Shown here: in pieces, positions 1 to 64,000 of the stretch
How positions within the stretch are numbered: position 1 is the stretch's first letter
How the letters are laid out: the number at the start of each line of letters is the position of its first letter
NCBI RefSeq assembly: GCF_014651595.1
Contig: NZ_BMXE01000002.1
Location: forward strand, 372,001 to 436,000
Source of the DNA: Pseudovibrio japonicus
GTDB taxonomy: Bacteria; Pseudomonadota; Alphaproteobacteria; Rhizobiales; Stappiaceae
Direction of reading: 5' to 3'
DNA: 64,000 bases
The notes under the pieces: generated by a model
What the model saw: the letters and a program-made list of their open reading frames with translations, nothing else
Database searches by the model: none
Told to the model about the DNA's origin: nothing
Program-made: the position numbers and the translations under genes

Positions 1-995
1 CGATCGTTGATGACTGGGAAGGCAAGGTCAACGCATGGCCGCTTGATGAAGGTCTGATCGACTATGTGGACGGTGCATATGGCAATGAGTCCGAGGAGAA
101 CCCGTTTTACGCAGCAAACATCATCGCAAACACCAAAGTGACCGTTGCTGGCGAGGAAATCGACGCGACCAAGATCACACCTGAACTGCTCTCTGAACAG
201 CTTCAGGAAGCGGGTGAAGTGGAAGCAAACGTTGCGACCGGTTACCACGCAATCGAGTTTCTGCTGTGGGGACAAGATTTGAACGGAACGGGGAAAGGTG
301 CTGGCAACCGTCCTGCTTCTGACTTCGATACCGCAAACTGCACTGGCGGCAACTGTGATCGCCGGGTGGAGTACCTTCAGGCTGCAACCAACCTACTTAT
401 CACCGATCTGGAAGAGATGGTGGCCGCATGGCAGGTTGACGGTGCAGCACGCAAAGACCTTGCTGACAAGGGTGATGCAGCAGGCATCGCAACGATCCTG
501 ACCGGCATGGGTTCCCTGTCTTATGGCGAACTGGCCGGTGAGCGCATGAAGCTGGGTTTGATGCTGAACGATCCTGAAGAAGAGCAGGATTGCTTCTCCG
601 ACAACACCCACATGTCGCATTACAACGACGTGGTTGGCATCAACAACGTCTTCCAGGGAAAATACACCCGGGTTGACGGTAGTGTTGTTGAGGGTGCTTC
701 CCTTAAGAACTTGCTTGCAAAGGCAGATTCTGCCGTCTCAACCGAGTTGGAAGGTAAGCTGAACGCCTCTATGGGTACATTCACCGCGTTGAAAACCCGC
801 GCTGAAACCACTGAGTCCTACGACCAGATGATTGGTGAAGGCAACGCTGAAGGCAATGCTGTTATTCAGGCTGCCATTGATAGCCTTATCGACCAGACCG
901 CCTCCATCCAGCGTGCTGTAAAGGCTCTGAAGCTGGAGAATGTCGCGTTCGAAAGCTCCGACAGCCTCGACAATCCTTCCGCTGTATTTGAGTAA
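1..995 (+). CDS. Imelysin (M75) family protein, 5' end outside window
   Basis: Partial gene: the frame is open from base 3, and a family-typical stretch WPLDEGLIDYV precedes the first possible internal start, so the true start lies upstream. The signature GYHAIEFLLWG (the GxHxxE imelysin motif) is present, followed by a long helical region. Imelysin (IrpA-like) proteins are periplasmic or outer-membrane-associated and linked to iron acquisition; the exact reaction is not established. It heads a set with a di-heme protein, a second imelysin and a DUF1513 protein, a conserved arrangement in Gram-negative bacteria. The family call is firm; an iron role is inferred from the family. Confidence 0.9.
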   Translation, partial: IVDDWEGKVNAWPLDEGLIDYVDGAYGNESEENPFYAANIIANTKVTVAGEEIDATKITPELLSEQLQEAGEVEANVATGYHAIEFLLWGQDLNGTGKGAGNRPASDFDTANCTGGNCDRRVEYLQAATNLLITDLEEMVAAWQVDGAARKDLADKGDAAGIATILTGMGSLSYGELAGERMKLGLMLNDPEEEQDCFSDNTHMSHYNDVVGINNVFQGKYTRVDGSVVEGASLKNLLAKADSAVSTELEGKLNASMGTFTALKTRAETTESYDQMIGEGNAEGNAVIQAAIDSLIDQTASIQRAVKALKLENVAFESSDSLDNPSAVFE

Positions 996-1002
996 GAAAT
1001 CC

Positions 1003-1032
1003 AGTCCCGCAGAAGACACTGTCTGCGGGACT
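1003..1032 (+). terminator. Strong intercistronic hairpin between imelysin and di-heme genes
   Basis: An 11 bp perfect inverted repeat (AGTCCCGCAGA at 1003-1013 and TCTGCGGGACT at 1022-1032, 8-base loop) starts seven bases after the imelysin stop. It is followed by TATTCCCTTT rather than a clean T run. It may be a partial terminator or an mRNA 3'-stabilising hairpin giving more imelysin than downstream products. Confidence 0.6.
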
Positions 1033-1124
1033 TATTCCCTTTGAGCCTTCTTTTGCGCCGAAATGTGCGTTGGTTTGCGTTAATTAGCGTTTTTGTGAAG
1101 GCCTATGTAATACAGGCCCCCGTT

Positions 1125-2672
1125 ATGCCAGCAATGGTTCCAGCCACACTTCGCAGCCGTGCCGGAGTGATAGCCACTACCGCCGCCGCTTTTTCCAGCC
1201 TCTTCATTCCTGCTGCTACCGCTATCGATTTGGAGCGGCGAACCGACCTTAGCTCCGAAGATAAGGCTAGGGTCAACCAGATCCTGAAAGCACCGACAGA
1301 TTTTTCCAAAGCTGAGAAATTTGAATTGATGCAGGCAGGGAAGACAACGAGCCGGAAGCCTCTTAATCGCGCCGCCTTTACGCACCCCAGCACCAATCTT
1401 CCTTTCGAGCAGCATCAGGACTTCCGATTGGGTGAAAGCCTCTTTCAGAAGCTGTGGGTTTCCACTCCAAGTTCGACGCGCGCCTCCGACGGGCTAGGCC
1501 CGCTGTTTAACGCCCGATCTTGTGAGAGCTGCCACCCCAAAGCAGGGCGTGGCCGTCCGCCGGTTGAAGATGAACGTCCAGTTTCCATTTTCCTGCGCCT
1601 TTCTGTTGCCCCTTCCACGCCGGAAGAGCGGGCGCTGATTGAAAGCGGCAAAGTTCCTTTCCTTCCAGAACCAACCTATGGCAGCCAACTGCAGAATTTT
1701 GGGGTGCCGGGGGTGCCGGGGGAAGGGGAGATAAAAATCACCTATGAAGAGATCAAGGTGGATCTCTCTGAGGGTGAAGTCGCCTACCTGCGCAAACCGA
1801 CCTACACCATCGAGAACCTCGCTTACGGTCCGATGTCGGACCATGCACTGGTTTCGGCTCGTGTCGCGCCGCCCATGATAGGCCTTGGCCTGCTGGAAGC
1901 AATTGCAGAAACGGACATCACCTCCCAGGCTGATCCGGAGGATGCTGATCAAGATGGTATTTCGGGTCGGGTCAGCTGGGTCGATCCCAACGACTCTGAC
2001 ACAAGGACGGTTGGTCGCTTTGGCTGGAAAGCGCTGAAAGCGAGTGTGCAATCTCAGTCTGCAGGCGCGTTTACCGGTGATCTTGGCCTTTCAACGCCTT
2101 ATGATTTGCGTAACTACGGGGACTGCACCGAGGCGCAGACCGTGTGTTTTGAGCAGGCCCATGGCGAGCAGGCGGATCTTGGGATCTCTGAGGCGCCGGA
2201 CCCAGTCCTGGACCTTGTGGTCTTTTATTCGCAAAACCTTGCCGTGCCAGCGCGCCGCGATGTGAATGACCCGCGTGTGCTTGCTGGCAAAAAAGTGTTC
2301 CATGAGGCGGGTTGCGCGAGCTGCCACACCCCGAAATATGTCACCAGTCGCACAGCGGAAAACCCTGTGCACCAGTTCCAGTTAATCTGGCCATATACCG
2401 ACCTATTGTTGCACGATCTGGGTCAAGGTTTGTCTGATGATCGCCCAACCGGTTCTGCCAGCGGAAATGAATGGAAAACACCGCCGCTTTGGGGTATTGG
2501 ATTAACTGAAAATATCAATAATCACAGGTTTTTCCTACATGATGGACGGGCACGCGGCTTGCTGGAAGCTGTGCTTTGGCACGGCGGCGAAGCGGAAGCT
2601 GCCAAAACCCGTGTGGTTGAAATGCCTGCAAAGGATCGAGCCAATCTGATCCGGTTTCTGGAGACTCTTTGA
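1125..2672 (+). CDS. Di-heme oxidoreductase (DUF1111, thiol-oxidoreductase-like)
   Basis: The protein has two CxxCH haem c sites, CESCH in the first third and CASCH in the last third, the pattern of the DUF1111 di-heme 'thiol oxidoreductase-like' family related to bacterial cytochrome c peroxidases. The frame opens at a TTG at 1041. I prefer ATG 1125 (or 1134) because the following residues form a normal signal peptide ending near IPAATA, while the extra N-terminus has no such logic. It is an exported c-type cytochrome, expected in the periplasm. The stop overlaps the next ATG (TGATG), so translation is coupled to the second imelysin. It probably handles electron transfer in the iron-uptake operon (inference). 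Confidence 0.85.
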   Translation: MPAMVPATLRSRAGVIATTAAAFSSLFIPAATAIDLERRTDLSSEDKARVNQILKAPTDFSKAEKFELMQAGKTTSRKPLNRAAFTHPSTNLPFEQHQDFRLGESLFQKLWVSTPSSTRASDGLGPLFNARSCESCHPKAGRGRPPVEDERPVSIFLRLSVAPSTPEERALIESGKVPFLPEPTYGSQLQNFGVPGVPGEGEIKITYEEIKVDLSEGEVAYLRKPTYTIENLAYGPMSDHALVSARVAPPMIGLGLLEAIAETDITSQADPEDADQDGISGRVSWVDPNDSDTRTVGRFGWKALKASVQSQSAGAFTGDLGLSTPYDLRNYGDCTEAQTVCFEQAHGEQADLGISEAPDPVLDLVVFYSQNLAVPARRDVNDPRVLAGKKVFHEAGCASCHTPKYVTSRTAENPVHQFQLIWPYTDLLLHDLGQGLSDDRPTGSASGNEWKTPPLWGIGLTENINNHRFFLHDGRARGLLEAVLWHGGEAEAAKTRVVEMPAKDRANLIRFLETL

Positions 2673-3769
2673 TGCAGTTTAAGCGTGTCGTTGCGTTCAG
2701 TCTGGCCCTTGCCACAATGGCGGCGGCCTTTACGCCAAGTTTTGCGGCGGAAACTCCAGACTACGCGCAGTTCACGCGCTCCAGCATCGAGCAGTACATT
2801 CGCCCGGCGAGCAAGGAGCTTGTCGGCGCGCTGAGTAAGCTTGAGAAACGGACCGGCGCGGTTTGCACCGACCACAACGCAGAAACCACGGCTGCTTTCA
2901 ACGAGGCGTTCAGCACCTCTGTGGCGGCGCTTGCCGGTGTCGACTTTCTGCGGTTTGGACCGATGGCGGAAGATAACCTTGCGCAGCGCCTCGCCTTCCT
3001 GCCTGACAGTCGTGGTGTGGTGCGCAGGCAAGTGACCAAGGCAGTCGCGAATCAAGACAGCACCGTTCAGGACCCAGCCAGCCTTTCTGTAAAGAGCGTG
3101 GCCTTGCAGGGACTGACGGCTTTGGAGCGCATTGCCTATGACAGCGACGGCACGCTGACTCTGGGCTCTGGCGAGGATGCTGTTTTCCTTTGTGATTATG
3201 CCGAGAGCATTACCATCAATCTGGAAGGGGCGGGGCTGGAGCTGGAAGCGGAATGGGATGATTCTGACGGTTTCTCCCAGACCTTGCTGGAACCAAGCAA
3301 AGAAGGTCGTGTGGTGCACACCCACAAGGAAGCAGTAGAGATGGTGTTTAACGCCATCGCCACCGGTCTGGTTGTCGACAAAGACCAGTATCTGCTTGTT
3401 ATGCTTGGCAAGAGTGAGAAGAAGGCAAATCCGAAAAAAGCTCCATTTGCCCGCAGTAGCAATGCGGTGACTTATCTTTCTGCCAGCCTTGCAGGGTTAC
3501 AGGGCGCCTTGAATGCTGGTGGCTATGCCAAGGTGCTTGAAGGCGAGCAGGACTGGGTGGACAACTCCCTGAACTTCGAGTTTTCGAATGCGCAGCGGGT
3601 GCTTTCTAACTTGCCAACGCCGCTTCAGGCGACGGGCGCACAGCCGGAAGTCCGTAAGCAGCTCAAGTATCTGGTCACCGTCATCAGCGGTATCAAAGTG
3701 GTGATGGCCGAGAACCTTGCTGGATATCTGAGTCTTTCCGGAGGGTTTAATGCGCTTGACGGCGACTAA
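2672..3769 (+). CDS. Second imelysin family protein
   Basis: About 365 aa, starting at an ATG that overlaps the previous stop by one base. It has a clear signal peptide (MQFKRVVAFSLALATMAAAF, cleavage around SFA-AE) and then a helical imelysin-type domain with the LERIAYD and DYAESI stretches seen in the shorter, divergent imelysin of these operons. The GxHxxE motif of the first imelysin is not evident, so it is probably the variant lacking the canonical site. It is likely a periplasmic partner of the first imelysin and the di-heme protein. The family call is good; the function is inferred from the operon. Confidence 0.82.
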   Translation: MQFKRVVAFSLALATMAAAFTPSFAAETPDYAQFTRSSIEQYIRPASKELVGALSKLEKRTGAVCTDHNAETTAAFNEAFSTSVAALAGVDFLRFGPMAEDNLAQRLAFLPDSRGVVRRQVTKAVANQDSTVQDPASLSVKSVALQGLTALERIAYDSDGTLTLGSGEDAVFLCDYAESITINLEGAGLELEAEWDDSDGFSQTLLEPSKEGRVVHTHKEAVEMVFNAIATGLVVDKDQYLLVMLGKSEKKANPKKAPFARSSNAVTYLSASLAGLQGALNAGGYAKVLEGEQDWVDNSLNFEFSNAQRVLSNLPTPLQATGAQPEVRKQLKYLVTVISGIKVVMAENLAGYLSLSGGFNALDGD

Positions 3770-4922
3770 TCCCATTGCTCTGAGCCGGCGGCAGTTTCTA
3801 ACTGGATTGGCGGCGTCTGGCGTCGCTTTAAGCGCCAGCAGTTCTCTGGCGTTTGCCAATGGCCTACCTTTTGCCGAGGCGGAAGGCCTTCAACTATTTG
3901 CCAGCGCCATGCGCATGCCAACGGGCGGATATGCGCTTGCCGTATTCAGCGAAGACGGTGAGATCCTGTATCAGACACCGTTGCCGGACCGCGGCCACTC
4001 GATCGCCTTTGATCGTAATAGCATGCGTTTGCTTTCCTTTGCGCGCCGCCCGGAGAACTTTGCGGTGCTCGTGGATCTTACCGGAGCGCAGGAGCCTGCT
4101 GTTTTCACAAGTCCTGAGGGCCGACACTTTTATGGCCACGGAGTATTTTCGAAAGATGGCCACCTGGCCTTTGCGCCAGAAAATGACTTTGAGCACGTGC
4201 GCGGTGTAATTGGCGTTTATGACCTTTCCGGCGCTCAGCCTGCGCGGATTGGCGAGTTCGACAGTTTCGGGGTAGGGCCGCACGATCTTCTTCTGTCTCC
4301 CGATGGCACGCAGCTTGTTGTTGCCAATGGCGGGATCGAGACGCATCCGGACAAGGGCCGCGAAAAGCTCAACCTGGACAGCATGAAGCCGAACGTTTCC
4401 TTCATCAACACAGCAAACGGTGATTTCCTTGGCATGCAGACGCTTGGTTCGGACCTGCATCAGCTTTCCCTGCGCCACATGAGCTTTGACGGCAATGGTG
4501 ATGTGTGGGTTGGCGGGCAGTTTCAGGGCGCCAAGGATGCAACACCACCGCTGATGGTGCATCTGGGGCTCGACAAGGAAGCAACTGCGCTGGAACTACC
4601 TTTGGAGATCACCCAGGGCCTGCAGAACTATGTGGGTAGCGTGGAGATGAACCGATCCGGCGACGTGATCGCAGCTTCGTGCCCACGTGGAGGCAAGATA
4701 CTGTACTGGGACGTGGCAAAGCGCTCGCTGATCGGGTTCCATCAGGTTGCAGATGGATGCGGAGTTGCCCCTCTGGATGAGGACAGCTTTGCGATTACTG
4801 ACGGGAACGGCGCGATTAGCTTTGGTGGAAGCGGGGAGGATATGGCCCAGATTATCAGCCAGAGCGCTGGTATCAGTTGGGATAACCATCTGACACCACT
4901 GGGTATCTTGCGGGAAGGGTAG
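3750..4922 (+). CDS. DUF1513 protein, Tat-exported beta-propeller-like
   Basis: About 390 aa. It overlaps the preceding gene by 20 bases, which indicates the same operon. The N-terminus carries a twin-arginine signal ([13 protein letters not shown]), so the protein is probably exported folded. The body has repeated segments such as [18 protein letters not shown] and [19 protein letters not shown], typical of WD-like or lactonase-like propellers and of the DUF1513 family that ends imelysin operons. The biochemical role is unknown. No partner gene follows before the tRNA. Confidence 0.85.
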
Positions 4923-5035
4923 GCACTTACCGCGGCTTTCCACATTTTCGAGGGTTGTTGTAATTGGCGCATTGCAGCGCGGCGTAGGATCGGGTAAAGA
5001 CTACAACACCTCAAGGGCACCCACGCCCGAAACAG

Positions 5036-5112
5036 GCACCCGTAGCTCAGTTGGATAGAGCGCTGCCCTCCGAAGGCAGAGGCCGCAGGTTCGAATCCTG
5101 CCGGGTGCACCA
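5036..5112 (+). tRNA. tRNA-Arg (anticodon CCG)
   Basis: A complete cloverleaf of 77 nt with encoded CCA. The acceptor arms GCACCCG and CGGGTGC pair perfectly. The anticodon stem CTGCC/GGCAG closes the loop CTCCGAA (anticodon CCG, reading CGG), and the T arm contains GGTTCGAATCC. This is the integration target of the adjacent element; its last 47 bases plus one more are duplicated at 24109-24156. The left copy is the functional gene because only it has the 5' half. Confidence 0.97.
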
Positions 5113-5113
5113 T
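5066..5113 (+). repeat. attL: 48 bp direct repeat in the 3' half of tRNA-Arg
   Basis: It starts CCCTCCGAAGG in the anticodon arm and runs through the CCA plus one T. It is identical over 48 bases to 24109-24156. Identity stops abruptly at both edges (G versus T before, A versus T after), as expected for the crossover segment of a tRNA-targeting tyrosine integrase. Confidence 0.95.
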
Positions 5114-5146
5114 ATTTCTCTGCAAATTCAAATAGTTATTGGGCAT

Positions 5147-5223
5147 ATCGATTTGTACAAAAATCGATAATGCAGCTTTTTGCATGCTCTTTGCAGGCAT
5201 TTGTACCGATATCTCGTACAAAT
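5147..5223. promoter_or_regulatory. Inverted repeats with TTTGTAC motifs upstream of repC-like gene
   Basis: Two overlapping-type palindromes lie between attL and the initiator gene: ATCGATTT (5147-5154) facing AAATCGAT (5161-5168), and ATTTGTAC (5199-5206) facing GTACAAAT (5216-5223). The shared TTTGTAC core suggests binding sites for a regulator or for the initiator itself. Function is inferred. Confidence 0.5.
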
Positions 5224-5291
5224 CCCGTACAGCATCAATTTAAGACTGAGGCTCGTCGGCGCTCTGCACATCTTTCGAGTGGAGGTGTTCT

Positions 5292-6392
5292 ATGAGCCTC
5301 ACTCACACTCACAACGGTTTGCCAGAAGGTTTTACGCGGGCACTCCTCCTCACTCTCATAGACAAGTTTGGCCCAGCAGCTGGCCTTAGTGCCACTGACA
5401 TCAAGGTTTTGAAATACTACGTATTGAAAGTACGTGACGAAGATTTTCTGAAGGGGCGTATCTGCGCTGTCTGGCAAAGAATTCCGTTAACCGCAGAGGA
5501 GCTCAACCTCAACGAGCGAGCAATCACTCGTGCTGAAAACAGACTCATTAAGGCTGGTTGGCTCCTTAAGACCAATGCATTGAGAAGCCGTCGCGACGGT
5601 TCACGCGAAAAAGCAGGTGACCAGCGCATCATCTGGGCGGCTGGAATAAACTGCCAACCTCTCATCGATCATAAAGTCCCAGCACTTGTTCGGCTAAGCA
5701 AGCAGCGCGAAGAGGCAAAACTTGAGCTTGAGGCACTCCAGTCGGAGACGAAGTATCTTTTCGCCGAAATCCGCTCCCTGAACTGCTCTGAAGCACTTGA
5801 ACGTGCCCTTGTCATTTTACCCTGTGGTCGCCTATCCCGTGTGCGAGCTCTAGAAAAACTCCGTCAGATCAAAACCAAGCTTTCTTCTCTTTTGTCGTTT
5901 TTCAGGAAACAGGCTGTTGAGAAGCCTGTTGAAGAACACAGTCGCGCACAGGCAAAAGCGCCGTCCGGGACGGACAAAACGTCCTCACGATCTAACACTA
6001 TTCAAAATCCACAAATCCAAAATAGTAGACCGAGCGCTGTGCGAATATCGCTTCGGCGATGCTTGGATCACGCACATCCTGACGTGCTTGAAAACATGAG
6101 TATCTTAGGTGGTTATTCGCAGGAGAACCTCATCAAAACAGCGAACCTGTTTAGGCAAGAGCTTTGCGTAAGTGATGAGCTTTGGAAGCAAGCCTGTCAC
6201 AAATTGAACCGCCTTACAGCAGCAACACTGATTTCAATCATCTACCGAAATCATCAGCTCCCCAGCGAGCACAAAGCTCATGCTCGGAACGGAGGTGCTT
6301 GCTTCAAAGAACTTGTCCGCAAAGCCATCTCTGAACCCGCAACGCTTTCCCGTTTCCTCTTCAAAAACTTCGAAAACATGGAGGCTTGGTGA
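5292..6392 (+). CDS. RepC-like plasmid replication initiator
   Basis: A 366 aa protein. The N-terminal winged-helix-like region includes AEELNLNERAITRAENRLIKAGW, followed by the RRDG...GIN-x-QPLI stretch that resembles the end of the RP-C domain. The C-terminus NGGACFKELVRKA...LSRFLF matches the conserved tail of RepC initiators (GGAYFRxM-type). The middle is charged and coiled. RepC initiates replication of alphaproteobacterial repABC-type replicons, but no repA or repB is present here, so partition is absent. The stop overlaps the next start (TGATG), coupling it to the mobilisation genes. The call rests on motif resemblance and has not been searched. Confidence 0.7.
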   Translation: MSLTHTHNGLPEGFTRALLLTLIDKFGPAAGLSATDIKVLKYYVLKVRDEDFLKGRICAVWQRIPLTAEELNLNERAITRAENRLIKAGWLLKTNALRSRRDGSREKAGDQRIIWAAGINCQPLIDHKVPALVRLSKQREEAKLELEALQSETKYLFAEIRSLNCSEALERALVILPCGRLSRVRALEKLRQIKTKLSSLLSFFRKQAVEKPVEEHSRAQAKAPSGTDKTSSRSNTIQNPQIQNSRPSAVRISLRRCLDHAHPDVLENMSILGGYSQENLIKTANLFRQELCVSDELWKQACHKLNRLTAATLISIIYRNHQLPSEHKAHARNGGACFKELVRKAISEPATLSRFLFKNFENMEAW

Positions 6393-6847
6393 TGAGTGAG
6401 TTAGCGAGAGCAAGGAGACCCTTGCGATACCGCAATGGACCTTGCGAGGGGTGGCAAGCCTCCCCTTCGAACCCCACCAAAGCTACCAAACGCCAACTCA
6501 CAGAGACGGTCGTTTTGCGCTGTACGGCAGAGGAAAAAGAAAAGCTGAAGCAGCAAGCTCTGGAAGCTGGACAGACCACCTCTTCTTTACTGAGAACAAC
6601 GCTTGGCCTCATCAAGCCAACCCGACGCCGTGTAGCGCCCAAGGCTGATCCTCGACTAGTTGTTGAGTTGAGCCGCATGGGGTCCAACCTCAACCAGATC
6701 GCCCGAGCGCTAAACACAGCCAGAGCTGCTGGAGAGGCATACCAGCTTGATGGCCTGCAGATCATCACAGTACTGACCACTATCGACCGTCAGCTTAGCG
6801 AGTTGCTGAAGCTCCACCAGCGCGGGGAGCTAAAAGATGCTTATTAA
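6392..6847 (+). CDS. MobC/MbeC-like relaxosome accessory protein
   Basis: 151 aa from the ATG overlapping the initiator stop; an in-frame TTG six bases upstream is less likely. The region LTETVVLRCTAEEKEKLKQQA looks like a ribbon-helix-helix DNA-binding start. The downstream SRMGSNLNQIARALN is the hallmark of the MobC family, which binds oriT and helps the relaxase melt or nick it. It overlaps the relaxase gene by 11 bases, as usual for mobC-mobA pairs. Confidence 0.85.
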   Translation: MSELARARRPLRYRNGPCEGWQASPSNPTKATKRQLTETVVLRCTAEEKEKLKQQALEAGQTTSSLLRTTLGLIKPTRRRVAPKADPRLVVELSRMGSNLNQIARALNTARAAGEAYQLDGLQIITVLTTIDRQLSELLKLHQRGELKDAY

Positions 6848-7916
6848 GCTCTTCAAGAACGGCCAAGGCGGCGGAGCAGCGCCCGTTGACTACCTCGTTG
6901 CGGATAAGGTGCTTGCCTATGACGAGAACAGAAACCTGCTGCGCAATGCATCCGGCGCGCCGCTTCTGAAAGAGCGCGATCCACTGCCTGAAGTTCTTGC
7001 GGGCAATCCAGAGCACACCAAACTTCTGATCGACAGCAGTCGCCACAAGTGGAGCTATCGGGCAGGCGTAATGAGCTTCGATACTACCGATAGCCCAAGC
7101 GAAGAACAGCAACAGAAGGTGATGGAGGCCTTCGAGCGGTTGGCCTTTGCGGGTTTGGAGCGTGACCAGTTCGATGTCTTATGGGTTCGCCACACCCATG
7201 AGGATCGCGTTGAACTGCATTTCTGCACACCTCGCCTAGAGCTTAGTACCGGGAATAGCTTGAACATCGCACCTCCGGGCTACATCAAGGCTATGGATGT
7301 TCTTCGAGACATGCTCAACAAAGAACATGGCTGGGCCGACCCGCAAGACCCATCTCGCGCTCGAGAAACCAAGCTCACAACTGAACGCAAAGACCGCGCC
7401 AGCAGCCGCGAAGAAATTCAGCATTGGCTAGAAGAACTGATTGTCGTCGGGTGCATCAAAAACCGCCCGGAGATGATTGAAAACCTGCAAGACGCTCGGC
7501 AGAACCAAGCCGTCTTGATGGCCTCAGCCTTAGTGAGCTTCGAGAGCGATATCAGAGCCATATTGAACGACGCGCAACATACAATCAGGAGAGATTTGGC
7601 CGCACAGCACAGATCCATCAGCAACGAGATAGAGCAAGAGCTGAAGGACTTAAGAGCGCGGCTGAAGTTGCATCACCACCTTCGTCGCTGGTCACCACTC
7701 CTACTCCTTTTAGCGGTCGTGGTTTCTCTGTTTCTAACACTCAGCCTAACCTGGCTTTGGGCCACCCAGTACCAGCAATGGCAACTCTCCAACAAGCTGG
7801 AGAGCATGTTTCAGGAGAACAGCAGTGGATACCTGCTGCTCAACCTGAAAACCGGCACTCTAGCCCGTTGCGAGCTAACCCCCGACCACATCACCTGCAA
7901 AGACATACTAAGGTAA
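6837..7916 (+). CDS. MOBP5 (ColE1 MbeA-type) relaxase with membrane-anchored C-terminus
   Basis: 359 aa. The N-terminus GGGAAPVDYL places a tyrosine at position 19, the same position as the catalytic tyrosine of ColE1 MbeA. The metal-binding motif appears as H119-x6-E126-x-H128 (RHTHEDRVELHF), which keeps the spacing of the MbeA HEN motif but has His for Asn. From about residue 235 the protein becomes a charged helix and then a strong membrane segment (LLLLLAVVVSLFLTLSLTWLW). This tail resembles MbeB/MobB proteins rather than a normal relaxase end. It nicks oriT and pilots the strand during mobilisation by a helper T4SS. oriT itself was not located. Confidence 0.85.
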   Translation: MLIKLFKNGQGGGAAPVDYLVADKVLAYDENRNLLRNASGAPLLKERDPLPEVLAGNPEHTKLLIDSSRHKWSYRAGVMSFDTTDSPSEEQQQKVMEAFERLAFAGLERDQFDVLWVRHTHEDRVELHFCTPRLELSTGNSLNIAPPGYIKAMDVLRDMLNKEHGWADPQDPSRARETKLTTERKDRASSREEIQHWLEELIVVGCIKNRPEMIENLQDARQNQAVLMASALVSFESDIRAILNDAQHTIRRDLAAQHRSISNEIEQELKDLRARLKLHHHLRRWSPLLLLLAVVVSLFLTLSLTWLWATQYQQWQLSNKLESMFQENSSGYLLLNLKTGTLARCELTPDHITCKDILR

Positions 7917-8251
7917 TCCATGGGAACATTAAGCCCACTAGAGCGCGAGCTCCTCACCTACGTGAAGCAATTAACCGAAGCCTCAGGGCATTCCAACACA
8001 GTGCTCAGCGACTTGGAGAAACGCTCGACAGGCTTACTCACCCAACGCCTGAACGATCTGGAAGCCTGCTTAAGCGAGTTGGTCAGCTCACAGCAGCAAT
8101 TCAACACAGCATTGACCGGCTTTCTGAGCGAGGCCGAGAGCTACACGGCCAACGCCACGCAGTTGAAGCAGAGCGAAACCGCGTTGATGAACGCACGGCA
8201 AAGAATAAGCCGCTGATCAAACGATCCCCAAATAACAACCTAAGCCTTTAA
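7778..8251 (+). CDS. Possible overlapping reading frame nested in the mob operon (doubtful)
   Basis: An open frame runs from ATG 7778 through the relaxase 3' end and the whole MbeD-like gene. The predicted product has a helical segment (REAINRSLRAFQHSAQRLGE onwards) but a Pro/His/Arg-rich start. ColE1-type mob regions do contain genuinely nested genes (mbeB and mbeD inside mbeA), so an overprinted gene is conceivable. No ribosome-binding site is obvious and the MbeB-like function already seems fused to the relaxase. It is most likely a by-product of the other frames. Confidence 0.2.
   Translation: MATLQQAGEHVSGEQQWIPAAQPENRHSSPLRANPRPHHLQRHTKVIHGNIKPTRARAPHLREAINRSLRAFQHSAQRLGETLDRLTHPTPERSGSLLKRVGQLTAAIQHSIDRLSERGRELHGQRHAVEAERNRVDERTAKNKPLIKRSPNNNLSL
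7920..8216 (+). CDS. MbeD-like mobilisation protein
   Basis: 98 aa, starting three bases after the relaxase stop. It is a short, almost entirely helical protein beginning SPLERELLTYVKQL, with regular spacing of hydrophobics and repeated Q, S and L. This resembles the small coiled-coil MbeD/MobD proteins that follow the relaxase in ColE1-type mob operons. The match is by character and position only. A longer open frame (7778-8251) overlaps it in another frame. Confidence 0.55.
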   Translation: MGTLSPLERELLTYVKQLTEASGHSNTVLSDLEKRSTGLLTQRLNDLEACLSELVSSQQQFNTALTGFLSEAESYTANATQLKQSETALMNARQRISR

Positions 8252-8262
8252 GGAGAAAACTC

Positions 8263-8775
8263 ATGCTGATTGATACCAACGCAATCACACTTAAGTTCCT
8301 CGATGAACTCATCTTCAACACTTCCGAAGAAGTCATTTCGGCTTTCTTCGAAGTGTCATCTACCGGAAGTTATTGCTGCTTCAAAAGTGGAGAAATTGAC
8401 TTCAGCATACCTTGTGAGGAAGCGATTCCAGTTTTCTTTCAAGAGTGGGCCAATGGTTGGCATTGTTACTCCCAGCAAGGTTGGGTGACTATCCTTAAAG
8501 TCGCGGTTCCGGCTCACGCTGGAGAAAATTCGGCGCATGAAGCCATTGACAGCTTCTGCACCCAAGCTTTTGCCTCAGACCCATTCTCAGCAGGCTATCA
8601 CTACGCAAGCCTTATCAGCCGAGAGCCGGTAGATGGCAAGTTTGGAGGCTTTATCTTCGTAAACCGGAAGAATGATGCAGATCCAAACGGAAAACAGGAG
8701 GACCAGATTGCATTCTCAGAACTTCGCCTCAAGCTAATGCTTCTGACTGCAATGGAAGCGCACGAGGTAATGTAA
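8263..8775 (+). CDS. Hypothetical protein, mob-operon distal
   Basis: 170 aa, with a good ribosome-binding site (AAGGAG) nine bases before the ATG. I do not recognise the family. The sequence is acidic and mixed alpha/beta, with several aromatic residues (EWANGWHCY, GWVTIL) and no signal peptide or membrane segment. It follows the mob genes in the same direction after a short gap and could be co-transcribed with them. Candidates include a small cytosolic accessory or an immunity-like protein; nothing in the sequence decides between these. Confidence 0.65.
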   Translation: MLIDTNAITLKFLDELIFNTSEEVISAFFEVSSTGSYCCFKSGEIDFSIPCEEAIPVFFQEWANGWHCYSQQGWVTILKVAVPAHAGENSAHEAIDSFCTQAFASDPFSAGYHYASLISREPVDGKFGGFIFVNRKNDADPNGKQEDQIAFSELRLKLMLLTAMEAHEVM

Positions 8776-8833
8776 CACTCTGAGTAGGATATGACATTTT
8801 CACCCCTTGCGCTCAAACGCATGGGGTGCTCTT

Positions 8834-9115
8834 TCAAAGGTCTCGATAGCCAATAGGTAGCAATATAGGTCCCCTCAAGCTAGGTAGCCCCGGTAGTCCT
8901 GGCAACCCTGGGAGCCCTGGCAAGCCCTTGAGCCCAAGAGGAGCCATAGTTTTTACCGCAATACGATCATCGCTAATTATTTCGGCCACATAAGAACCGT
9001 TCCAAACTTCATTGCCATCCAATCTTCCCAAGAATTTGCTATTTTTGTGGAACACGTTATTTCCAACGACAAACGCCACTCCTCGCCCACCTGAATTAAA
9101 CAGCCAACGCGCCAT
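8834..9115 (-). CDS. 4-fold beta flower protein with collagen-like Gly-Leu-Pro tail
   Basis: About 93 aa. The chosen start has a strong ribosome-binding site (GGAGGA eight bases upstream); an upstream in-frame ATG at 9163 lacks one. The N-terminal half (WLFNSGGRGVAFVVGNNVF, FLGRLDGNEVWNG) shows the short beta repeats I associate with the small '4-fold beta flower' family. The tail GLPGLPGLPGLPGLP and the ending YRDL also fit that family. It is oriented against the neighbouring genes. Its role is unknown. The family call is from memory. Confidence 0.6.
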   Translation of the reverse strand: MARWLFNSGGRGVAFVVGNNVFHKNSKFLGRLDGNEVWNGSYVAEIISDDRIAVKTMAPLGLKGLPGLPGLPGLPGLPSLRGPILLPIGYRDL

Positions 9116-9217
9116 AATCTCATCCTCCGTTGATAAGAGATCCAATATTTCTGCGAAAATCATTCGCTTTAATCTAAGGCTGATAATTGATGCTGAAATT
9201 CATAAAGTAAATATCAG

Positions 9218-9380
9218 CTCCCACTGTGGGAGAGTAATAAAGTATCATACTGACAAGCCCCCAAAATAGCGGAAGTCTGGCGATACAGCACGCACAGTAG
9301 AGATTAAAGTTGCATACTGACGGGTGTATAGGCCCATTCAACAACAGTTTTCTAAGTATTAAAGTATCATACCGAAGAAG
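9218..9380 (+). repeat. Iteron-like repeat cluster A (three copies)
   Basis: After a CTCCCAC-T-GTGGGAG palindrome (9218-9232) come three related units: TAATAAAGTATCATAC (9235-9250), GATTAAAGTTGCATAC (9302-9317) and TATTAAAGTATCATAC (9357-9372). Two are followed by TGAC and the third by CGAA. Start-to-start spacing is 67 and 55 bases, matched almost exactly by cluster B (66 and 56). This explains most of the 500 bp gene-free stretch before the PIN gene. Confidence 0.8.
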
Positions 9381-9617
9381 TGTAATCCCACCTTCATAAC
9401 TAGCTATCGCGTGCCAGAGCGACAGGCCGATTTGAGCCCATAGTGGACATTCAGATTGTCGATTCCGATGGCAGGAATGCGAACTTTTGAGACATTTTCT
9501 TGATGTTGCCTATAGGACAGGGGCGAGCGAACGCAAAAACTATTGGATGCTTTTAGCCACAGCCACCTCTTTGAGGAAATTGCTAGGAAAAGCAGTAAAT
9601 ATGATCTATTGCAACTT

Positions 9618-10721
9618 ATGAACGACAAACACCCACCTCAAGCAATCGGACTTGAAACTCGCCATATTTTCTTCGATACGCAAGTCTATCGCGGATATGG
9701 TCACGACCTTAGCGTTAAATCTCTTGAAGTTCTAGCAGGCTACATCGCTGAAGACATTCTTATTCTGCATACGACCGACATCACTCTGAGAGAAGTCAGC
9801 GCTCAACTGGATGCGATGCAATTAGAGCTTGTAACGAAGGCAAACCGGTCTGCCCGATTGCTCGACCGTTGGAATAGAAAGCTGCGTGACAAACGCAATT
9901 GGTTTACCGTCCCGGAAAAGCTGGACCCGCCAGCCTCACCCACAAATGCCTATCGAGACTTCGAAAGGACACTGCTCTACCGCTGGAATGTGAAGTGTCA
10001 TAAAGCAGCGGACCTTTCAATGGGGGCTGTACTCGACCAGTATTTTCTTCGCGAAGCACCATTTGACAAAGATGGGAGTAAGGAGTTTCCCGACGCTATG
10101 GCGCTTCTTGCCTTGGAGGCTTGGTGTCAGCAGGCAAGAGAGAAATGCTATGTGGTAAGCAAAGACCAAGCGGTTCAACGTGCGGCGGATAAATCCGAAC
10201 ATTTGATCCCCATTGATTCACTTGAAAAGCTGCTTTCGGTTCTAACCTCTGCTCAAGATCATGACATTGCCGACAAAGTCGGATATGCACTGCGCAATGC
10301 GCCTTTATCAGATAAACTTGAAGAGATACTTTCAACCAACATGATCCATTTTGGTGGTCTATACGATGGCGACAGGATGGATGGCGAGGTCGGGAATATC
10401 GAGTTCGCCGCATTGAACGAGATATCTTCAGTCACGGTGCTGCGTGTCGACAAAGACAAGGTTGCCTGCCTCCTCGGGATCAAAATGGACGTGACCGCCG
10501 AGATCTCTTTTTCCGATGAAACATACGCAAGTTGGGATAATGAAAGCGGTCGTTTTTTTGGGTTAGAGACTGAATATGACGATGTTGATGATACTGTACC
10601 CGTCAGAATTTTTATCGAACTCACCCGAGACGACGGCGAGTTTCTACTCGACGATTTTCAGTTCATCACTAGCGACTTGACCATAAGTGATTACAACTCT
10701 GATGGGTACCCATACAAGTAA
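9618..10721 (+). CDS. PIN-domain protein (DUF4935-like), possible RNase
   Basis: 367 aa from ATG 9618; an in-frame TTG 25 codons upstream is less likely. The PIN fold acidic residues appear in order: FFDTQVYRG, TTDITLREV, EFPDAMALLAL and VVSKDQAVQ. That is the Asp-Glu-Asp-Asp set that binds metal in PIN ribonucleases. The last 170 residues are rich in beta strand and acidic residues and are not recognised. There is no antitoxin-sized partner immediately beside it. The gene sits between two near-identical repeat clusters (A and B) and could be a defence or plasmid-maintenance nuclease. Nuclease activity is inferred from the motif. Confidence 0.7.
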   Translation: MNDKHPPQAIGLETRHIFFDTQVYRGYGHDLSVKSLEVLAGYIAEDILILHTTDITLREVSAQLDAMQLELVTKANRSARLLDRWNRKLRDKRNWFTVPEKLDPPASPTNAYRDFERTLLYRWNVKCHKAADLSMGAVLDQYFLREAPFDKDGSKEFPDAMALLALEAWCQQAREKCYVVSKDQAVQRAADKSEHLIPIDSLEKLLSVLTSAQDHDIADKVGYALRNAPLSDKLEEILSTNMIHFGGLYDGDRMDGEVGNIEFAALNEISSVTVLRVDKDKVACLLGIKMDVTAEISFSDETYASWDNESGRFFGLETEYDDVDDTVPVRIFIELTRDDGEFLLDDFQFITSDLTISDYNSDGYPYK

Positions 10722-10764
10722 GCCACTCCCGTAAAGGTTACTTGTAGGGACTTGAGATCATAAT

Positions 10765-10816
10765 GTGCAGCGGTAGCTTGGCCGTTGTGCAGCGGTAGCT
10801 TGGCCGTTGTGCAGCG
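10765..10816 (+). repeat. 22 bp tandem repeat (2.4 copies)
   Basis: The unit GTGCAGCGGTAGCTTGGCCG plus TT occurs at 10765-10786 and 10787-10808, followed by GTGCAGCG. The copies are identical, so the duplication is recent. It lies 20 bases before cluster B. No coding role. Confidence 0.85.
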
Positions 10817-10831
10817 AACAACTGGTTTGTT

Positions 10832-10990
10832 GTGGGAGAGTAATAAACTTTCATACCGACAAGCGCCCCAAGCAGTACAAATCAGCCGATATGAGATGCC
10901 TACGAATAAATAAAGTTACATACTTGCCGCTGCACATCCACTCTCAACATCAGCTTTTTGAGTGTTAAAGATTCATACCGAAGAGCCCAT
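10832..10990 (+). repeat. Iteron-like repeat cluster B (three copies)
   Basis: GTGGGAGAG is followed by TAATAAACTTTCATAC (10841-10856), AAATAAAGTTACATAC (10907-10922) and TGTTAAAGATTCATAC (10963-10978). The first is followed by CGACAAGCGCCCC and the last by CGAAGAG, as in cluster A. The layout (66 and 56 bp spacing) mirrors cluster A on the other side of the PIN gene. Confidence 0.8.
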
Positions 10991-11443
10991 TGCAGTCATT
11001 AAAGAGACTGCTAGTGCTCGCAGGCGCAGCATGTTGCAGTGTGACCAAAGCGGACGTTTGACCTAGTTACGGAGCAGCTCCATACAGCGCCAGAAGTCAA
11101 CTTATGATTGACTTTAACGTGCTTGAGGCTGAGGACCAACAACGGACATTCGAGCGTTTCTTTCTGGGGTTGAGGCAATTCTTTTAGAAGTTACTGCTAG
11201 CGTTTTCATGAATGCTTCCGGTTGGACCTATGTGCTCACTTTTGCTGGATGTGTCACGGGTCGTTGAGCCCTCTTTACCAGTTGCTGCGGTTTGCACCAA
11301 TATCGGCTGTCTCAGCTTGGCGTTGGGCATGGAACGTTGAATCAAGTCGGCAACGGCGTGCCAATTCAGTAGGTATCAGTGTGCCGCATTGAATGTTAGT
11401 AAGGACATCTGTATCCCCACGCCCAGATGCCCCATGGAGTGCC
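10991..11443. other. Gene-free stretch
   Basis: About 450 bp after cluster B with no convincing reading frame, RNA or repeat. Short stop-rich frames only. It may be decayed insertion debris, but I recognise nothing in it. Confidence 0.6.
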
Positions 11444-12466
11444 TCAGTTTAATTCGAAGTGATCCGCCAAGGCGTCGATAATGGTGTCAAGCACCTGAGT
11501 TCGATCCGTCCCCACCGGGTCGGTGCAGACAGGATCGTCTTGTTCTTCGATCAGAAGAGCTTCACCTGCGGGCTTACACAGTCCAAGTGCTGTAAAATGC
11601 GTAGCGGGTGCGATAGTCTTAACAGAAGCCTGCGGCACCAAAGCCTCAAAATTGCTGCCCATGGCGCTCGTGTCTGTCGCATTGAGCCTATGGGTTCCTT
11701 CGCCCAACCCTACAAGAAGAAGCGGAACCGTTACATCCTGCACATCCTGCGGCGCAAGATCCCAAGTTAGGCCAGGATCAATAGCTGCGACGCCACTGAT
11801 ACGTGGATCCCTGTAGGATGCCTCATACCTGTCTTGATCGATTGCCGTGATGTCGACGCCTTCGGCTGTCAGTTCAGCGCAAAACTGTGACCCTGGACCC
11901 GCAGCTTTGCAATAGTCGAAAAAACCGTCCCGATTGCCTTGGACACCTGCAAGTGAAAGGGCAGTCCATCCCCCATAGGATAAGCCTGTGGCATAGATCC
12001 GTGTTTCGTCGATGATGGGTGCGAAAATCGGATCTTGTAAAACATAGTCCAACGCGGCGGACATGTCTTCGGCGCGGGTCCAGTGGTTGAATGCGGTGTC
12101 GAAGTCCAAATCAAAAGTTGTACTGCTTGGATGGTTTACCGCCACAACGATTGCCCCTTTGGAAGCCAACCCCGCGCTGAGCCACGCCATCCGAGCGTAA
12201 TTGCCACCCCAGCCATGTGAGAGAAGAACGACCGGATGTCGTCCCGGTACCGGCACGGCATCTCTGAACACGGGAGTTCCATAGAAAGCTGCATTTTCAG
12301 CAAACATGGTCTGGTGCTGACCCACGGCAGGGAACATGACAGCCATCTGCATATCTTGGTCATGATGGGGAGTCGCTATAGTCAGCTCGTTGAGGCCGAC
12401 ATCTTGTGCTGCGATTTCAGTGCCAGCAGAGAGGATCGAAGCGAGGGCAAGGACAATAGTTTTCAT
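11444..12466 (-). CDS. Secreted alpha/beta hydrolase (dienelactone hydrolase/PAF-AH-like)
   Basis: 340 aa. A signal peptide of about 20 residues (MKTIVLALASILSAGTEIAA) predicts export. The oxyanion-type motif LLSHGWGG comes near residue 83, the nucleophile elbow GLSYGG places Ser at 163, and a C-terminal ATHFTALG offers the catalytic His. This order is that of serine hydrolases of the predicted dienelactone hydrolase group. The substrate is unknown. Upstream of it lie only about 300 bp without genes, then a decayed IS. It is transcribed opposite to the PIN gene. The fold call is firm; the specific activity is open. Confidence 0.82.
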   Translation of the reverse strand: MKTIVLALASILSAGTEIAAQDVGLNELTIATPHHDQDMQMAVMFPAVGQHQTMFAENAAFYGTPVFRDAVPVPGRHPVVLLSHGWGGNYARMAWLSAGLASKGAIVVAVNHPSSTTFDLDFDTAFNHWTRAEDMSAALDYVLQDPIFAPIIDETRIYATGLSYGGWTALSLAGVQGNRDGFFDYCKAAGPGSQFCAELTAEGVDITAIDQDRYEASYRDPRISGVAAIDPGLTWDLAPQDVQDVTVPLLLVGLGEGTHRLNATDTSAMGSNFEALVPQASVKTIAPATHFTALGLCKPAGEALLIEEQDDPVCTDPVGTDRTQVLDTIIDALADHFELN

Positions 12467-12777
12467 GGAGTGCCTATCGGTGAAGTGGTTTGAATGTTGA
12501 CACCTTCATTCAGACACTGACGGAATATTATTCGACCTGAATCCGGTTTAAGGTCACGCAGATCAGGATTTAGGTCCTATTAAGTAAGGAAAATGACCTC
12601 GCCTGATGCCAGTTCTACCAATACCCATGATTATCGATCTGCTGCTAATGGGCCTTCTTTTGCACCGTGTGCTAGTTCGCGGGGGGCACGCAATCAGAAA
12701 TAGCAAGAACATAAAACCGGCGAGGCCCTGTACTAAGGCGGATGTCGGCAAATGGTCACAGTTGGGTAATTCCAGAT
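12467..12777. other. Gene-free stretch between hydrolase and IS remnant
   Basis: About 310 bp. It must hold the hydrolase promoter on the minus strand. Otherwise I see no supported gene or structured repeat. Confidence 0.5.
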
Positions 12778-13593
12778 GGCTCTGTTGCATCTGTTGAGTG
12801 AAGACACAAATAACCTTCCCCAGGCGCAATTTAAGCGTGAATTCCAAACAGGCGGTTGATAAAGAAAACCTCGGTCCCACCTCCGACAGATCTGATCCAG
12901 CCGTCAAACTGCCCCTTCTTAAACATTCGCATTACCTCAAAGCCCTTAATGGTTGCAGTCGCTGTTCGCATCGACTGGAAGCCGAGCGTTGGTTTAATCA
13001 GCCGCTTGAGCTTGCCATGGTCGCTCTCCAGCCGGTTATTTAGATATTTAACTTGCCGCAACTGAACGAATTCTGGCACCTTTCCTTCGGACTTAAGTTC
13101 AGCCAAGGCCAGACCATAGGCAGGATTCTTGTCAGTGTTGATCCTTGAGGGAACATAATGCTTTGATCGCCTCAAGGCTTTGGCAAGAAAGCGCTTTGCC
13201 GCCTTGCTGTCGCGTTTGGCTGTAAGCAGAAAATCAATCGTATCACCACGCTTATCGATGGCCCGAAACAGATATTTCCATTGACCCTTAACCTTCACAT
13301 ATGTTTCGTCGACACGCCAAGAGAACGACAGCCGATTTTGATACCACAAGGTCCGCTTTTCTAGTTCCGGGGCGTAGTGCTGAACCCATCTGTAGAGGGT
13401 GGTGTGGTCAACATCAACGCCGCGCTCCTTCAGCATTTCCTCAAGATCGCGTTAGCTGATGCCATATTTACAATACCACCTCACAGCCCAAAGAATGATC
13501 TCCCCTGAAACTGGCGATACTTGAATTCTGACATTGCAAATCCCCCACACCGTAGGGATCATGCAGGCAAGGCCTCAAACTTGCAACAAAGCC
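12778..13593 (-). mobile_element. IS6-family insertion sequence, decayed (816 bp)
   Basis: The terminal sequences GGCTCTGTTGCA (from 12778) and GGCTTTGTTGCAA (read on the minus strand from 13593) form imperfect inverted repeats of IS6/IS26 type. The 816 bp length is normal for the family. The eight bases flanking each end do not match, so there is no target duplication. The transposase inside is broken, so the copy should be immobile on its own. Confidence 0.85.
12831..13534 (-). pseudogene. IS6-family transposase, frameshift and nonsense mutation
   Basis: The 201 aa intact portion (from 13436) includes the DDE catalytic region: WRVDETYVKVKG (first Asp), the INTDKNPAYG Asp and the LNNRLESDHG Glu. 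Upstream codons still encode EIILWAVRWYCKYGIS, but the next codon is TAA (13452-13454) where the family has Tyr, followed by RDLEEML. Further upstream the start MSEFKYRQFQ is in a different frame, so a one-base indel lies near 13500-13506. Two independent lesions show that it is dead. Confidence 0.9.
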
Positions 13594-13663
13594 CTCGAAG
13601 GTCACATGTGCTGCGCTAGCGAAGTTGGTTCTGTGATAACAGTGAGGATGGAAAACTCAAGGG

Positions 13664-14203
13664 TTAGCTGTCTCGTGCACTGCGCAGAATCTTGCTGGCA
13701 AGAAGATCGTCTCCAACTGATCTGGCAAGGACAATTGCCCCAACCATCGTCGACAACGTGCGCAGCGCCTTGGTTTCGTCTCCCATCTCCCCTTCAATTA
13801 GAGCTATTATTTCTCGAATAGCTTCGGCAAATGCGCTCTGCACCCGCTCATCTTGCCTTGGGCTTTCGCTCGCAAGTGCGGCGAAACTACATCCTTCACC
13901 GAGCGCTTTTAGGTGTTGCTCGGACAGATACCATTTCTGAACAGCTTTGATCGGGTCCCCAGTCGCACCTGATATGGAATGCTCCCAACGATCTTTATTT
14001 TCCTTGAGGGCCGCCTCTGTTGCTTCTGCAACAAGGTCGGACTTACCGGTGAATTGCTTATAGAAGCCGCCATGGGTCATCCCAGCCGCTTTCATCAAAT
14101 CGGCGATCCCAATTCCGTCATACCCCTGCTCACGGAAAAGCTGACCTGCGGTCTCGACCACGTTCTTCCGATTTTGTTCGGCGATTTTACGACTGACTCG
14201 CAT
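13664..14203 (-). CDS. TetR/AcrR family regulator
   Basis: 179 aa. The N-terminal helix-turn-helix region is classic TetR (FREQGYDGIGIADLMKAAGMTHGGFYKQFTGKSDL), and the C-terminal ligand domain contains the EGCSFAALASE segment typical of a TetR subgroup. A 10 bp inverted repeat sits directly upstream of its start and is a likely operator. The target may be itself or a gene lost from the cargo; the nearest intact neighbours are the hydrolase beyond the IS and fabF 600 bp away. Confidence 0.88.
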   Translation of the reverse strand: MRVSRKIAEQNRKNVVETAGQLFREQGYDGIGIADLMKAAGMTHGGFYKQFTGKSDLVAEATEAALKENKDRWEHSISGATGDPIKAVQKWYLSEQHLKALGEGCSFAALASESPRQDERVQSAFAEAIREIIALIEGEMGDETKALRTLSTMVGAIVLARSVGDDLLASKILRSARDS

Positions 14204-14217
14204 GACGGACCTCTGAC

Positions 14218-14280
14218 TAATTTAGATGATGATATTAATCTAAGCTTGACATGGATAGATTGCAATCATAATCTAAATTA
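14218..14280. promoter_or_regulatory. Likely TetR operator region
   Basis: Perfect arms TAATTTAGAT (14218-14227) and ATCTAAATTA (14271-14280) lie just upstream of the minus-strand TetR gene. Between them are further partial matches (TTAATCTAA, TAGATTGCAATC) that could form a pair of closely spaced operators. Repressor binding is inferred from position and symmetry. Confidence 0.55.
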
Positions 14281-14624
14281 ATACCGTTCGTTTCTATGCC
14301 AACTTTTTTGTAGTATGCGCAGCCCATAGACGCATTGCAGTCGGAACGACGGCGCAAAGGAAATTAAAGGAAAGATAAAACCAACATGGCCTTTTCACGA
14401 AATTCATTGTGCTCCCTCAAGATCGCCAGCTTCACTTCAAAAGCGTATTGCAGCCTTGAAGGAATTTACGGGCAACTGGAGGTCACAAAGTAAGTGGCAT
14501 TCTTTTTGCGATAAATCGTTTGAGTGACGATGTAATTTTACGGCATCCTTTTCGCTGCGATGTTGTTAAGGGGGCTACGGAAGTGCAACTTGAGCTGTCC
14601 CTGCTTGCAGAGTGAACGTTGGCT
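14281..14624. other. Gene-free stretch, probable insertion debris
   Basis: About 340 bp between the TetR control region and an IS6-type transposase fragment. No gene is supported. Confidence 0.45.
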
Positions 14625-14719
14625 GGTCTGAATTCGATCCCCCAGAGGCGAGCGGCTTCATACGAGACCACAATGCCGCGCTCCCGCAGCAATTCTTCCA
14701 CCTCGCACAGGCTTAGAGA
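14625..14719 (-). pseudogene. IS6-type transposase N-terminal fragment
   Basis: Minus-strand translation gives LSLCEVEELLRERG and then IVVSYEAARLWGIEF, closely resembling the conserved start of IS6-family transposases (LSLRDVEELLAERG-type followed by VSYETxRRW). The similarity ends after about 30 residues and the frame continues into unrelated sequence. It differs from the IS at 12778, so it is a second, separate remnant. Confidence 0.65.
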
Positions 14720-14810
14720 GCAAGGGTGGAATTAAATGCGTAAAGTATTGATCACATTGTATGAATCGTAATTATGTGACGTTTTTGAGAATACACACGA
14801 TAGGTAGTTT

Positions 14811-16079
14811 ATGAAACAAGATCCAATAGTCGTAACGGGAATGGGGTTAGTGACACCGCTTGGCTGCGGTGTAATGGAAGTGTGGGAGAGATTACTTGCT
14901 GGGAAGTCAGGCGTCCGGCAGATCGAACGGTTCACTGTAGATGACTTACAAACAACCATTGCTGGCTTGGTTCCGTCCTCGCTTGAAGATGACTGCGGTC
15001 TGGACCCTGACCGCGTTATCAGTAAAAAAGACCGTAAAAAGATAGATCTCTTTACCCTTTATGCTTTAGCTGCAGCGGAAGAAGCTCTCTCGCAAGCAGG
15101 TTGGCGACCTGAAACCCAAGAGCAACTGGACCGCACGGCCACCATCATTGGTACCGGGATCGGTGGTTTTCCAGTAGTGACGGCGGCTTTGCATACCCTT
15201 GATACAAAAGGCCCTCGTCGAATTTCTCCTTTCGTAGTTCCGCAATTTCTTGGAAATCTGGCGGCAGGCAATGTCTCAATAAAATACGGATTTCGCGGAC
15301 CAATTGGTGCTCCGGTTACAGCCTGCGCTGCTGGACTACAGGGTATCGGGGACGGTATGCGGATCATTTCGAGCGGTGAAGCTGATGTCGCGGTTGTCGG
15401 AGGTACCGAGGCGTGCATCGACCGTTTAGCACTAGCTGGGTTTAATGCTGCCAGAGCGCTTTCTACAGACAATGACAACCCACAAACTGCCTCACGCCCC
15501 TATGATAAGTCCCGGTCGGGTTTTGTCCTTTCCGAGGGTGCCGGATTGCTGGTGATTGAGAAGATGTCTCACGCAATTAACCGCGGTGCCACGCCCCTTG
15601 TCATCCTTGAAGGTTATGGAACAAGTGCAGACGCATATCATTTAACGGCAGGTCCGGAGGATGGTGCTGGGGCTGCTTTGGCAATCCGCCGAGCTCTTAC
15701 GGGGGCAGAGTGTGACACTGAGGAAATCGGTTACATCAATGGACACGCAACCTCAACCTCTGTTGGGGACGCTGGCGAAATTGCAGCGTTACGAAGCGTA
15801 TTTTCTGAAACATTGCCTAAGGTGCCGATTTCTTCAACCAAATCTGCCACCGGACATTTATTAGGTGCAGCAGGAAGTGTTGAAGTCATTTTTACCTCGC
15901 TTGCGACCATTACCGGATCTCTCCCTGCCACACTTAACTTCCGCCAAGGAGATCTGGACACCAAGGATCTGGATTTCATACCCGATCTGGGCAGAAAGAA
16001 ATCCATAGAAAGGGCTCTTTGTAACGCTTTTGGGTTCGGGGGTGTAAACGCTTGTTTGGTTATAAAATCAGTTAACTAA
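14811..16079 (+). CDS. fabF: Beta-ketoacyl-ACP synthase II (FabF paralogue)
   Basis: 422 aa, full length for FabF. The thiolase-fold active site is complete: Cys172 in VTACAAGLQGIG, His in INGHATST, and the Lys/His region SSTKSATGHLLGAAG. It condenses acyl-ACP with malonyl-ACP in fatty acid elongation. No ACP, FabG or other fatty-acid gene is adjacent, so this is probably an accessory copy carried by the element rather than the housekeeping gene. Possible roles are temperature-dependent or altered membrane acyl chains (inference). The PAP2 phosphatase that follows could relate to lipids too. Confidence 0.92.
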   Translation: MKQDPIVVTGMGLVTPLGCGVMEVWERLLAGKSGVRQIERFTVDDLQTTIAGLVPSSLEDDCGLDPDRVISKKDRKKIDLFTLYALAAAEEALSQAGWRPETQEQLDRTATIIGTGIGGFPVVTAALHTLDTKGPRRISPFVVPQFLGNLAAGNVSIKYGFRGPIGAPVTACAAGLQGIGDGMRIISSGEADVAVVGGTEACIDRLALAGFNAARALSTDNDNPQTASRPYDKSRSGFVLSEGAGLLVIEKMSHAINRGATPLVILEGYGTSADAYHLTAGPEDGAGAALAIRRALTGAECDTEEIGYINGHATSTSVGDAGEIAALRSVFSETLPKVPISSTKSATGHLLGAAGSVEVIFTSLATITGSLPATLNFRQGDLDTKDLDFIPDLGRKKSIERALCNAFGFGGVNACLVIKSVN

Positions 16080-16219
16080 ACGGCCCGAACTGGCAGTGTT
16101 CCATAGTCTCTTAGATCTCCTTTTGGATTGACGCATCTGTATGGCCCTACAGGACCGATCGTGCATGTGTAGACGCCCCTGGAAATGCAAGCAGTTTTTT
16201 CATCGGCTTAGGATGAATG

Positions 16220-16407
16220 GGTTCTGTCGCAAAGTTTAGATCCGACCTTAAAAGTTAGAAAATCATTCTATCACATTGGTCAGTCGACTATTTTAGATCT
16301 TGAAACGCTCTATTTCCTTCAAAAATGGCACCCAGATGCCAAATAAGAGGATCTGAGCACTTAGGCTTAGAATTAAATTCTACGTCAAAAAACTTTGCGA
16401 CAAAGCC
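16220..16407. mobile_element. MITE-like IS6 derivative (188 bp)
   Basis: The 18 bp ends GGTTCTGTCGCAAAGTTT (16220-16237) and, inverted, GGCTTTGTCGCAAAGTTT (16407-16390) differ at two positions and match IS6-type termini. The internal 150 bp encodes nothing. No target duplication is visible. It is either a MITE mobilised in trans by an IS6 transposase or an internally deleted IS. It accounts for much of the 525 bp between fabF and the PAP2 gene. Confidence 0.7.
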
Positions 16408-16605
16408 ACTTTTCGTGTTCCTAGGTAAATTTTTTTTAACATAAATTACCGCTTCCAGTTTCGCTCTTGAGACAAGACTGTCTGAGGCGGAACGGCGGGC
16501 TCTTTAAAAAGTAACTATTCAGGGCTCGCGCCTGACGTGTGCCGGTAGAAAAGTGTGTTGCGCGTTCGATCAGATTTTGCAGCAGCGCCAGAGTATGAGT
16601 TATAT

Positions 16606-17460
16606 ATGTCAGATCAAGATTTAAGACATTTGAAGCAAAATAACGTCAAAACAGATGCTGTAGTTGAAGATACTTCAGCGTTTTCCCTACAAGTATTCAA
16701 ACAAAATTTGCAGAATACACGGAATATTCTCGATAAACGCACTGTAAACGTAGAAAAGCGCAAGCGCCCGATCAATACACTCACGTTACCTCAGAACCTT
16801 GCGTCTTTTGCGGTGGTTCTAATCGGTCTATGCCTATTGTTCTTGGACAAAGGAACTTATCATTGGGTGAAAGATCTCCCGCCGCAGCTTGGGCCATTAT
16901 TTCGAATGCTTTCTAATATGGGCGAATCCTGGTGGATGCTCATTCCATCTTTTGTTTTGATTATCGTGCTACTTTCCTGCAACGTAAAAAAACATGATAG
17001 AAGAAGAAAAACTCAACAATTAGCGTTCGTTATATACTCTTCCTATATTTTCTCTACTGTTGCCATTAGTGGAATACTGGTCGTAATTTTGAAATGGAAT
17101 ATAGGTCGAGCAAGACCCAAACTATTCGAAGATGTGGGAGCTTTTTACTTTGATTTATTTGCGTGGTCGGGGAAATACACCAGCTTTCCAAGTGGTCATG
17201 CAACCTCTGCAGCAGCTTTTTCTACGGCTCTTGCTTTTTTATTCCCCCGGCAGAAGTTTCCTATAATTATATTCGGCCTATGGGTTGCTTTTGGCAGAGT
17301 ATTTGTGGGAGCGCATTATCCTAGTGATGTGATTGCTGGATTTGCACTAGGTTCTATCGTATGCATTCTTATCACTCGCTGGTTTGCAAATCGAAAGATT
17401 GGTTTTTCATATAGTCGGCCAAAAAGCATCCAGCGCACCTTATCTTTTAGCGGCAAGTAA
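16606..17460 (+). CDS. PAP2-family membrane phosphatase
   Basis: About 284 aa from ATG 16606; a GTG 17 codons upstream is possible. All three phosphatase motifs are present in order: KWNIGRARP, SFPSGHATS and GRVFVGAHYPSD (K-x6-RP, PSGH, R-x5-H-x3-D). Several hydrophobic helices mark an integral membrane protein. The first 70 residues are hydrophilic and cytoplasmic. The family dephosphorylates lipid phosphates such as phosphatidate or undecaprenyl pyrophosphate; the substrate here is unknown. Codon use looks AT-richer than the core genome, in keeping with acquisition. Confidence 0.88.
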   Translation: MSDQDLRHLKQNNVKTDAVVEDTSAFSLQVFKQNLQNTRNILDKRTVNVEKRKRPINTLTLPQNLASFAVVLIGLCLLFLDKGTYHWVKDLPPQLGPLFRMLSNMGESWWMLIPSFVLIIVLLSCNVKKHDRRRKTQQLAFVIYSSYIFSTVAISGILVVILKWNIGRARPKLFEDVGAFYFDLFAWSGKYTSFPSGHATSAAAFSTALAFLFPRQKFPIIIFGLWVAFGRVFVGAHYPSDVIAGFALGSIVCILITRWFANRKIGFSYSRPKSIQRTLSFSGK

Positions 17461-17962
17461 TTCTTGCCCCTAAGGGCCCTGATGGAATGGATGCCCCGCC
17501 CCGTAAATAGTTACCTCGGGAAAATGAACGCAACTCAAAATCGATTTGTTAGTATAGGTAGAAATGGACGTAGGTTTGGATGCCCTGGTAATCCCCCCGA
17601 TAATTGATCGAGTTTAAAAGTAGAGATATTGTTGCGTCATATTGAGGACTGATTTTATGAAGAAATCTCGTTTCAGCGATGCACAACACTTTACCTAAGC
17701 TGTACTCAACCTGAGAGGGAACTGCCCGAAGGTCGGCTGATGGCCCTCCGCGTCAGCAATGGCTTGATGTTGACCTAGATTTCTGCACAGCAGCGAATGA
17801 CCGATAAGACCGCAAATCAGCTGTTCAAGCGCACTAACCTGAAAGTTAGCTTTGGGGTCAAGGGGCGTCTATCCAGTATGAAACTCTATTCCTCAGTATG
17901 CATCTTTATTACTGAGTATGAGACTTTATTACTCTCCCACGCGACAACCACTATGTTGCATT
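17461..17962. other. Gene-free stretch with IS3-like start remnant
   Basis: About 500 bp. At 17657 a short frame reads MKKSRFSDAQ before hitting a stop, which resembles the start of IS3-family OrfA proteins and may be a leftover. Repeat cluster C lies at 17876-17940. Nothing else is recognised. Confidence 0.4.
17876..17940 (-). repeat. Iteron-like repeat cluster C (three compact copies)
   Basis: Read on the minus strand: GTGGGAGAG, then TAATAAAGTCTCATAC (17931-17916), TAATAAAGATGCATAC (17911-17896) and GAATAGAGTTTCATAC (17891-17876), spaced exactly 20 bp, followed by a GCCCC as in cluster B. Same consensus and same GTGGGAGAG leader as A and B, but packed two helical turns apart. It lies just beyond the 3' end of the 632 aa gene. 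Confidence 0.8.
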
Positions 17963-19861
17963 TTACTGATAAGAATATTCCGCAAGTAATTGCATTTTTT
18001 TAACCCATTGCGGATTCAAAGAACCTCGATCAATACGTATGTTTTGAATTATTAAATAATGACGGGCCAGCTCCTGTAACGAGCTCCCCCAATGAGAAAC
18101 CGCGTCTTCAATCATTTTCTGGTCAATACCGTGATTTTGCATCGCAAAGACCATTTGAAAGAAGGTGTTGTGAGGCCAAGCGTACGGTCGCAAAAACTCG
18201 GTAAGGAACTCCAGATCTTCTTCAGATGATCCGGTCAAGACATCCTTCATTGATTTGCAGAGGCGAACCAAGGCGGCAGACCAGAAGTCCCGACGGAAAG
18301 AGTAAGCCTCTGTTTGCATCGCATCTTCCAACATTTCTTGCGATATGCACCATATAACTTTCTTACGTTCTCCCTCTGTAAACTCCAACGCATTAAGTGC
18401 CCATAAGACGACTAACTCTGCAACTCCGTTAGGTGTCTCATCCAAGTCGCGGTTCCAAGCCTGCTCTCTGTATCGGCGTACTTTACTCCAGAGATCTTCG
18501 ATAACGGCTTCCGCATCCTTTATTTTTAGGAGGTACTGGGCACCAATGCTCCCCGCAACATCCCCTTTTTGCTCAATGCGATCCACTGAAGCGCTAAAAG
18601 AAGGACGTACCTTAATGAGTAAGTCTTGTAGAAGCTTCACTCGTTCTTCGGTGTTTAAGGTCTTGTTTTCCGTGGCCACCGATAGCACTGCTAGTAAACG
18701 GTTCACCCTCCAAAGGTCACCCGCTTCTTTGATCCAAGGAACCGTTAGTTCACGCAGATCTATTTTTTTTGATAGCTCGTTTATCAAGAGTGCTAACGGA
18801 TCAATGAACATTCCTTGCCCGTGAGAGCGAAAGCTCCACATTCCGCGTGACTTGCCTTCAAAAATAAGGCGCTCCAGCCAAAGCCACCCAATAGCTTGTG
18901 CATCTTCACGGGTAAAAAACGCTTCTAAAAGCAAATGAATGTAATGCCTCAGTTTTTCAAGATCATCATCAAGCTTACTGATTTCTTCTTCGGTGACTGG
19001 CTGTGTGACGCTCTCCTTCCCCCACGCCATGTAGCGGCATTGCTCTGAGGCTGAATTGAGCAATGAAAGCACAACTGTTCCTTCTTTCAGAAACGTACCG
19101 TTTTTGCCAAAAGCCGTCGGCGCATCCCTGAGTAAGTGCAATGCACCCAATCCCAACTTTTTATCGATGCACTGTTGAACCAAAACCGGGTGCGGCAGTC
19201 GACTTAGATACTCAATGTATTTCGCTGGGTTAATTTGTGAAGCTAGAACAAAGAGGTAAGCACGATCGAGTATAACGCAACTTTCTAATCTGCTTTCCCA
19301 AACTTCACCAATATCTGGTTCGATCAGAAAGTCATTTATTCCTTGCTCAAGTGCACCTTTTCGATAAGAGGCCGCTGATTTAAGGGGATGGGTTACAATA
19401 TGATCGAGTTGCTTCCACAAACCATTTTGAGCTGCAGGATCTGACCTTAATCGCTTCCCTAGTTGCTCGAAAAAGGCCTCCCACGCTCCGAAGCTATGAA
19501 AATCCCAGAACTGTAGAGTGCCGATCTCTCTATTACTTAGCGCATCAGCGAATATCTCAGCTCTTGCCAAGCCGACCAACCTTGCTAAAGGCCAGCGGCC
19601 AGCAAGTATTGGTCCCTCTTGCAGCTCAAGGATTTCTAAGGCTTCGCCCACATCACTGAGACCAATTTGCCCACACTTGCCCTTCAGAAGGATGGTCTCA
19701 GGTAGTTGGGATATATCACTATCGCTTTGTACTTCGAGTTTATCGAGCGCTATGATCCAATCTTTGAACGAAGCAATTAGCTCATCAAGGTCATTTCGTT
19801 GTTCGAGCAACTCGGTTGATTTTGCAACTTCAATCGCCTTCTTCTCCTCCCAAGCTAACAT
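17963..19861 (-). CDS. Unknown 632 aa protein, second gene of candidate defence module
   Basis: Not recognised. It is a large soluble, Leu/Glu-rich and apparently all-helical protein without signal peptide, membrane segment or nucleotide-binding motif. It contains repeated W and L pairs (GWLWLERLIFEG, WALNALEFTEGERKKVIW) consistent with a helical-repeat scaffold. Its ATG lies two bases after the stop of the PLD-like gene, so the two are translated as a pair. A helical-repeat sensor or scaffold working with a nuclease-like partner would fit, but this is inference from layout only. Confidence 0.8.
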   Translation of the reverse strand: MLAWEEKKAIEVAKSTELLEQRNDLDELIASFKDWIIALDKLEVQSDSDISQLPETILLKGKCGQIGLSDVGEALEILELQEGPILAGRWPLARLVGLARAEIFADALSNREIGTLQFWDFHSFGAWEAFFEQLGKRLRSDPAAQNGLWKQLDHIVTHPLKSAASYRKGALEQGINDFLIEPDIGEVWESRLESCVILDRAYLFVLASQINPAKYIEYLSRLPHPVLVQQCIDKKLGLGALHLLRDAPTAFGKNGTFLKEGTVVLSLLNSASEQCRYMAWGKESVTQPVTEEEISKLDDDLEKLRHYIHLLLEAFFTREDAQAIGWLWLERLIFEGKSRGMWSFRSHGQGMFIDPLALLINELSKKIDLRELTVPWIKEAGDLWRVNRLLAVLSVATENKTLNTEERVKLLQDLLIKVRPSFSASVDRIEQKGDVAGSIGAQYLLKIKDAEAVIEDLWSKVRRYREQAWNRDLDETPNGVAELVVLWALNALEFTEGERKKVIWCISQEMLEDAMQTEAYSFRRDFWSAALVRLCKSMKDVLTGSSEEDLEFLTEFLRPYAWPHNTFFQMVFAMQNHGIDQKMIEDAVSHWGSSLQELARHYLIIQNIRIDRGSLNPQWVKKMQLLAEYSYQ

Positions 19862-19863
19862 TT

Positions 19864-21498
19864 CTAAGTCTTCCTTGCGTTGAGAGAAAGTTCAGCAAGG
19901 TCGGTTGATTGCAACCATACCTTACCAATCATACTTCGAATAGAAACCGGTTCTGGTAGTTTCGTCATCACACCAAGCCGCTCACCAAGCTCGTTAAAAC
20001 TTGGACCGCAATGCCAAACATCTTCATCAACAACAAGATATCGATCATGAATGAGAGTTTTTTCTCCTCCTGGCATTACTCGGACGGTTGGTGCTCTTCC
20101 TTCAAGTTTATTTCTGATATCTTCCAGATCTGAAGCGAAAATAATGCCCTGCTGCAGCTGAAACCCCTGTCCTTCTCCAGACAACGATTTAAGAGCTGGT
20201 AAGCCGGTCAAAATTCGTGGAACTAAGCCATCACTCTGATTTTGAAGTGCGAACAAGCGCATCTCACGAACACCAAAAAAGGGGTCAACAAAAATGAGGC
20301 GTCGTCTTGCTTCTTTAATTAAGCCTACAACGAAATCCTGCGCTTCTTTCTTCTTTCTATTGCGTTCAACTTCACCTAAGCTCTCTTTGGCGGTTCCAAA
20401 AATCTTTTGGGGCGCAGACTTCCTTCGATCACGCTTCTTACGTTGGGAAACGAGCGACTGAAGCCTCAAGCGCCCAGGAGCTTCCGGTAACACACCAATA
20501 GTTGAAGTGTCTCCTGATGAATAACGGCTCTGCTGGTAACTCTGTGCAGGCTTACGCTTTCCGCCGGACGGTACCTCAATCTCCAATGAACCAACGCTAC
20601 TTTGCAAACCAAAACTGATTTGGTTCAACCAAGATGCTGGCTTGGAAGCTTGCAGCAAGCCTCTTTCAGAACAGACTAAAGCCCAACCAATCTTATCGGT
20701 AAGCTGAGGATATTGCAGCTCGGTAAAGCCCTCCTTTGCAAGCGAAGTACTTTGTATGCTTGCCCAACCATTCCCTCTTTCTTCGATAACATGCAGAGTA
20801 AGTGTGCTTAGGTCGGATACTTTGTGCCGAGTTCGTCGTGGTACAGCTAGGCAGGATAGTGACTCGGTACCATTCTCTGGCCTTGCACATGGTGAGATTT
20901 GAAGTGATGCGAGAATAGGATCAGGCGCTAGCATCGCTAGGCCACCTAACCACTCAATCTCCTCAAAAGGATCAAAACCAAGATTCTCTTGCAACCAATG
21001 CCGAGCTGAATCATTTCCTGTAAGTTTGAGAACCTGCCGTTGAGGACGGGTCATTGGAACTAGTTGATTTATTCTTGGGGAGTCATGCCAAGGAAAAGCA
21101 AATGGCGCTTCCATGCCTACTGCAAACTTACCTAAGTTGGGTTCAGCGGCCATTGCAGCAGCAGTTGTAGGTATCTCACCCTTCGGGGTAATGATATTGA
21201 CGCTTCCACGGGCTGCGCGCCTGTACCAATCAGTAGCAACTTCACTTGAGACACGCGTAGTCGAAAACGTTAAGGTCCATCCATCTGTACCGGGCACAGC
21301 CCAAGGTTTTGCTCCGGCTGTCCAACCTTCAGGTACAATCATGTCAAAGGGAAACAACTCAACCCAACCAAACAAATGAAATTGCTTCTTATCCGCTCTT
21401 AATATCGCATGACGTACTAGCGCGTTAGGATAGTCATTCTGAAGCTGGCAAAGTGAAGCTTCCTGAATCTCGCTATCAAGATCTGCTATATAATCCAT
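19864..21498 (-). CDS. PLD-like (single HxR-D half-site) protein, first gene of candidate defence module
   Basis: 544 aa from ATG 21498, preceded by GGGTGG; an in-frame TTG eight codons upstream is less likely. The C-terminal third has FVDPFFG near residue 404 and H484-x-R486-x4-D491 followed by G498-x-S500-x-N502. This is a phospholipase D-type HKD half-site with Arg for Lys, as in several defence-associated nucleases. The first 330 residues form a domain I do not firmly recognise; it may be the family labelled VPA1262 in databases (from memory, unsure). A basic linker (KKRDRRKSAPQK) separates the parts. It is paired with the 632 aa gene; nuclease or lipase action is inferred. Confidence 0.75.
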   Translation of the reverse strand: MDYIADLDSEIQEASLCQLQNDYPNALVRHAILRADKKQFHLFGWVELFPFDMIVPEGWTAGAKPWAVPGTDGWTLTFSTTRVSSEVATDWYRRAARGSVNIITPKGEIPTTAAAMAAEPNLGKFAVGMEAPFAFPWHDSPRINQLVPMTRPQRQVLKLTGNDSARHWLQENLGFDPFEEIEWLGGLAMLAPDPILASLQISPCARPENGTESLSCLAVPRRTRHKVSDLSTLTLHVIEERGNGWASIQSTSLAKEGFTELQYPQLTDKIGWALVCSERGLLQASKPASWLNQISFGLQSSVGSLEIEVPSGGKRKPAQSYQQSRYSSGDTSTIGVLPEAPGRLRLQSLVSQRKKRDRRKSAPQKIFGTAKESLGEVERNRKKKEAQDFVVGLIKEARRRLIFVDPFFGVREMRLFALQNQSDGLVPRILTGLPALKSLSGEGQGFQLQQGIIFASDLEDIRNKLEGRAPTVRVMPGGEKTLIHDRYLVVDEDVWHCGPSFNELGERLGVMTKLPEPVSIRSMIGKVWLQSTDLAELSLNARKT

Positions 21499-21607
21499 AT
21501 GCCACCCGAATGATTTTACCAATCCTAATGTTCACCACGGAAATTATGTTTCTTGAAGCCCTTTGCCTAATGAAATCTTGCAGAAAACTATAATCGCAGT
21601 CTCGGCT

Positions 21608-22486
21608 TTACCCTATAAGATCTCGTTCTTGTCGAAGCTCATCATTGTTTTCTAAATAGTTATATACTCGTTCGGTAAGAGCTTGATATCCATCCCAATA
21701 CTCGTCTTCGACTTTGCGCTTTTGGATCATTTCTAGATCCCACCAGTCATCCAGCCAATAAGAACGACGAGCTTCCTTCAAAGCGATAAGAGGGTGCACT
21801 TCCCCGAAAATCAAAGAACGGAATGCCTTCTCTGGCATTAGATAGCCATATGGGGCGATATTCCCTTTATTGCTCCATACACGCCGACAAGTGTTTGAGA
21901 ATTCTGCTTGGTGCCATTCTCCCGTTGTACCAACCACATCACTCAAATGGAGCGTTGTGTTGAAGGTCTCACATCGATGTGTGTCTAATCTCTTGATGAT
22001 TGCCACTGAACCTTCGCGCGAAGTATCGCGAACAAAATGCAGCTCAGAGCAATCCTCCGATGATAGCTCTTGAAATAACGAAGCGCCGTATTCTTGTGCT
22101 AGGCGTACGTGGAATGGGTTTCCGATATCGTGCTTCAGCCAATCCGCTCGAGCATTACAGTAGTTTGCGATTTTGTCTAAGAGCTTGAAAGGCGGCTCCT
22201 CAGCTCCAGATAGTATTCGCTGAACACGAGACGGCGCATCTTCTTCGATGCCTTCTGCCAAAATTGAGACGGAGAATTTATCCGCACCCAACACGCTCTG
22301 AAGTTGCTTCATTAACCATTGCAAGCGCCCCAAAGACCCCGAGAAAAAAGAGGTCTCTAGACGACTAATAATCTCAGCATTTATGGATTTATTACTTGAT
22401 TTTGCACTAATCGCGATCCGCTCGTGCAGGTCTGGCGGCATGCGTAACATGAAGCCTTTGGGGGAGTTTGTAGTGTCCTTTGCCAT
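21608..22486 (-). CDS. RHH/HTH transcriptional repressor-like protein
   Basis: 292 aa. The N-terminus (GFMLRMPPDLHERIAISAKSSNKS...INAEIISRLE) is an Arc/MetJ-type ribbon-helix-helix. It is followed by a segment (FSVSILAEGIEEDAPSRVQRILSGAEEPPFKLLDKIANYC) reminiscent of a lambda-repressor-type HTH, and a C-terminal half of unknown fold. It is transcribed divergently from a second small RHH gene across a palindromic operator, as in phage or element immunity regions. It probably represses the integrase/excisionase side and perhaps the downstream two-gene module. The domain fusion is unusual. Confidence 0.7.
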   Translation of the reverse strand: MAKDTTNSPKGFMLRMPPDLHERIAISAKSSNKSINAEIISRLETSFFSGSLGRLQWLMKQLQSVLGADKFSVSILAEGIEEDAPSRVQRILSGAEEPPFKLLDKIANYCNARADWLKHDIGNPFHVRLAQEYGASLFQELSSEDCSELHFVRDTSREGSVAIIKRLDTHRCETFNTTLHLSDVVGTTGEWHQAEFSNTCRRVWSNKGNIAPYGYLMPEKAFRSLIFGEVHPLIALKEARRSYWLDDWWDLEMIQKRKVEDEYWDGYQALTERVYNYLENNDELRQERDLIG

Positions 22487-22493
22487 AAAGGGA

Positions 22494-22569
22494 CAGTAAT
22501 GATGTTCAACAGATTTCTCAATGATGTCACTATAGTTTCATTGACACTATGATGACATCAACCTAGCAT
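22494..22569. promoter_or_regulatory. Divergent promoter/operator region of the element switch
   Basis: Arms TGATGTCACTATAGT (22522-22536) and ACTATGATGACATCA (22546-22560) form a near-perfect palindrome. It overlaps a good plus-strand sigma70-like promoter: TTGACA (22541-22546), 17 bases, TAGCAT (22564-22569). On the minus strand TTGAGA, 17 bases, TACTGT could drive the repressor gene. Binding here would control both directions. Confidence 0.65.
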
Positions 22570-22596
22570 TCTGGATGCAAAATAGGAGAGAACACA

Positions 22597-22800
22597 ATGC
22601 CTAAGCGAGATTGGCCACGCATCTTAATTAGAATTCCACCTGACACTAAGAATTTTCTCATCGGTCAGGCAGAACGAAATGCATCAAGTTTGAATAGTGA
22701 AATTGTCCGGTGCATTCGCCAGCGCATGGACGAGCTAAGCCGTACTGAAGACAACACGTCATTGTGTACAGGCACAGGCGAGAGGATTAGCACAACATGA
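22597..22800 (+). CDS. Small Arc-type RHH regulator
   Basis: 67 aa. It reads RILIRIPPDTKNFLIGQAERN...SLNSEIVRCIRQRM, the Arc-family ribbon-helix-helix pattern. It is first in a plus-strand operon with the excisionase-like gene and integrase. Its stop overlaps the next start (ATGA). By analogy with phage switches it may act as the Cro- or excision-side regulator that binds the same operator as the divergent repressor. Confidence 0.75.
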   Translation: MPKRDWPRILIRIPPDTKNFLIGQAERNASSLNSEIVRCIRQRMDELSRTEDNTSLCTGTGERISTT

Positions 22801-23123
22801 TAGTGAGTTCGCTATTGCCTAAGGCAATCACTGAAGCAAAGACTATTCCTGAGTGGGTTTCAATCTTTGCAGAAAAAGGGGTCCAAATATCACCGCGACA
22901 GCTCTCCACGAGAGCACGGAAGCTCGGCGCATTTTACCAATGTACCCGACCAATGCTTTTGCACCCAGATCATATTGAAACTATTCTAACGGAAGGGAAT
23001 GCATGCCAATCGAACTCTACAAGCGGGGTAATACTTGGTGGTTCAAAGGCCGCATCGAAGAACTACCTGAAGGAGAATACTATCGACAAAGCACTGGAAA
23101 AACTAAGAAGAAAGACGCGCTGA
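22797..23123 (+). CDS. Excisionase/HTH-like small protein overlapping integrase
   Basis: 108 aa. The start overlaps the previous stop by four bases, and its last 121 bases overlap the start of the integrase in another frame. The N-terminal 65 residues (TIPEWVSIFAEKGVQISPRQLSTRARKLGAFYQ) look like a small winged-helix or HTH of excisionase type, ending HPDHIETIL. The remaining C-terminal part is compositionally plain. Position immediately before int supports a directionality-factor role; no diagnostic motif was found. Confidence 0.55.
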   Translation: MIVSSLLPKAITEAKTIPEWVSIFAEKGVQISPRQLSTRARKLGAFYQCTRPMLLHPDHIETILTEGNACQSNSTSGVILGGSKAASKNYLKENTIDKALEKLRRKTR

Positions 23124-24094
23124 CATACATAGCTCACTTCCATCAGAACGAAATACGTAAGTACTATACAGGGGAGGATGAAGTATTTCTCTTCGCAGAT
23201 GCTATACTTCTTTATGATCCAACCGATGATTATAAAAAATACCTTGAGAAGGTGTTCCCTTATATTGGTCACCTTGAGGTTTCAAAAATCACACCGAAGT
23301 TGGTGAAAGATTTAGGGCCACAAATTTCTCCAGAAAACTCTACTGATACATGGTCAAAGCAAATAATTGGCCCTGTTCGTGCAGTAATAAATAATGCCCA
23401 TCAGCTCGGAAAATGCGGAGCAATTTCAATCAAAAATTATTCCAGTATTGAGCGTGTCAGACAAGATAAAGCGCGGGGCAAAAATACTAGAGTGAAAAAA
23501 ATTCCAGGGGACTGGAATTGGATACTCGCATTTAAGAAACATGCCAGTCCGCATATGGGTATCCTATGCCAGTTTATGTTCGAGACCGGATCAAGGCTGG
23601 GACAAGCCCTAGCAATGATCCCTAGTGATTTAGACCTCGAGAATCGGTTGGTTAAGATCCCCGCAGCGAAAGGCTTCGACGAGCGCACTAAGGAAATATC
23701 CGAAGATCTGACAAAAGAACTGAGAGATCTGCCTCCACGAAGGCCGCGTGCTACCGGAAAGAAGGGGCAGCATAGGCCCCTATTAGTTTTCGGCTACGCT
23801 AGCAGATACAGCGTCAACAAAACCTGGGATCGCGTTTGTGAACGCGCAGGCATCGATATTCGCAAACCACATGCTGCGGGGCGTCATGGCTTCGCCACAG
23901 AAACCGCTGTTAGGCAGGGGGTTGACCCAGTATCAGCAGCAGAGTCCGGTGGATGGGCAGATAAAGCTAACTTTATAAAAGTTTATCTCCATGCTGAAGA
24001 CAGTGAGGCCAAAACAGTCGAGGCTATGCGTACAGGGCGCGTACAGGCAGAACAACAGAATCAAGTTAACACATTGGAAAATAAGGATGATTAA
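23003..24094 (+). CDS. Tyrosine recombinase (element integrase)
   Basis: 363 aa with ribosome-binding site GGAAGGGA before ATG 23003. Catalytic residues are in order: Arg198 in ETGSRLGQAL, His290 and Arg294 in HAAGRHGFAT (one residue wider than the usual HxxR), Trp318 in GGWADK and nucleophile Tyr328 in FIKVYLH. The N-terminal 110 residues hold the arm-binding and core-binding regions. It ends 14 bases before attR, so it must recombine the 48 bp tRNA-Arg repeats. Integration and excision of the 19 kb element are the expected job. Confidence 0.93.
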   Translation: MPIELYKRGNTWWFKGRIEELPEGEYYRQSTGKTKKKDALTYIAHFHQNEIRKYYTGEDEVFLFADAILLYDPTDDYKKYLEKVFPYIGHLEVSKITPKLVKDLGPQISPENSTDTWSKQIIGPVRAVINNAHQLGKCGAISIKNYSSIERVRQDKARGKNTRVKKIPGDWNWILAFKKHASPHMGILCQFMFETGSRLGQALAMIPSDLDLENRLVKIPAAKGFDERTKEISEDLTKELRDLPPRRPRATGKKGQHRPLLVFGYASRYSVNKTWDRVCERAGIDIRKPHAAGRHGFATETAVRQGVDPVSAAESGGWADKANFIKVYLHAEDSEAKTVEAMRTGRVQAEQQNQVNTLENKDD

Positions 24095-24108
24095 GACATC
24101 TACTGCAT

Positions 24109-24156
24109 CCCTCCGAAGGCAGAGGCCGCAGGTTCGAATCCTGCCGGGTGCACCAT
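24109..24156 (+). repeat. attR: second copy of the 48 bp tRNA-Arg 3' segment
   Basis: Identical to 5066-5113. The 5' half of the tRNA is absent here, so this is not a gene. It marks the right end of the element. Confidence 0.95.
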
Positions 24157-24295
24157 TTTTCTTCGCAGATTTAGCTTGTTATTTTTCTAGGTGATTTTGT
24201 TGTCTTTACGGGCCACCTTGAGGCTACAAAAAGAAATTGTATTGGCTTTGAGCATATTAGCCTTAGTGCTCCTGTGATCTGACAAAGCACTCCTC

Positions 24296-24348
24296 CTGCC
24301 CCCAACGTAGGGATTGCACAAGCATGGCCTCAAGCTTGCTGCAGAGCC
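24296..24348. mobile_element. IS6-type end remnant outside the element
   Basis: The stretch CCCCCAACGTAGGGATTG ... GGCCTCAAGCTTGCTGCAGAGCC lines up with the left end of the IS at 12778-13593 (CCGTAGGGAT ... GGCCTCAAACTTGCAACAAAGCC). It is a solo, decayed terminus of a related IS, 140 bp beyond attR. Confidence 0.6.
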
Positions 24349-24413
24349 GGTTTGAGGAAGCCGCAAACTGGATTAGTTTCATGCCACGCGGCCAATGTGG
24401 AGCGCCTCAGCTG

Positions 24414-25040
24414 TCAGGTGGGAACAAGCCCATCGATTGCTGTGTGCACAATCTCCTCCGGAGCTGACCAAGAATAGCTGCTGATCGTGATTAGGTTGTG
24501 CGCTATTCCGTTCAAGATACACAGCAGAAGTTCCGATTTCAGGCGCTTCACATCGGGGGCAACGTTGTCACCCAAAGCAGCTGCCAGACTGTCGCTGAGC
24601 AAGTTAAACCGTTCCAGTGTAGCGGCGTCTTCAATGAAACCGCGCACATCTGCCTGACTGATCCCCTTCGACATAAAGATCATGAAATAGTGCTGCCGGT
24701 GGTCCAGCCAATATGTGACATACCCGAGTGCCACACTATGCAGTCGCGCCAGAGGGTCAGACTCCTGCGCGGCGATCTGGTCGAGATGGTCGAATAACTC
24801 AGCAAACACCTGCGCCCAAAGCGCGCTCAGAATGTCGATCTTATTGTCGAAGTATTTGTAGAGCGTCATCACGGTGAGGTCGGCCTCTCGTGCGAGCCGG
24901 CGCATCGATACGGCCTCGTAGCCTTCCTCCTGAAACAGTCGCAATGCGCAAGCAGAGATATGGTCACGCATCTCCGCAATCTGCTCTTCACTGCGCGATG
25001 GGCGCCCTCTGGAGCGGCCTTTCGGTACTGGTGCTGTCAT
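24414..25040 (-). CDS. TetR/AcrR family regulator
   Basis: 208 aa. The DNA-binding domain reads LFQEEGYEAVSMRRLAREA...DLTVMTLYKYFDNKIDI, typical of TetR. The C-terminal domain begins with helices around LDQIAAQESDPLARLHSVALGY. It is divergent from a DUF2147 gene, with a 30 bp perfect palindrome between them, which is very likely its operator and controls both directions. The ligand is unknown. Confidence 0.9.
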   Translation of the reverse strand: MTAPVPKGRSRGRPSRSEEQIAEMRDHISACALRLFQEEGYEAVSMRRLAREADLTVMTLYKYFDNKIDILSALWAQVFAELFDHLDQIAAQESDPLARLHSVALGYVTYWLDHRQHYFMIFMSKGISQADVRGFIEDAATLERFNLLSDSLAAALGDNVAPDVKRLKSELLLCILNGIAHNLITISSYSWSAPEEIVHTAIDGLVPT

Positions 25041-25088
25041 TTCTAGTCCTTTTGCGCGCCTCGGCCGAGCCTCATTGACAGGCCCGAT

Positions 25089-25118
25089 AATTAATATATA
25101 ACGCGTTATATATTAATT
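25089..25118. promoter_or_regulatory. 30 bp perfect palindrome, TetR operator
   Basis: The half-site AATTAATATATAACG is mirrored exactly around the centre CG of ACGCGT. It lies 49 bases from the TetR start and 14 bases from the DUF2147 start, overlapping where RNA polymerase would bind. Autorepression and repression of the DUF2147 gene are inferred. Confidence 0.85.
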
Positions 25119-25131
25119 GAGGAGGTCAATC

Positions 25132-25578
25132 ATGCGCTCCTTCCTACTTATACCTTTACTACTCTATCCGCTGACGGTTGGCGGCGCCAATGCCGAAGGG
25201 GTCGACGATTTGACCGGACGCTGGCGCACTGCCCGGCATGGCGCGCTGGTTGAAATCGCCGATTGTGGCGACGGCACGCCCTGCGGCACGCTTAGCTGGG
25301 TCAGCGAGGCGATATCCGAGGGCAATACTGCGGATATCAATAACCGCAACCAAGCGCTTCGTAACAGGCCGCTGATTGGCTTGCCAATCCTCTGGGGCTT
25401 TGAGTGCATAGAAGCCGGCTGCCAAAACGGCCGGCTTTACAATCCTGAAGACGGCAAGACCTTCCACGCCCACTTGCAACTGCTTTCAAAGGCAGAATTG
25501 CGCGTGCGCGGGTGTCTTGGTCCACTGTGTCGCAGCCAGATATGGATGCGCGAAGTTGCCAGCGAGACAAAGGAGTAA
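25132..25578 (+). CDS. DUF2147 secreted protein
   Basis: 148 aa from ATG 25132, which has an excellent AGGAGG site seven bases upstream; an in-frame TTG at 25117 is inside the operator and unlikely. A signal peptide (MRSFLLIPLLLYPLTVGGANA) precedes the DUF2147 core: LTGRWRT opening, CGDGTPCGTLSW, a GLPILWGF strand and final RVRGCLGPLCRSQIW. The family is a small periplasmic beta-barrel-like domain of unknown role. It is co-directional with the next small membrane protein. Confidence 0.88.
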   Translation: MRSFLLIPLLLYPLTVGGANAEGVDDLTGRWRTARHGALVEIADCGDGTPCGTLSWVSEAISEGNTADINNRNQALRNRPLIGLPILWGFECIEAGCQNGRLYNPEDGKTFHAHLQLLSKAELRVRGCLGPLCRSQIWMREVASETKE

Positions 25579-25584
25579 CTCACT

Positions 25585-26022
25585 ATGACAACTACGATTG
25601 ATTCAACTGAGATAGCCAGACACGAACTCAACATTATTCGCGCCTTTTTTCTGATTTCAGCGCTGTGGAATTTTGCTGGTGCCTTTCCTGGACTTTTGGA
25701 CAGCGCCGGGATGTTTGAACGCGAATTTGGTCGCGAATTGGTTGATCCGGTGATGATCGCAGTTTATCGCGGCGCATGGGGAACCGCGCTGCTTTATGGG
25801 TTTGGTTTTCTCGCGGTCGCCTATAACCCGATGCGCCATACCGTCGTGGTGATGATGGGCGGGCTGGGCAAGGCGCTTTTTGCTCTCAACCTTGGTGTAA
25901 TGTACCTGAACGGCTGGACATCTGAGTTTGCTTTAGTAGTTATTGGCGGCGACGTCGTCTTTGTTCTGCTATTTGTTATCTATTTCTTACGTTTGCGGTA
26001 CCACGGCCATGCCTTGATCTGA
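25585..26022 (+). CDS. Small four-helix membrane protein
   Basis: 145 aa, starting six bases after the DUF2147 stop and so in the same operon. Hydrophobic segments lie at about residues 20-40, 60-80, 85-110 and 115-140. The family is not named here. Expected in the inner membrane and co-regulated by the TetR repressor. Confidence 0.75.
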   Translation: MTTTIDSTEIARHELNIIRAFFLISALWNFAGAFPGLLDSAGMFEREFGRELVDPVMIAVYRGAWGTALLYGFGFLAVAYNPMRHTVVVMMGGLGKALFALNLGVMYLNGWTSEFALVVIGGDVVFVLLFVIYFLRLRYHGHALI

Positions 26023-26149
26023 AGGCAAGCCTCTTGTCTTCGTGTAGTAGGTCGCTGAAACCCTTGTGACAGTCTGCTGGATTTTTGGCAGCAGACTTTG
26101 TCCGTCAGTGGCGCGTTATGGATAGGGCGATTGAATTGAATATGGGAGA

Positions 26150-26262
26150 GCCTGTTGTAACGTTTCGCCTGGGCTTCAAAACTTAGAAAACCACTCCAGC
26201 ACATCTCTCATTGCGCTGACAAGCTTTGCAACAGGCCCGGCAAGGCGTCAAACCCGCGACAG
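26150..26262. mobile_element. Cluster of IS6-type terminus remnants
   Basis: GCCTGTTGTAACGTTT (from 26150) faces AAGCTTTGCAACAGGCC (26221-26237), both like IS6 ends. Immediately after, GGCAAGGCGTCAAACCCGCGACAGAGC resembles the inner end sequence of the IS at 12778. No coding remnant lies between. This fills most of the 350 bp between the membrane protein and the symporter gene. Confidence 0.5.
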
Positions 26263-26373
26263 AGCGCTTAATTGTAATCCGCGATTTCTATGGATAGGCA
26301 ACTGCTACTTGTAGGCATATCACGGTTGAGAATTTTCTACGTATTCTCTTAACTTTGCCGCGAGGAAAATCTG

Positions 26374-27843
26374 ATGCGGGGCTCTGCCACCTTATTCAAT
26401 GTCTGTGAAGATAATTCGGTTGCCTCCAAGCATGTTTCGCTGGGACTCAAGCTTATTCATGGCATCGGTGCAGCCCCGTTCGGCATAAAGAACAGTGGTT
26501 TCAGTTATTTCCTGCTTCTATTTTATTCGCAGGTGATCGGACTGGATCCGGCGCTGGTCGGGCTAGCCATTACCATTTCGCTGGTGTTTGATGCCATCAG
26601 CGATCCTCTGATTGGCTATTGGTCTGACAATCTCAAATCCCGCTGGGGACGCCGTCATCCTTTTATGTACGCCTCCCTGCTGCCTCTTCCAATTTCCTAC
26701 TATCTTCTTTGGTCGCCCCCTCAGGACTGGTCGCAGATCCAGTTGTTCTGGTATGCCACCATTCTTGCAATACTGGTCCGCACTGCTATCACGCTCTATG
26801 AAACTCCAAGTACAGCCCTTACACCGGAGCTAAGTACCAACTATGAAGAGCGGAGCAGCATAATCGGCTTACGACACTTGTGCGGTTGGTTCGGCGCGTA
26901 CTCGATGACTGCAATCAGTTTCTTGCTGTTGTTTCCTGCTTTCGTAACACCTCAGATCAGTGATGGGCGGTTCAATCCGAAAGCCTATGAGATTTATGGG
27001 CTTGTCGCTGCCATTGTCATGTTTGTATGTATGTCGCTGGCAACATTGGGCACGCAAGGAAAGGTTCCCGACCTTGACAGATCGCGGTCTCACCGAAATC
27101 CGCTTTCGATGCGCAAGGTGTTCTCGGACCTTCGCGAGACGCTCGTAGACCGGTCATTCGTCAGCTTGTTCATGTGCGCCTTACTAGGCGCAATTGCCAC
27201 CGGTCTTGCTGCTGCCCTTACTTTCTATTTTATGACTTATTTCTGGGAGTTTAGTTCCAAACAACTGGCGGCTTATGTCCTTGGTGGCTTTGTTTCAGCC
27301 TGCATCGGCTTTTTGCTGGCCCCTAGGGTCACGAAGCTCATCGGTAAGAAACGCGGTGCTATGCTAGTTGGATTGGTAGCATTTATCGGTTACCCGATGC
27401 CGATTTTACTGCGTGTGGCTGGTGCGTTGCCCAACAATAACAGTCCCTATATTTTCTGGGTGGTCTGGATTAGCGCTATTGTCGACATCGGATTGCAGGT
27501 TTGCTTCCAGATCTTAATTGCCTCGATGATGGCAGATCTTGTGGAACACTGTGAGTTGAAAACCGGTCGGCGTTCAGAAGGGGTATTTGCCTCCTCAATC
27601 ACCTTCATCAAGAAATGTGTGCAAGGGGTTGGCACCATGGCGGGTTCCTTCATTTTGGTGCTGGTCTCGTTCCCCAAAACAGCGCGCCCCGGCGAGGTTC
27701 CACAAGAAACCTTGATGACCATGGGCCTTTATTACAGTTTCGGTCTTATCTGCATAACCATGCTCTCGTTAGTCGCCCTTTCGTTTTACCGAATAGACAG
27801 AGCGACACACGAACAAAACCTGCAAAAGCTCGGCTTCATTTGA
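26374..27843 (+). CDS. GPH-family sugar:cation symporter (MFS)
   Basis: 489 aa with about twelve hydrophobic helices. The loop signature DPLIGYWSDNLKSRWGRRHPF is characteristic of the glycoside-pentoside-hexuronide group, as are the KKRGAM loop and the late DLVEHCELKTGRRSEGVF segment. It imports a sugar or glycoside with Na+ or H+; the substrate cannot be told. It stands alone with no adjacent glycosidase. GAGGAAAA lies about six bases before the ATG. Confidence 0.88.
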   Translation: MRGSATLFNVCEDNSVASKHVSLGLKLIHGIGAAPFGIKNSGFSYFLLLFYSQVIGLDPALVGLAITISLVFDAISDPLIGYWSDNLKSRWGRRHPFMYASLLPLPISYYLLWSPPQDWSQIQLFWYATILAILVRTAITLYETPSTALTPELSTNYEERSSIIGLRHLCGWFGAYSMTAISFLLLFPAFVTPQISDGRFNPKAYEIYGLVAAIVMFVCMSLATLGTQGKVPDLDRSRSHRNPLSMRKVFSDLRETLVDRSFVSLFMCALLGAIATGLAAALTFYFMTYFWEFSSKQLAAYVLGGFVSACIGFLLAPRVTKLIGKKRGAMLVGLVAFIGYPMPILLRVAGALPNNNSPYIFWVVWISAIVDIGLQVCFQILIASMMADLVEHCELKTGRRSEGVFASSITFIKKCVQGVGTMAGSFILVLVSFPKTARPGEVPQETLMTMGLYYSFGLICITMLSLVALSFYRIDRATHEQNLQKLGFI

Positions 27844-28257
27844 GTTAACCACAGACGCGACAAGGACAGCTTGCTCATGCATAAGAGCCAGTCATTCGCT
27901 GTTCTTTGGAGAACACCGAGAAGTTTCGGCCGTTAACAATTGGTACATTGACCGGCGCTGTTACATTGACATCGACGCCTAATGGACAGGTTGGGCTTTT
28001 GAATAGCGGAGTTATTGTTCGGGAAAGCGTGTCACCGTTTGCGCGCCTTTACGTAGGCGTGTTCATGGAACAAAGGGTGGGCTCTTACTCTGCTGTCAGA
28101 GTACACCCGAATTCGGAAACACACGTCCTGCTGCTACCGGCTGGCCTTCGGTTGTTTTTCTGTGGAAAACATGCAATACTTGCTTTTGATAAATTGACAA
28201 AAGTTTACCCAAGTAAAGCAAGAGGTGCGAAAAAGCACCCGTGGTATGGCAGAGGCA
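27844..28257. other. Gene-free stretch before glycosyltransferase cluster
   Basis: About 410 bp. A 126-codon plus-strand frame runs through it, but it has poor coding character and overlaps the start of the next gene, so I do not call it. It presumably holds the cluster promoter. Confidence 0.5.
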
Positions 28258-29343
28258 ATGAAAATCGCCGTTATTCTTCCGCCTAGGTTTGTCTTCGACC
28301 AGAATAAGCCCAACTCGATCGAGACTGTTGTCAGGACCATCAACAGCGGGAGCCGCTTTCTTGAGTCCTTGAGCATTGTGTGTGATGAAGGAGCTGATAC
28401 GGGCACTGATTTTCATACGATCAAGGTACCCGCCTATCGCGACAGGTCCTCTCGGTTTAAAGCCATTCGTGCTGTGCTGGAAGAGCTGAGGCCGGATTTT
28501 CTGGAAATCCATCAGCATGCACCAACCGGCTATCAGCTAGTGTCGCGACTTGGCGCGACTCCGAGTGTCTTTTACCGTCACAACGTAGTCAGAATGCCAA
28601 GAAACTTCATCACCAAGTGGCGACACCAGCGCCGCTACGCCGCATTTGACGCACACCTGTTCGTCAGTGACTTCGCGCGGCGCACCTTTACAAGGGCCTT
28701 TCCCAAGTTTAGGGAAAGCAGCTTTGCTGTTCCAAACCCCATCGCATTGGAGCAGTGGTCGGCCCCGGATATTCCTAAGGAAAATATCATTGCGTTCGCA
28801 GGCCGGGCTGCACCAGAGAAGGGTATCGCCCAGTTAGCTCAGGCCCTCGTGCCGATCCTGAAAGACAACCCTTCCTGGAAGGCAGAATTGGCTCTTGGGT
28901 GCTGGGATAAACACAAGGAGTGGACGGAAGAAGTCACCAGCTGCCTCACACCGCTCAATGAGCAATGCATTCTCCACCGCGACCTCCCGTTGTCAGACGT
29001 CAAGCGCGTGCTCCAGCGCAGCAAAATCGCTGTGGTGCCGTCGGTTTGGCATGAACCGTTCGGCCTTGCTGCTATCGAAGCCCATGCTGCAGGTTGTGCG
29101 GTCGTTTCTTCCGGCAGGGGTGGGCTACGCGAGGCCAGCGGCGGCCATGCCATCTACCTGAAAGACGTGACTGCTGCGGAGATTGCCAGCGCTTTGAACG
29201 ACCTCATTGGCGCACCTGATCGTCTGAAAAGCCTTGCTGAATCAGGCCTCGAATTCACCCGTACGCACCACAACGTAGAGGTGAGGGCGAACCAGTTGGA
29301 TACGATCCGTCAGATCATTGTTGAAAATTGCCACAGGCCCTGA
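28258..29343 (+). CDS. Glycosyltransferase family 4
   Basis: About 361 aa from ATG 28258 (MKIAVILPPRFVF), with AGAGG just upstream; a GTG 11 codons earlier is possible. It has the GT-B organisation: an N-terminal acceptor domain, then FAGRAAPEKGIAQLAQAL and the donor-site motif VVPSVWHEPFGLAAIEAHAAGCAVVSS containing the GT4 E-x7-E pair. It transfers a sugar from a nucleotide-sugar donor, probably to LPS or another surface glycan, given that three related genes follow in the same direction. Confidence 0.9.
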   Translation: MKIAVILPPRFVFDQNKPNSIETVVRTINSGSRFLESLSIVCDEGADTGTDFHTIKVPAYRDRSSRFKAIRAVLEELRPDFLEIHQHAPTGYQLVSRLGATPSVFYRHNVVRMPRNFITKWRHQRRYAAFDAHLFVSDFARRTFTRAFPKFRESSFAVPNPIALEQWSAPDIPKENIIAFAGRAAPEKGIAQLAQALVPILKDNPSWKAELALGCWDKHKEWTEEVTSCLTPLNEQCILHRDLPLSDVKRVLQRSKIAVVPSVWHEPFGLAAIEAHAAGCAVVSSGRGGLREASGGHAIYLKDVTAAEIASALNDLIGAPDRLKSLAESGLEFTRTHHNVEVRANQLDTIRQIIVENCHRP

Positions 29344-29366
29344 CAACCAGACTAGGAAACCCATTC

Positions 29367-30557
29367 ATGTTCCATCGGCTTACATTGCTGGAGAAACTGG
29401 TCTCCTTCCCACTAAGGGCCATCTCCTATCTGTTTATTTTTGATGGGCAGAGCCGACGCGAATTCGCCTATCACTACTGTAAGATTTTTATCTCTCGGCA
29501 AAGCTTTGCTTCTCTCTCAAAGCTGCGCAAGATGATTCTTCTGGAAGGAGAACGTAGCGCCATCATTGCTGAACCTACTGACTTCCATGGTGAAGTTCTA
29601 CTTGGGCTGACAAACTACTATGTGGACATGGACTTCAAGCAAATCATAGTGCTTGTCACACCCAAACAATACGAGCGTCTGGAAGGGGCGATCGTTCACC
29701 ACCCTAACGTGATCGTGTTTCCACTGGATGAGATCTTTTTCAATCATGTTTTCAGACTTCGAAATCTAAAAGTTGACAGCTATTTCTTGACGACACTCGT
29801 TTTCAGAACTTTTTCCCTGAAGAGGTACTGCAAAGGTAATCCGCATTTTGCAGAACGAGTGTGCGGGATCGTTCACACACTCAAAGAGGCTACAAGGCCA
29901 GAAATAGACAATCTTCTCAAAAGTCAAAGAGCCTTTTTGCTGAACAACTACAGCTCTGACGAGGGATTGAAGGAAGTCAACACCAGTTACTTTCATCGAC
30001 AAAACAAACAACATGCAAGGCAGCAGGGTGATAAGCTCCGATTTATATCCGTAGGAATACGGAATAAAAAAGACCTATTTAACGCCTTCAGAGCTGTACT
30101 GAGAGTACACTCGGACGCCGAGCTTGTGCTCATTGCGCGATTACAACCACATATCCCACCGGATCTAGTGTCCAATATCCACTGCCAAGCAGACAAAGGT
30201 TATGACGTCCTGTTTGAAGAGGTCCAGTCCAGCCGTTTTATTCTTGCCCTGCTGGACAGCAAAGAAGACGCAGACTTGCCCTTCCTGCGTAAAGATCGCT
30301 CGAAATCTTCCGGCAGCGCCCAGCTCGCTTTGGGCTTGAACCGTCCCATGATCATCGAGGAGGCCTTTGCCAAGTGTTATGGCTTCACGGCAGAAAACGC
30401 TGTTCTTTATCCCGTCGGAGGGCTGAAAGGTGCCTTGATGCAGGCTGCCAACATGTCGGAGGAGGCATACAGCGCAATGCAAACCGAACTCTCTAAGCTA
30501 TCTGAAGAGAAGAAGGTCCGCGCTTTGGAAAGTCTAACGTATGCAACAAGAAACTAG
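29367..30557 (+). CDS. Unknown protein in glycosyltransferase cluster, possible GT-B enzyme
   Basis: About 396 aa from ATG 29367 (AGGAAA eight bases upstream). It is not firmly recognised. The N-terminal half is hydrophobic-basic. The C-terminal half (RFISVGIRNKKDLFNAFRAVLRVHSDAELVLIARLQ, later SSGSAQLALGLNRPMIIEEAFAKCYGF) has the rhythm of the donor domain of GT-B glycosyltransferases. It overlaps the following GT8 gene by 17 bases, so it belongs to the cluster operon. A glycan-assembly role is inferred. Confidence 0.75.
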   Translation: MFHRLTLLEKLVSFPLRAISYLFIFDGQSRREFAYHYCKIFISRQSFASLSKLRKMILLEGERSAIIAEPTDFHGEVLLGLTNYYVDMDFKQIIVLVTPKQYERLEGAIVHHPNVIVFPLDEIFFNHVFRLRNLKVDSYFLTTLVFRTFSLKRYCKGNPHFAERVCGIVHTLKEATRPEIDNLLKSQRAFLLNNYSSDEGLKEVNTSYFHRQNKQHARQQGDKLRFISVGIRNKKDLFNAFRAVLRVHSDAELVLIARLQPHIPPDLVSNIHCQADKGYDVLFEEVQSSRFILALLDSKEDADLPFLRKDRSKSSGSAQLALGLNRPMIIEEAFAKCYGFTAENAVLYPVGGLKGALMQAANMSEEAYSAMQTELSKLSEEKKVRALESLTYATRN

Positions 30558-31572
30558 CATACCTATCGTTTTTGCCTTTGACGACGGCTTTGCTTTGCCT
30601 GGCTCGATTGCCATTGCATCTCTGGTGCAGGCTGCGAAGACAATAACTCGCTATGACATCTATGTTCTACATGATGGTTTGCCCAAAGATACACGGGATA
30701 AACTTGCACAAATTGTGGAGGGGACAGCTCATCAGCTCACATTCCATCATCTGGATCAGGACGTCATTCGGGATGCGCCCACCTCCAAGAATTGGCCCGC
30801 AATTGTCTATGCGCGGCTCTTCATTCCTAAAATGTTTCCCCAGTTTGACAAGGTTATCTACTCCGATGTGGACGTCCTGTTCAAATGTGACCTGACTGCT
30901 TTATTCAACGAAGATCTGGAGGGTTATCACATTGCGGCGGTTCCGGCGGAGACAATGGGGCAAGCCTTTCGCCTACATCAACGGTTGGATGGATACCAAA
31001 ATAAAAGTATTTTCATGTCCGGCCTCATCATCTTCAACACACCCGCTATTTTAGCAGACGATCTCTGTGACAAGATGGGGGCACTGGCAAACCAATATGG
31101 TGACCAGCTCAAGATGTTCGACTTAGAACTGATGAATCTGGCCTTTTCAAAGATCAAACCAATCGCGATAGACTATTGTGTCTTGGAATGGCTGCTATCC
31201 GAAACACCGACATCCGCTGCAGAATGGCAAATGCTCGTGCAAACCCACGGCGAAGAGGCTTTGGAGTGTGCCATTCAGGCCCCCAAAATCGTCCACTATG
31301 CGGGTCATCTGATAAAAGTCTGGGACCGAACAGAGCAGCCAGAGGACTACCTTCGTTATGTAAAGCGCTCACCTTTTGCTTTTCGCTGGAAGCAGGTGGC
31401 CGCCAGGAAAGCTGAGGTACAGCGCCATTTATGGTTCTACACCTTGCTTTCAAAGGTTCATCCACTCCGGAGAAAGCGACATGATTTGCGTGGAGTATTA
31501 AAGCAAATAAGGGTTGATCAACAGGCCAAGGCGTGGGCTACACGAAAGCTAGGTGGTTCTTCCTTGTCTTAG
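30541..31572 (+). CDS. Glycosyltransferase family 8
   Basis: 343 aa. The opening PIVFAFDDGFALPGSIAIASL and the metal-binding DxD in VIYSDVDVLF are diagnostic of the GT8 (LPS galactosyl/glucosyltransferase) group. A later segment HYAGHLIKVWD is the usual C-terminal HxxGxxKPW-like motif, though here KVW replaces KPW. It is a retaining transferase using UDP-sugar and Mn2+. Likely part of LPS core or surface glycan assembly with its neighbours. Confidence 0.9.
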   Translation: MQQETSIPIVFAFDDGFALPGSIAIASLVQAAKTITRYDIYVLHDGLPKDTRDKLAQIVEGTAHQLTFHHLDQDVIRDAPTSKNWPAIVYARLFIPKMFPQFDKVIYSDVDVLFKCDLTALFNEDLEGYHIAAVPAETMGQAFRLHQRLDGYQNKSIFMSGLIIFNTPAILADDLCDKMGALANQYGDQLKMFDLELMNLAFSKIKPIAIDYCVLEWLLSETPTSAAEWQMLVQTHGEEALECAIQAPKIVHYAGHLIKVWDRTEQPEDYLRYVKRSPFAFRWKQVAARKAEVQRHLWFYTLLSKVHPLRRKRHDLRGVLKQIRVDQQAKAWATRKLGGSSLS

Positions 31573-31816
31573 GCGCCAAGGGGCATCAACGGGGATGAGA
31601 GTATGCAAGCCAAGTCGTTGATCTGATCGGATACAGACCAAGTTCTTACCTCACACTTTCAGAGGGAACCTCTGAAAAACCTCTAAGCGGTGAAGTAATA
31701 CAAAAAGTTCTCTTTATAGAAACCTAAGCACTGTATCAAACTCGTTTGTAATAAGTTAGAAGGCTGGGTTGTAGAACCTCGCCAAGTAGTCAGAGTTTAT
31801 CCTAAAGAGCATCCCC

Positions 31817-32605
31817 GTGAAAAAGATACCGGTATCTGCATTCATTATCACAAAAAATGAGGAAGACAGGGTTCTATCGGCCATCAACAGCGTAAAAGAA
31901 TGGGTGGATGAGGTCATTGTTGTCGACTCAGGATCGAGCGATCGCACTGTTCCCATTGCAGAAGAAGCTGGGGCAAAAGTATACTTTAATGAATGGGATG
32001 GTTACGGAAAACAAAAGCGTTTTGCAGAAGACCTGTGCCGGAATACCTGGCTTCTCAACATTGATGCAGATGAAGAAGTTACCCCTGCGCTCGCAGAGGA
32101 GATGACCAGGCTCTTTGCTCCTACGCCGCCTGAAGACATCTACAAAGTCCATATTGTGGACGTGTTCCCGCATGAAAAACACCCGGCGAAATGGGCGTAT
32201 GGGTACTGGCAGTATCGCCTTTATGACAAAGACAAAGGGCGTTTCTCTGACTCCCCGGTCCATGACACTGTAAGGCCCTATGAAGGCGCAAAGATCGTTA
32301 AGTTGAAGGGCAAGGTTGGCCACCGCTCGCAGCGATCTATTCAGTTCACTGTCGAAAAGCTTAACCGCTACTCTGATATGCAGGTTCAGGACTTGGTTCA
32401 CCGAGGACGGAAACTCTCTAGTCTCCGGCTCATAACAGAATTCCCGATTGCCTTTTTAAAGAGTTACTTCATCAGACGAAGTTTTTTATACGGCTGGTGG
32501 GGGCTCGTTATCGCCTACAATCACGCGTACTCACGATTTGTACGTGTGGCGAAATACTATGAAAAACAGATTACGAGTAAATCGTCTACTCCCCCTCAGA
32601 AATGA
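31817..32605 (+). CDS. Glycosyltransferase family 2 (WaaE/KdtX-like)
   Basis: 262 aa, GTG start at 31817. The GT-A start PVSAFIITKNEEDRVLSAINSV, then EVIVVDSGSSDRT and NIDADEEV (the DxD-like site), match the short GT2 enzymes that add glucose to the LPS inner core. The C-terminal basic helix (SYFIRRSFLYGWWG) suggests membrane association. It follows the GT8 gene after 244 bp without a gene, so it may have its own promoter. Confidence 0.9.
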   Translation: MKKIPVSAFIITKNEEDRVLSAINSVKEWVDEVIVVDSGSSDRTVPIAEEAGAKVYFNEWDGYGKQKRFAEDLCRNTWLLNIDADEEVTPALAEEMTRLFAPTPPEDIYKVHIVDVFPHEKHPAKWAYGYWQYRLYDKDKGRFSDSPVHDTVRPYEGAKIVKLKGKVGHRSQRSIQFTVEKLNRYSDMQVQDLVHRGRKLSSLRLITEFPIAFLKSYFIRRSFLYGWWGLVIAYNHAYSRFVRVAKYYEKQITSKSSTPPQK

Positions 32606-32715
32606 AGGCGGAAGATATCCGCAAAAGCAAACAGCCAGAGGACCACGGGTACCACGACCACCAAAGGGTGGAAGGTAAGAGCTTTGCCCACAACCAACAT
32701 AATTACAAACGAAAA

Positions 32716-32742
32716 CAGGCGCACTTTTTCCCAGTGCGCCTG
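32716..32742 (-). terminator. Rho-independent terminator of choXWV
   Basis: Arms CAGGCGCAC and GTGCGCCTG (9 bp perfect, 9-base loop). On the minus strand they are followed by TTTTCGTTT, and they lie 29 bases past the choV stop. Confidence 0.85.
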
Positions 32743-32770
32743 TTGATAGAATCGTTAATTCTTGTTGATG

Positions 32771-33814
32771 CTAGACGAAGCAGTCCATGATTTCTTGCTC
32801 GCGAATGATTCCGACTGCCTGATCACCGCGGTAAACGGCGATTGGGCCAGCGCTGCTGCGTTTCATCTCGATCACACTGCGGATGACCTGCTTTGCTGTA
32901 CATCTTGGCATCTGCTCTATACCGGCAATCAGATCAGGACTGACAGCGCTGAGATCTGACATGATGTCCTCTGCGTGCAGAACATTCAGTGGGTTCATGT
33001 GAGCAACGAAGGATTCGACGTACTCATCCACCGGGTTCTTCACGATCTCCTGCGGCGTACCAATCTGAACCACATGACCGCCTTCCATGATGGCTATACG
33101 GTTGCCGATCTTGGCTGCTTCGTCGAGGTCATGGCTCACGAACACGATGGTTCTGTGCAGCTTTTCCTGAAGGTCCAGCAGCTCATCCTGCAAGTGGCTG
33201 CGGATGAGGGGGTCCAGCGCGGAAAACGGCTCGTCCATTAGCAGGACTGGTGCGTCGGTTGCAAAGGCGCGCGCCAGGCCGACACGCTGCTGCATACCGC
33301 CAGACAGCTCATGCACGTATTTATCACCCCAGCCGCCCAGGCCGACGAGTTCCAACTGTTCTTCGACTTGCTCCAGACGCTTGGCCTTTGAAACGCCGGA
33401 GAGCTCAAGACCAAAGCCTACATTGTCACGAACTGTGCGCCATGGCAGCAGACCGAACTGCTGGAATACCATCGCAACGCGCTCGCGGCGTAGTTTGCGC
33501 AGGCGGGACGAGGAGCAAGTGGTTGGATTGACCTGTTCGTCATTATCAGCAACGAGAATTTCGCCGCGGCTGATCTTGTTGAGGCCGTTGATGGCGCGGA
33601 GCAGGGTGGATTTACCAGAACCAGACAGACCCATAAGAACGAGAAGCTCGCCCTGCTGGATGTCAAAGGTTGCGTTCGCGACGCCAACCAGCTGGCCAGT
33701 TTGCTCCTGAATTTCTGCGCGGGTTTTGCCGGCATCAATCAGGGGCAGCGCTGCATTCGGTTTATCACCAAAAACAATGGAAAGGTTTTTGAAGGAAACA
33801 ACAGGTTTGGTCAT
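32771..33814 (-). CDS. choV: Choline/glycine betaine ABC transporter ATP-binding protein
   Basis: 347 aa. Walker A GLSGSGKST, signature LSGGMQQRVGLARA and Walker B VLLMDEPFSALD are complete. The C-terminal 80 residues form a CBS-like regulatory region, as in ProV/OpuAA-type ATPases. It powers choline uptake with the permease and binding protein encoded upstream. Its ATG overlaps the permease stop by one base. Choline rather than proline betaine is inferred from the adjoining bet genes. Confidence 0.93.
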   Translation of the reverse strand: MTKPVVSFKNLSIVFGDKPNAALPLIDAGKTRAEIQEQTGQLVGVANATFDIQQGELLVLMGLSGSGKSTLLRAINGLNKISRGEILVADNDEQVNPTTCSSSRLRKLRRERVAMVFQQFGLLPWRTVRDNVGFGLELSGVSKAKRLEQVEEQLELVGLGGWGDKYVHELSGGMQQRVGLARAFATDAPVLLMDEPFSALDPLIRSHLQDELLDLQEKLHRTIVFVSHDLDEAAKIGNRIAIMEGGHVVQIGTPQEIVKNPVDEYVESFVAHMNPLNVLHAEDIMSDLSAVSPDLIAGIEQMPRCTAKQVIRSVIEMKRSSAGPIAVYRGDQAVGIIREQEIMDCFV

Positions 33815-34659
33815 TATTTGCCGCCTTTATCTTCGGATGTCTTGAAGAAGCGGTCCAGCACAATAGCGACCAGAACGATTGCAACACCGACTTCAAACCC
33901 TCGTGCAATGTTCACTGTGTTCAGCGCGCGCAGAGTTGGTACGCCGAGGCCATCTGCACCAACAAGTGCGGCGATAACAACCATGGACAGTGACAACATG
34001 ATGGTTTGGGTCAGGCCAGCCATGATGTTTGGCATGGCATATGGCAGTTCAATCTTAAAGAGCTTTTGCCAATAGGTAGCACCAAACGCCTCACCAGCTT
34101 CCAGCAGATGCTTCGGAGTGGAAGCAACACCGATCTGGGTCAGGCGGATTGAGGCTGGCAGTGCAAATACGACCGTTGAAATCAGACCCGGTACGACACC
34201 CAGACCAAACAAGATCAGGGCAGGGATCAGATACACAAATGTTGGAATGGTCTGCATCAAATCCAGCACAGGGCGTACCCAAGAGAAGAACTTGGGGTGA
34301 TGCGCAGAGTAAACGCCAACAGGAACGCCGATCAGCATACAAACGAATGTAGAGCTGAGGATCAACGCCAGAGTTTCTGTGGTTTCATCCCAATAGCCTT
34401 GGTTGATGATGAGCAGAAGACTCAGTGCAACAAAGATAGTAAAAGGGATGGAACGTCTGACTACATAAGCCAGCACTGTGACAATAACAACGACACCGAG
34501 TGGGTGAGGGGCTTGCAAAAGCCAAAGTACACTGTCGATAAGCCATTCGATTGCAACGGAAATTGCATCGAAAAAACCTCTTGCATTGTCGGTGAGCCAG
34601 TCAACTCCCCACCTGGCCCAATTGCCGATGGGTAGTTTGTGCTCTGTTAGCCACTCCAC
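33814..34659 (-). CDS. choW: Choline ABC transporter permease
   Basis: 281 aa with five to six membrane helices and the ProW-type EAA loop (EAGEAFGATYWQKLFKIELP). It is fused neither to the ATPase nor to the binding protein. It forms the inner-membrane channel of the choline importer. Encoded about 210 bp downstream of the binding-protein gene, a gap that may allow different expression levels. Confidence 0.93.
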   Translation of the reverse strand: MEWLTEHKLPIGNWARWGVDWLTDNARGFFDAISVAIEWLIDSVLWLLQAPHPLGVVVIVTVLAYVVRRSIPFTIFVALSLLLIINQGYWDETTETLALILSSTFVCMLIGVPVGVYSAHHPKFFSWVRPVLDLMQTIPTFVYLIPALILFGLGVVPGLISTVVFALPASIRLTQIGVASTPKHLLEAGEAFGATYWQKLFKIELPYAMPNIMAGLTQTIMLSLSMVVIAALVGADGLGVPTLRALNTVNIARGFEVGVAIVLVAIVLDRFFKTSEDKGGK

Positions 34660-34868
34660 GGGAAACCTCAGATTTTGTTATTGTATATTGGCGTGCTCAC
34701 GCCCTGAACTCGATCAGGCCGGTTCGCAGGATATTTCGTACCGACAATCAGCAACCCCAGCTGCAACATCAGACATTCCGGCTGTCGGAAAGCTCCGGAA
34801 CTACGCACTGAGAGGCAGACTGCGAGTGAATCGCATCCGCCCCTCAGGATATCGTTTGATAATGACGC

Positions 34869-35825
34869 TTAGAGGCCGAATGCAGTCTTTGCTGCGGACA
34901 AGCCGTCTTTTCCGTCAAAAGTGGTTACGCCATTCAGCCATTTATCAAGAGATTCAGGGTTTTTCTTGATCCAAGCTGTTGCAGCGTCGGTTGGCTCTTC
35001 ACCTTCGTTCAGGATCGCATTCATGATCTCGTTTTCCATCTCCAGAGAGAAGGTGAGATTCTGAAGGAACTGACCCATGTTGGCACATTCGTTAGCGTAA
35101 CCAGCGCGGGTGTTCGTGCGAACATCAGCACCACCAAAGTTTGGACCGAAGAAGTCATCACCACCGGAGAGGTACTCCAGCTCAAAGTTGGAATTCATTG
35201 GATGTGGAGCCCAACCGAGGAAGACGATGTCTTCGTTCCTGCGTGTTTTACGCGCAACCTGGGACAGCATGCCAGCTTCGGATGATTCAACAATATCGAA
35301 GTCGTCGAGGCCGAATGCATCCTGCTCGATCATGTCGAGGATCAGACGGTTGCCGTCGTTACCTGCTTCAATACCATAGATCTCGCCGTCAAGCTCCTCA
35401 GAGAAATTTGCGATGTCGGCAAAGTCCTTAAGGCCTTTTTCATAGGTATACTTAGGAACAGCCAAAGTATACTTAGCGCCAGTCAGATTGGTTTGCACAG
35501 TATCAACGGTGCCGGCTTCGCGATACTTCGCGATATCAGCTTCCATTGTTGGCATCCAATTGCCGAGGAATACATCAAGATCATTATTTGCAAGAGATGC
35601 ATAAGTGACTGGTACAGAAAGTACTTTTACTTCTGTCTCGTAGCCGAGTGCATCCAGAACTGATGTTGCAGCTGCAGTGGTTGCTGTGATGTCAGTCCAG
35701 CCCACGTCGGAGAAGCGTACGGTTTTACAGGCATCCGCTTCTGCGGCGAGAGCTGATCCAGTAATGAGTAAGAGTACTGAAGCAGAAGTAGAAAGTTTCT
35801 TTATGAGGCTTTTAGTAACGCTCAT
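34869..35825 (-). CDS. choX: Periplasmic choline-binding protein
   Basis: 318 aa with signal peptide (SVLLLITGSALAAEA). The type II binding-protein body begins CKTVRFSDVGWTDITATTAA, which is closely like rhizobial ChoX, and includes FLGNWMPTMEAD. Aromatic residues from such motifs form the cage for the trimethylammonium group. It is divergent from betI with about 270 bp between, so choline-responsive co-regulation is likely. Confidence 0.93.
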   Translation of the reverse strand: MSVTKSLIKKLSTSASVLLLITGSALAAEADACKTVRFSDVGWTDITATTAAATSVLDALGYETEVKVLSVPVTYASLANNDLDVFLGNWMPTMEADIAKYREAGTVDTVQTNLTGAKYTLAVPKYTYEKGLKDFADIANFSEELDGEIYGIEAGNDGNRLILDMIEQDAFGLDDFDIVESSEAGMLSQVARKTRRNEDIVFLGWAPHPMNSNFELEYLSGGDDFFGPNFGGADVRTNTRAGYANECANMGQFLQNLTFSLEMENEIMNAILNEGEEPTDAATAWIKKNPESLDKWLNGVTTFDGKDGLSAAKTAFGL

Positions 35826-36053
35826 GTAAATCTCCCTGATTTATGTATATTTTCAATATAACCATAGAAACGCTGAGAATTTGCGCGCCAACCAGCTTCC
35901 AGGCGATAATTGAATTTTCAAATTCCTTCGATGTCCTACGCTAATAAAGGCCAGAAGGACTAAAGGCAAGCTTTGCTCATGATAATAATTACGAGAAATC
36001 TGAGTGCAATACTTTTCAAAACACTCAAAATGTTATATGAACTCTTTTTATTG

Positions 36054-36067
36054 ATTGAACGTTCAAT
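36054..36067. promoter_or_regulatory. BetI operator
   Basis: The perfect 14 bp palindrome ATTGAACGTTCAAT lies 30 bases upstream of betI and is flanked by A/T runs on both sides. The sequence resembles known BetI sites (TGAACGTTCA core). It sits between choX and betI and would control betI-betA-betB and perhaps choXWV. Confidence 0.8.
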
Positions 36068-36097
36068 AAAAATAATCTTGGAGCTCGTCTAGCGCAG

Positions 36098-36700
36098 ATG
36101 CCTAAAGTTGGAATGGTAGAGGAACGCAAGACCTCAATCATCATGGGAACGATTAAAGCGATCCATGAGAAGGGGTATGCTGCGACCACAATGGCGGATA
36201 TCGCCAAGAACGCCGGTATTTCAACAGGGTTACCGCATCACTATTTTGGCTCGAAAGCGGGTGTGTTCAACGCGACCATCAGCTTTTTGCTGAAAGACCT
36301 GAGCAAACAATCCCGGAAGCGTCTGTTGCGGGCGAAGACTCCGGTGGAGCGGATCGACGCGATCATCCATACCAGTTTTAGTGACGAGCAGTTTCAGCCT
36401 TCGGTTATTTCGGCATGGTTTGCATTTTATGTTTTGGCGCGTACGGAACCGGAAACGCGCCGATTGCTGCAAATCTACCATCGACGCCTAATTTCGAATC
36501 TAACTTCTGAATATAGGCGCGTGACAGACCGCGAGACGGCGAGCACAGCAGCAGCAGGCACAGCCGCCATGATTGACGGGCTTTGGCTGCAATGCGTGCT
36601 AACAACCAACCGACCTGACGGATCACCAGCCACCATGCTGGTTCAGGACTACGTAAAGAAATGTTTCGACAGCTTTGAAACGACAGATACCCCACAATAA
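36098..36700 (+). CDS. betI: Choline-responsive repressor BetI
   Basis: 200 aa TetR-type regulator with the BetI-specific helix region EKGYAATTMADIAKNAGISTGLPHHYF and a C-terminal domain with the AMIDGLWLQCVL stretch typical of BetI. It represses the bet genes in the absence of choline. First gene of betI-betA-betB, with 33 bases to betA. Confidence 0.95.
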   Translation: MPKVGMVEERKTSIIMGTIKAIHEKGYAATTMADIAKNAGISTGLPHHYFGSKAGVFNATISFLLKDLSKQSRKRLLRAKTPVERIDAIIHTSFSDEQFQPSVISAWFAFYVLARTEPETRRLLQIYHRRLISNLTSEYRRVTDRETASTAAAGTAAMIDGLWLQCVLTTNRPDGSPATMLVQDYVKKCFDSFETTDTPQ

Positions 36701-36733
36701 AAACTGAGAAGTGGCAGAAAGCCAAGAGAATAC

Positions 36734-38386
36734 ATGACCGCAGATTTCATTATTGTAGGCGCTGGTTCAGCTGGATGCGCACTGGCGAACCGCCTTTCAG
36801 AAAACCCTAAAAACAAGGTGGTCCTGCTGGAGTTTGGTGGCACGGATATCGGTCCGTTCATTCAGATGCCAGCCGCCTTGTCCTACCCCATGAACATGTC
36901 TCGGTATGACTGGGGTTATGAGAGCGCTCCCGAGCCACATCTGGACGGGCGTAAGCTCGCTTTGCCACGTGGCAAGGTGATTGGTGGCTCGTCCTCTATT
37001 AATGGCATGGTGTATGTGCGCGGCAATGCCTGCGACTTTGACACCTGGGAAAAAATGGGCGCAAAAGGCTGGGGCTATCACGACGTTCTGCCTTACTTCC
37101 AGCGCCTTGAGAATGCGACGGCAGGTGATGACGGCTGGCGCGGCAAGTCCGGCCCGCTGCATGTTTCGCGCGGTACACGCTGGAGCCCGCTTTACGAAGC
37201 CTTTGTACAGGCTGGTGAAGAAGCTGGTTACGCCCGCACCGAGGATTACAACGGCTACCGTCAGGAAGGCTTCGGCGAAATGGAGATGACGGTGCACAAT
37301 GGTCGCCGTTGGTCCGCCGCCAATGCCTATCTGTGGCCAATCAAGGGCCGTGAAAATCTGGAGATCATCTCTGGTGCGCACGTGAACCGCATCCTCATGG
37401 AAGGCAAGCGTGCTGTTGGCGTTGAGTACATGCGCGGCGGAAAGCTGACTGAGTTGAAATGTACCCGCGAAGTGGTCATTTCTGCATCCTCCATCAACTC
37501 ACCGAAGCTGCTGATGCACTCCGGCATTGGTGATGCGGCAGCGCTGTCTGCGCTGGGTATTGATGTAATTGCAGACCGCAAGGGCGTTGGTGCGAACCTG
37601 CAGGACCATCTGGAGCTTTACATCCAGCAGGCCTGTACGCAGCCGATTACGCTTTACAAACACTGGAACCTGATCTCCAAAGGGGTGATTGGCGCACAGT
37701 GGCAGTTGGCGAAATCCGGTCTGGGTTCTACAAACCACTTTGAAACTTGCGGCTTTATCCGCTCTAAAGCGGGCGTACAGTATCCGGATATCCAGTTCCA
37801 TTTCCTGCCGTTTGCGGTTCGTTATGACGGACAGGCCGCCGCAGAAGGGCATGGTTATCAGGTTCACGTTGGCCCGATGCGCTCCAAGTCTCGCGGTGCC
37901 GTGACGTTGAAGTCTGCCGACCCGATGGAACAACCAAACGTGCTGTTCAACTACATGAGCCATGAGGAAGACTGGGAAGATTTCCGTCAGTGCATCCGCC
38001 TGACCCGTGAACTCTTTGCCCAGAAAGCGTTTGATCCTTATCGCGGTAAGGAAATTCAGCCGGGCAGTGAGGTTGAGACCGACGAACAACTGAACGGCTT
38101 CATCAAAGAACACGTTGAGAGCGCGTTCCATCCATGCGGCACCTGTAAGATGGGTGATGCAAGCGATGAAAGCGCCGTGGTCGACAGCGAATGTCGTGTC
38201 ATTGGCGTTGAAGGTTTGCGCGTTGCGGACAGCTCCATCTTCCCGCAGATTACAAACGGCAACCTCAATGCGCCTTCCATCATGGTTGGTGAGAAGGCTG
38301 CTGACCACATTCTTGGAAAAGGTATGCTTCCTGCCAGTGATAAGCAGGCGTGGGTACACCCGAACTGGCAGAACGAACAACGGTAA
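36734..38386 (+). CDS. betA: Choline dehydrogenase
   Basis: 550 aa GMC-family flavoprotein. FAD-binding [18 protein letters not shown] is at the N-terminus, the GMC signature [19 protein letters not shown] is near residue 75, and the catalytic His and Asn lie in [11 protein letters not shown] and [17 protein letters not shown]. It oxidises choline to betaine aldehyde at the membrane and passes electrons to the respiratory chain. Followed after 15 bases by betB. Confidence 0.97.
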
Positions 38387-38401
38387 GTGTTGGATTAAGA
38401 A

Positions 38402-39898
38402 ATGACGAAAACAGATACTCTGACAAATGCATCCCTGCGTGCGCAGCCTAGTGGGTCTCACTTCATCGGCGGCACTTACGTTGATGATACGACGGGTGAG
38501 GAAATCCTGAGCCTTTATCCTGCTACGCAGGAGGTGATTGCGCGGGTTCACTCCGCTACACCGGCGATCATCAGCAAGGCGGTTGCGTCTGCACGCACCG
38601 GCTTTGCGATCTGGCGCTCCATGGCCCCTGCTGAGCGCTCCCGTGTTCTGCGCAAGGCTGCTGATCTGATGCGTGAGCGTAACCGTGAGCTTTCCGAGCT
38701 GGAAACGCTTGATACAGGGAAGCCGCTGCAGGAAACGCTCGTGGCAGACGCTGCTTCCGGTGCTGAAGCGCTGGAATACTTTGCAAGCGTTGCTGCAACG
38801 TCCAACGGCGAACACATTGATCTGGGTGGCTCTTATGCCATGACCAAGCGCGAGCCACTGGGCATTTGCCTTGGCATTGGCGCATGGAACTATCCGATCC
38901 AGATTGCAGCATGGAAGGCTGCTCCGGCTCTGGCAGCTGGTAATGCGATGATATTCAAACCATCTGAAGTGACTTGCCTCTCCGCGCTTAAGCTGGCCGA
39001 GATCTTCCGTGAAGCGGGTCTGCCAGATGGTGTGTTCAACGTGGTGCAGGCAAACCGTGAAGCTGCGGCTTCTCTGGTGTCGCATTCTGAAATTGCCAAG
39101 GTTTCCCTGACGGGTTCTGTGCCAACCGGTATGAAGGTTGCTGAAAAAGCAGCTTCCCAGCTGAAGCACATGAGCCTTGAGCTGGGCGGCAAGTCTCCGA
39201 TCGTGATTTTTGAAGACAGTGACATCGACAATGCAGTTGCTGCGGCGATGAACGCGAACTTCTACTCCACTGGTCAGATTTGCTCCAACGGCACACGCGT
39301 ATTCGTGCATTCGTCCATCAAAGATGAGTTCCTGAAGCGTCTGAAAGCGCGTACTGAGAAGATCCTTATTGGTGATCCGCTGAACGAAGACACGCAGCTT
39401 GGCCCGCTTGTTTCCAAGGCTCAGCTTGAAAAAGTGATGGATTACATCGCGATTGGGCAGAGCGAAGGTGCAGTACTTTACGCTGGTGGTGGTCGCCCGA
39501 ATGTGGATGGTCTGGGCCGTGGCCTGTTTGTTGAGCCGACTATCTTCACCGAAGTTAAAGACGATATGCGCATCGCTTGCGAAGAGATCTTTGGCCCGGT
39601 GATGTGTGTGCTGGACTTTGATGACGAAGCTGATGTTATCCGTCGCGCCAACAACACCGAGTTTGGTCTGGCTGCTGCTGTGTTCACCAAAGACATCCAG
39701 CGTGCCTACCGCGTGATTGACCAGTTGGAAGCTGGCACTTGCTGGATCAACAACTACAACCTGACGCCGGTCGAGATGCCATTTGGTGGCTTCAAGAACT
39801 CCGGTATTGGCCGTGAGAACGGTCAGTGGGCACTAGACCAGTACTCTCAGGTCAAGAGCATCTATGTGGAAATGGGTGATGTTGAGGCTGGCTGGTAA
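38402..39898 (+). CDS. betB: Betaine aldehyde dehydrogenase
   Basis: 498 aa. The ALDH motifs are intact: the LELGGKSP catalytic Glu, the [13 protein letters not shown] catalytic Cys and the C-terminal [15 protein letters not shown]. It oxidises betaine aldehyde to glycine betaine with NAD(P)+, completing osmoprotectant synthesis with BetA. Last gene of the operon, with a UUCG-loop terminator 31 bases downstream. Confidence 0.97.
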
Positions 39899-39928
39899 GC
39901 GCAGCGACACTCTCTTTTGAAGCATCGG

Positions 39929-39955
39929 AAATAGGGGCTTCGGCTCCTATTTTTG
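39929..39955 (+). terminator. Terminator of betIAB
   Basis: The stem AATAGGGGC/GCTCCTATT has one G-T pair and a TTCG tetraloop, and is followed by TTTTG. Confidence 0.9.
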
Positions 39956-40018
39956 TTTGGGCTAATGGTTTTTGCGTACATTTGAGCCGATCCAATTATC
40001 CTTCGGCACCTAACAAAA

Positions 40019-40046
40019 AGCCCTCCCGACATGCATCGGAAGGGCT
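40019..40046 (-). terminator. Terminator of the 1083 aa protein gene
   Basis: Arms AGCCCTCCCGA and TCGGAAGGGCT (one mismatch). On the minus strand the stem is followed by TTTTTG, 25 bases past the stop codon. Confidence 0.85.
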
Positions 40047-40070
40047 CATCTGGATTACCGCATTGTTCGA

Positions 40071-43000
40071 TCAAGTCATGTGATGTTCCCGATTGGAAGA
40101 GCGGTGCTGGTGCGCACGCATGTCTTTTCCAAGCCCCAGATCGCTGATGTCCCTCGCCTCGAAGTTTACCGGACTCAGATCTTTTAGAGTGATTCCGTTC
40201 AAGGTGTAGGTGTGGCCGCCGTTATCCAAAACTTCGATCACTACACCGTTCCTGCTTTCTTTGATCTGCACTTGAGACGGGTTTAGAATGCCAAGATCAA
40301 TGGTGTCAGTTGCTGGGTCGAAGTTCATGATGACTTCTTCTGCCGCCCAATCCCAATTGATGTGCACAGTCTCACCACCGATTGCTCTATGACTGGTATC
40401 AGCGGCTGCATGTTTCACTGCTTCTGCGGTACCGGAAGCTGCTCGCGGAGCCGGTGAAACTGCAGCGACCTCTAGCCTATTCGTCTCAGTCGGAGTTCTC
40501 GCATCTGCCGTTCTTTCAGGGTTTGCAAGGAAGCCGTCAATCTTGGCCTGAGCATTTTTATCATTGGCACGGATGTTTTTAACTGTCAGGTCTGCTGCAG
40601 TGATGCCAGCCAACAGAAGGGACCGTCCGCCATTACCTGGCAGCGTGAACAGGACACCATCTTCAGTCTGTTCGACCTCGAACTGACTGTCGTTAAGCCA
40701 GCGGATGTTGACGGTACTTTCTTCAGGGTTGAAATTCCGCACTACATCCTGCTTCCCCCAATGCCAATCCAACATGAACTCGCGTGGGGCCATATCTGCC
40801 GGATCAGGGTCCGCAGCGGCACGTTGGTCAGCTGATGCAGCGGCCAAGGGCGAGTCATCCGCAGCTTCGAACAGATCCCGGACTTCCTGCATGGCAGACG
40901 GATCTTTAACCTCGAAGTTTTCGGCGCTGAGATCATCCAGATAGATACCTTCCAGCAGGAGGTTCTGTCCGCCGTTTGAGGGCAGGGCTATCAACAAACC
41001 CTCTTCAGTTTCGGTGAAGCTGATCTGGTCTGCGCTGATCCAGCCAATATTGATCTTGTGCGCAGAGGGACTGAAGTCGGTGATAATGCGGTTTTCACCC
41101 CACGCCCATGTAAACGCGACCACGCCATCGTCAGGCACCTGACTTCGAGTAACAGCTGCTATCTGAGCGGGTTCCTCTACTCTAGTCTGGTGGCCGTCCA
41201 TCGCCTCATCAGCGGGCGCTCTGGCGGTCAACAGGTTATCACGGCTGACAATGGTCACCTGATCCTGACTGAGGTCAAAGGGAGCTTCGAGGTTGTCGTC
41301 CATTACCTGACTGGCATGGAATTCCATGTGGCCCGGAACCAGATCGTCCAGCGATATAGCCTCAAACAGGAAACTTTGACCTGTCGGCTGGGTGGATACC
41401 AGCAAGCCATCATTGGTCTCATCAACGCTCAAGCGTTCACGCATGCCATAGTACAGAAAGCTGATTTTCATGGTTGCAGGGTCAAAGTCGGAGATGACTT
41501 CACGCAGGCCGTATTCATGGGAGCGAATATAGACGGTATCATCTTCACGCGGCCCCATGCCATGTTCCCAGGAGACAATGCCTCCAAGATCCTGCCGAAG
41601 GTGTTCATCTTCAACGACACCAAAATCTGCGATATGGACATCGTGAAAAGTGATGCCCTGAATAATCTGTGCATCAGATTTCCATGGGCTGTCGATGACG
41701 ATCTCACCTGACGGTGCTTTGGTGACGATCAGACTGCGCTCTGAGGCACCGCTGAAGTCCAGCTCATCCGTTTCCGGATTAAAGCCAACAATATCGTCTG
41801 CATTTACATCCGCACGGAATCTGGAGCCACCTTGCTCTGTTGTTCCTGTGACCTCTGGTGGGTTCGAGCCATCATTATTATAGACAAGCTCACACCCACC
41901 GCCCCGACCCAGCGTGAGCACTTCTGCTGTCTCACCAATCGCTGCGGCAACCTCGTTAAAGGTTGACTGCTCGGAAACGGAGAAGTTGGCCAGCGACAGG
42001 TCGGAGAGTCTCACGTCCTGAAAGGTGGTGGTGGACAGGGTTTTGCCGAACTCATCCGTGATGACGATACAGACGTTTTTGCGCGGCATATCATGGTCTT
42101 CTTCACGGATCTGGAAATGATCTCCTGAAACGCCTTCCAGAATGTGGATCATGTCTGAGGAGGAATCGAACTCTGTGATGACCTGAGTTTCGCTCTCCAC
42201 GCCGAGTTTATAAACATCACCGGCATGGCCATGGTGGCCATCATGAAAGTCATCTGCCTTTTCGGTGGCTGCCAGCGCCGCAGAGCGGGCACTGCTCTCG
42301 ATATGGCCGCGGATCAATCCAGCTGCCGAGGCGTCCTGAATGGAGAAGTTGGCCATTGTCAGATCCGCAAAGGTCACACCGGACAACAACAAGGTCTGAC
42401 CTCCATTAGAAGGAATTGAGAAGAGGACACCATCGGCTGTCTCGGTGATCTCAAGCTGGTCGGAGCTGATCCAGTCAACAAAGATCACGCCGTTCCTGGT
42501 GTCAAAGCCATGGACGATCTTCTGTTCGCCGTAGGACCATGTGATGACCACGTCGGCTTCTTCTTTTGGAACACCTGTGTGAGGCAGCGCGTCGCTCTCG
42601 TCCTTCCTGCCTGTCAGATTGTCCTGGAAGAAGTTGATTATTTCGTGAAGGGACGGGCTCTCATATGCACCAAACTGCTTCATTGACTGGAGGATTAGGG
42701 AGCGGGACTCATCCTTAGCCTGATCGCCGCCAAGAAGGACAGCAAGAGCACTGTAAGCACCGCTCATGTGGGCTGCCGCCAGGATGCCCGTCAGCGTGAG
42801 GGTAACGCTGACTTGCTGGTCATCCTGTTGGTAGGTGAACTCGCGCCCGATGAAGTCATCCAACATCCGGCCGCTATTGGACAATCCGATTTCGATAATC
42901 TGGAGGTGGTAGCCGAATGCTTCCTGGATGGCGACTTCCTGAGCCTCAGGGGTCATAAAATCGTCGAGTGATTGTACATTGTTCTTTCCGGTCCAACTAC

Positions 43001-43322
43001 CATCCCAACTGTTGGAAACGGCGCCGTTACCGTAAAAGACATCATGATCGTAGTAGCCAAGATCGATCAGCAGGGCTTCACCGAACTGGTATCCGACAAA
43101 CCCAAATGCGTTCATGGAACGGTAGGACATTGCATTCCATTGGTCGTCATCCAGATCTCCCCAACTATCGCGGTTTGGATAGAAGTCTTGCACCGAGCCG
43201 CCTGCCAGTTCATTGAGCTGCTCATCCTGAATTCCGCCCTCATTGTATTTCGCGCGGTCCCAACCGGATTCAAAAGCCCGAAGTGCGTCACGGAATTCGT
43301 TATAGGTGCCACGATAGTCCAT
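40071..43322 (-). CDS. Large modular protein: lysozyme-like N-terminus plus about seven beta modules
   Basis: 1083 aa. The first 220 residues (FRDALRAFESGWDRAKYNE, GYQFGEALLIDLGYYD, NSWDGSWTGKNNV, GILAAAHMSGAYSAL) resemble a lysozyme-like domain found in marine alphaproteobacterial calcium-binding or secreted proteins. Then come about seven degenerate modules of roughly 75 residues with the plan W-x-W-G...IxxFDP...I-x-WI-x-x-x-Q...GVL-x-x-LPxNGGQ-x-LLL-x-GI-x-x-x-DL. Spacers are Ala/Asp-rich. No Sec signal peptide and no RTX nonapeptides; Type I export is possible but not shown. AGGGAA precedes the ATG. Possible cell-wall or polymer-acting secreted protein (inference). Confidence 0.75.
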   Translation of the reverse strand: MDYRGTYNEFRDALRAFESGWDRAKYNEGGIQDEQLNELAGGSVQDFYPNRDSWGDLDDDQWNAMSYRSMNAFGFVGYQFGEALLIDLGYYDHDVFYGNGAVSNSWDGSWTGKNNVQSLDDFMTPEAQEVAIQEAFGYHLQIIEIGLSNSGRMLDDFIGREFTYQQDDQQVSVTLTLTGILAAAHMSGAYSALAVLLGGDQAKDESRSLILQSMKQFGAYESPSLHEIINFFQDNLTGRKDESDALPHTGVPKEEADVVITWSYGEQKIVHGFDTRNGVIFVDWISSDQLEITETADGVLFSIPSNGGQTLLLSGVTFADLTMANFSIQDASAAGLIRGHIESSARSAALAATEKADDFHDGHHGHAGDVYKLGVESETQVITEFDSSSDMIHILEGVSGDHFQIREEDHDMPRKNVCIVITDEFGKTLSTTTFQDVRLSDLSLANFSVSEQSTFNEVAAAIGETAEVLTLGRGGGCELVYNNDGSNPPEVTGTTEQGGSRFRADVNADDIVGFNPETDELDFSGASERSLIVTKAPSGEIVIDSPWKSDAQIIQGITFHDVHIADFGVVEDEHLRQDLGGIVSWEHGMGPREDDTVYIRSHEYGLREVISDFDPATMKISFLYYGMRERLSVDETNDGLLVSTQPTGQSFLFEAISLDDLVPGHMEFHASQVMDDNLEAPFDLSQDQVTIVSRDNLLTARAPADEAMDGHQTRVEEPAQIAAVTRSQVPDDGVVAFTWAWGENRIITDFSPSAHKINIGWISADQISFTETEEGLLIALPSNGGQNLLLEGIYLDDLSAENFEVKDPSAMQEVRDLFEAADDSPLAAASADQRAAADPDPADMAPREFMLDWHWGKQDVVRNFNPEESTVNIRWLNDSQFEVEQTEDGVLFTLPGNGGRSLLLAGITAADLTVKNIRANDKNAQAKIDGFLANPERTADARTPTETNRLEVAAVSPAPRAASGTAEAVKHAAADTSHRAIGGETVHINWDWAAEEVIMNFDPATDTIDLGILNPSQVQIKESRNGVVIEVLDNGGHTYTLNGITLKDLSPVNFEARDISDLGLGKDMRAHQHRSSNREHHMT

Positions 43323-43926
43323 TGTATTCCCTCAGTGTCATTGGAGGTATCCGGACAGTTGGCGTAACCAGAGTTGCTAAAGTCCAGACGGCCCCGTGGG
43401 CCCCTCCCGTTATAACGAACGCTCATTTAATCGAACTGCAGGCTGTGATCGCTCAGCTCTCAACAGCGCTTCTTTTGCAGTTCACATGATCATTTTCACG
43501 TTCGATGAGGACGATTGTTCTGGAAATTGAGGCCATATTTCGAAGGAAAAAGGGAGGGAATTTTACAGACAAATTTAGCAAAAACGTTTTGTATCAATAT
43601 GTTACAATACTCACATACCGCTCGTGAGATTTTGCGGCTGTGTTTTCTTTCGGTATTTCCGTAGCTTACCCGAACTTTCGGTTTAGTAAGATCCTTGGTT
43701 TTTTATCCGCGCTGGAGCTGCCTTAATTGCCATCTATCCATTTGTCTCGGAATTTGCACATTGATGACTTCTGTGTCGGAGATCACAGGTGCGGCAACGC
43801 CTGTTCACCGGAGAATCAGGCTCCCTACGCAATCCCTAAAATACTACCCGCATACATTGACGATTTTAGCAATTGGCGTTTGCCCCCAAGATGAGAAAGG
43901 TGACTAGCTTATTTTGGGAGGAAGCT
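43323..43926. other. Gene-free stretch
   Basis: About 600 bp upstream of the large modular gene and of a small plus-strand gene. It is AT-rich around 43550-43620 (promoter-like) with no supported coding region, RNA or repeat. Confidence 0.5.
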
Positions 43927-44142
43927 ATGGCCACAATCGCACTCAGCGTGGCTTTGAACCTGTGTCTGTTGTCTATTGCCTTCCTGTTCGTTGGCATAAA
44001 AAACAGGCGGGCAGCCCGCTCAAGGGCGATCAAACGTAAGGTGCCTGTGGAAGAAGATTTCGCACTCCACCCGCTGAAGCTGCTTGAAGAGGAAGAAGAG
44101 AAGGCCGAGAAAACGCGCCTCAAGCAACGGGACGATCTTTGA
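43927..44142 (+). CDS. Small membrane protein, one helix plus charged tail
   Basis: 71 aa from ATG 43927, which has GGGAGGAAG immediately upstream; a longer frame from 43873 lacks such a site. The N-terminal helix (MATIALSVALNLCLLSIAFL) is followed by a strongly charged, Glu/Lys-rich tail. It may be an inner-membrane anchor protein. No family recognised. Confidence 0.55.
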   Translation: MATIALSVALNLCLLSIAFLFVGIKNRRAARSRAIKRKVPVEEDFALHPLKLLEEEEEKAEKTRLKQRDDL

Positions 44143-44414
44143 ACATCGTCGGGATTACCCGAGATGAGAGGAGCAGGAAGCTGGCTCTGACTTTGTTGAC
44201 TTCTTTGGCGAGCGAAAAAGTCGTGCAACGGGTTTCAAGCTCGTCGCAGCCCAGCAATTCGGAGGTTCACCAGCAGACTTGTGGTCGGCGCAGCGGTTTC
44301 CGCAAATCAGCATAATGATATATCAGAGAGTCGGGTGGACGCGTAAGATCAGACCTTCTAAATGAACCCCTAAGTACTTTATCTTATCAGGTTCTAGGTT
44401 ATGGGATTGCGCAT

Positions 44415-44756
44415 ATGAAGGTCTTTCGTCTTCTTCTTCTGGCTGCTTGGATTTGGATCATTTATCTGACCGTACATGCCGTTATGGTGCTTGGCCCGAA
44501 CTGGCCAGCTGTTGCAGTTCAGGACCTTCTTGGTCACGCATGGCGCGCCCAGTTCAACACTGACTTTATCTTCCACCTCTTACTGCTCGCCACTTGGGTG
44601 TGCTGGCGTGAGGGTGTTAATCTAAAGGGCGTGATCTTTGGTGTTCTAAGCGTCGTAGGTGGTGGGCTCTTTAGCTTTCCGTATCTGATTGTCGAGAGCT
44701 ATCGGGCCAACGACAGCATCGCTGGCCTCTTGCTGGGTCGACACGCACCGAAGTGA
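44415..44756 (+). CDS. Small three-helix membrane protein
   Basis: 113 aa. Hydrophobic segments lie at about residues 5-27, 50-70 and 72-95. Conserved-looking motif HAWRAQFNTDF between helices one and two. This resembles short conserved hypothetical membrane proteins of marine bacteria; no function can be stated. Convergent with hmuV, 31 bases apart. Confidence 0.65.
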   Translation: MKVFRLLLLAAWIWIIYLTVHAVMVLGPNWPAVAVQDLLGHAWRAQFNTDFIFHLLLLATWVCWREGVNLKGVIFGVLSVVGGGLFSFPYLIVESYRANDSIAGLLLGRHAPK

Positions 44757-44787
44757 TCGCTTGTCTGCCTCTAAATTCCAGCTTGTT

Positions 44788-45609
44788 TCAACTATCTTGA
44801 GACGTGCGACGGTCTGACCAGAACCTACCAAGGTTCTGGTCTTTTGCTAGATGGCCCCATTTGTTTTTGAGCGTACGTTCATCAAGGTGATACACCGAGC
44901 AGAGCAGCTCTGTTGTGATGATATCCTGCGGTGTACCGTGAGCGAGCAGATTGCCGTGGTCTAAGACAAAGATCTTATCGGCATAAACACAGGCCAGATC
45001 GATGTCGTGCAGCACTGCGACCACTCCACCACCAGCATTTGCGTAGTGTCGACCCATCTCAAGCACATCAATTTGATGCTTCAGGTCCAGACTTGCAGTT
45101 GGCTCATCCAGAAAGAGGTAGTTGGCACGGCCCTTCTGCCGTGGTTCCCACACCTGACAGAGCACTCTGGCCAGATGGACGCGCTGTTTTTCGCCGCCTG
45201 AGAGCTCCTGATAGTCTCTGTGTATGTAAGAGCCGAGGCCCACACGTTCCAGCGCTTCAAGCACACGGGGGCGCAGTTCATACGCGTTGAGGCCGTGGCT
45301 GCCGGAGATCAGGCCCAGCATGACGACTTCCTCGACCGAGAACGGAAAAGACAGCTGGGAGCTTTGGGGAAGGACTGCTCTGCGGGTTGCAAGTTCAATA
45401 GGTGGGAGGGACGGCAACGGGGTACCGTCCAACATCACTACACCCGCTGACGGTTGCTGGTCACCTGTCAGGCATTTGAGGAGCGTGGACTTGCCAGCTC
45501 CGTTGGGGCCGATGATCACCGTCACCTCTCCCGGACAACTGCGGAAGAAGACATTTTGGAGAAGCGTCTTAGTACCGACGCGGACTGAGAGATTGATTGC
45601 CTCAAGCAT
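44788..45609 (-). CDS. hmuV: Haemin ABC transporter ATP-binding protein
   Basis: 273 aa. Walker A GPNGAGKS, signature LSGGEKQRVHLARVL and Walker B YLFLDEPTASLD are present. The RRAVLPQSSQLSFPFSVEEVV stretch is characteristic of HmuV. It energises haem import through HmuU. Its start lies nine bases after the hmuU stop, in the operon hmuT-hmuU-hmuV. Confidence 0.93.
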   Translation of the reverse strand: MLEAINLSVRVGTKTLLQNVFFRSCPGEVTVIIGPNGAGKSTLLKCLTGDQQPSAGVVMLDGTPLPSLPPIELATRRAVLPQSSQLSFPFSVEEVVMLGLISGSHGLNAYELRPRVLEALERVGLGSYIHRDYQELSGGEKQRVHLARVLCQVWEPRQKGRANYLFLDEPTASLDLKHQIDVLEMGRHYANAGGGVVAVLHDIDLACVYADKIFVLDHGNLLAHGTPQDIITTELLCSVYHLDERTLKNKWGHLAKDQNLGRFWSDRRTSQDS

Positions 45610-45618
45610 CTGATTTCC

Positions 45619-46728
45619 TCACACCTGGACCTGATTGTTGCGCGCAAGCAGGATGGACAGGAACACCGGCGCACCGATGACTGCGGTGATGATGCCAATG
45701 GGGAGCTCTGCAGGTGCCACAACGGTTCTGGCGACAACATCAGCTGCCACGAGAAGAGATGCTCCCAGCAGCGCGCAGGACGGGAGAAGGAAGCGGTGAT
45801 CCGGGCCGATGATCAGCCTCAGGACATGGGGTACGACGATCCCAACAAAACCGATTGCACCAGCTGCAGCAACGGAGGCTCCGGTTCCGCCTGCAACCAG
45901 AATAATGATCAGGCGCTTGAGGTGCTGTGTGTTGAAGCCCAGATGAAAAGCTTCCGCTTCACCAAGTAAGAGTGCATTCAGGCCCTTTGCTATAAATGGC
46001 AGAGCAACAAGGACCGCCAGGGTGAACGGGAGTGTGGACCACACGCGTGGCCAGGTGGAACTTCCTAGACCGCCCATACCCCAGAACGTCAGGTCTCGGA
46101 GTTCTTCATCTGTGCTGCCAAATACGAGAAACCCGGTTACAGCGCCTGCAAGTGCGCCAAGCGCAATGCCTGCCAGCAACATGGTTGCGATGGAGGTCTG
46201 GCCACTGCGGGTTGCGACCTTATAGAGGAGAGCCGTTGTTGCAGCGCCGCCGATGAAAGCCCCCCATGGCAAAAGGTAGACGGAGTATCCGTCCAAAATC
46301 CAAGCGGGCAGGGCAGATGACAGGGTGATCACGCAGACAGCTGCCAGAGCGGCCCCCGAGGAGACACCGACCAGCCCCGGATCTGCGAGCGGGTTTCGGA
46401 ACAGCCCCTGCATCATGGCTCCGCAGGTGGCGAGGGAGGCGCCGACCAGACATCCCAGCAGTGTTCTTGGCAGGCGGATATCCATTAGCACGACTTTATC
46501 TCGAAGCGTGAGCGCCGCTTCTTCACCTAAAACCCAATATTCGACAGCGCCCCAGATATGTTCGAGGGAGACCTCCGTTGGACCAACAGCAAGCGATAGC
46601 ACACACACAGCCAGGAGCAGTACCGTCAGCGCGCACATGGCGTACTGCTGGCAGGCTTCTCTGGTTGTTCGTGTGCTGGGGAGGGGTGCTTTAAATGCCT
46701 CTGACAGTGTCATTTCACTCATAGTCAC
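45619..46728 (-). CDS. hmuU: Haemin ABC transporter permease
   Basis: 369 aa FecCD/BtuC-type permease with about ten helices. Recognisable motifs are RLPRTLLGCLVGASLATCGAMMQGLFRNPLADPGLVG near the start and GAIGFVGIVVPHVLRLIIGPDHR. It carries haem across the inner membrane. It starts one base before the hmuT stop region ends, consistent with coupled translation. Confidence 0.93.
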   Translation of the reverse strand: MTMSEMTLSEAFKAPLPSTRTTREACQQYAMCALTVLLLAVCVLSLAVGPTEVSLEHIWGAVEYWVLGEEAALTLRDKVVLMDIRLPRTLLGCLVGASLATCGAMMQGLFRNPLADPGLVGVSSGAALAAVCVITLSSALPAWILDGYSVYLLPWGAFIGGAATTALLYKVATRSGQTSIATMLLAGIALGALAGAVTGFLVFGSTDEELRDLTFWGMGGLGSSTWPRVWSTLPFTLAVLVALPFIAKGLNALLLGEAEAFHLGFNTQHLKRLIIILVAGGTGASVAAAGAIGFVGIVVPHVLRLIIGPDHRFLLPSCALLGASLLVAADVVARTVVAPAELPIGIITAVIGAPVFLSILLARNNQVQV

Positions 46729-46729
46729 C

Positions 46730-47656
46730 TCAGGACTTTGGCGGGGTTTTTGTGGCGATTTCCGCGAAATGGTCGCTCAGGTCGCGAATGGCTTGTGCTG
46801 TGCGCGGGCCAAAACCGAGTAGATAAGCACCGGCCATAACGATGAGGTTTCCGTTGAGACCAGCGGGTGTGAGGCTGAAACCGGGTTGCTTCAATATATC
46901 AGATTGGCGGCTTGAGCCCGAGCGAGACATCATCATCACCACTTCTGGTGCAGCGGCGATCAGTGCTTCTTTGGAGATTGGTTTATAGCCGCGCAGGTTA
47001 GCAAACACATTGGTTGCGCCAGCCAGTTCGATAACGGCATGAGCCCCTGTTTCACGACCAGCGACAAGGGGTTTTCCGCCTCCCTCCGAGATGACAAAGA
47101 CAACTTTGAGGGGATTGGACTGTTCCTGCGCATAGGCAATAGCCTCGTCTAGATCAGCTTTGACTTTAGCTTTCAGCGCTTGTGTTTGTGCGGGCAGATG
47201 GAGCGCGTTGCCGACGACCTCGATCTTTCTGAGAATGCCCTGCGGGGAATATGCCTCGCTAACTTCCGTCAGTTTGATGGAGGCTGCCTTAAGCACATCC
47301 ACCGCAGTGGTCGGTCCAGCGCCTTCCATCATCAGGATGTGGTCGGGATTGGATGCCAGGACACCTTCTGCGCTGAGGGCTCTCATGTAACCCACATTGG
47401 GAAGCTGTGTTGCTTCCTCCGGATAGAGGCTGGTTGTATCAACCGCGACGAGCTTGTCCTGTGCATTCAAGGCGTAGACAATTTCAGTCAGCGAAGAGCC
47501 AATGGAGATAATGCGTTGGTCTTGCTGCATAGTTTCAGCTTGTGCCTGACCAATGAGCATTCCGAGGAAGACGCTCAGCAGTGCGGCGCCAGCATAAGGC
47601 AGTAGTATGGAAAATGAATTGAAGACTTTGGTTAGGAGACCCATTGTTGCACCCAT
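46730..47656 (-). CDS. hmuT: Periplasmic haemin-binding protein
   Basis: About 308 aa. Starts at ATG 47656 or 47644 both lead into an export signal (SILLPYAGAALLSVFLGMLIGQAQA); the upstream TTG extension is Lys/Arg-rich and unlikely. The body is a class III binding protein (QRIISIGSSLTEIVYALN, LVAGRETGAHAVIELAGATN). It receives haem from an outer-membrane receptor, which is not encoded in this window. Confidence 0.9.
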   Translation of the reverse strand: MGATMGLLTKVFNSFSILLPYAGAALLSVFLGMLIGQAQAETMQQDQRIISIGSSLTEIVYALNAQDKLVAVDTTSLYPEEATQLPNVGYMRALSAEGVLASNPDHILMMEGAGPTTAVDVLKAASIKLTEVSEAYSPQGILRKIEVVGNALHLPAQTQALKAKVKADLDEAIAYAQEQSNPLKVVFVISEGGGKPLVAGRETGAHAVIELAGATNVFANLRGYKPISKEALIAAAPEVVMMMSRSGSSRQSDILKQPGFSLTPAGLNGNLIVMAGAYLLGFGPRTAQAIRDLSDHFAEIATKTPPKS

Positions 47657-47744
47657 ATGAGAGAAGGTTTTTTTGTTCCTTCGGGTATGAGTGGCTGATG
47701 GCTTCCCAGATTGACCCGTCAAGTAAAGCGCTATCTATTAAAAT

Positions 47745-47767
47745 AACATGAGTCCAATACTCATGTT
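47745..47767. promoter_or_regulatory. Inverted repeat upstream of hmuT
   Basis: Arms AACATGAGT (47745-47753) and ACTCATGTT (47759-47767), perfect, with a CCAAT spacer, about 90 bases upstream of the hmuT start. Possibly the binding site of an iron or haem regulator; it does not look like a standard Fur box. Confidence 0.45.
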
Positions 47768-48052
47768 TAAAGATTCGGTCAACCGCAAAATTTGATATGA
47801 GCGCGGAGGAGGCACCTACACGAAATAATTCTTGACTATCAAACTCATATTTTCTAGATACGCTGAACAACGGCCTCAATAGACTCGTTGTTGAGACATC
47901 TTGCCAGCCAAGCGCTTTGAAAAGCCAGCCAGCCTCGTCATATCCTATCCTTCCTGTCATGGCATGTGGTTGAGGGTCGTTCTGAGGACCCGTAACTCTG
48001 CCGAGCTTTTGACAGGAGAGGCTTTAGTACCAATTGGCTAAGGAGTTCCAGC

Positions 48053-48376
48053 GTGTATATCGCAATGAACCGTTTCCGCGTAGTTCGCGGCAAAGAAGAA
48101 GAATTTGAAACCGTCTGGAAGAATCGCGAGCGGCATCTGAGCTCTGTTCCCGGCTACATTGAGTTCCGGATGCTCAAAGGCGAGAGCGCGGAAGACCACA
48201 CTCTCTATGCCTCTCACACCCTTTGGGAATCCTACGAGAGATTTCAGGACTGGACCAAATCCGAGGCCTTTGCCTCCGCTCACAAAGGTGCAGGAACCCG
48301 TAAGAACTTCTATCTGGGCGGCCCGCAGTTTGAAGGCTTTAATGTCATTTTGACCGAGACCCGCGAAGTCGCGTAG
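48053..48376 (+). CDS. HmoA/IsdG-like haem-degrading monooxygenase (ABM fold)
   Basis: 107 aa, GTG start supported by AGGAG eight bases upstream. The ferredoxin-like antibiotic-biosynthesis-monooxygenase fold is seen in NRFRVVRGKEEEFETVWKNRE, VPGYIEFRMLKG and YASHTLWESYERFQDWTKSEAF...ASAHKG, which matches bacterial HmoA proteins. It is transcribed divergently from hmuTUV, so release of iron from imported haem is the likely task. Confidence 0.82.
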   Translation: MYIAMNRFRVVRGKEEEFETVWKNRERHLSSVPGYIEFRMLKGESAEDHTLYASHTLWESYERFQDWTKSEAFASAHKGAGTRKNFYLGGPQFEGFNVILTETREVA

Positions 48377-48454
48377 GGCCTCTCTGTTTGGAAGCTACAC
48401 CTTGCTGTAGCTTCCTTCTCCCCCTCCAAAGTATCAATTGCCCTCCTTTATTTT

Positions 48455-48472
48455 GTGTGCAAACTATTTGTA
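48455..48472. promoter_or_regulatory. Possible MarR operator
   Basis: GTGCAAA and TTTGTAC flank a CTA spacer, forming an imperfect palindrome about 30 bases upstream of the MarR start, where an autoregulatory site would be expected. Confidence 0.35.
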
Positions 48473-48496
48473 CGCGAAATATTTGGAGTGTCTTTC

Positions 48497-48901
48497 ATGC
48501 AGTTGAAGGATTGCATTTTTTATCTGCTTTCCAGAAGCTCCAGACGTGGTGCACGGTTTTATAAGAAGCAATTGGATGCTCTGGGGCTGACCCCGGTGCA
48601 ATCCATTGTTTTGCAAGCGCTTGCTGTTCAGGATGGCTGCACAACTTCCCGGTTGGGCAAGGCTGCTGAACTTGATAATGCGACGCTCACTGGCGTACTG
48701 GATCGGTTGTGTCCTGCTGGATGTCTGGAGCGCAGGACGAGCCTGGAAGACCGGCGCGCGCAAAGGATTTTCCTCACAAAGCGAGGGCGAAAAATTGCGG
48801 ATGTTCTCGACAGTTTGACGGAAGACGCCAATGCCAAATTTCTGGCTGAGCTGAGTGATCAGGAGAGGGACGATCTCAAGATACTACTGAGCAGGCTTTA
48901 G
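48497..48901 (+). CDS. MarR family transcriptional regulator
   Basis: 134 aa from ATG 48497 (GGAG ten bases upstream). The winged helix is complete: LGLTPVQSIVLQALAVQDG, the recognition region TSRLGKAAELDNATLTGVLDRL and the wing with CLERRTSLEDRRAQRIFLT, including the DxRAxR motif. It probably regulates the thioesterase gene downstream, 118 bp away in the same direction, or itself. Confidence 0.9.
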   Translation: MQLKDCIFYLLSRSSRRGARFYKKQLDALGLTPVQSIVLQALAVQDGCTTSRLGKAAELDNATLTGVLDRLCPAGCLERRTSLEDRRAQRIFLTKRGRKIADVLDSLTEDANAKFLAELSDQERDDLKILLSRL

Positions 48902-49019
48902 CCAAGCCAGCAAACTGATTTGAATTCTAGTTTCAGCGCGTAATCCCAGCCAAAACTTGAGAGATATTTGCGGGACTACGGCTTTATCTCAAAGATTTTC
49001 AATAGGACGGATTGAAGAA

Positions 49020-49457
49020 ATGGACGTAAAAACGATGTCAGGCCTTGATATCCTGAAAGCTATGCAGAAATCGGGCACTCGGCCAGCTATGGCCAAGACC
49101 ATGAACGTGGACCTTATTTGCATCGAGGACGGTCTTGCTCGCTTTAGATGCGAACCAACCAAGGACCACCTCAATCCAGATGGCGGTGTTCACGGTGGGT
49201 ATGCGGCAACGGCGCTGGACTCTGTGATCTCGCTCGCTGCGCAAACCAAGCTCAAGGATCTATTCAATTTCCGCGGAACATCGGAACTCAACGTCAAGTT
49301 CATACGTCCTATTAGGGGAGGTCAAGTTGTCTACGCGGAAGCTCGCGTAATCAGCATGACGCGCCAAACCGGAATTGCAGCTGGCGAAATCGTCGATGAG
49401 GACGGTAAGATTTATGCTTACGCCTCAGGAACTGTTATGCTCAAACCAGAATCCTGA
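49020..49457 (+). CDS. PaaI-type hotdog thioesterase
   Basis: 145 aa from ATG 49020. The hotdog signature HLNPDGGVHGGYAATALDSV holds the catalytic region, with ELNVKFIRPIRGG and the final strand YAYASGTVMLKP. It hydrolyses acyl- or aryl-CoA esters. MarR regulators and PaaI thioesterases are often paired in aromatic or fatty acid catabolism; no other pathway gene is adjacent. Confidence 0.88.
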   Translation: MDVKTMSGLDILKAMQKSGTRPAMAKTMNVDLICIEDGLARFRCEPTKDHLNPDGGVHGGYAATALDSVISLAAQTKLKDLFNFRGTSELNVKFIRPIRGGQVVYAEARVISMTRQTGIAAGEIVDEDGKIYAYASGTVMLKPES

Positions 49458-49822
49458 TTGTTGGACAAGGTCACGAAGGAGCATATGTCGCCTCACTGTG
49501 CTCCTTCAACTGTGGAAAAGTTAGCTGGCAACATATTTTTTTCTGGCAATCAAACCAGTTAGTTCCACTGAGCGGAATAAGATGTAAGCATCAATAAGTT
49601 GAAATTAACATCTCGCTATATCCATATTTACGCTTGAAAGAATTAGGAATTTTACAAATAGCGCAATATTTCGCCCTTCCCCGAAGGCAAAATATTTTCC
49701 AATTGCACATCACACAGTTTACACGCTATACGTGCTTACGTATTCCTTTGATGAGATATCCGGAGCGATCTGCTTTCATGAACGCTTAGATTCGTTCTCA
49801 TCCAAAAAAAAGCGCTTTTGTC
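49458..49822. other. Gene-free stretch upstream of gntR-type gene
   Basis: About 365 bp, AT-rich in the middle. No gene or clear repeat; promoter of the GntR gene expected near its right end. Confidence 0.5.
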
Positions 49823-50539
49823 ATGCTGCACACGATCTCGGACCGTTCCCTCATCTCTCGTTTTGGGATTTCTCCTTGGTCATCTGCGAGTAATCGTAAG
49901 AGTGATGCTGTCTATCATTATCTGGAAGAACAGATCATCGTCGGTGCGCTCATGCCTGGCGAAGCAATTGCCGAGCAGACCGTGGCTGATGCCTGCCATT
50001 GCGCTCAGGGAACTGTGCGTGAGGCACTGCTGAAACTACAACAATCCGGCCTGGTGGTGAGACATGAGTATAAGGGTACCCGCGTTGCGGGTATTAGCCG
50101 ACCGGAAGCAATTGAGATCGTCAAGATCCGTATGCAGCTGGAAGAACAAGCAGGACGCATGATCGCCTCCAACATTTCCGAGGAAACACGTAACCGGCTT
50201 TTTGACATTCTGGATGCCATGTGTCAGGCGGCAGATAGCAACGAAGTATTCTTATGTAGCGCTTATGACCGGCTTTTTCACGCCACATTATTCAGACAAG
50301 CGAACTTGCGAGGACTAGAGCCTATTCTGGAAAGATGCGCGCTTCATATGCACCGTGTAACGCTATCTCACATGAAACCCCCGCTCAATGGTGTTGAGAT
50401 TTACGAAAAGCACATCAAGATTATAGAAACCCACTGCAATGGCGCACCCGACGAAGCTGCAGAGGCAGCACGTACCCATGTAAGTTTTCTGTTTGATCGC
50501 TGGGTATCCAAGCACAGCTTCGAAAACCTCGACGTATAG
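49823..50539 (+). CDS. GntR-family regulator (FCD/FadR subfamily)
   Basis: 238 aa. The winged helix (DAVYHYLEEQIIVGALMPGEAIAEQTVADACH, GTVREALLKLQQSGLVV) is followed by an all-helical FCD domain whose metal-binding residues include D in YDRLFHATL and H in EKHIKIIETHCN. It usually regulates carboxylate or sugar acid catabolism. No target operon is evident nearby; it converges on gyrB. Confidence 0.9.
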   Translation: MLHTISDRSLISRFGISPWSSASNRKSDAVYHYLEEQIIVGALMPGEAIAEQTVADACHCAQGTVREALLKLQQSGLVVRHEYKGTRVAGISRPEAIEIVKIRMQLEEQAGRMIASNISEETRNRLFDILDAMCQAADSNEVFLCSAYDRLFHATLFRQANLRGLEPILERCALHMHRVTLSHMKPPLNGVEIYEKHIKIIETHCNGAPDEAAEAARTHVSFLFDRWVSKHSFENLDV

Positions 50540-50572
50540 ACACTCAGAAATCAATCTATGCAGAGCATGAAA

Positions 50573-50602
50573 AAAGCCGGAGTGCAGAAGCAAACCGGCT
50601 TT
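50573..50602. terminator. Bidirectional terminator between gntR-type gene and gyrB
   Basis: AAAGCCGG and CCGGCTTT flank a 14-base loop. T runs follow on both strands (TGATTTTTTT on plus, TTTTTT on minus), so it can end both converging transcripts. Confidence 0.88.
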
Positions 50603-50637
50603 TGATTTTTTTGTTGCCTGTAACTAGCGTACGTTGC

Positions 50638-53115
<2,478 letters not shown>

Positions 53116-53336
53116 TCATTAGGGTTCATGTTATAATTGGTTGGGCAAATGGTTCAAGCAATCTGAGAGTTTAACCGCTCGTAAACCAAGGGAAATATTG
53201 CATAAACGCGTTTTTTACAGGGGGAAAATTTCCTTTGCGTCCATCCCCCGGAATTGCGCTTACTGCTGGTTCCTCCAGTTTCCATTTTTGCGTCTGGAGT
53301 TTTCCCAAAACCGGTCCTGTTTTTTTGGCAGTCTGG

Positions 53337-53960
53337 TTAGCGCACGATCATTAACAGGGCGACGCAAAGAAGTCCAAGACATGCCAATCGATTTACCAGA
53401 TGCGTTGTCTTCTGCGAAGTCAACAAACTCCGAAATTTCACCGCCAGAAATGAGTAGGCGCTGTTTATGGTCAACAACACCGCTGACAGCACCGTGGCAA
53501 GTTCGACAAAGCCTATCAGGCTCATTTCCTCGACGCTAACGAGATTGGGCATCAGCGCGAGGTAGAACATGATCGCTTTGGGGTTCGACAGGTTGAACAA
53601 GAGCCCAGCAAACAGGGATGTTTTGGCAGAAGATTGTGGTGGTATTTGGTTGCCCCTAAAACCAGAGGGCGTTACCTCCGCGCTCTTCCAGATCCCATAG
53701 GCGATATAGGTGAGATAAGCCGCACCAAGCCACTGCAACGCCAGAAGCGCTCCGGAAAAACTGCTGGCGAACGCTGCAAGCCCCAAAGCAGCCACGGAAA
53801 ACCAGAGCAGATCACCACTAAGCAGGCCAAAGCAGAACAGCAAGGCCCCGCTGCTGCCAAAGCTCATGGCGCGGGCAATGATTGCAAAAACAGCAGGACC
53901 GGGAATGACAGCAAGCGTGAAAAGCGTGCCAGCAAACAGGGCGAGGCTGGTTACATCCAT
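53337..53960 (-). CDS. LysE/RhtB-family amino acid exporter (copy 1)
   Basis: 207 aa with about six helices. The N-terminal signature LFTLAVIPGPAVFAIIARAM and YLTYIAYGIWKS are typical of RhtB-type efflux proteins; LSNPKAIMFYLALMPNLV closes the call. Exports an amino acid or derivative across the inner membrane. It is the gyrB-proximal member of a tandem trio. Confidence 0.9.
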   Translation of the reverse strand: MDVTSLALFAGTLFTLAVIPGPAVFAIIARAMSFGSSGALLFCFGLLSGDLLWFSVAALGLAAFASSFSGALLALQWLGAAYLTYIAYGIWKSAEVTPSGFRGNQIPPQSSAKTSLFAGLLFNLSNPKAIMFYLALMPNLVSVEEMSLIGFVELATVLSAVLLTINSAYSFLAVKFRSLLTSQKTTHLVNRLACLGLLCVALLMIVR

Positions 53961-54045
53961 AAGTTACAGCGGTTCTTTGCTGGAGAAGAGGATCTTCAGG
54001 ATACCATGCCGCTTGTTTTCGCAAACATCAAACAAAAGCGCCGTG

Positions 54046-54666
54046 CTAGCGGGTGACCATGGTTGCAGCTACGCCAACCATGACCATGCTGGAGCCCTTA
54101 TTCAGACGCTGAAACGCTTTTTGCGATGAAATCAGTTTCTTTGCTGAAGCGGCCAGATAGGCATAGATGCCGAAGACAACAAACAGCACACCAGCCATTG
54201 TCGCGACCAGCTCCCAATACGCAAGCATGTTGATCTTTTCCATGGGCACGATGTTTGGCATCAGTGCCATGTAGAAGATCACGACTTTCGGGTTGGACAG
54301 GTTCATGGACAGACCAGCAAGCAGCGCAGCCGTGCGCGAAGATGGCTTTACAGCAACATCATCGGATTGTGCCGGGTTGAAGCCTTTGGAGTTCCACATG
54401 CCCCATGCCACGTAAAGCAGATAGGCCGCGCCAACCCACTTGAGTGCTACAAACACCATTGCATAGCTGGTTGCGATGGCCGCCAACCCCAAAATGGCCA
54501 GCGTAAACCAGAACAGATCTCCGAAAACCATACCGATGACAAACATAGGTGTGCCGCGCATGCCGTGGCCGAAGATACGAGCCAGCAAAGCAGCAACACC
54601 CGGCCCAGGAGTGATCGCGGCAGCAAACAGGGTTCCCGCAAAAATTAAAAGAACAGTCAATTCCAT
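54046..54666 (-). CDS. LysE/RhtB-family amino acid exporter (copy 2)
   Basis: 206 aa. The same plan is seen: FAAAITPGPGVAALLARIFGHG, then YLLYVAWGMWNSKG and LSNPKVVIFYMALMPNIV. Similar to copies 1 and 3 but clearly diverged, so the tandem duplication is old or selected for different substrates. Its ATG lies 13 bases past the copy 3 stop. Confidence 0.9.
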   Translation of the reverse strand: MELTVLLIFAGTLFAAAITPGPGVAALLARIFGHGMRGTPMFVIGMVFGDLFWFTLAILGLAAIATSYAMVFVALKWVGAAYLLYVAWGMWNSKGFNPAQSDDVAVKPSSRTAALLAGLSMNLSNPKVVIFYMALMPNIVPMEKINMLAYWELVATMAGVLFVVFGIYAYLAASAKKLISSQKAFQRLNKGSSMVMVGVAATMVTR

Positions 54667-54679
54667 CTAAATGCCCTTA

Positions 54680-55315
54680 TTATCGCGCGACGATTGCAGC
54701 AGCGGCGCCAAACATTGCAAAGCTCGCGCTCTTGTTCAATCGAGTAACAGCTTTTTCTGAAGTCAGGAGGCTTCGTGCCCGTAAGCTCACTCCAATATAG
54801 ATTGCAAAGACCAGTGACAATACGCTGAGCGTAACAAACATAAGCTCCACCAAGCCAATGGCCGTAACGGTTTCCATAGGCACCACGCTTGGCATCAATG
54901 CAGCATAAAACAGCAGCCCCTTTGGATTTGACAGCGTAATCAGCATACCGGAGAGCAGCGTTTTTGCGCTGTTTCTCGTGGTTTTCTGCGATGTTGCCGC
55001 GATTTGCGCATCCACTTGCGGTGTCTGTAAATTGCTGGCGTGCCAGAGTTTCCATGCCAGATAGAGCAGATAGGCTGCACCTGCATATTTAACGATAGAA
55101 AAGGCCAGTACATAGGTACTTGCCAGCTTCGCCAGACCGAGGATTGCCAAAAGAAACAGGCACATGCTGCCAATCAACATGCCAGAGACAAATGCAAATG
55201 TACCTTGCAGCCCAAACCCGAGTGTACGGGAAACCAACGCTGTAATAGCCGGGCCCGGTGTAATGGCAACAACAAATAGAGTTACCCCGAAAATGAGAAG
55301 AATTTGCAAGTCCAT
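54680..55315 (-). CDS. LysE/RhtB-family amino acid exporter (copy 3)
   Basis: 211 aa. FVVAITPGPAITALVSRTLGFG, YLLYLAWKLWHAS and LSNPKGLLFYAALMPSVV follow the same pattern. It is the promoter-proximal member; the trio appears to be one operon downstream of recF. The substrate is unknown. Confidence 0.9.
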   Translation of the reverse strand: MDLQILLIFGVTLFVVAITPGPAITALVSRTLGFGLQGTFAFVSGMLIGSMCLFLLAILGLAKLASTYVLAFSIVKYAGAAYLLYLAWKLWHASNLQTPQVDAQIAATSQKTTRNSAKTLLSGMLITLSNPKGLLFYAALMPSVVPMETVTAIGLVELMFVTLSVLSLVFAIYIGVSLRARSLLTSEKAVTRLNKSASFAMFGAAAAIVAR

Positions 55316-55482
55316 GAAATCACATTGCTTTTAAAAATAGGTGGTGTGAAGCAGATTGATTGCCCTCGCCCGGAAAGGCCATATGCGCCTTCTGAGAGCA
55401 GAAACCCAGAGTAATCACATAGCTTATGCGCTGACAAGCGAGATAAAAGTGTGTTGCCTTCAGACGAGCTCAACGAAACAGC

Positions 55483-56613
55483 TTAACTGGACTTAATTGC
55501 ACCCTCTGCAACATCAAAAATCTGCGCGGCACTTGGCAAGTCTTTGAAGAGGTTTTTGTCGGTACCTGTCATAAAGACCTGACCGCCTAGTACCTCCAGG
55601 CGGGTAAAGAGCGCTTCGCGGCGGCCCGGGTCGAGATGGGCAGCCACTTCATCCAGTAGCAGAATGGGCGTCATGCCGGAAATGGAGGAGGTCAGATCCG
55701 CATGGGCCAGAACCAAGCCGATCAGCAGGGCCTTTTGCTCTCCGGTTGAGGCTTGGGCGGCTGGCATTTGTTTTTCGCTGTGAACCACATAGAGATCTGA
55801 GCGGTGCGGACCGTCCAGAGTGCGGCCTGCTGCACGGTCTCGGAAACGGCCTTCCACCAACAGGTCGCGGTAACAATCTTCCCGATCAGATGCGCTGAGG
55901 CCGATGGTTGCAGTTTCGAACGCGCCTTGCAGGTGAATTTCCGCGGTCGGGAAGGGGAGGCCGAGTGCTTTCTGGGCTTCCAGAGTTTTCGCCAGCAGGC
56001 TCACTGTTTCACTGCGGGCCAGAGCAACAGCGGTACCTAACTCGGCAACCTGCGCTTCAATCGCATCAAGAAATTCTGGCGTTCCGCCTTCAGAAAGCAA
56101 GCGATTTCTCTGGCGCAAGGCTTTTTCAAAGCTGGCAACCATTCTGCCGTGAGACGGGTTGAGGGAGAGAACCAGACGGTCAAGAAATTTACGACGATCC
56201 GAAGCTGAGCCCGTGAACAGGCCATCCATAGAGGGAACAAGCCACAAAACACGGAGGTATTCCAGCAGAGCCTCAGAGGAGCGCGCCTCTTCGCCATCGA
56301 TACGGACGCGGCGGCCCGGTTCTCCTGCGGTCAGGCCGGTGCCGATGCGGGTTTCGCCAAACTCGCCCTCCAGCATTGCACTAACGGCCCAACCACCCGA
56401 ACTATCGGTACGCGCCACATCACCAAGGGTTGCACGGCGAAGGCCGCGACCAGCGGAGAGAAAGGAGATTGCTTCCAGAATATTGGTTTTGCCTGCACCG
56501 TTGTCACCGACGAAAGCGATCATTCGGCTGTTCAACTCAACGCTGGCTGCGCTGTAGTTTCGAAAATCCGTTAGCGCGAGGCGAGTAAGCGCCACAGGCA
56601 CTGGATCCGACAT
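55483..56613 (-). CDS. recF: DNA replication and repair protein RecF
   Basis: 376 aa. Walker A FVGDNGAGKTNILEAISFLS, the signature TGEQKALLIGLVLAHA and Walker B PILLLDEVAAHLD identify RecF, an SMC-like ATPase that loads RecA at gaps with RecO and RecR. It lies about 120 bp downstream of dnaN on the same strand, in the dnaA-dnaN-recF order. Confidence 0.96.
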   Translation of the reverse strand: MSDPVPVALTRLALTDFRNYSAASVELNSRMIAFVGDNGAGKTNILEAISFLSAGRGLRRATLGDVARTDSSGGWAVSAMLEGEFGETRIGTGLTAGEPGRRVRIDGEEARSSEALLEYLRVLWLVPSMDGLFTGSASDRRKFLDRLVLSLNPSHGRMVASFEKALRQRNRLLSEGGTPEFLDAIEAQVAELGTAVALARSETVSLLAKTLEAQKALGLPFPTAEIHLQGAFETATIGLSASDREDCYRDLLVEGRFRDRAAGRTLDGPHRSDLYVVHSEKQMPAAQASTGEQKALLIGLVLAHADLTSSISGMTPILLLDEVAAHLDPGRREALFTRLEVLGGQVFMTGTDKNLFKDLPSAAQIFDVAEGAIKSS

Positions 56614-56700
56614 TCAGGCTCTCTCAGGTTGTTTGAGTTTTGATCATATTCTCACCCAAAAACCAGTAGCGGTTTTTCGGGAATATGTACCAAGAAAAAT

Positions 56701-56726
56701 GCCCCCGGCTTTGGTGGCCGAGGGCA
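56701..56726 (-). terminator. Terminator of dnaN
   Basis: A GC-rich stem (GCCCCCGGC facing GCCGAGGGC, imperfect) lies directly past the dnaN stop. On the minus strand it is followed by ATTTTTC. Confidence 0.75.
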
Positions 56727-56732
56727 GAACTT

Positions 56733-57851
56733 TTAAACGCGCATTGGCATCAAAACGTAGATCGCTTCGTCGCTTCCTTCATCGCGGACCAGAGTCGGAG
56801 AACCGGAATCTGCGAGCGTAAAGAGCGCGGTGTCGGCTTCCAGCTGTGCCGCGATATCCAGCAGATACTTGGAGTTAAAGCCGATCTCGAATTCTTCGTT
56901 ATCGTATTCAACGGCCACTTCTTCTGTCGCACTGCCGGAATCCGGGTTGGTGACGGTCAGAACGATCTTACCTTCGCTCAGGGCCATCTTAACTGCACGA
57001 CCACGGTCGGATGCGATGGTGGAGACGCGGTCTACGGCCTCTTTGAAGGCATCGCGGTCAACGCGCAGCTCCTTGTCATTTCCTTTTGGAATGACACGCT
57101 CATAATCCGGGAAAGTGCCATCGATCAGCTTGGATGTGAGAATTATATCGCCAATCGTGAAGCGGATTTTGGTCTCGGAGATCTCAACCTTGATCTCAGC
57201 TTCCGGATCATCCAACAACTTCTGTATTTCGCCAACGGTTTTACGCGGGACGATGATACCCGGCATTCCGTCGGAGCCTTCCGGCGCCTCGAGCTCAGCC
57301 TGAGCGAGGCGGTGTCCATCGGTTGCAACCGCGCGGAAACGCAGGCCGTTCCCCGCATCCAGAGAATGCATGTAGATCCCGTTGAGGTAGTAGCGGGTTT
57401 CTTCCGTGGAGATCGCGAACTGTGTGCTGTCGATCAGTTTGCGGATGCCCCCAGCAGTCATGGTGAAGCTGTGGGTGAACTCACCTGCTGTCAGGTCCGG
57501 GAAGTCGGTGACTGGCAGGATCTGCAGCGCGAAACGGGAGCGTCCGGCGCGGATCTCCATGGTGCTGTCATCGCCGGAGGTTTCCAGAACAACCTGTGAG
57601 CCATCAGGCAGCTTACGCACGATCTCATAGATCATATGGGCTGGAACGGTGGTTGCGCCTGGTGTTTCCACCATGGCTGCGATGCTTTCCACGACTTCAA
57701 GATCCAGGTCAGTTGCCTTGAGGTTGAGGTTACCACCTTCAGCCTGCAGCATGACGTTGGAGAGGATCGGAATGGTGTTCCGCCGTTCGACCACACGGTG
57801 TACGTGGGTCAGAGACTTCAAAAGCTCGGTCCGCTCAAGTGTCACTTTCAT
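56733..57851 (-). CDS. dnaN: DNA polymerase III sliding clamp (beta subunit)
   Basis: 372 aa from ATG 57851 (MKVTLERTELLKSLTHVHRV), the normal family length; the upstream 16-codon extension is not expected. Three clamp domains with FNSKYLLDIAAQLE near the end, and the C-terminus YVLMPMRV is the usual clamp ending. It tethers Pol III to DNA and also binds repair factors. Confidence 0.97.
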   Translation of the reverse strand: MKVTLERTELLKSLTHVHRVVERRNTIPILSNVMLQAEGGNLNLKATDLDLEVVESIAAMVETPGATTVPAHMIYEIVRKLPDGSQVVLETSGDDSTMEIRAGRSRFALQILPVTDFPDLTAGEFTHSFTMTAGGIRKLIDSTQFAISTEETRYYLNGIYMHSLDAGNGLRFRAVATDGHRLAQAELEAPEGSDGMPGIIVPRKTVGEIQKLLDDPEAEIKVEISETKIRFTIGDIILTSKLIDGTFPDYERVIPKGNDKELRVDRDAFKEAVDRVSTIASDRGRAVKMALSEGKIVLTVTNPDSGSATEEVAVEYDNEEFEIGFNSKYLLDIAAQLEADTALFTLADSGSPTLVRDEGSDEAIYVLMPMRV

Positions 57852-58203
57852 GCGAAACGTCCATTCTTCTGGGCGGAGTGACGTGCCGGTGCAGCGCACT
57901 CCGCGAATTACTAATCAAAATGCCCAGTGCTGGTGCAGAGGTACCTCCGTCCGCACCGCCCCATCACACGGAGTTTGACCTCCGGCGGGGTCGTACAAAC
58001 TGCACTTTTCGCTCTCAAAATGCAAGAGGGGCGCTGCAAGCAGCGCCCCAATAATCACCAAAATCCTGTAAGGAGCCTATATGCTCCTATGTGCGGACAC
58101 TAATTTGAGCACGTTGCGTTCATTTCCGTTCACGCGTCACACTCTAATTCTTGTTCTAAGCGAATTCTCGTCATCTGATTGAAAGCAATCAGACAGAATG
58201 CGC
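57852..58203. other. Intergenic region dnaA-dnaN
   Basis: About 350 bp. It holds the dnaA terminator hairpin and presumably the dnaN promoter. No consensus DnaA boxes were recognised. Confidence 0.55.
58028..58049 (-). terminator. Terminator of dnaA
   Basis: Perfect 9 bp stem GGGGCGCTG/CAGCGCCCC with CAAG loop, 154 bases past the dnaA stop on the minus strand. The T-rich tract after it is weak. Confidence 0.65.
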
Positions 58204-59673
58204 TTAGGCGTCCAGCATGCGTTTCAGCAGCTCCAGCTCCTGCGCAAGACCATTATCGGCTTTGGAGAGCTCTTCGATTTTACGAACTGCATGCAGCACT
58301 GTTGTGTGGTCGCGGTTGCCGAAGCGACGGCCGATCTCTGGTAGAGACCGCGGGGTCATCATCTTGGCGAGGTACATTGCGATCTGACGCGGACGCACGA
58401 TTGTACGGGTACGGCGCGCAGAAAGCAGATCCGCTTTTGTGACGTTGTAATGCTTGGAAACGACGCGCTGGATGTCTTCGATCTTAACGCGGCGAGGCTC
58501 AGCTGCGCGGATGAGATCACGAAGAGTGATTTCAGCCATTTCCAGAGTGACCGGAGAATTTGTCAGCTGGTTGTGTGCGACGAGACGGTTCAGAGCACCT
58601 TCAAGGTCACGGCCTGAAGAGGTTACGTTGCGTGCAACGTAATCCAGAACAGCGTCCGGCACGGTGAAGTTCGGGTATGAGCGCTGCTGGGCGCGCATAC
58701 GGTCTTCGATGATTGCACGGCGCAGCTGGAAGTCCGGTTCGGAGATATTTACGACCAGGCCACCTGCCAGGCGGGAGCGAACGCGATCATCCAGACTTTC
58801 CAATTCAGCCGGAGCGCGGTCAGCTGCGACAACAACCTGACGAGCACCATCAATCAATGCATTTAGTGTGTGACAGAACTCTTGCTGTACCTGCTTGCCG
58901 TGCAGGAACTGCATGTCGTCGATCAAAAGAAGATCGATAGAACGCAGAGTTTCCTTGAAGGACATTGCAGACTGTGCCTGAAGCGCAGCAACAAAGCGGT
59001 ACATGAAGTGTTCTGCAGTGAGGTAGAGAACGCGGCGACCAGCCATACGGGCCTGGTTTGCAATCGCCTGCATCAGGTGGGTTTTACCAAGACCCACAGA
59101 TGCGTGGAGATAGAGCGGATTGAAGGTTACGCTGCCACCACCGGCAACCTGCTTTGCGGCAGCAAGCGCCAAAACGTTGGATTCACCTTCAACGAAACTG
59201 TCAAAAACGTATTTTGGATCGAGGGAAGCCCCTTCGAGTACGTCTTTTGAGGAAAGGTCAGACCGCCCGCCCCGGCCACCCATCATTGCGGGCATTGGGG
59301 ATGCGGCGCGCAAACCAACCGGATCATTTACCTGAATTGGGCGCATATCAGCCGACTTGCCGCCCATTGCGGGACGTGCAGCTGGTTTAGCCGCAGCCGG
59401 ACGAGGACGAACAGCACCGCGTACGGTGAGTTCGATTTTATGAATGTCATCACATTCATTTTTCCAAAGTCCCATCAGACGCTCTGAATAGTGGGATTGG
59501 ATCCATTGCTTCAAAAACCGCGTTGGAACAGACAAACGAACGGTGCCGTTAGTATGCCCTTCCATGTCTACGCGTGCAAACCAGCTGGTGAATACATCTT
59601 CACCCAGTTCCGCACGTAAACGTTTCTTAACGCGATCCCATTGCTCCGGCCCTGGAGCTTCCTGAACGTGCAT
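58204..59673 (-). CDS. dnaA: Chromosomal replication initiator DnaA
   Basis: 489 aa from ATG 59673, chosen because AAGGAGG precedes it at ideal distance. Domain I ([22 protein letters not shown]) and a Pro/Ala linker lead into the AAA+ domain with [14 protein letters not shown] and [11 protein letters not shown]. The C-terminal DNA-binding domain carries the family signature [20 protein letters not shown]. It binds the origin and opens the duplex. Located upstream of dnaN, with a rhodanese gene and the rpsT-side intergenic region behind it. Confidence 0.98.
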
Positions 59674-59849
59674 GCTCGCCTCCTTGCAGCCGTTGGGTAT
59701 TCCGCCACAGATACCCAACCTTCAAATCTATTGTGCTCATTTTGAGCTTTGTTGAACCAGGCGTTTGTTGATTTCGTTGTCATTAGACAAAAACATCACA
59801 TCGGTGTGGCGCCCACACACCGTTGTTGAATTCTAATATTTCCTGGGAG

Positions 59850-60296
59850 CTATCCTTGGCTCCACGGAAGACCTTGCGCCTTCCATCCAGAAACCGATCC
59901 CCGATGACCGTCAGCATCATGACCGCCTTCAAAGCCATCTGCCACGTTGTAGCAGTTCTTATAGCCAAGGGCTGTCATCGCAATTGCTGCTGCCTTGCTT
60001 CGTGCTCCAGAGCGGCACAAAAAGAAGATTACAGCGTTTTGGTCAAGTCCTTTTTGCGTCAAAGCGTCAGAAAGTTGAGTTGCAAAGCCCTCGTGAGGAC
60101 CATTGGACGGGAAGCCCTGCCATTCAGCAAGGACGACTTCCTTACCCAACATGGAAAGATCAGGTATGCCAACAAAGGTCCACTCGGCATTTGTTCTCAC
60201 ATCTACAAGAGTTGCAGAACTGTCAGCTTTCAGGTTCTCGAACACTTCCGTTACGTTTCGATCACCCGCATAGGACTCATGCATTGATACTTCCAT
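59850..60296 (-). CDS. Rhodanese-like sulfurtransferase
   Basis: About 148 aa (ATG 60296; ATG 60284, with GGAAG upstream, is equally possible). The rhodanese fold is clear: TLVDVRTNAEWTFVGIPDL and the active-site loop FLCRSGARS with the catalytic Cys. Likely transfers sulfane sulfur in the cytoplasm. It lies between dnaA and rpsT on the same strand. Confidence 0.9.
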   Translation of the reverse strand: MEVSMHESYAGDRNVTEVFENLKADSSATLVDVRTNAEWTFVGIPDLSMLGKEVVLAEWQGFPSNGPHEGFATQLSDALTQKGLDQNAVIFFLCRSGARSKAAAIAMTALGYKNCYNVADGFEGGHDADGHRGSVSGWKAQGLPWSQG

Positions 60297-60311
60297 TACC
60301 AACCTAGACAC

Positions 60312-60916
60312 ATTCCGTTAAATCACCCAAGCGCGAGGGTCACTATAAATAGACTCAAATTCGAATTTCAAGAAAAATCAAAGAGAGAAAGCAGAAACAG
60401 CATCAAAATGACGCAACATTTCTAGTAGTCCAAGCTGCAACTACTATAGATTGCAACTCTTAGACTTGACGCCATCCGACCATTCTTGGCCAACCCTGGA
60501 TTGATTCTTCTAACTTGTATGCTGGGATCGGGAAGTAACCCGACTTCTTCTTGACCATACACAGCCGATTTTGGTCCCGCAATAGCGGAAAGTTTGCAAA
60601 CCGCAAATGCCCTTTCTGTGACGCCGGGTCAAGCCCATATGTCGTCAACGGTTAAGTTCGGCAAAAAGCAGTGAACTCAACAACTTTCTTAACATGCACT
60701 TGGTTCATGGTGGGCTCAGGACGCGAATAAAAAAAAATTATCCGGCAATCTCTTGACTCACCAAGAATCTGCTCGTTTAAGCCGCGACAAAATTAACCTA
60801 GATCTAACCTGCTGTTATTTAAGGTTTTTCTCTGACAGGCTACGAGACTATTCCACAGGCTATTCGCTGCGAAAATGCCCCAGTTTTATCTCTGGGTAAC
60901 GTTATCCAGCTAATAA
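60312..60916. other. Gene-free rpsT-side intergenic region, candidate replication origin
   Basis: About 600 bp without genes, AT-rich at 60720-60840. It contains one near-consensus DnaA box (TATTCCACA at about 60849, one mismatch) and weaker ones (TTATCCGGC, TTATCCAGC). Alphaproteobacteria such as Rhodobacter carry DnaA-box-rich sequence between rpsT and dnaA, so an origin here is plausible. The box count seen by eye is low, so this is only a candidate. Confidence 0.35.
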
Positions 60917-60919
60917 AAA

Positions 60920-60941
60920 AGCCCGGCCATACGACCGGGCT
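60920..60941 (-). terminator. Terminator of rpsT
   Basis: Arms AGCCCGG and CCGGGCT with 8-base loop, followed on the minus strand by TTTTTTATT. 22 bases past the rpsT stop. Confidence 0.9.
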
Positions 60942-60963
60942 CTTTTAGTCCAAGAAACTTGGA

Positions 60964-61230
60964 TTAGGCGCCGAGTGCCTTAATGCGAGCATTCAGACGG
61001 GATACCTTGCGAGACGCAGTGTTCGCATGGATAACGCCTTTGTTAGATGCACGCATGATTTCAGGCTGTGCAACTTTGAATGCTTCGTTAGCAGCTGTCT
61101 GGTCACCCGCGACAATTGCTTCTTCCACTTTACGCACGTAGGTACGTACGCGGCTACGGCGAGCCTTATTAGTGGCCGTCTGGCGAGCAATTTTACGTGC
61201 CGCCTTCTTGGCCGAAGGAGTGTTGGCCAT
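60964..61230 (-). CDS. rpsT: 30S ribosomal protein S20
   Basis: 88 aa, normal length. It starts [18 protein letters not shown] and reads Lys/Arg/Ala-rich throughout, ending [14 protein letters not shown]. It binds 16S rRNA in early 30S assembly. Its position beside dnaA is typical of alphaproteobacteria. Confidence 0.97.
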
Positions 61231-61408
61231 GGGCTCTGTCCTGATCTGTCAGTAAGAACTGTTTTCAAATCGCGAACGAGGCCGCCCAGAGCCGCCCCGG
61301 TCAAACGAATTCAGTGACGAACAAGATCCGCCACCGGTTGTGGAGCGCTTATAGTTGGGAGTCTTAGCCTCGTCAATGAAAAAAGGTATAGACGCGCCCA
61401 AAAACGGC

Positions 61409-62182
61409 TTATCCGTCTTCGAATTCTGGTTTTCTCTTTTCTATGAAGGCCTTCATACCTTCTTTTTGATCACTGGTTGCAAACATTGAATGGAACAAGC
61501 GACGCTCAAAACGAATGCCTTCTGCAAGGGTTACTTCGTAAGAACGGTTTACACTCTCCTTAGTCATCATAACGATTGGGGTAGAGAAACTTGCAATCTT
61601 TTCAGCAGCTTTGATTGCTTCTGCAACCAGATCGTCGTTAGCCACAACGCGGGAGACCAATCCAGAGCGTTCTGCTTCAGCGGCATCCATCATGCGGCCT
61701 GTCAAGCACATTTCCATTGCTTTCGACTTGCCAACAAACCTTGTTAATCTCTGTGTACCGCCTGCACCCGGCATGACGCCCAGCTTGATCTCTGGTTGAC
61801 CAAATTGCGCGGATTCGGCTGCTAGAATGAAATCGCACATCATTGCCAGCTCACACCCACCGCCCAGCGCAAAGCCTGCGACGGCTGCGATGATCGGCTT
61901 ACGCTTTTGTGCGATTTGGTCCCAGCTGGTGATGAAGTCCATCAGATAGGTCTGCGGATAGTCATACTCGGCCATCACTTTGATGTCAGCGCCCGCTGCA
62001 AAGGCCTTTTCTGAGCCGGTGATAACTGTTGCGCCAACTTCAGGGTCGCGATCAAAGACATTCAGCGCTTCATCAAGCTCAGCGATCAGGTCGCTGTTCA
62101 GCGCATTTAGTACTTTTGGCCGGTTTAGCGTAATCAGGCCAACCTTGCCCCGTGTCTCAACCAGAATATTCTCGTAGGACAT
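61409..62182 (-). CDS. Enoyl-CoA hydratase
   Basis: 257 aa crotonase-fold enzyme. The oxyanion-hole segment [11 protein letters not shown], the signature [25 protein letters not shown] and the second region [32 protein letters not shown] contain the catalytic Glu residues. Hydrates trans-2-enoyl-CoA in beta-oxidation. It is close to PaaF/FadB-type short hydratases. Separated from mtnA by 90 bp on the same strand. Confidence 0.93.
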
Positions 62183-62272
62183 CTGTCCCTCCCAATAAAA
62201 TCAGTCTGAATTGCTGCCCTAACATTGAAGAGCGCCCGCTCAGCGGCAAGGTATCCGTTTGTCGTAGTCCCG

Positions 62273-63379
62273 TCAGGCAGCGGTTGCTGCCTTCTCCGGG
62301 AACAGTGCAGCAAGCCCTTCTTTGCTCGCCGGGCAGGCTCCACGTTCGGTAATCAGAGCACTAACATATTTTGAGGGGGTCACATCAAAGGCAAAGTTGG
62401 AAAGTGGTGTGTCCGGTGGGCAAATGCGGACTTTTTCAACTTGACCTTCGGTGGTTTCGCCGGAGATCCACGCAACTTCCTCGCCGCTTCGCTCCTCAAT
62501 CGGAATTTCCTTCAAGCCATCGGCGACGGTCCAGTCGATGGTGGAGGAGGGCAGCGCCACGTAAAACGGAACGCCGTTGTCATGTGCAGCGAGCGCTTTG
62601 AGGTAGGTGCCGATCTTGTTGCAGACATCTCCGTGAGCTGTGGTTCTGTCCGTCCCAACGATGCACAGATCCACCATGCCGTGCTGCATAAGATGGCCGC
62701 CAGCATTATCGACAAGAAGGGTATGCGGCACGCCGTGCTCGCCCAGCTCCCAAGCGGTCAGGCCAGCCCCCTGATTGCGCGGGCGGGTTTCATCCACCCA
62801 GACGTGGACGTTGAGGCCTTTGTTATGCGCCTGATAGATGGGTGCGGTGGCTGTTCCCCAGTCGACCGTTGCCAGCCAGCCTGCGTTACAATGGGTCAGG
62901 ATGTTGATGGTCTCGCCTGGGTTCTTGCGTGTGGCAATCTCCTCAATGATCTGGAGGCCGTGTTTGCCGATGGATTCGTTGCACTTTACGTCTTCATCAG
63001 AAATCTCGATCGCTCGTTTCCAAGCTGCCTCTGCTCTTTGCTCAAGTGGCAGCTTTGAGAGCAGGCTTTGCATATCATTCAACGCCCAGCGCAGGTTAAT
63101 CGCGGTGGGGCGAGTGGCGTGAAGCACTTCCCATGCATTACTCAGAGCCGCATCGCTTGGGTCCCGCGCCATCTCCAGTGCCACGCCAAAGGCAGCGGTT
63201 GCGCCGATCAGTGGGGCTCCACGTACCCACATGTCTTTGATGGAAACTGCCGCGCCTTCCAGATTGCGCAGCTCGACCTCAACAAAACGATGGGGGAGGT
63301 GTGTCTGGTCGATGATCCCGACCGTTTTCCCGGCCTCCAACGGCCAAATGGAACGATATGCTTTACCATGAACTTTCAT
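62273..63379 (-). CDS. mtnA: S-methyl-5-thioribose-1-phosphate isomerase
   Basis: 368 aa, normal for MtnA. Characteristic segments are [51 protein letters not shown] with the catalytic Cys, and [21 protein letters not shown] with the catalytic Asp. It converts methylthioribose-1-phosphate to the ribulose form in methionine salvage. No other salvage gene is present in the window. Confidence 0.95.
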
Positions 63380-63617
63380 CGCGCTGTCTCCTACCCATTT
63401 CTGCGATATGTGCGGCAGATTATCGGAATAATCCGGGGCTCGATCTGCATTTTATCACGCACCGTTTCTTTTCCTCAAAAAGTTCCATTAGGCAGCGGGT
63501 TTCGCTTAATTGATTTAAATCGGATCCCTTCATTTCCTCTTTAACCATAATGCGCTACGCTACCTTCTCAATGTCTGTTACCGTTCAACTGTGCCGAGTT
63601 GATGAAAGAGGCTCGCA

Positions 63618-64000
63618 ATGGCTCCGTTAGACACTGAAATTCGCGTAGAAGACGAGGATGGCATTCTGACCATGCTGGATTGGGCTGCCCAAGAGGGGTG
63701 GAACCCGGGTGAGGACGACGCTCCTTCCTACTATGCGGCAGATCCCGGAGGTTATCTTGGTTGCTACCTGAACAATCAGCTGATTTCGATGGTGTCTGCA
63801 GTCAAGTACGGCGAGGCCTACGGTTTCCTTGGCTTTTTTATTTGCCACCCGCACTTTCGTGGTCAAGGATTTGGTGGCGTAATATGGAATGCAGCATTGC
63901 GACGGCTCGAAGGGCGCACCATCGGCCTTGACGGCGTAGTGGCGGAACAGCCCGCTTATACGAAGTCTGGCTTCAAGCTCGTTCATCAGAATATGCGCTA
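63618..64000 (+). CDS. GNAT family N-acetyltransferase, 3' end outside window
   Basis: Starts at ATG 63618 (GAGG just upstream) and is still open at the window end. The first 127 codons read MAPLDTEIRVEDEDGILTML, then the acetyl-CoA-binding stretch YGFLGFFICHPHFRGQGFGG, a clear GNAT motif A (RGQGFG), followed by AEQPAYTKSGFKLVHQN. Motif B and the C-terminus are partly or wholly beyond the window. The substrate is unknown. Confidence 0.85.
   Translation, partial: MAPLDTEIRVEDEDGILTMLDWAAQEGWNPGEDDAPSYYAADPGGYLGCYLNNQLISMVSAVKYGEAYGFLGFFICHPHFRGQGFGGVIWNAALRRLEGRTIGLDGVVAEQPAYTKSGFKLVHQNMR

Follow-up and report, generated by a model that had tools for sequence, protein, structure and literature searches.

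What might be the function of a PLD-like protein and a large helical protein encoded side by side near one end of a mobile element in Pseudovibrio japonicus? The preliminary description of the window (the whole stretch of 64,000 nucleotides analysed here) had presented these two genes as undescribed cargo whose position resembled that of anti-phage systems. From sequence, structure predictions, and genomic context, we propose that they are probably part of an accessory anti-phage (or anti-mobile-element) operon, apparently uncharacterised. The segment 17963-21498 of the minus strand contains two intact ORFs, of the sizes and at the coordinates initially given for them, with gene A upstream and gene C downstream:

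19864..21498, (-) strand: gene A, 544 aa, VPA1262-family protein
17963..19861, (-) strand: gene C, 632 aa, all-helical (predicted), probable alpha-solenoid partner of A
19862..19880, (-) strand: A/C junction, with a 2-nt gap and a Shine-Dalgarno-like AAGGAAG, read directly from the sequence

Only 2 nt separate the stop codon of A from the start of C, and the AAGGAAG motif lies within the 3' end of A, directly ahead of the C ATG, which makes the translational coupling from A to C claimed at the outset plausible. An alternative in-frame TTG start, 24 nt upstream, would extend A to 552 aa. Two uninterrupted ORFs of such size, together with the existence of conserved relatives elsewhere, exclude a chance feature.

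Protein A matched the NCBIfam family NF040700 (VPA1262_N_dom) with 135.1 bits, well over its curated cut-off of 80 bits, along residues 75-524 (profile positions 2-472 of 478), and it is the only member in the window's genome. The family name carries no function and is silent on C and on the third gene, B, found in many relatives (see below); VPA1262 itself has been reported from a genomic island of Vibrio parahaemolyticus (PMC1464126). A had no Pfam match at E 1 (its homologue in locus L039 barely passed PF13091) and no match among 50,697 phage records. Its structure model, of modest confidence, comprised a beta-rich N-terminal region, a central beta-sandwich (residues ~186-288), and a C-terminal domain (~354-542) with a predicted PLD fold. 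All the motifs noticed in the preliminary description could be located in the sequence: FVDPFFG at residues 403-409, one HxR-x4-D half-site (H484-D485-R486-Y-L-V-V-D491), the only one in the protein, and then GxSxN (G498-x-S500-x-N502). The HDR triplet was kept in all 20 A proteins compared and the half-site Asp in the 12 proteins of the window clade, versus none of eight divergent relatives. Model and alignments together indicate that A is a PLD-type domain protein with a conserved half-site.

Whether A is catalytic is less certain, since its half-site carries Arg in place of the Lys of classic PLD enzymes (HxR versus HxK) and the Asp is absent from all eight divergent relatives. These same features would be compatible with a non-nuclease role, in which the PLD domain would be dead or have phospholipid or a different phosphodiester as its substrate, and A-C would serve the element as a regulatory or structural complex. 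The structural neighbours of A point in that direction as well: the best match was BJ-TSA-9 (4urj), BJ-TSA-9 and FAM83 ranked alongside nucleases, and TrmB-type proteins and lipid enzymes were also found, FAM83 and the TrmB-type proteins being presumably non-catalytic. However, the retention of HDR in every A protein, of the Asp throughout the window clade, and of both in six of the seven proteins encoded by the middle gene B argue against this role, which we consider rather improbable.

The large helical partner initially described was recovered in the structure model of C, which was all-helical (mean pLDDT 66.5, modest confidence) and is probably an alpha-solenoid, an assignment at the class level. 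C had no match at E 1 in Pfam, NCBIfam or PADLOC (2023 library), and its matches in PHROGs were weak (best E 0.054). Family searches provided no metabolic or housekeeping match for either A or C; the preliminary description had named such a match as a result that would speak against its reading.

The pair is carried by a 19-kb island bounded by a tRNA-Arg(ccg) gene and a copy of the 3' end of this tRNA, with the following features:

5036-5112, (+) strand: tRNA-Arg(ccg), found with ARAGORN
5066..5112, (+) strand: left attachment site, within tRNA-Arg(ccg), direct repeat D1
5292..6392, (+) strand: RepC-like protein at the left end of the island (PF03428, 29.5 bits, cut-off 24.4)
6386-6847, (+) strand: NikA/MobC-like protein (PF21983, E 2.2e-13; PF05713)
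6837-7916, (+) strand: MobA/VirD2-type relaxase (PF03432, E 1.2e-6)
21608..22486, (-) strand: island regulator, Arc/HicB-type ribbon-helix-helix plus repressor-like region (PF03869, PF05534; PHROGs transcription regulators)
22597..22800, (+) strand: 67-aa protein, Arc-like by eye from its translation, divergent from the regulator
23003..24094, (+) strand: tyrosine integrase (PF00589, E 1.7e-13; phrog_1, E 1.4e-25)
24109..24155, (+) strand: right attachment site, direct repeat D1, a 47-bp exact match to the tRNA-Arg 3' end

This gene content marks the island as an integrative element that is mobilisable. The RepC-like protein also matched PF11800 with 31 bits, just under the cut-off of 32.6. 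The placement of the pair at one edge of a mobile element and beside a regulatory switch was borne out by the 47-bp repeats, the integrase, and the adjoining ribbon-helix-helix regulator, which is one of the two nearest flanking genes of the pair, the other one encoding a PAP2 protein. The switch itself consists of the regulator and the 67-aa protein; promoter-like matches occur between them (22524-22569), in a region where such matches were no more numerous than in shuffled sequences. The regulator is encoded on the same strand as A, 109 nt upstream, and, given this shared direction and a gap with no promoter-like match, the pair is possibly co-transcribed with it.

Other parts of the island and of related genomes attracted our attention. 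A beta-ketoacyl synthase gene (14811-16079) and the gene of the PAP2-family phosphatase (16555-17460) represent lipid-related cargo beside the defence candidate, and an IS6/IS240-type transposase (PF13610) is encoded within the island at 12831-13436. The sequence TGGGAGAGTAATAAA is present in three exact copies, at 9227-9241 (+), 10833-10847 (+), and 17925-17939 (-), where 0.09 would be expected when up to two mismatches are allowed; the whole genome contains four exact copies. Two of the copies in the window are part of longer repeat blocks flanking a PIN-domain gene and the third is immediately downstream of C; all three may be insertion-element ends. The gene between the two repeat blocks (9543-10721) codes for a protein of 392 aa that contains a PIN_12 domain (E 3.7e-16) and is possibly another cargo module of the island. 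A second genome of the same genus (G808) has, within 24 kb of its own site, two additional copies of this tRNA-Arg 3' end (C86:385199-385244 and 397167-397211), which probably correspond to one or two other islands there, so that this tRNA-Arg appears to be a recurrent insertion point. A was absent from the three genomes of the genus, besides the window's own, in the order-sample listing.

A genome-contig scan provided L002 (Paraburkholderia); further relatives of A were found in seven plasmid records, of which five are typed as conjugative, in genome samples, and in viral contigs. Matches were found in 14 of 398 genomes of a phylum sample at E up to 0.001 (5 over the cut-off), in 5 of 397 genomes of an order sample (3 over the cut-off), and in 8 of 100 genomes of a third sample (4 over the cut-off), the first two samples each including the window's own genome. 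A C homologue was found downstream of A (or of A and B) in all 12 loci with a full-length A, namely the window, L002, L017, L018, L019, L020, L021, L022, L025, L026, L039, and L040; the homology of the enterobacterial and P2-like proteins to the window C was established by profile comparison. C therefore adjoins A in 11 of 11 close relatives, whereas the preliminary description had held that two genes never co-occurring elsewhere would contradict its proposal. The intergenic gaps ranged from -8 to +62 nt in the nine loci measured, except for one of 199 nt in L019. A search with C matched three of the 398 genomes and one of the 397. Since these genomes, G000, G053 (=L026), and G279 (=L025), are rows of the C query itself, the search informs only about the absence of C without A, and C was never found away from A in these two samples. 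The distances between A proteins and between C proteins covaried strongly (r 0.97 over 12 loci, with none of 5000 permutations as high; r 0.83 over nine non-redundant loci, with 1 of 10000 permutations as high), a pattern that simple co-inheritance would also produce. These comparisons indicate that A and C form a real conserved pair, inherited together, that has spread across alpha-, beta-, and gammaproteobacteria, where it is carried by plasmids, islands, and a prophage.

Such tight coupling, in genes carried both by an integrative mobilisable element and by the seven plasmid records, recalls a toxin-antitoxin-like addiction module in which A would be a toxic PLD nuclease and C its neutraliser, with island or plasmid stabilisation as the main function and phage protection as a secondary one. 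However, typical antitoxins are small, whereas C exceeds A in length (632 versus 544 aa) and has diverged more quickly (pairwise identity of 12-25% for C versus 19-44% for A over nine loci), and we consider this explanation unlikely. It also fits poorly with the second PLD subunit, B, found in 6 of 11 relatives.

This subunit is the product of a middle gene coding for ~160-250 aa between A and C in 7 of the 12 loci (7 of 11 relatives): L019, L021, L022, L025, L026, L039, and L040. Six of the seven middle genes were similar to the PLD part of A, weakly in L021 and L026, and HDR and Asp were kept in all their products except that of L019. In this Azospirillum locus the middle gene (8545-9227) is short, codes for no HDR, precedes the 199-nt gap before C, and is probably degenerate. 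Both the A and the C trees separated the loci devoid of B (window, L002, L017, L018, and L020) from those containing it, with supports of 0.996 and 0.956, respectively, suggesting that B was lost or gained once. The initial reading of undescribed two-gene cargo is supported, with a genomic context that points to defence, and needs amendment in that A belongs to a named family, NF040700, and that 7 of 11 relatives possess a third gene.

More distant VPA1262 relatives (L027, L036, L037, and L052-L055) also have a large ORF (479-725 aa) next downstream and, in L024, the VPA1262 relative is fused to its large partner in a protein of 1103 aa. None of these partners had detectable homology to the window C; they may be very diverged from it or may have replaced it. 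L038 contains a partial A with no large ORF downstream. Two loci from one genus, L052 and L053, share similar divergent A-partner units and similar surrounding genes, including a very large gene that, near the L053 unit, matched PDC-M68A; this unit is a recurrent island.

The neighbourhood of the relatives provided the main clues about function. We scanned 55 hand-picked neighbours from ten window-clade loci and considered the best 25 of 156 families, so presence and absence of neighbours are incompletely covered. Among the matches listed, two of the ten loci could be traced to known defence systems. L025 has LmuA and LmuB (Lamassu) upstream and GajA and GajB (Gabija) downstream; L017/L074 has a DSR2 gene downstream and, ~9 kb upstream, genes for an adenylate cyclase, an E2-domain protein, and a TIR protein, a set that we take to be Pycsar-like. 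Multiubiquitin and ThiF genes are found near L018/L075, an 'abortive infection family protein' ~7 kb from L019/L076, AbiEi and AbiEii ~3 kb from the divergent relative L052, and a reverse transcriptase gene, which could be that of an intron, adjoins L043. The large neighbours of L018, L019, and L022, scanned individually, had no defence match. Finally, L039/L042 lies in a P2-like prophage, between the portal gene (PF04860) and the gpA gene (PF05840), and, according to Rousset et al. 2022 (PMC9122126), the gpA-gpQ interval of P2 is a hotspot for anti-phage systems. Some relatives are thus accessory, mobile, and found with defence genes or in a hotspot. In the Rhizobium tumorigenes relative (L077, 14484-26792), DUF4236, His-Xaa-Ser radical-SAM (hxs), and YhhA/YhhB cyclophane-peptide cluster genes adjoin the locus.

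The P2 hotspot and the Lamassu/Gabija placement point to defence rather than to addiction. They leave the question of the target, since an operon found on plasmids and on a mobilisable element, with a PLD fold compatible with DNA cleavage, might serve as an anti-plasmid or anti-conjugation system that destroys incoming foreign DNA in competition among elements instead of phage DNA. However, one relative resides on a P2-like prophage, in a cos-proximal defence hotspot known for anti-phage genes, and we regard this alternative as quite improbable.

If A-C is indeed an anti-phage operon, A would be its effector, a phosphodiesterase with nucleic acid as the most likely substrate. Its half-site would be completed by dimerisation, A with A in the two-gene branch of the window and, in the three-gene branch, A with B in a composite site to which B would bring the second HDR half-site. 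C would be a solenoid sensor or scaffold that binds A and either holds it inactive or recruits it. Upon sensing of a phage component, activated A might degrade the invading or the total nucleic acid, leading to direct interference or abortive infection. More tentatively, A-C could represent a distinct, undescribed PLD immune complex, composed of a solenoid sensor and a two-half-site nuclease (A-A or A-B), in a VPA1262 family that would have repeatedly swapped its large partner. If the anti-phage reading is right, an NCBI family annotated without function would lie at the heart of a multi-gene system against phages, C would be a new candidate phage sensor, and the contrast between loci with one PLD subunit and loci with two would offer a clear test of how single-half-site PLD nucleases switch on.

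Defence systems that use PLD proteins are known, and our literature search retrieved no paper describing the VPA1262-family A-C as a defence system. When five proteins of the window were scanned with PADLOC, only A had a match: it shares its PLD region (residues 369-527; 41.8 and 38.3 bits) with PDC-S05, a candidate single-gene system. The PDC-S05 members that we scanned (L030 and L032) are proteins of ~300 aa with ORF6N and PLD domains (386-433 bits), whereas A has a large beta-rich N-terminus instead of ORF6N and is partnered by C; as only the PLD ends match and ORF6N has no match in A, we rejected A as a PDC-S05 member. The PLD endonucleases Nuc and NucT (1byr, 6ehi) have 12-15% identity to A, which differs from them by its HxR instead of HxK, its N-terminal beta domains, and its conserved operon partner. 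DISARM (DrmC) and Mokosh (MkoB) are multi-gene defence units containing a PLD-type protein, together with helicases and other subunits; neither A nor C matched any of their PADLOC models at E 1, so we did not retain these systems as an identity for the pair, and weak similarity to MkoB was seen in the PDC-S05 member L030 alone. If confirmed, a composite, solenoid-controlled design would set A-C apart from the known PLD defence proteins.
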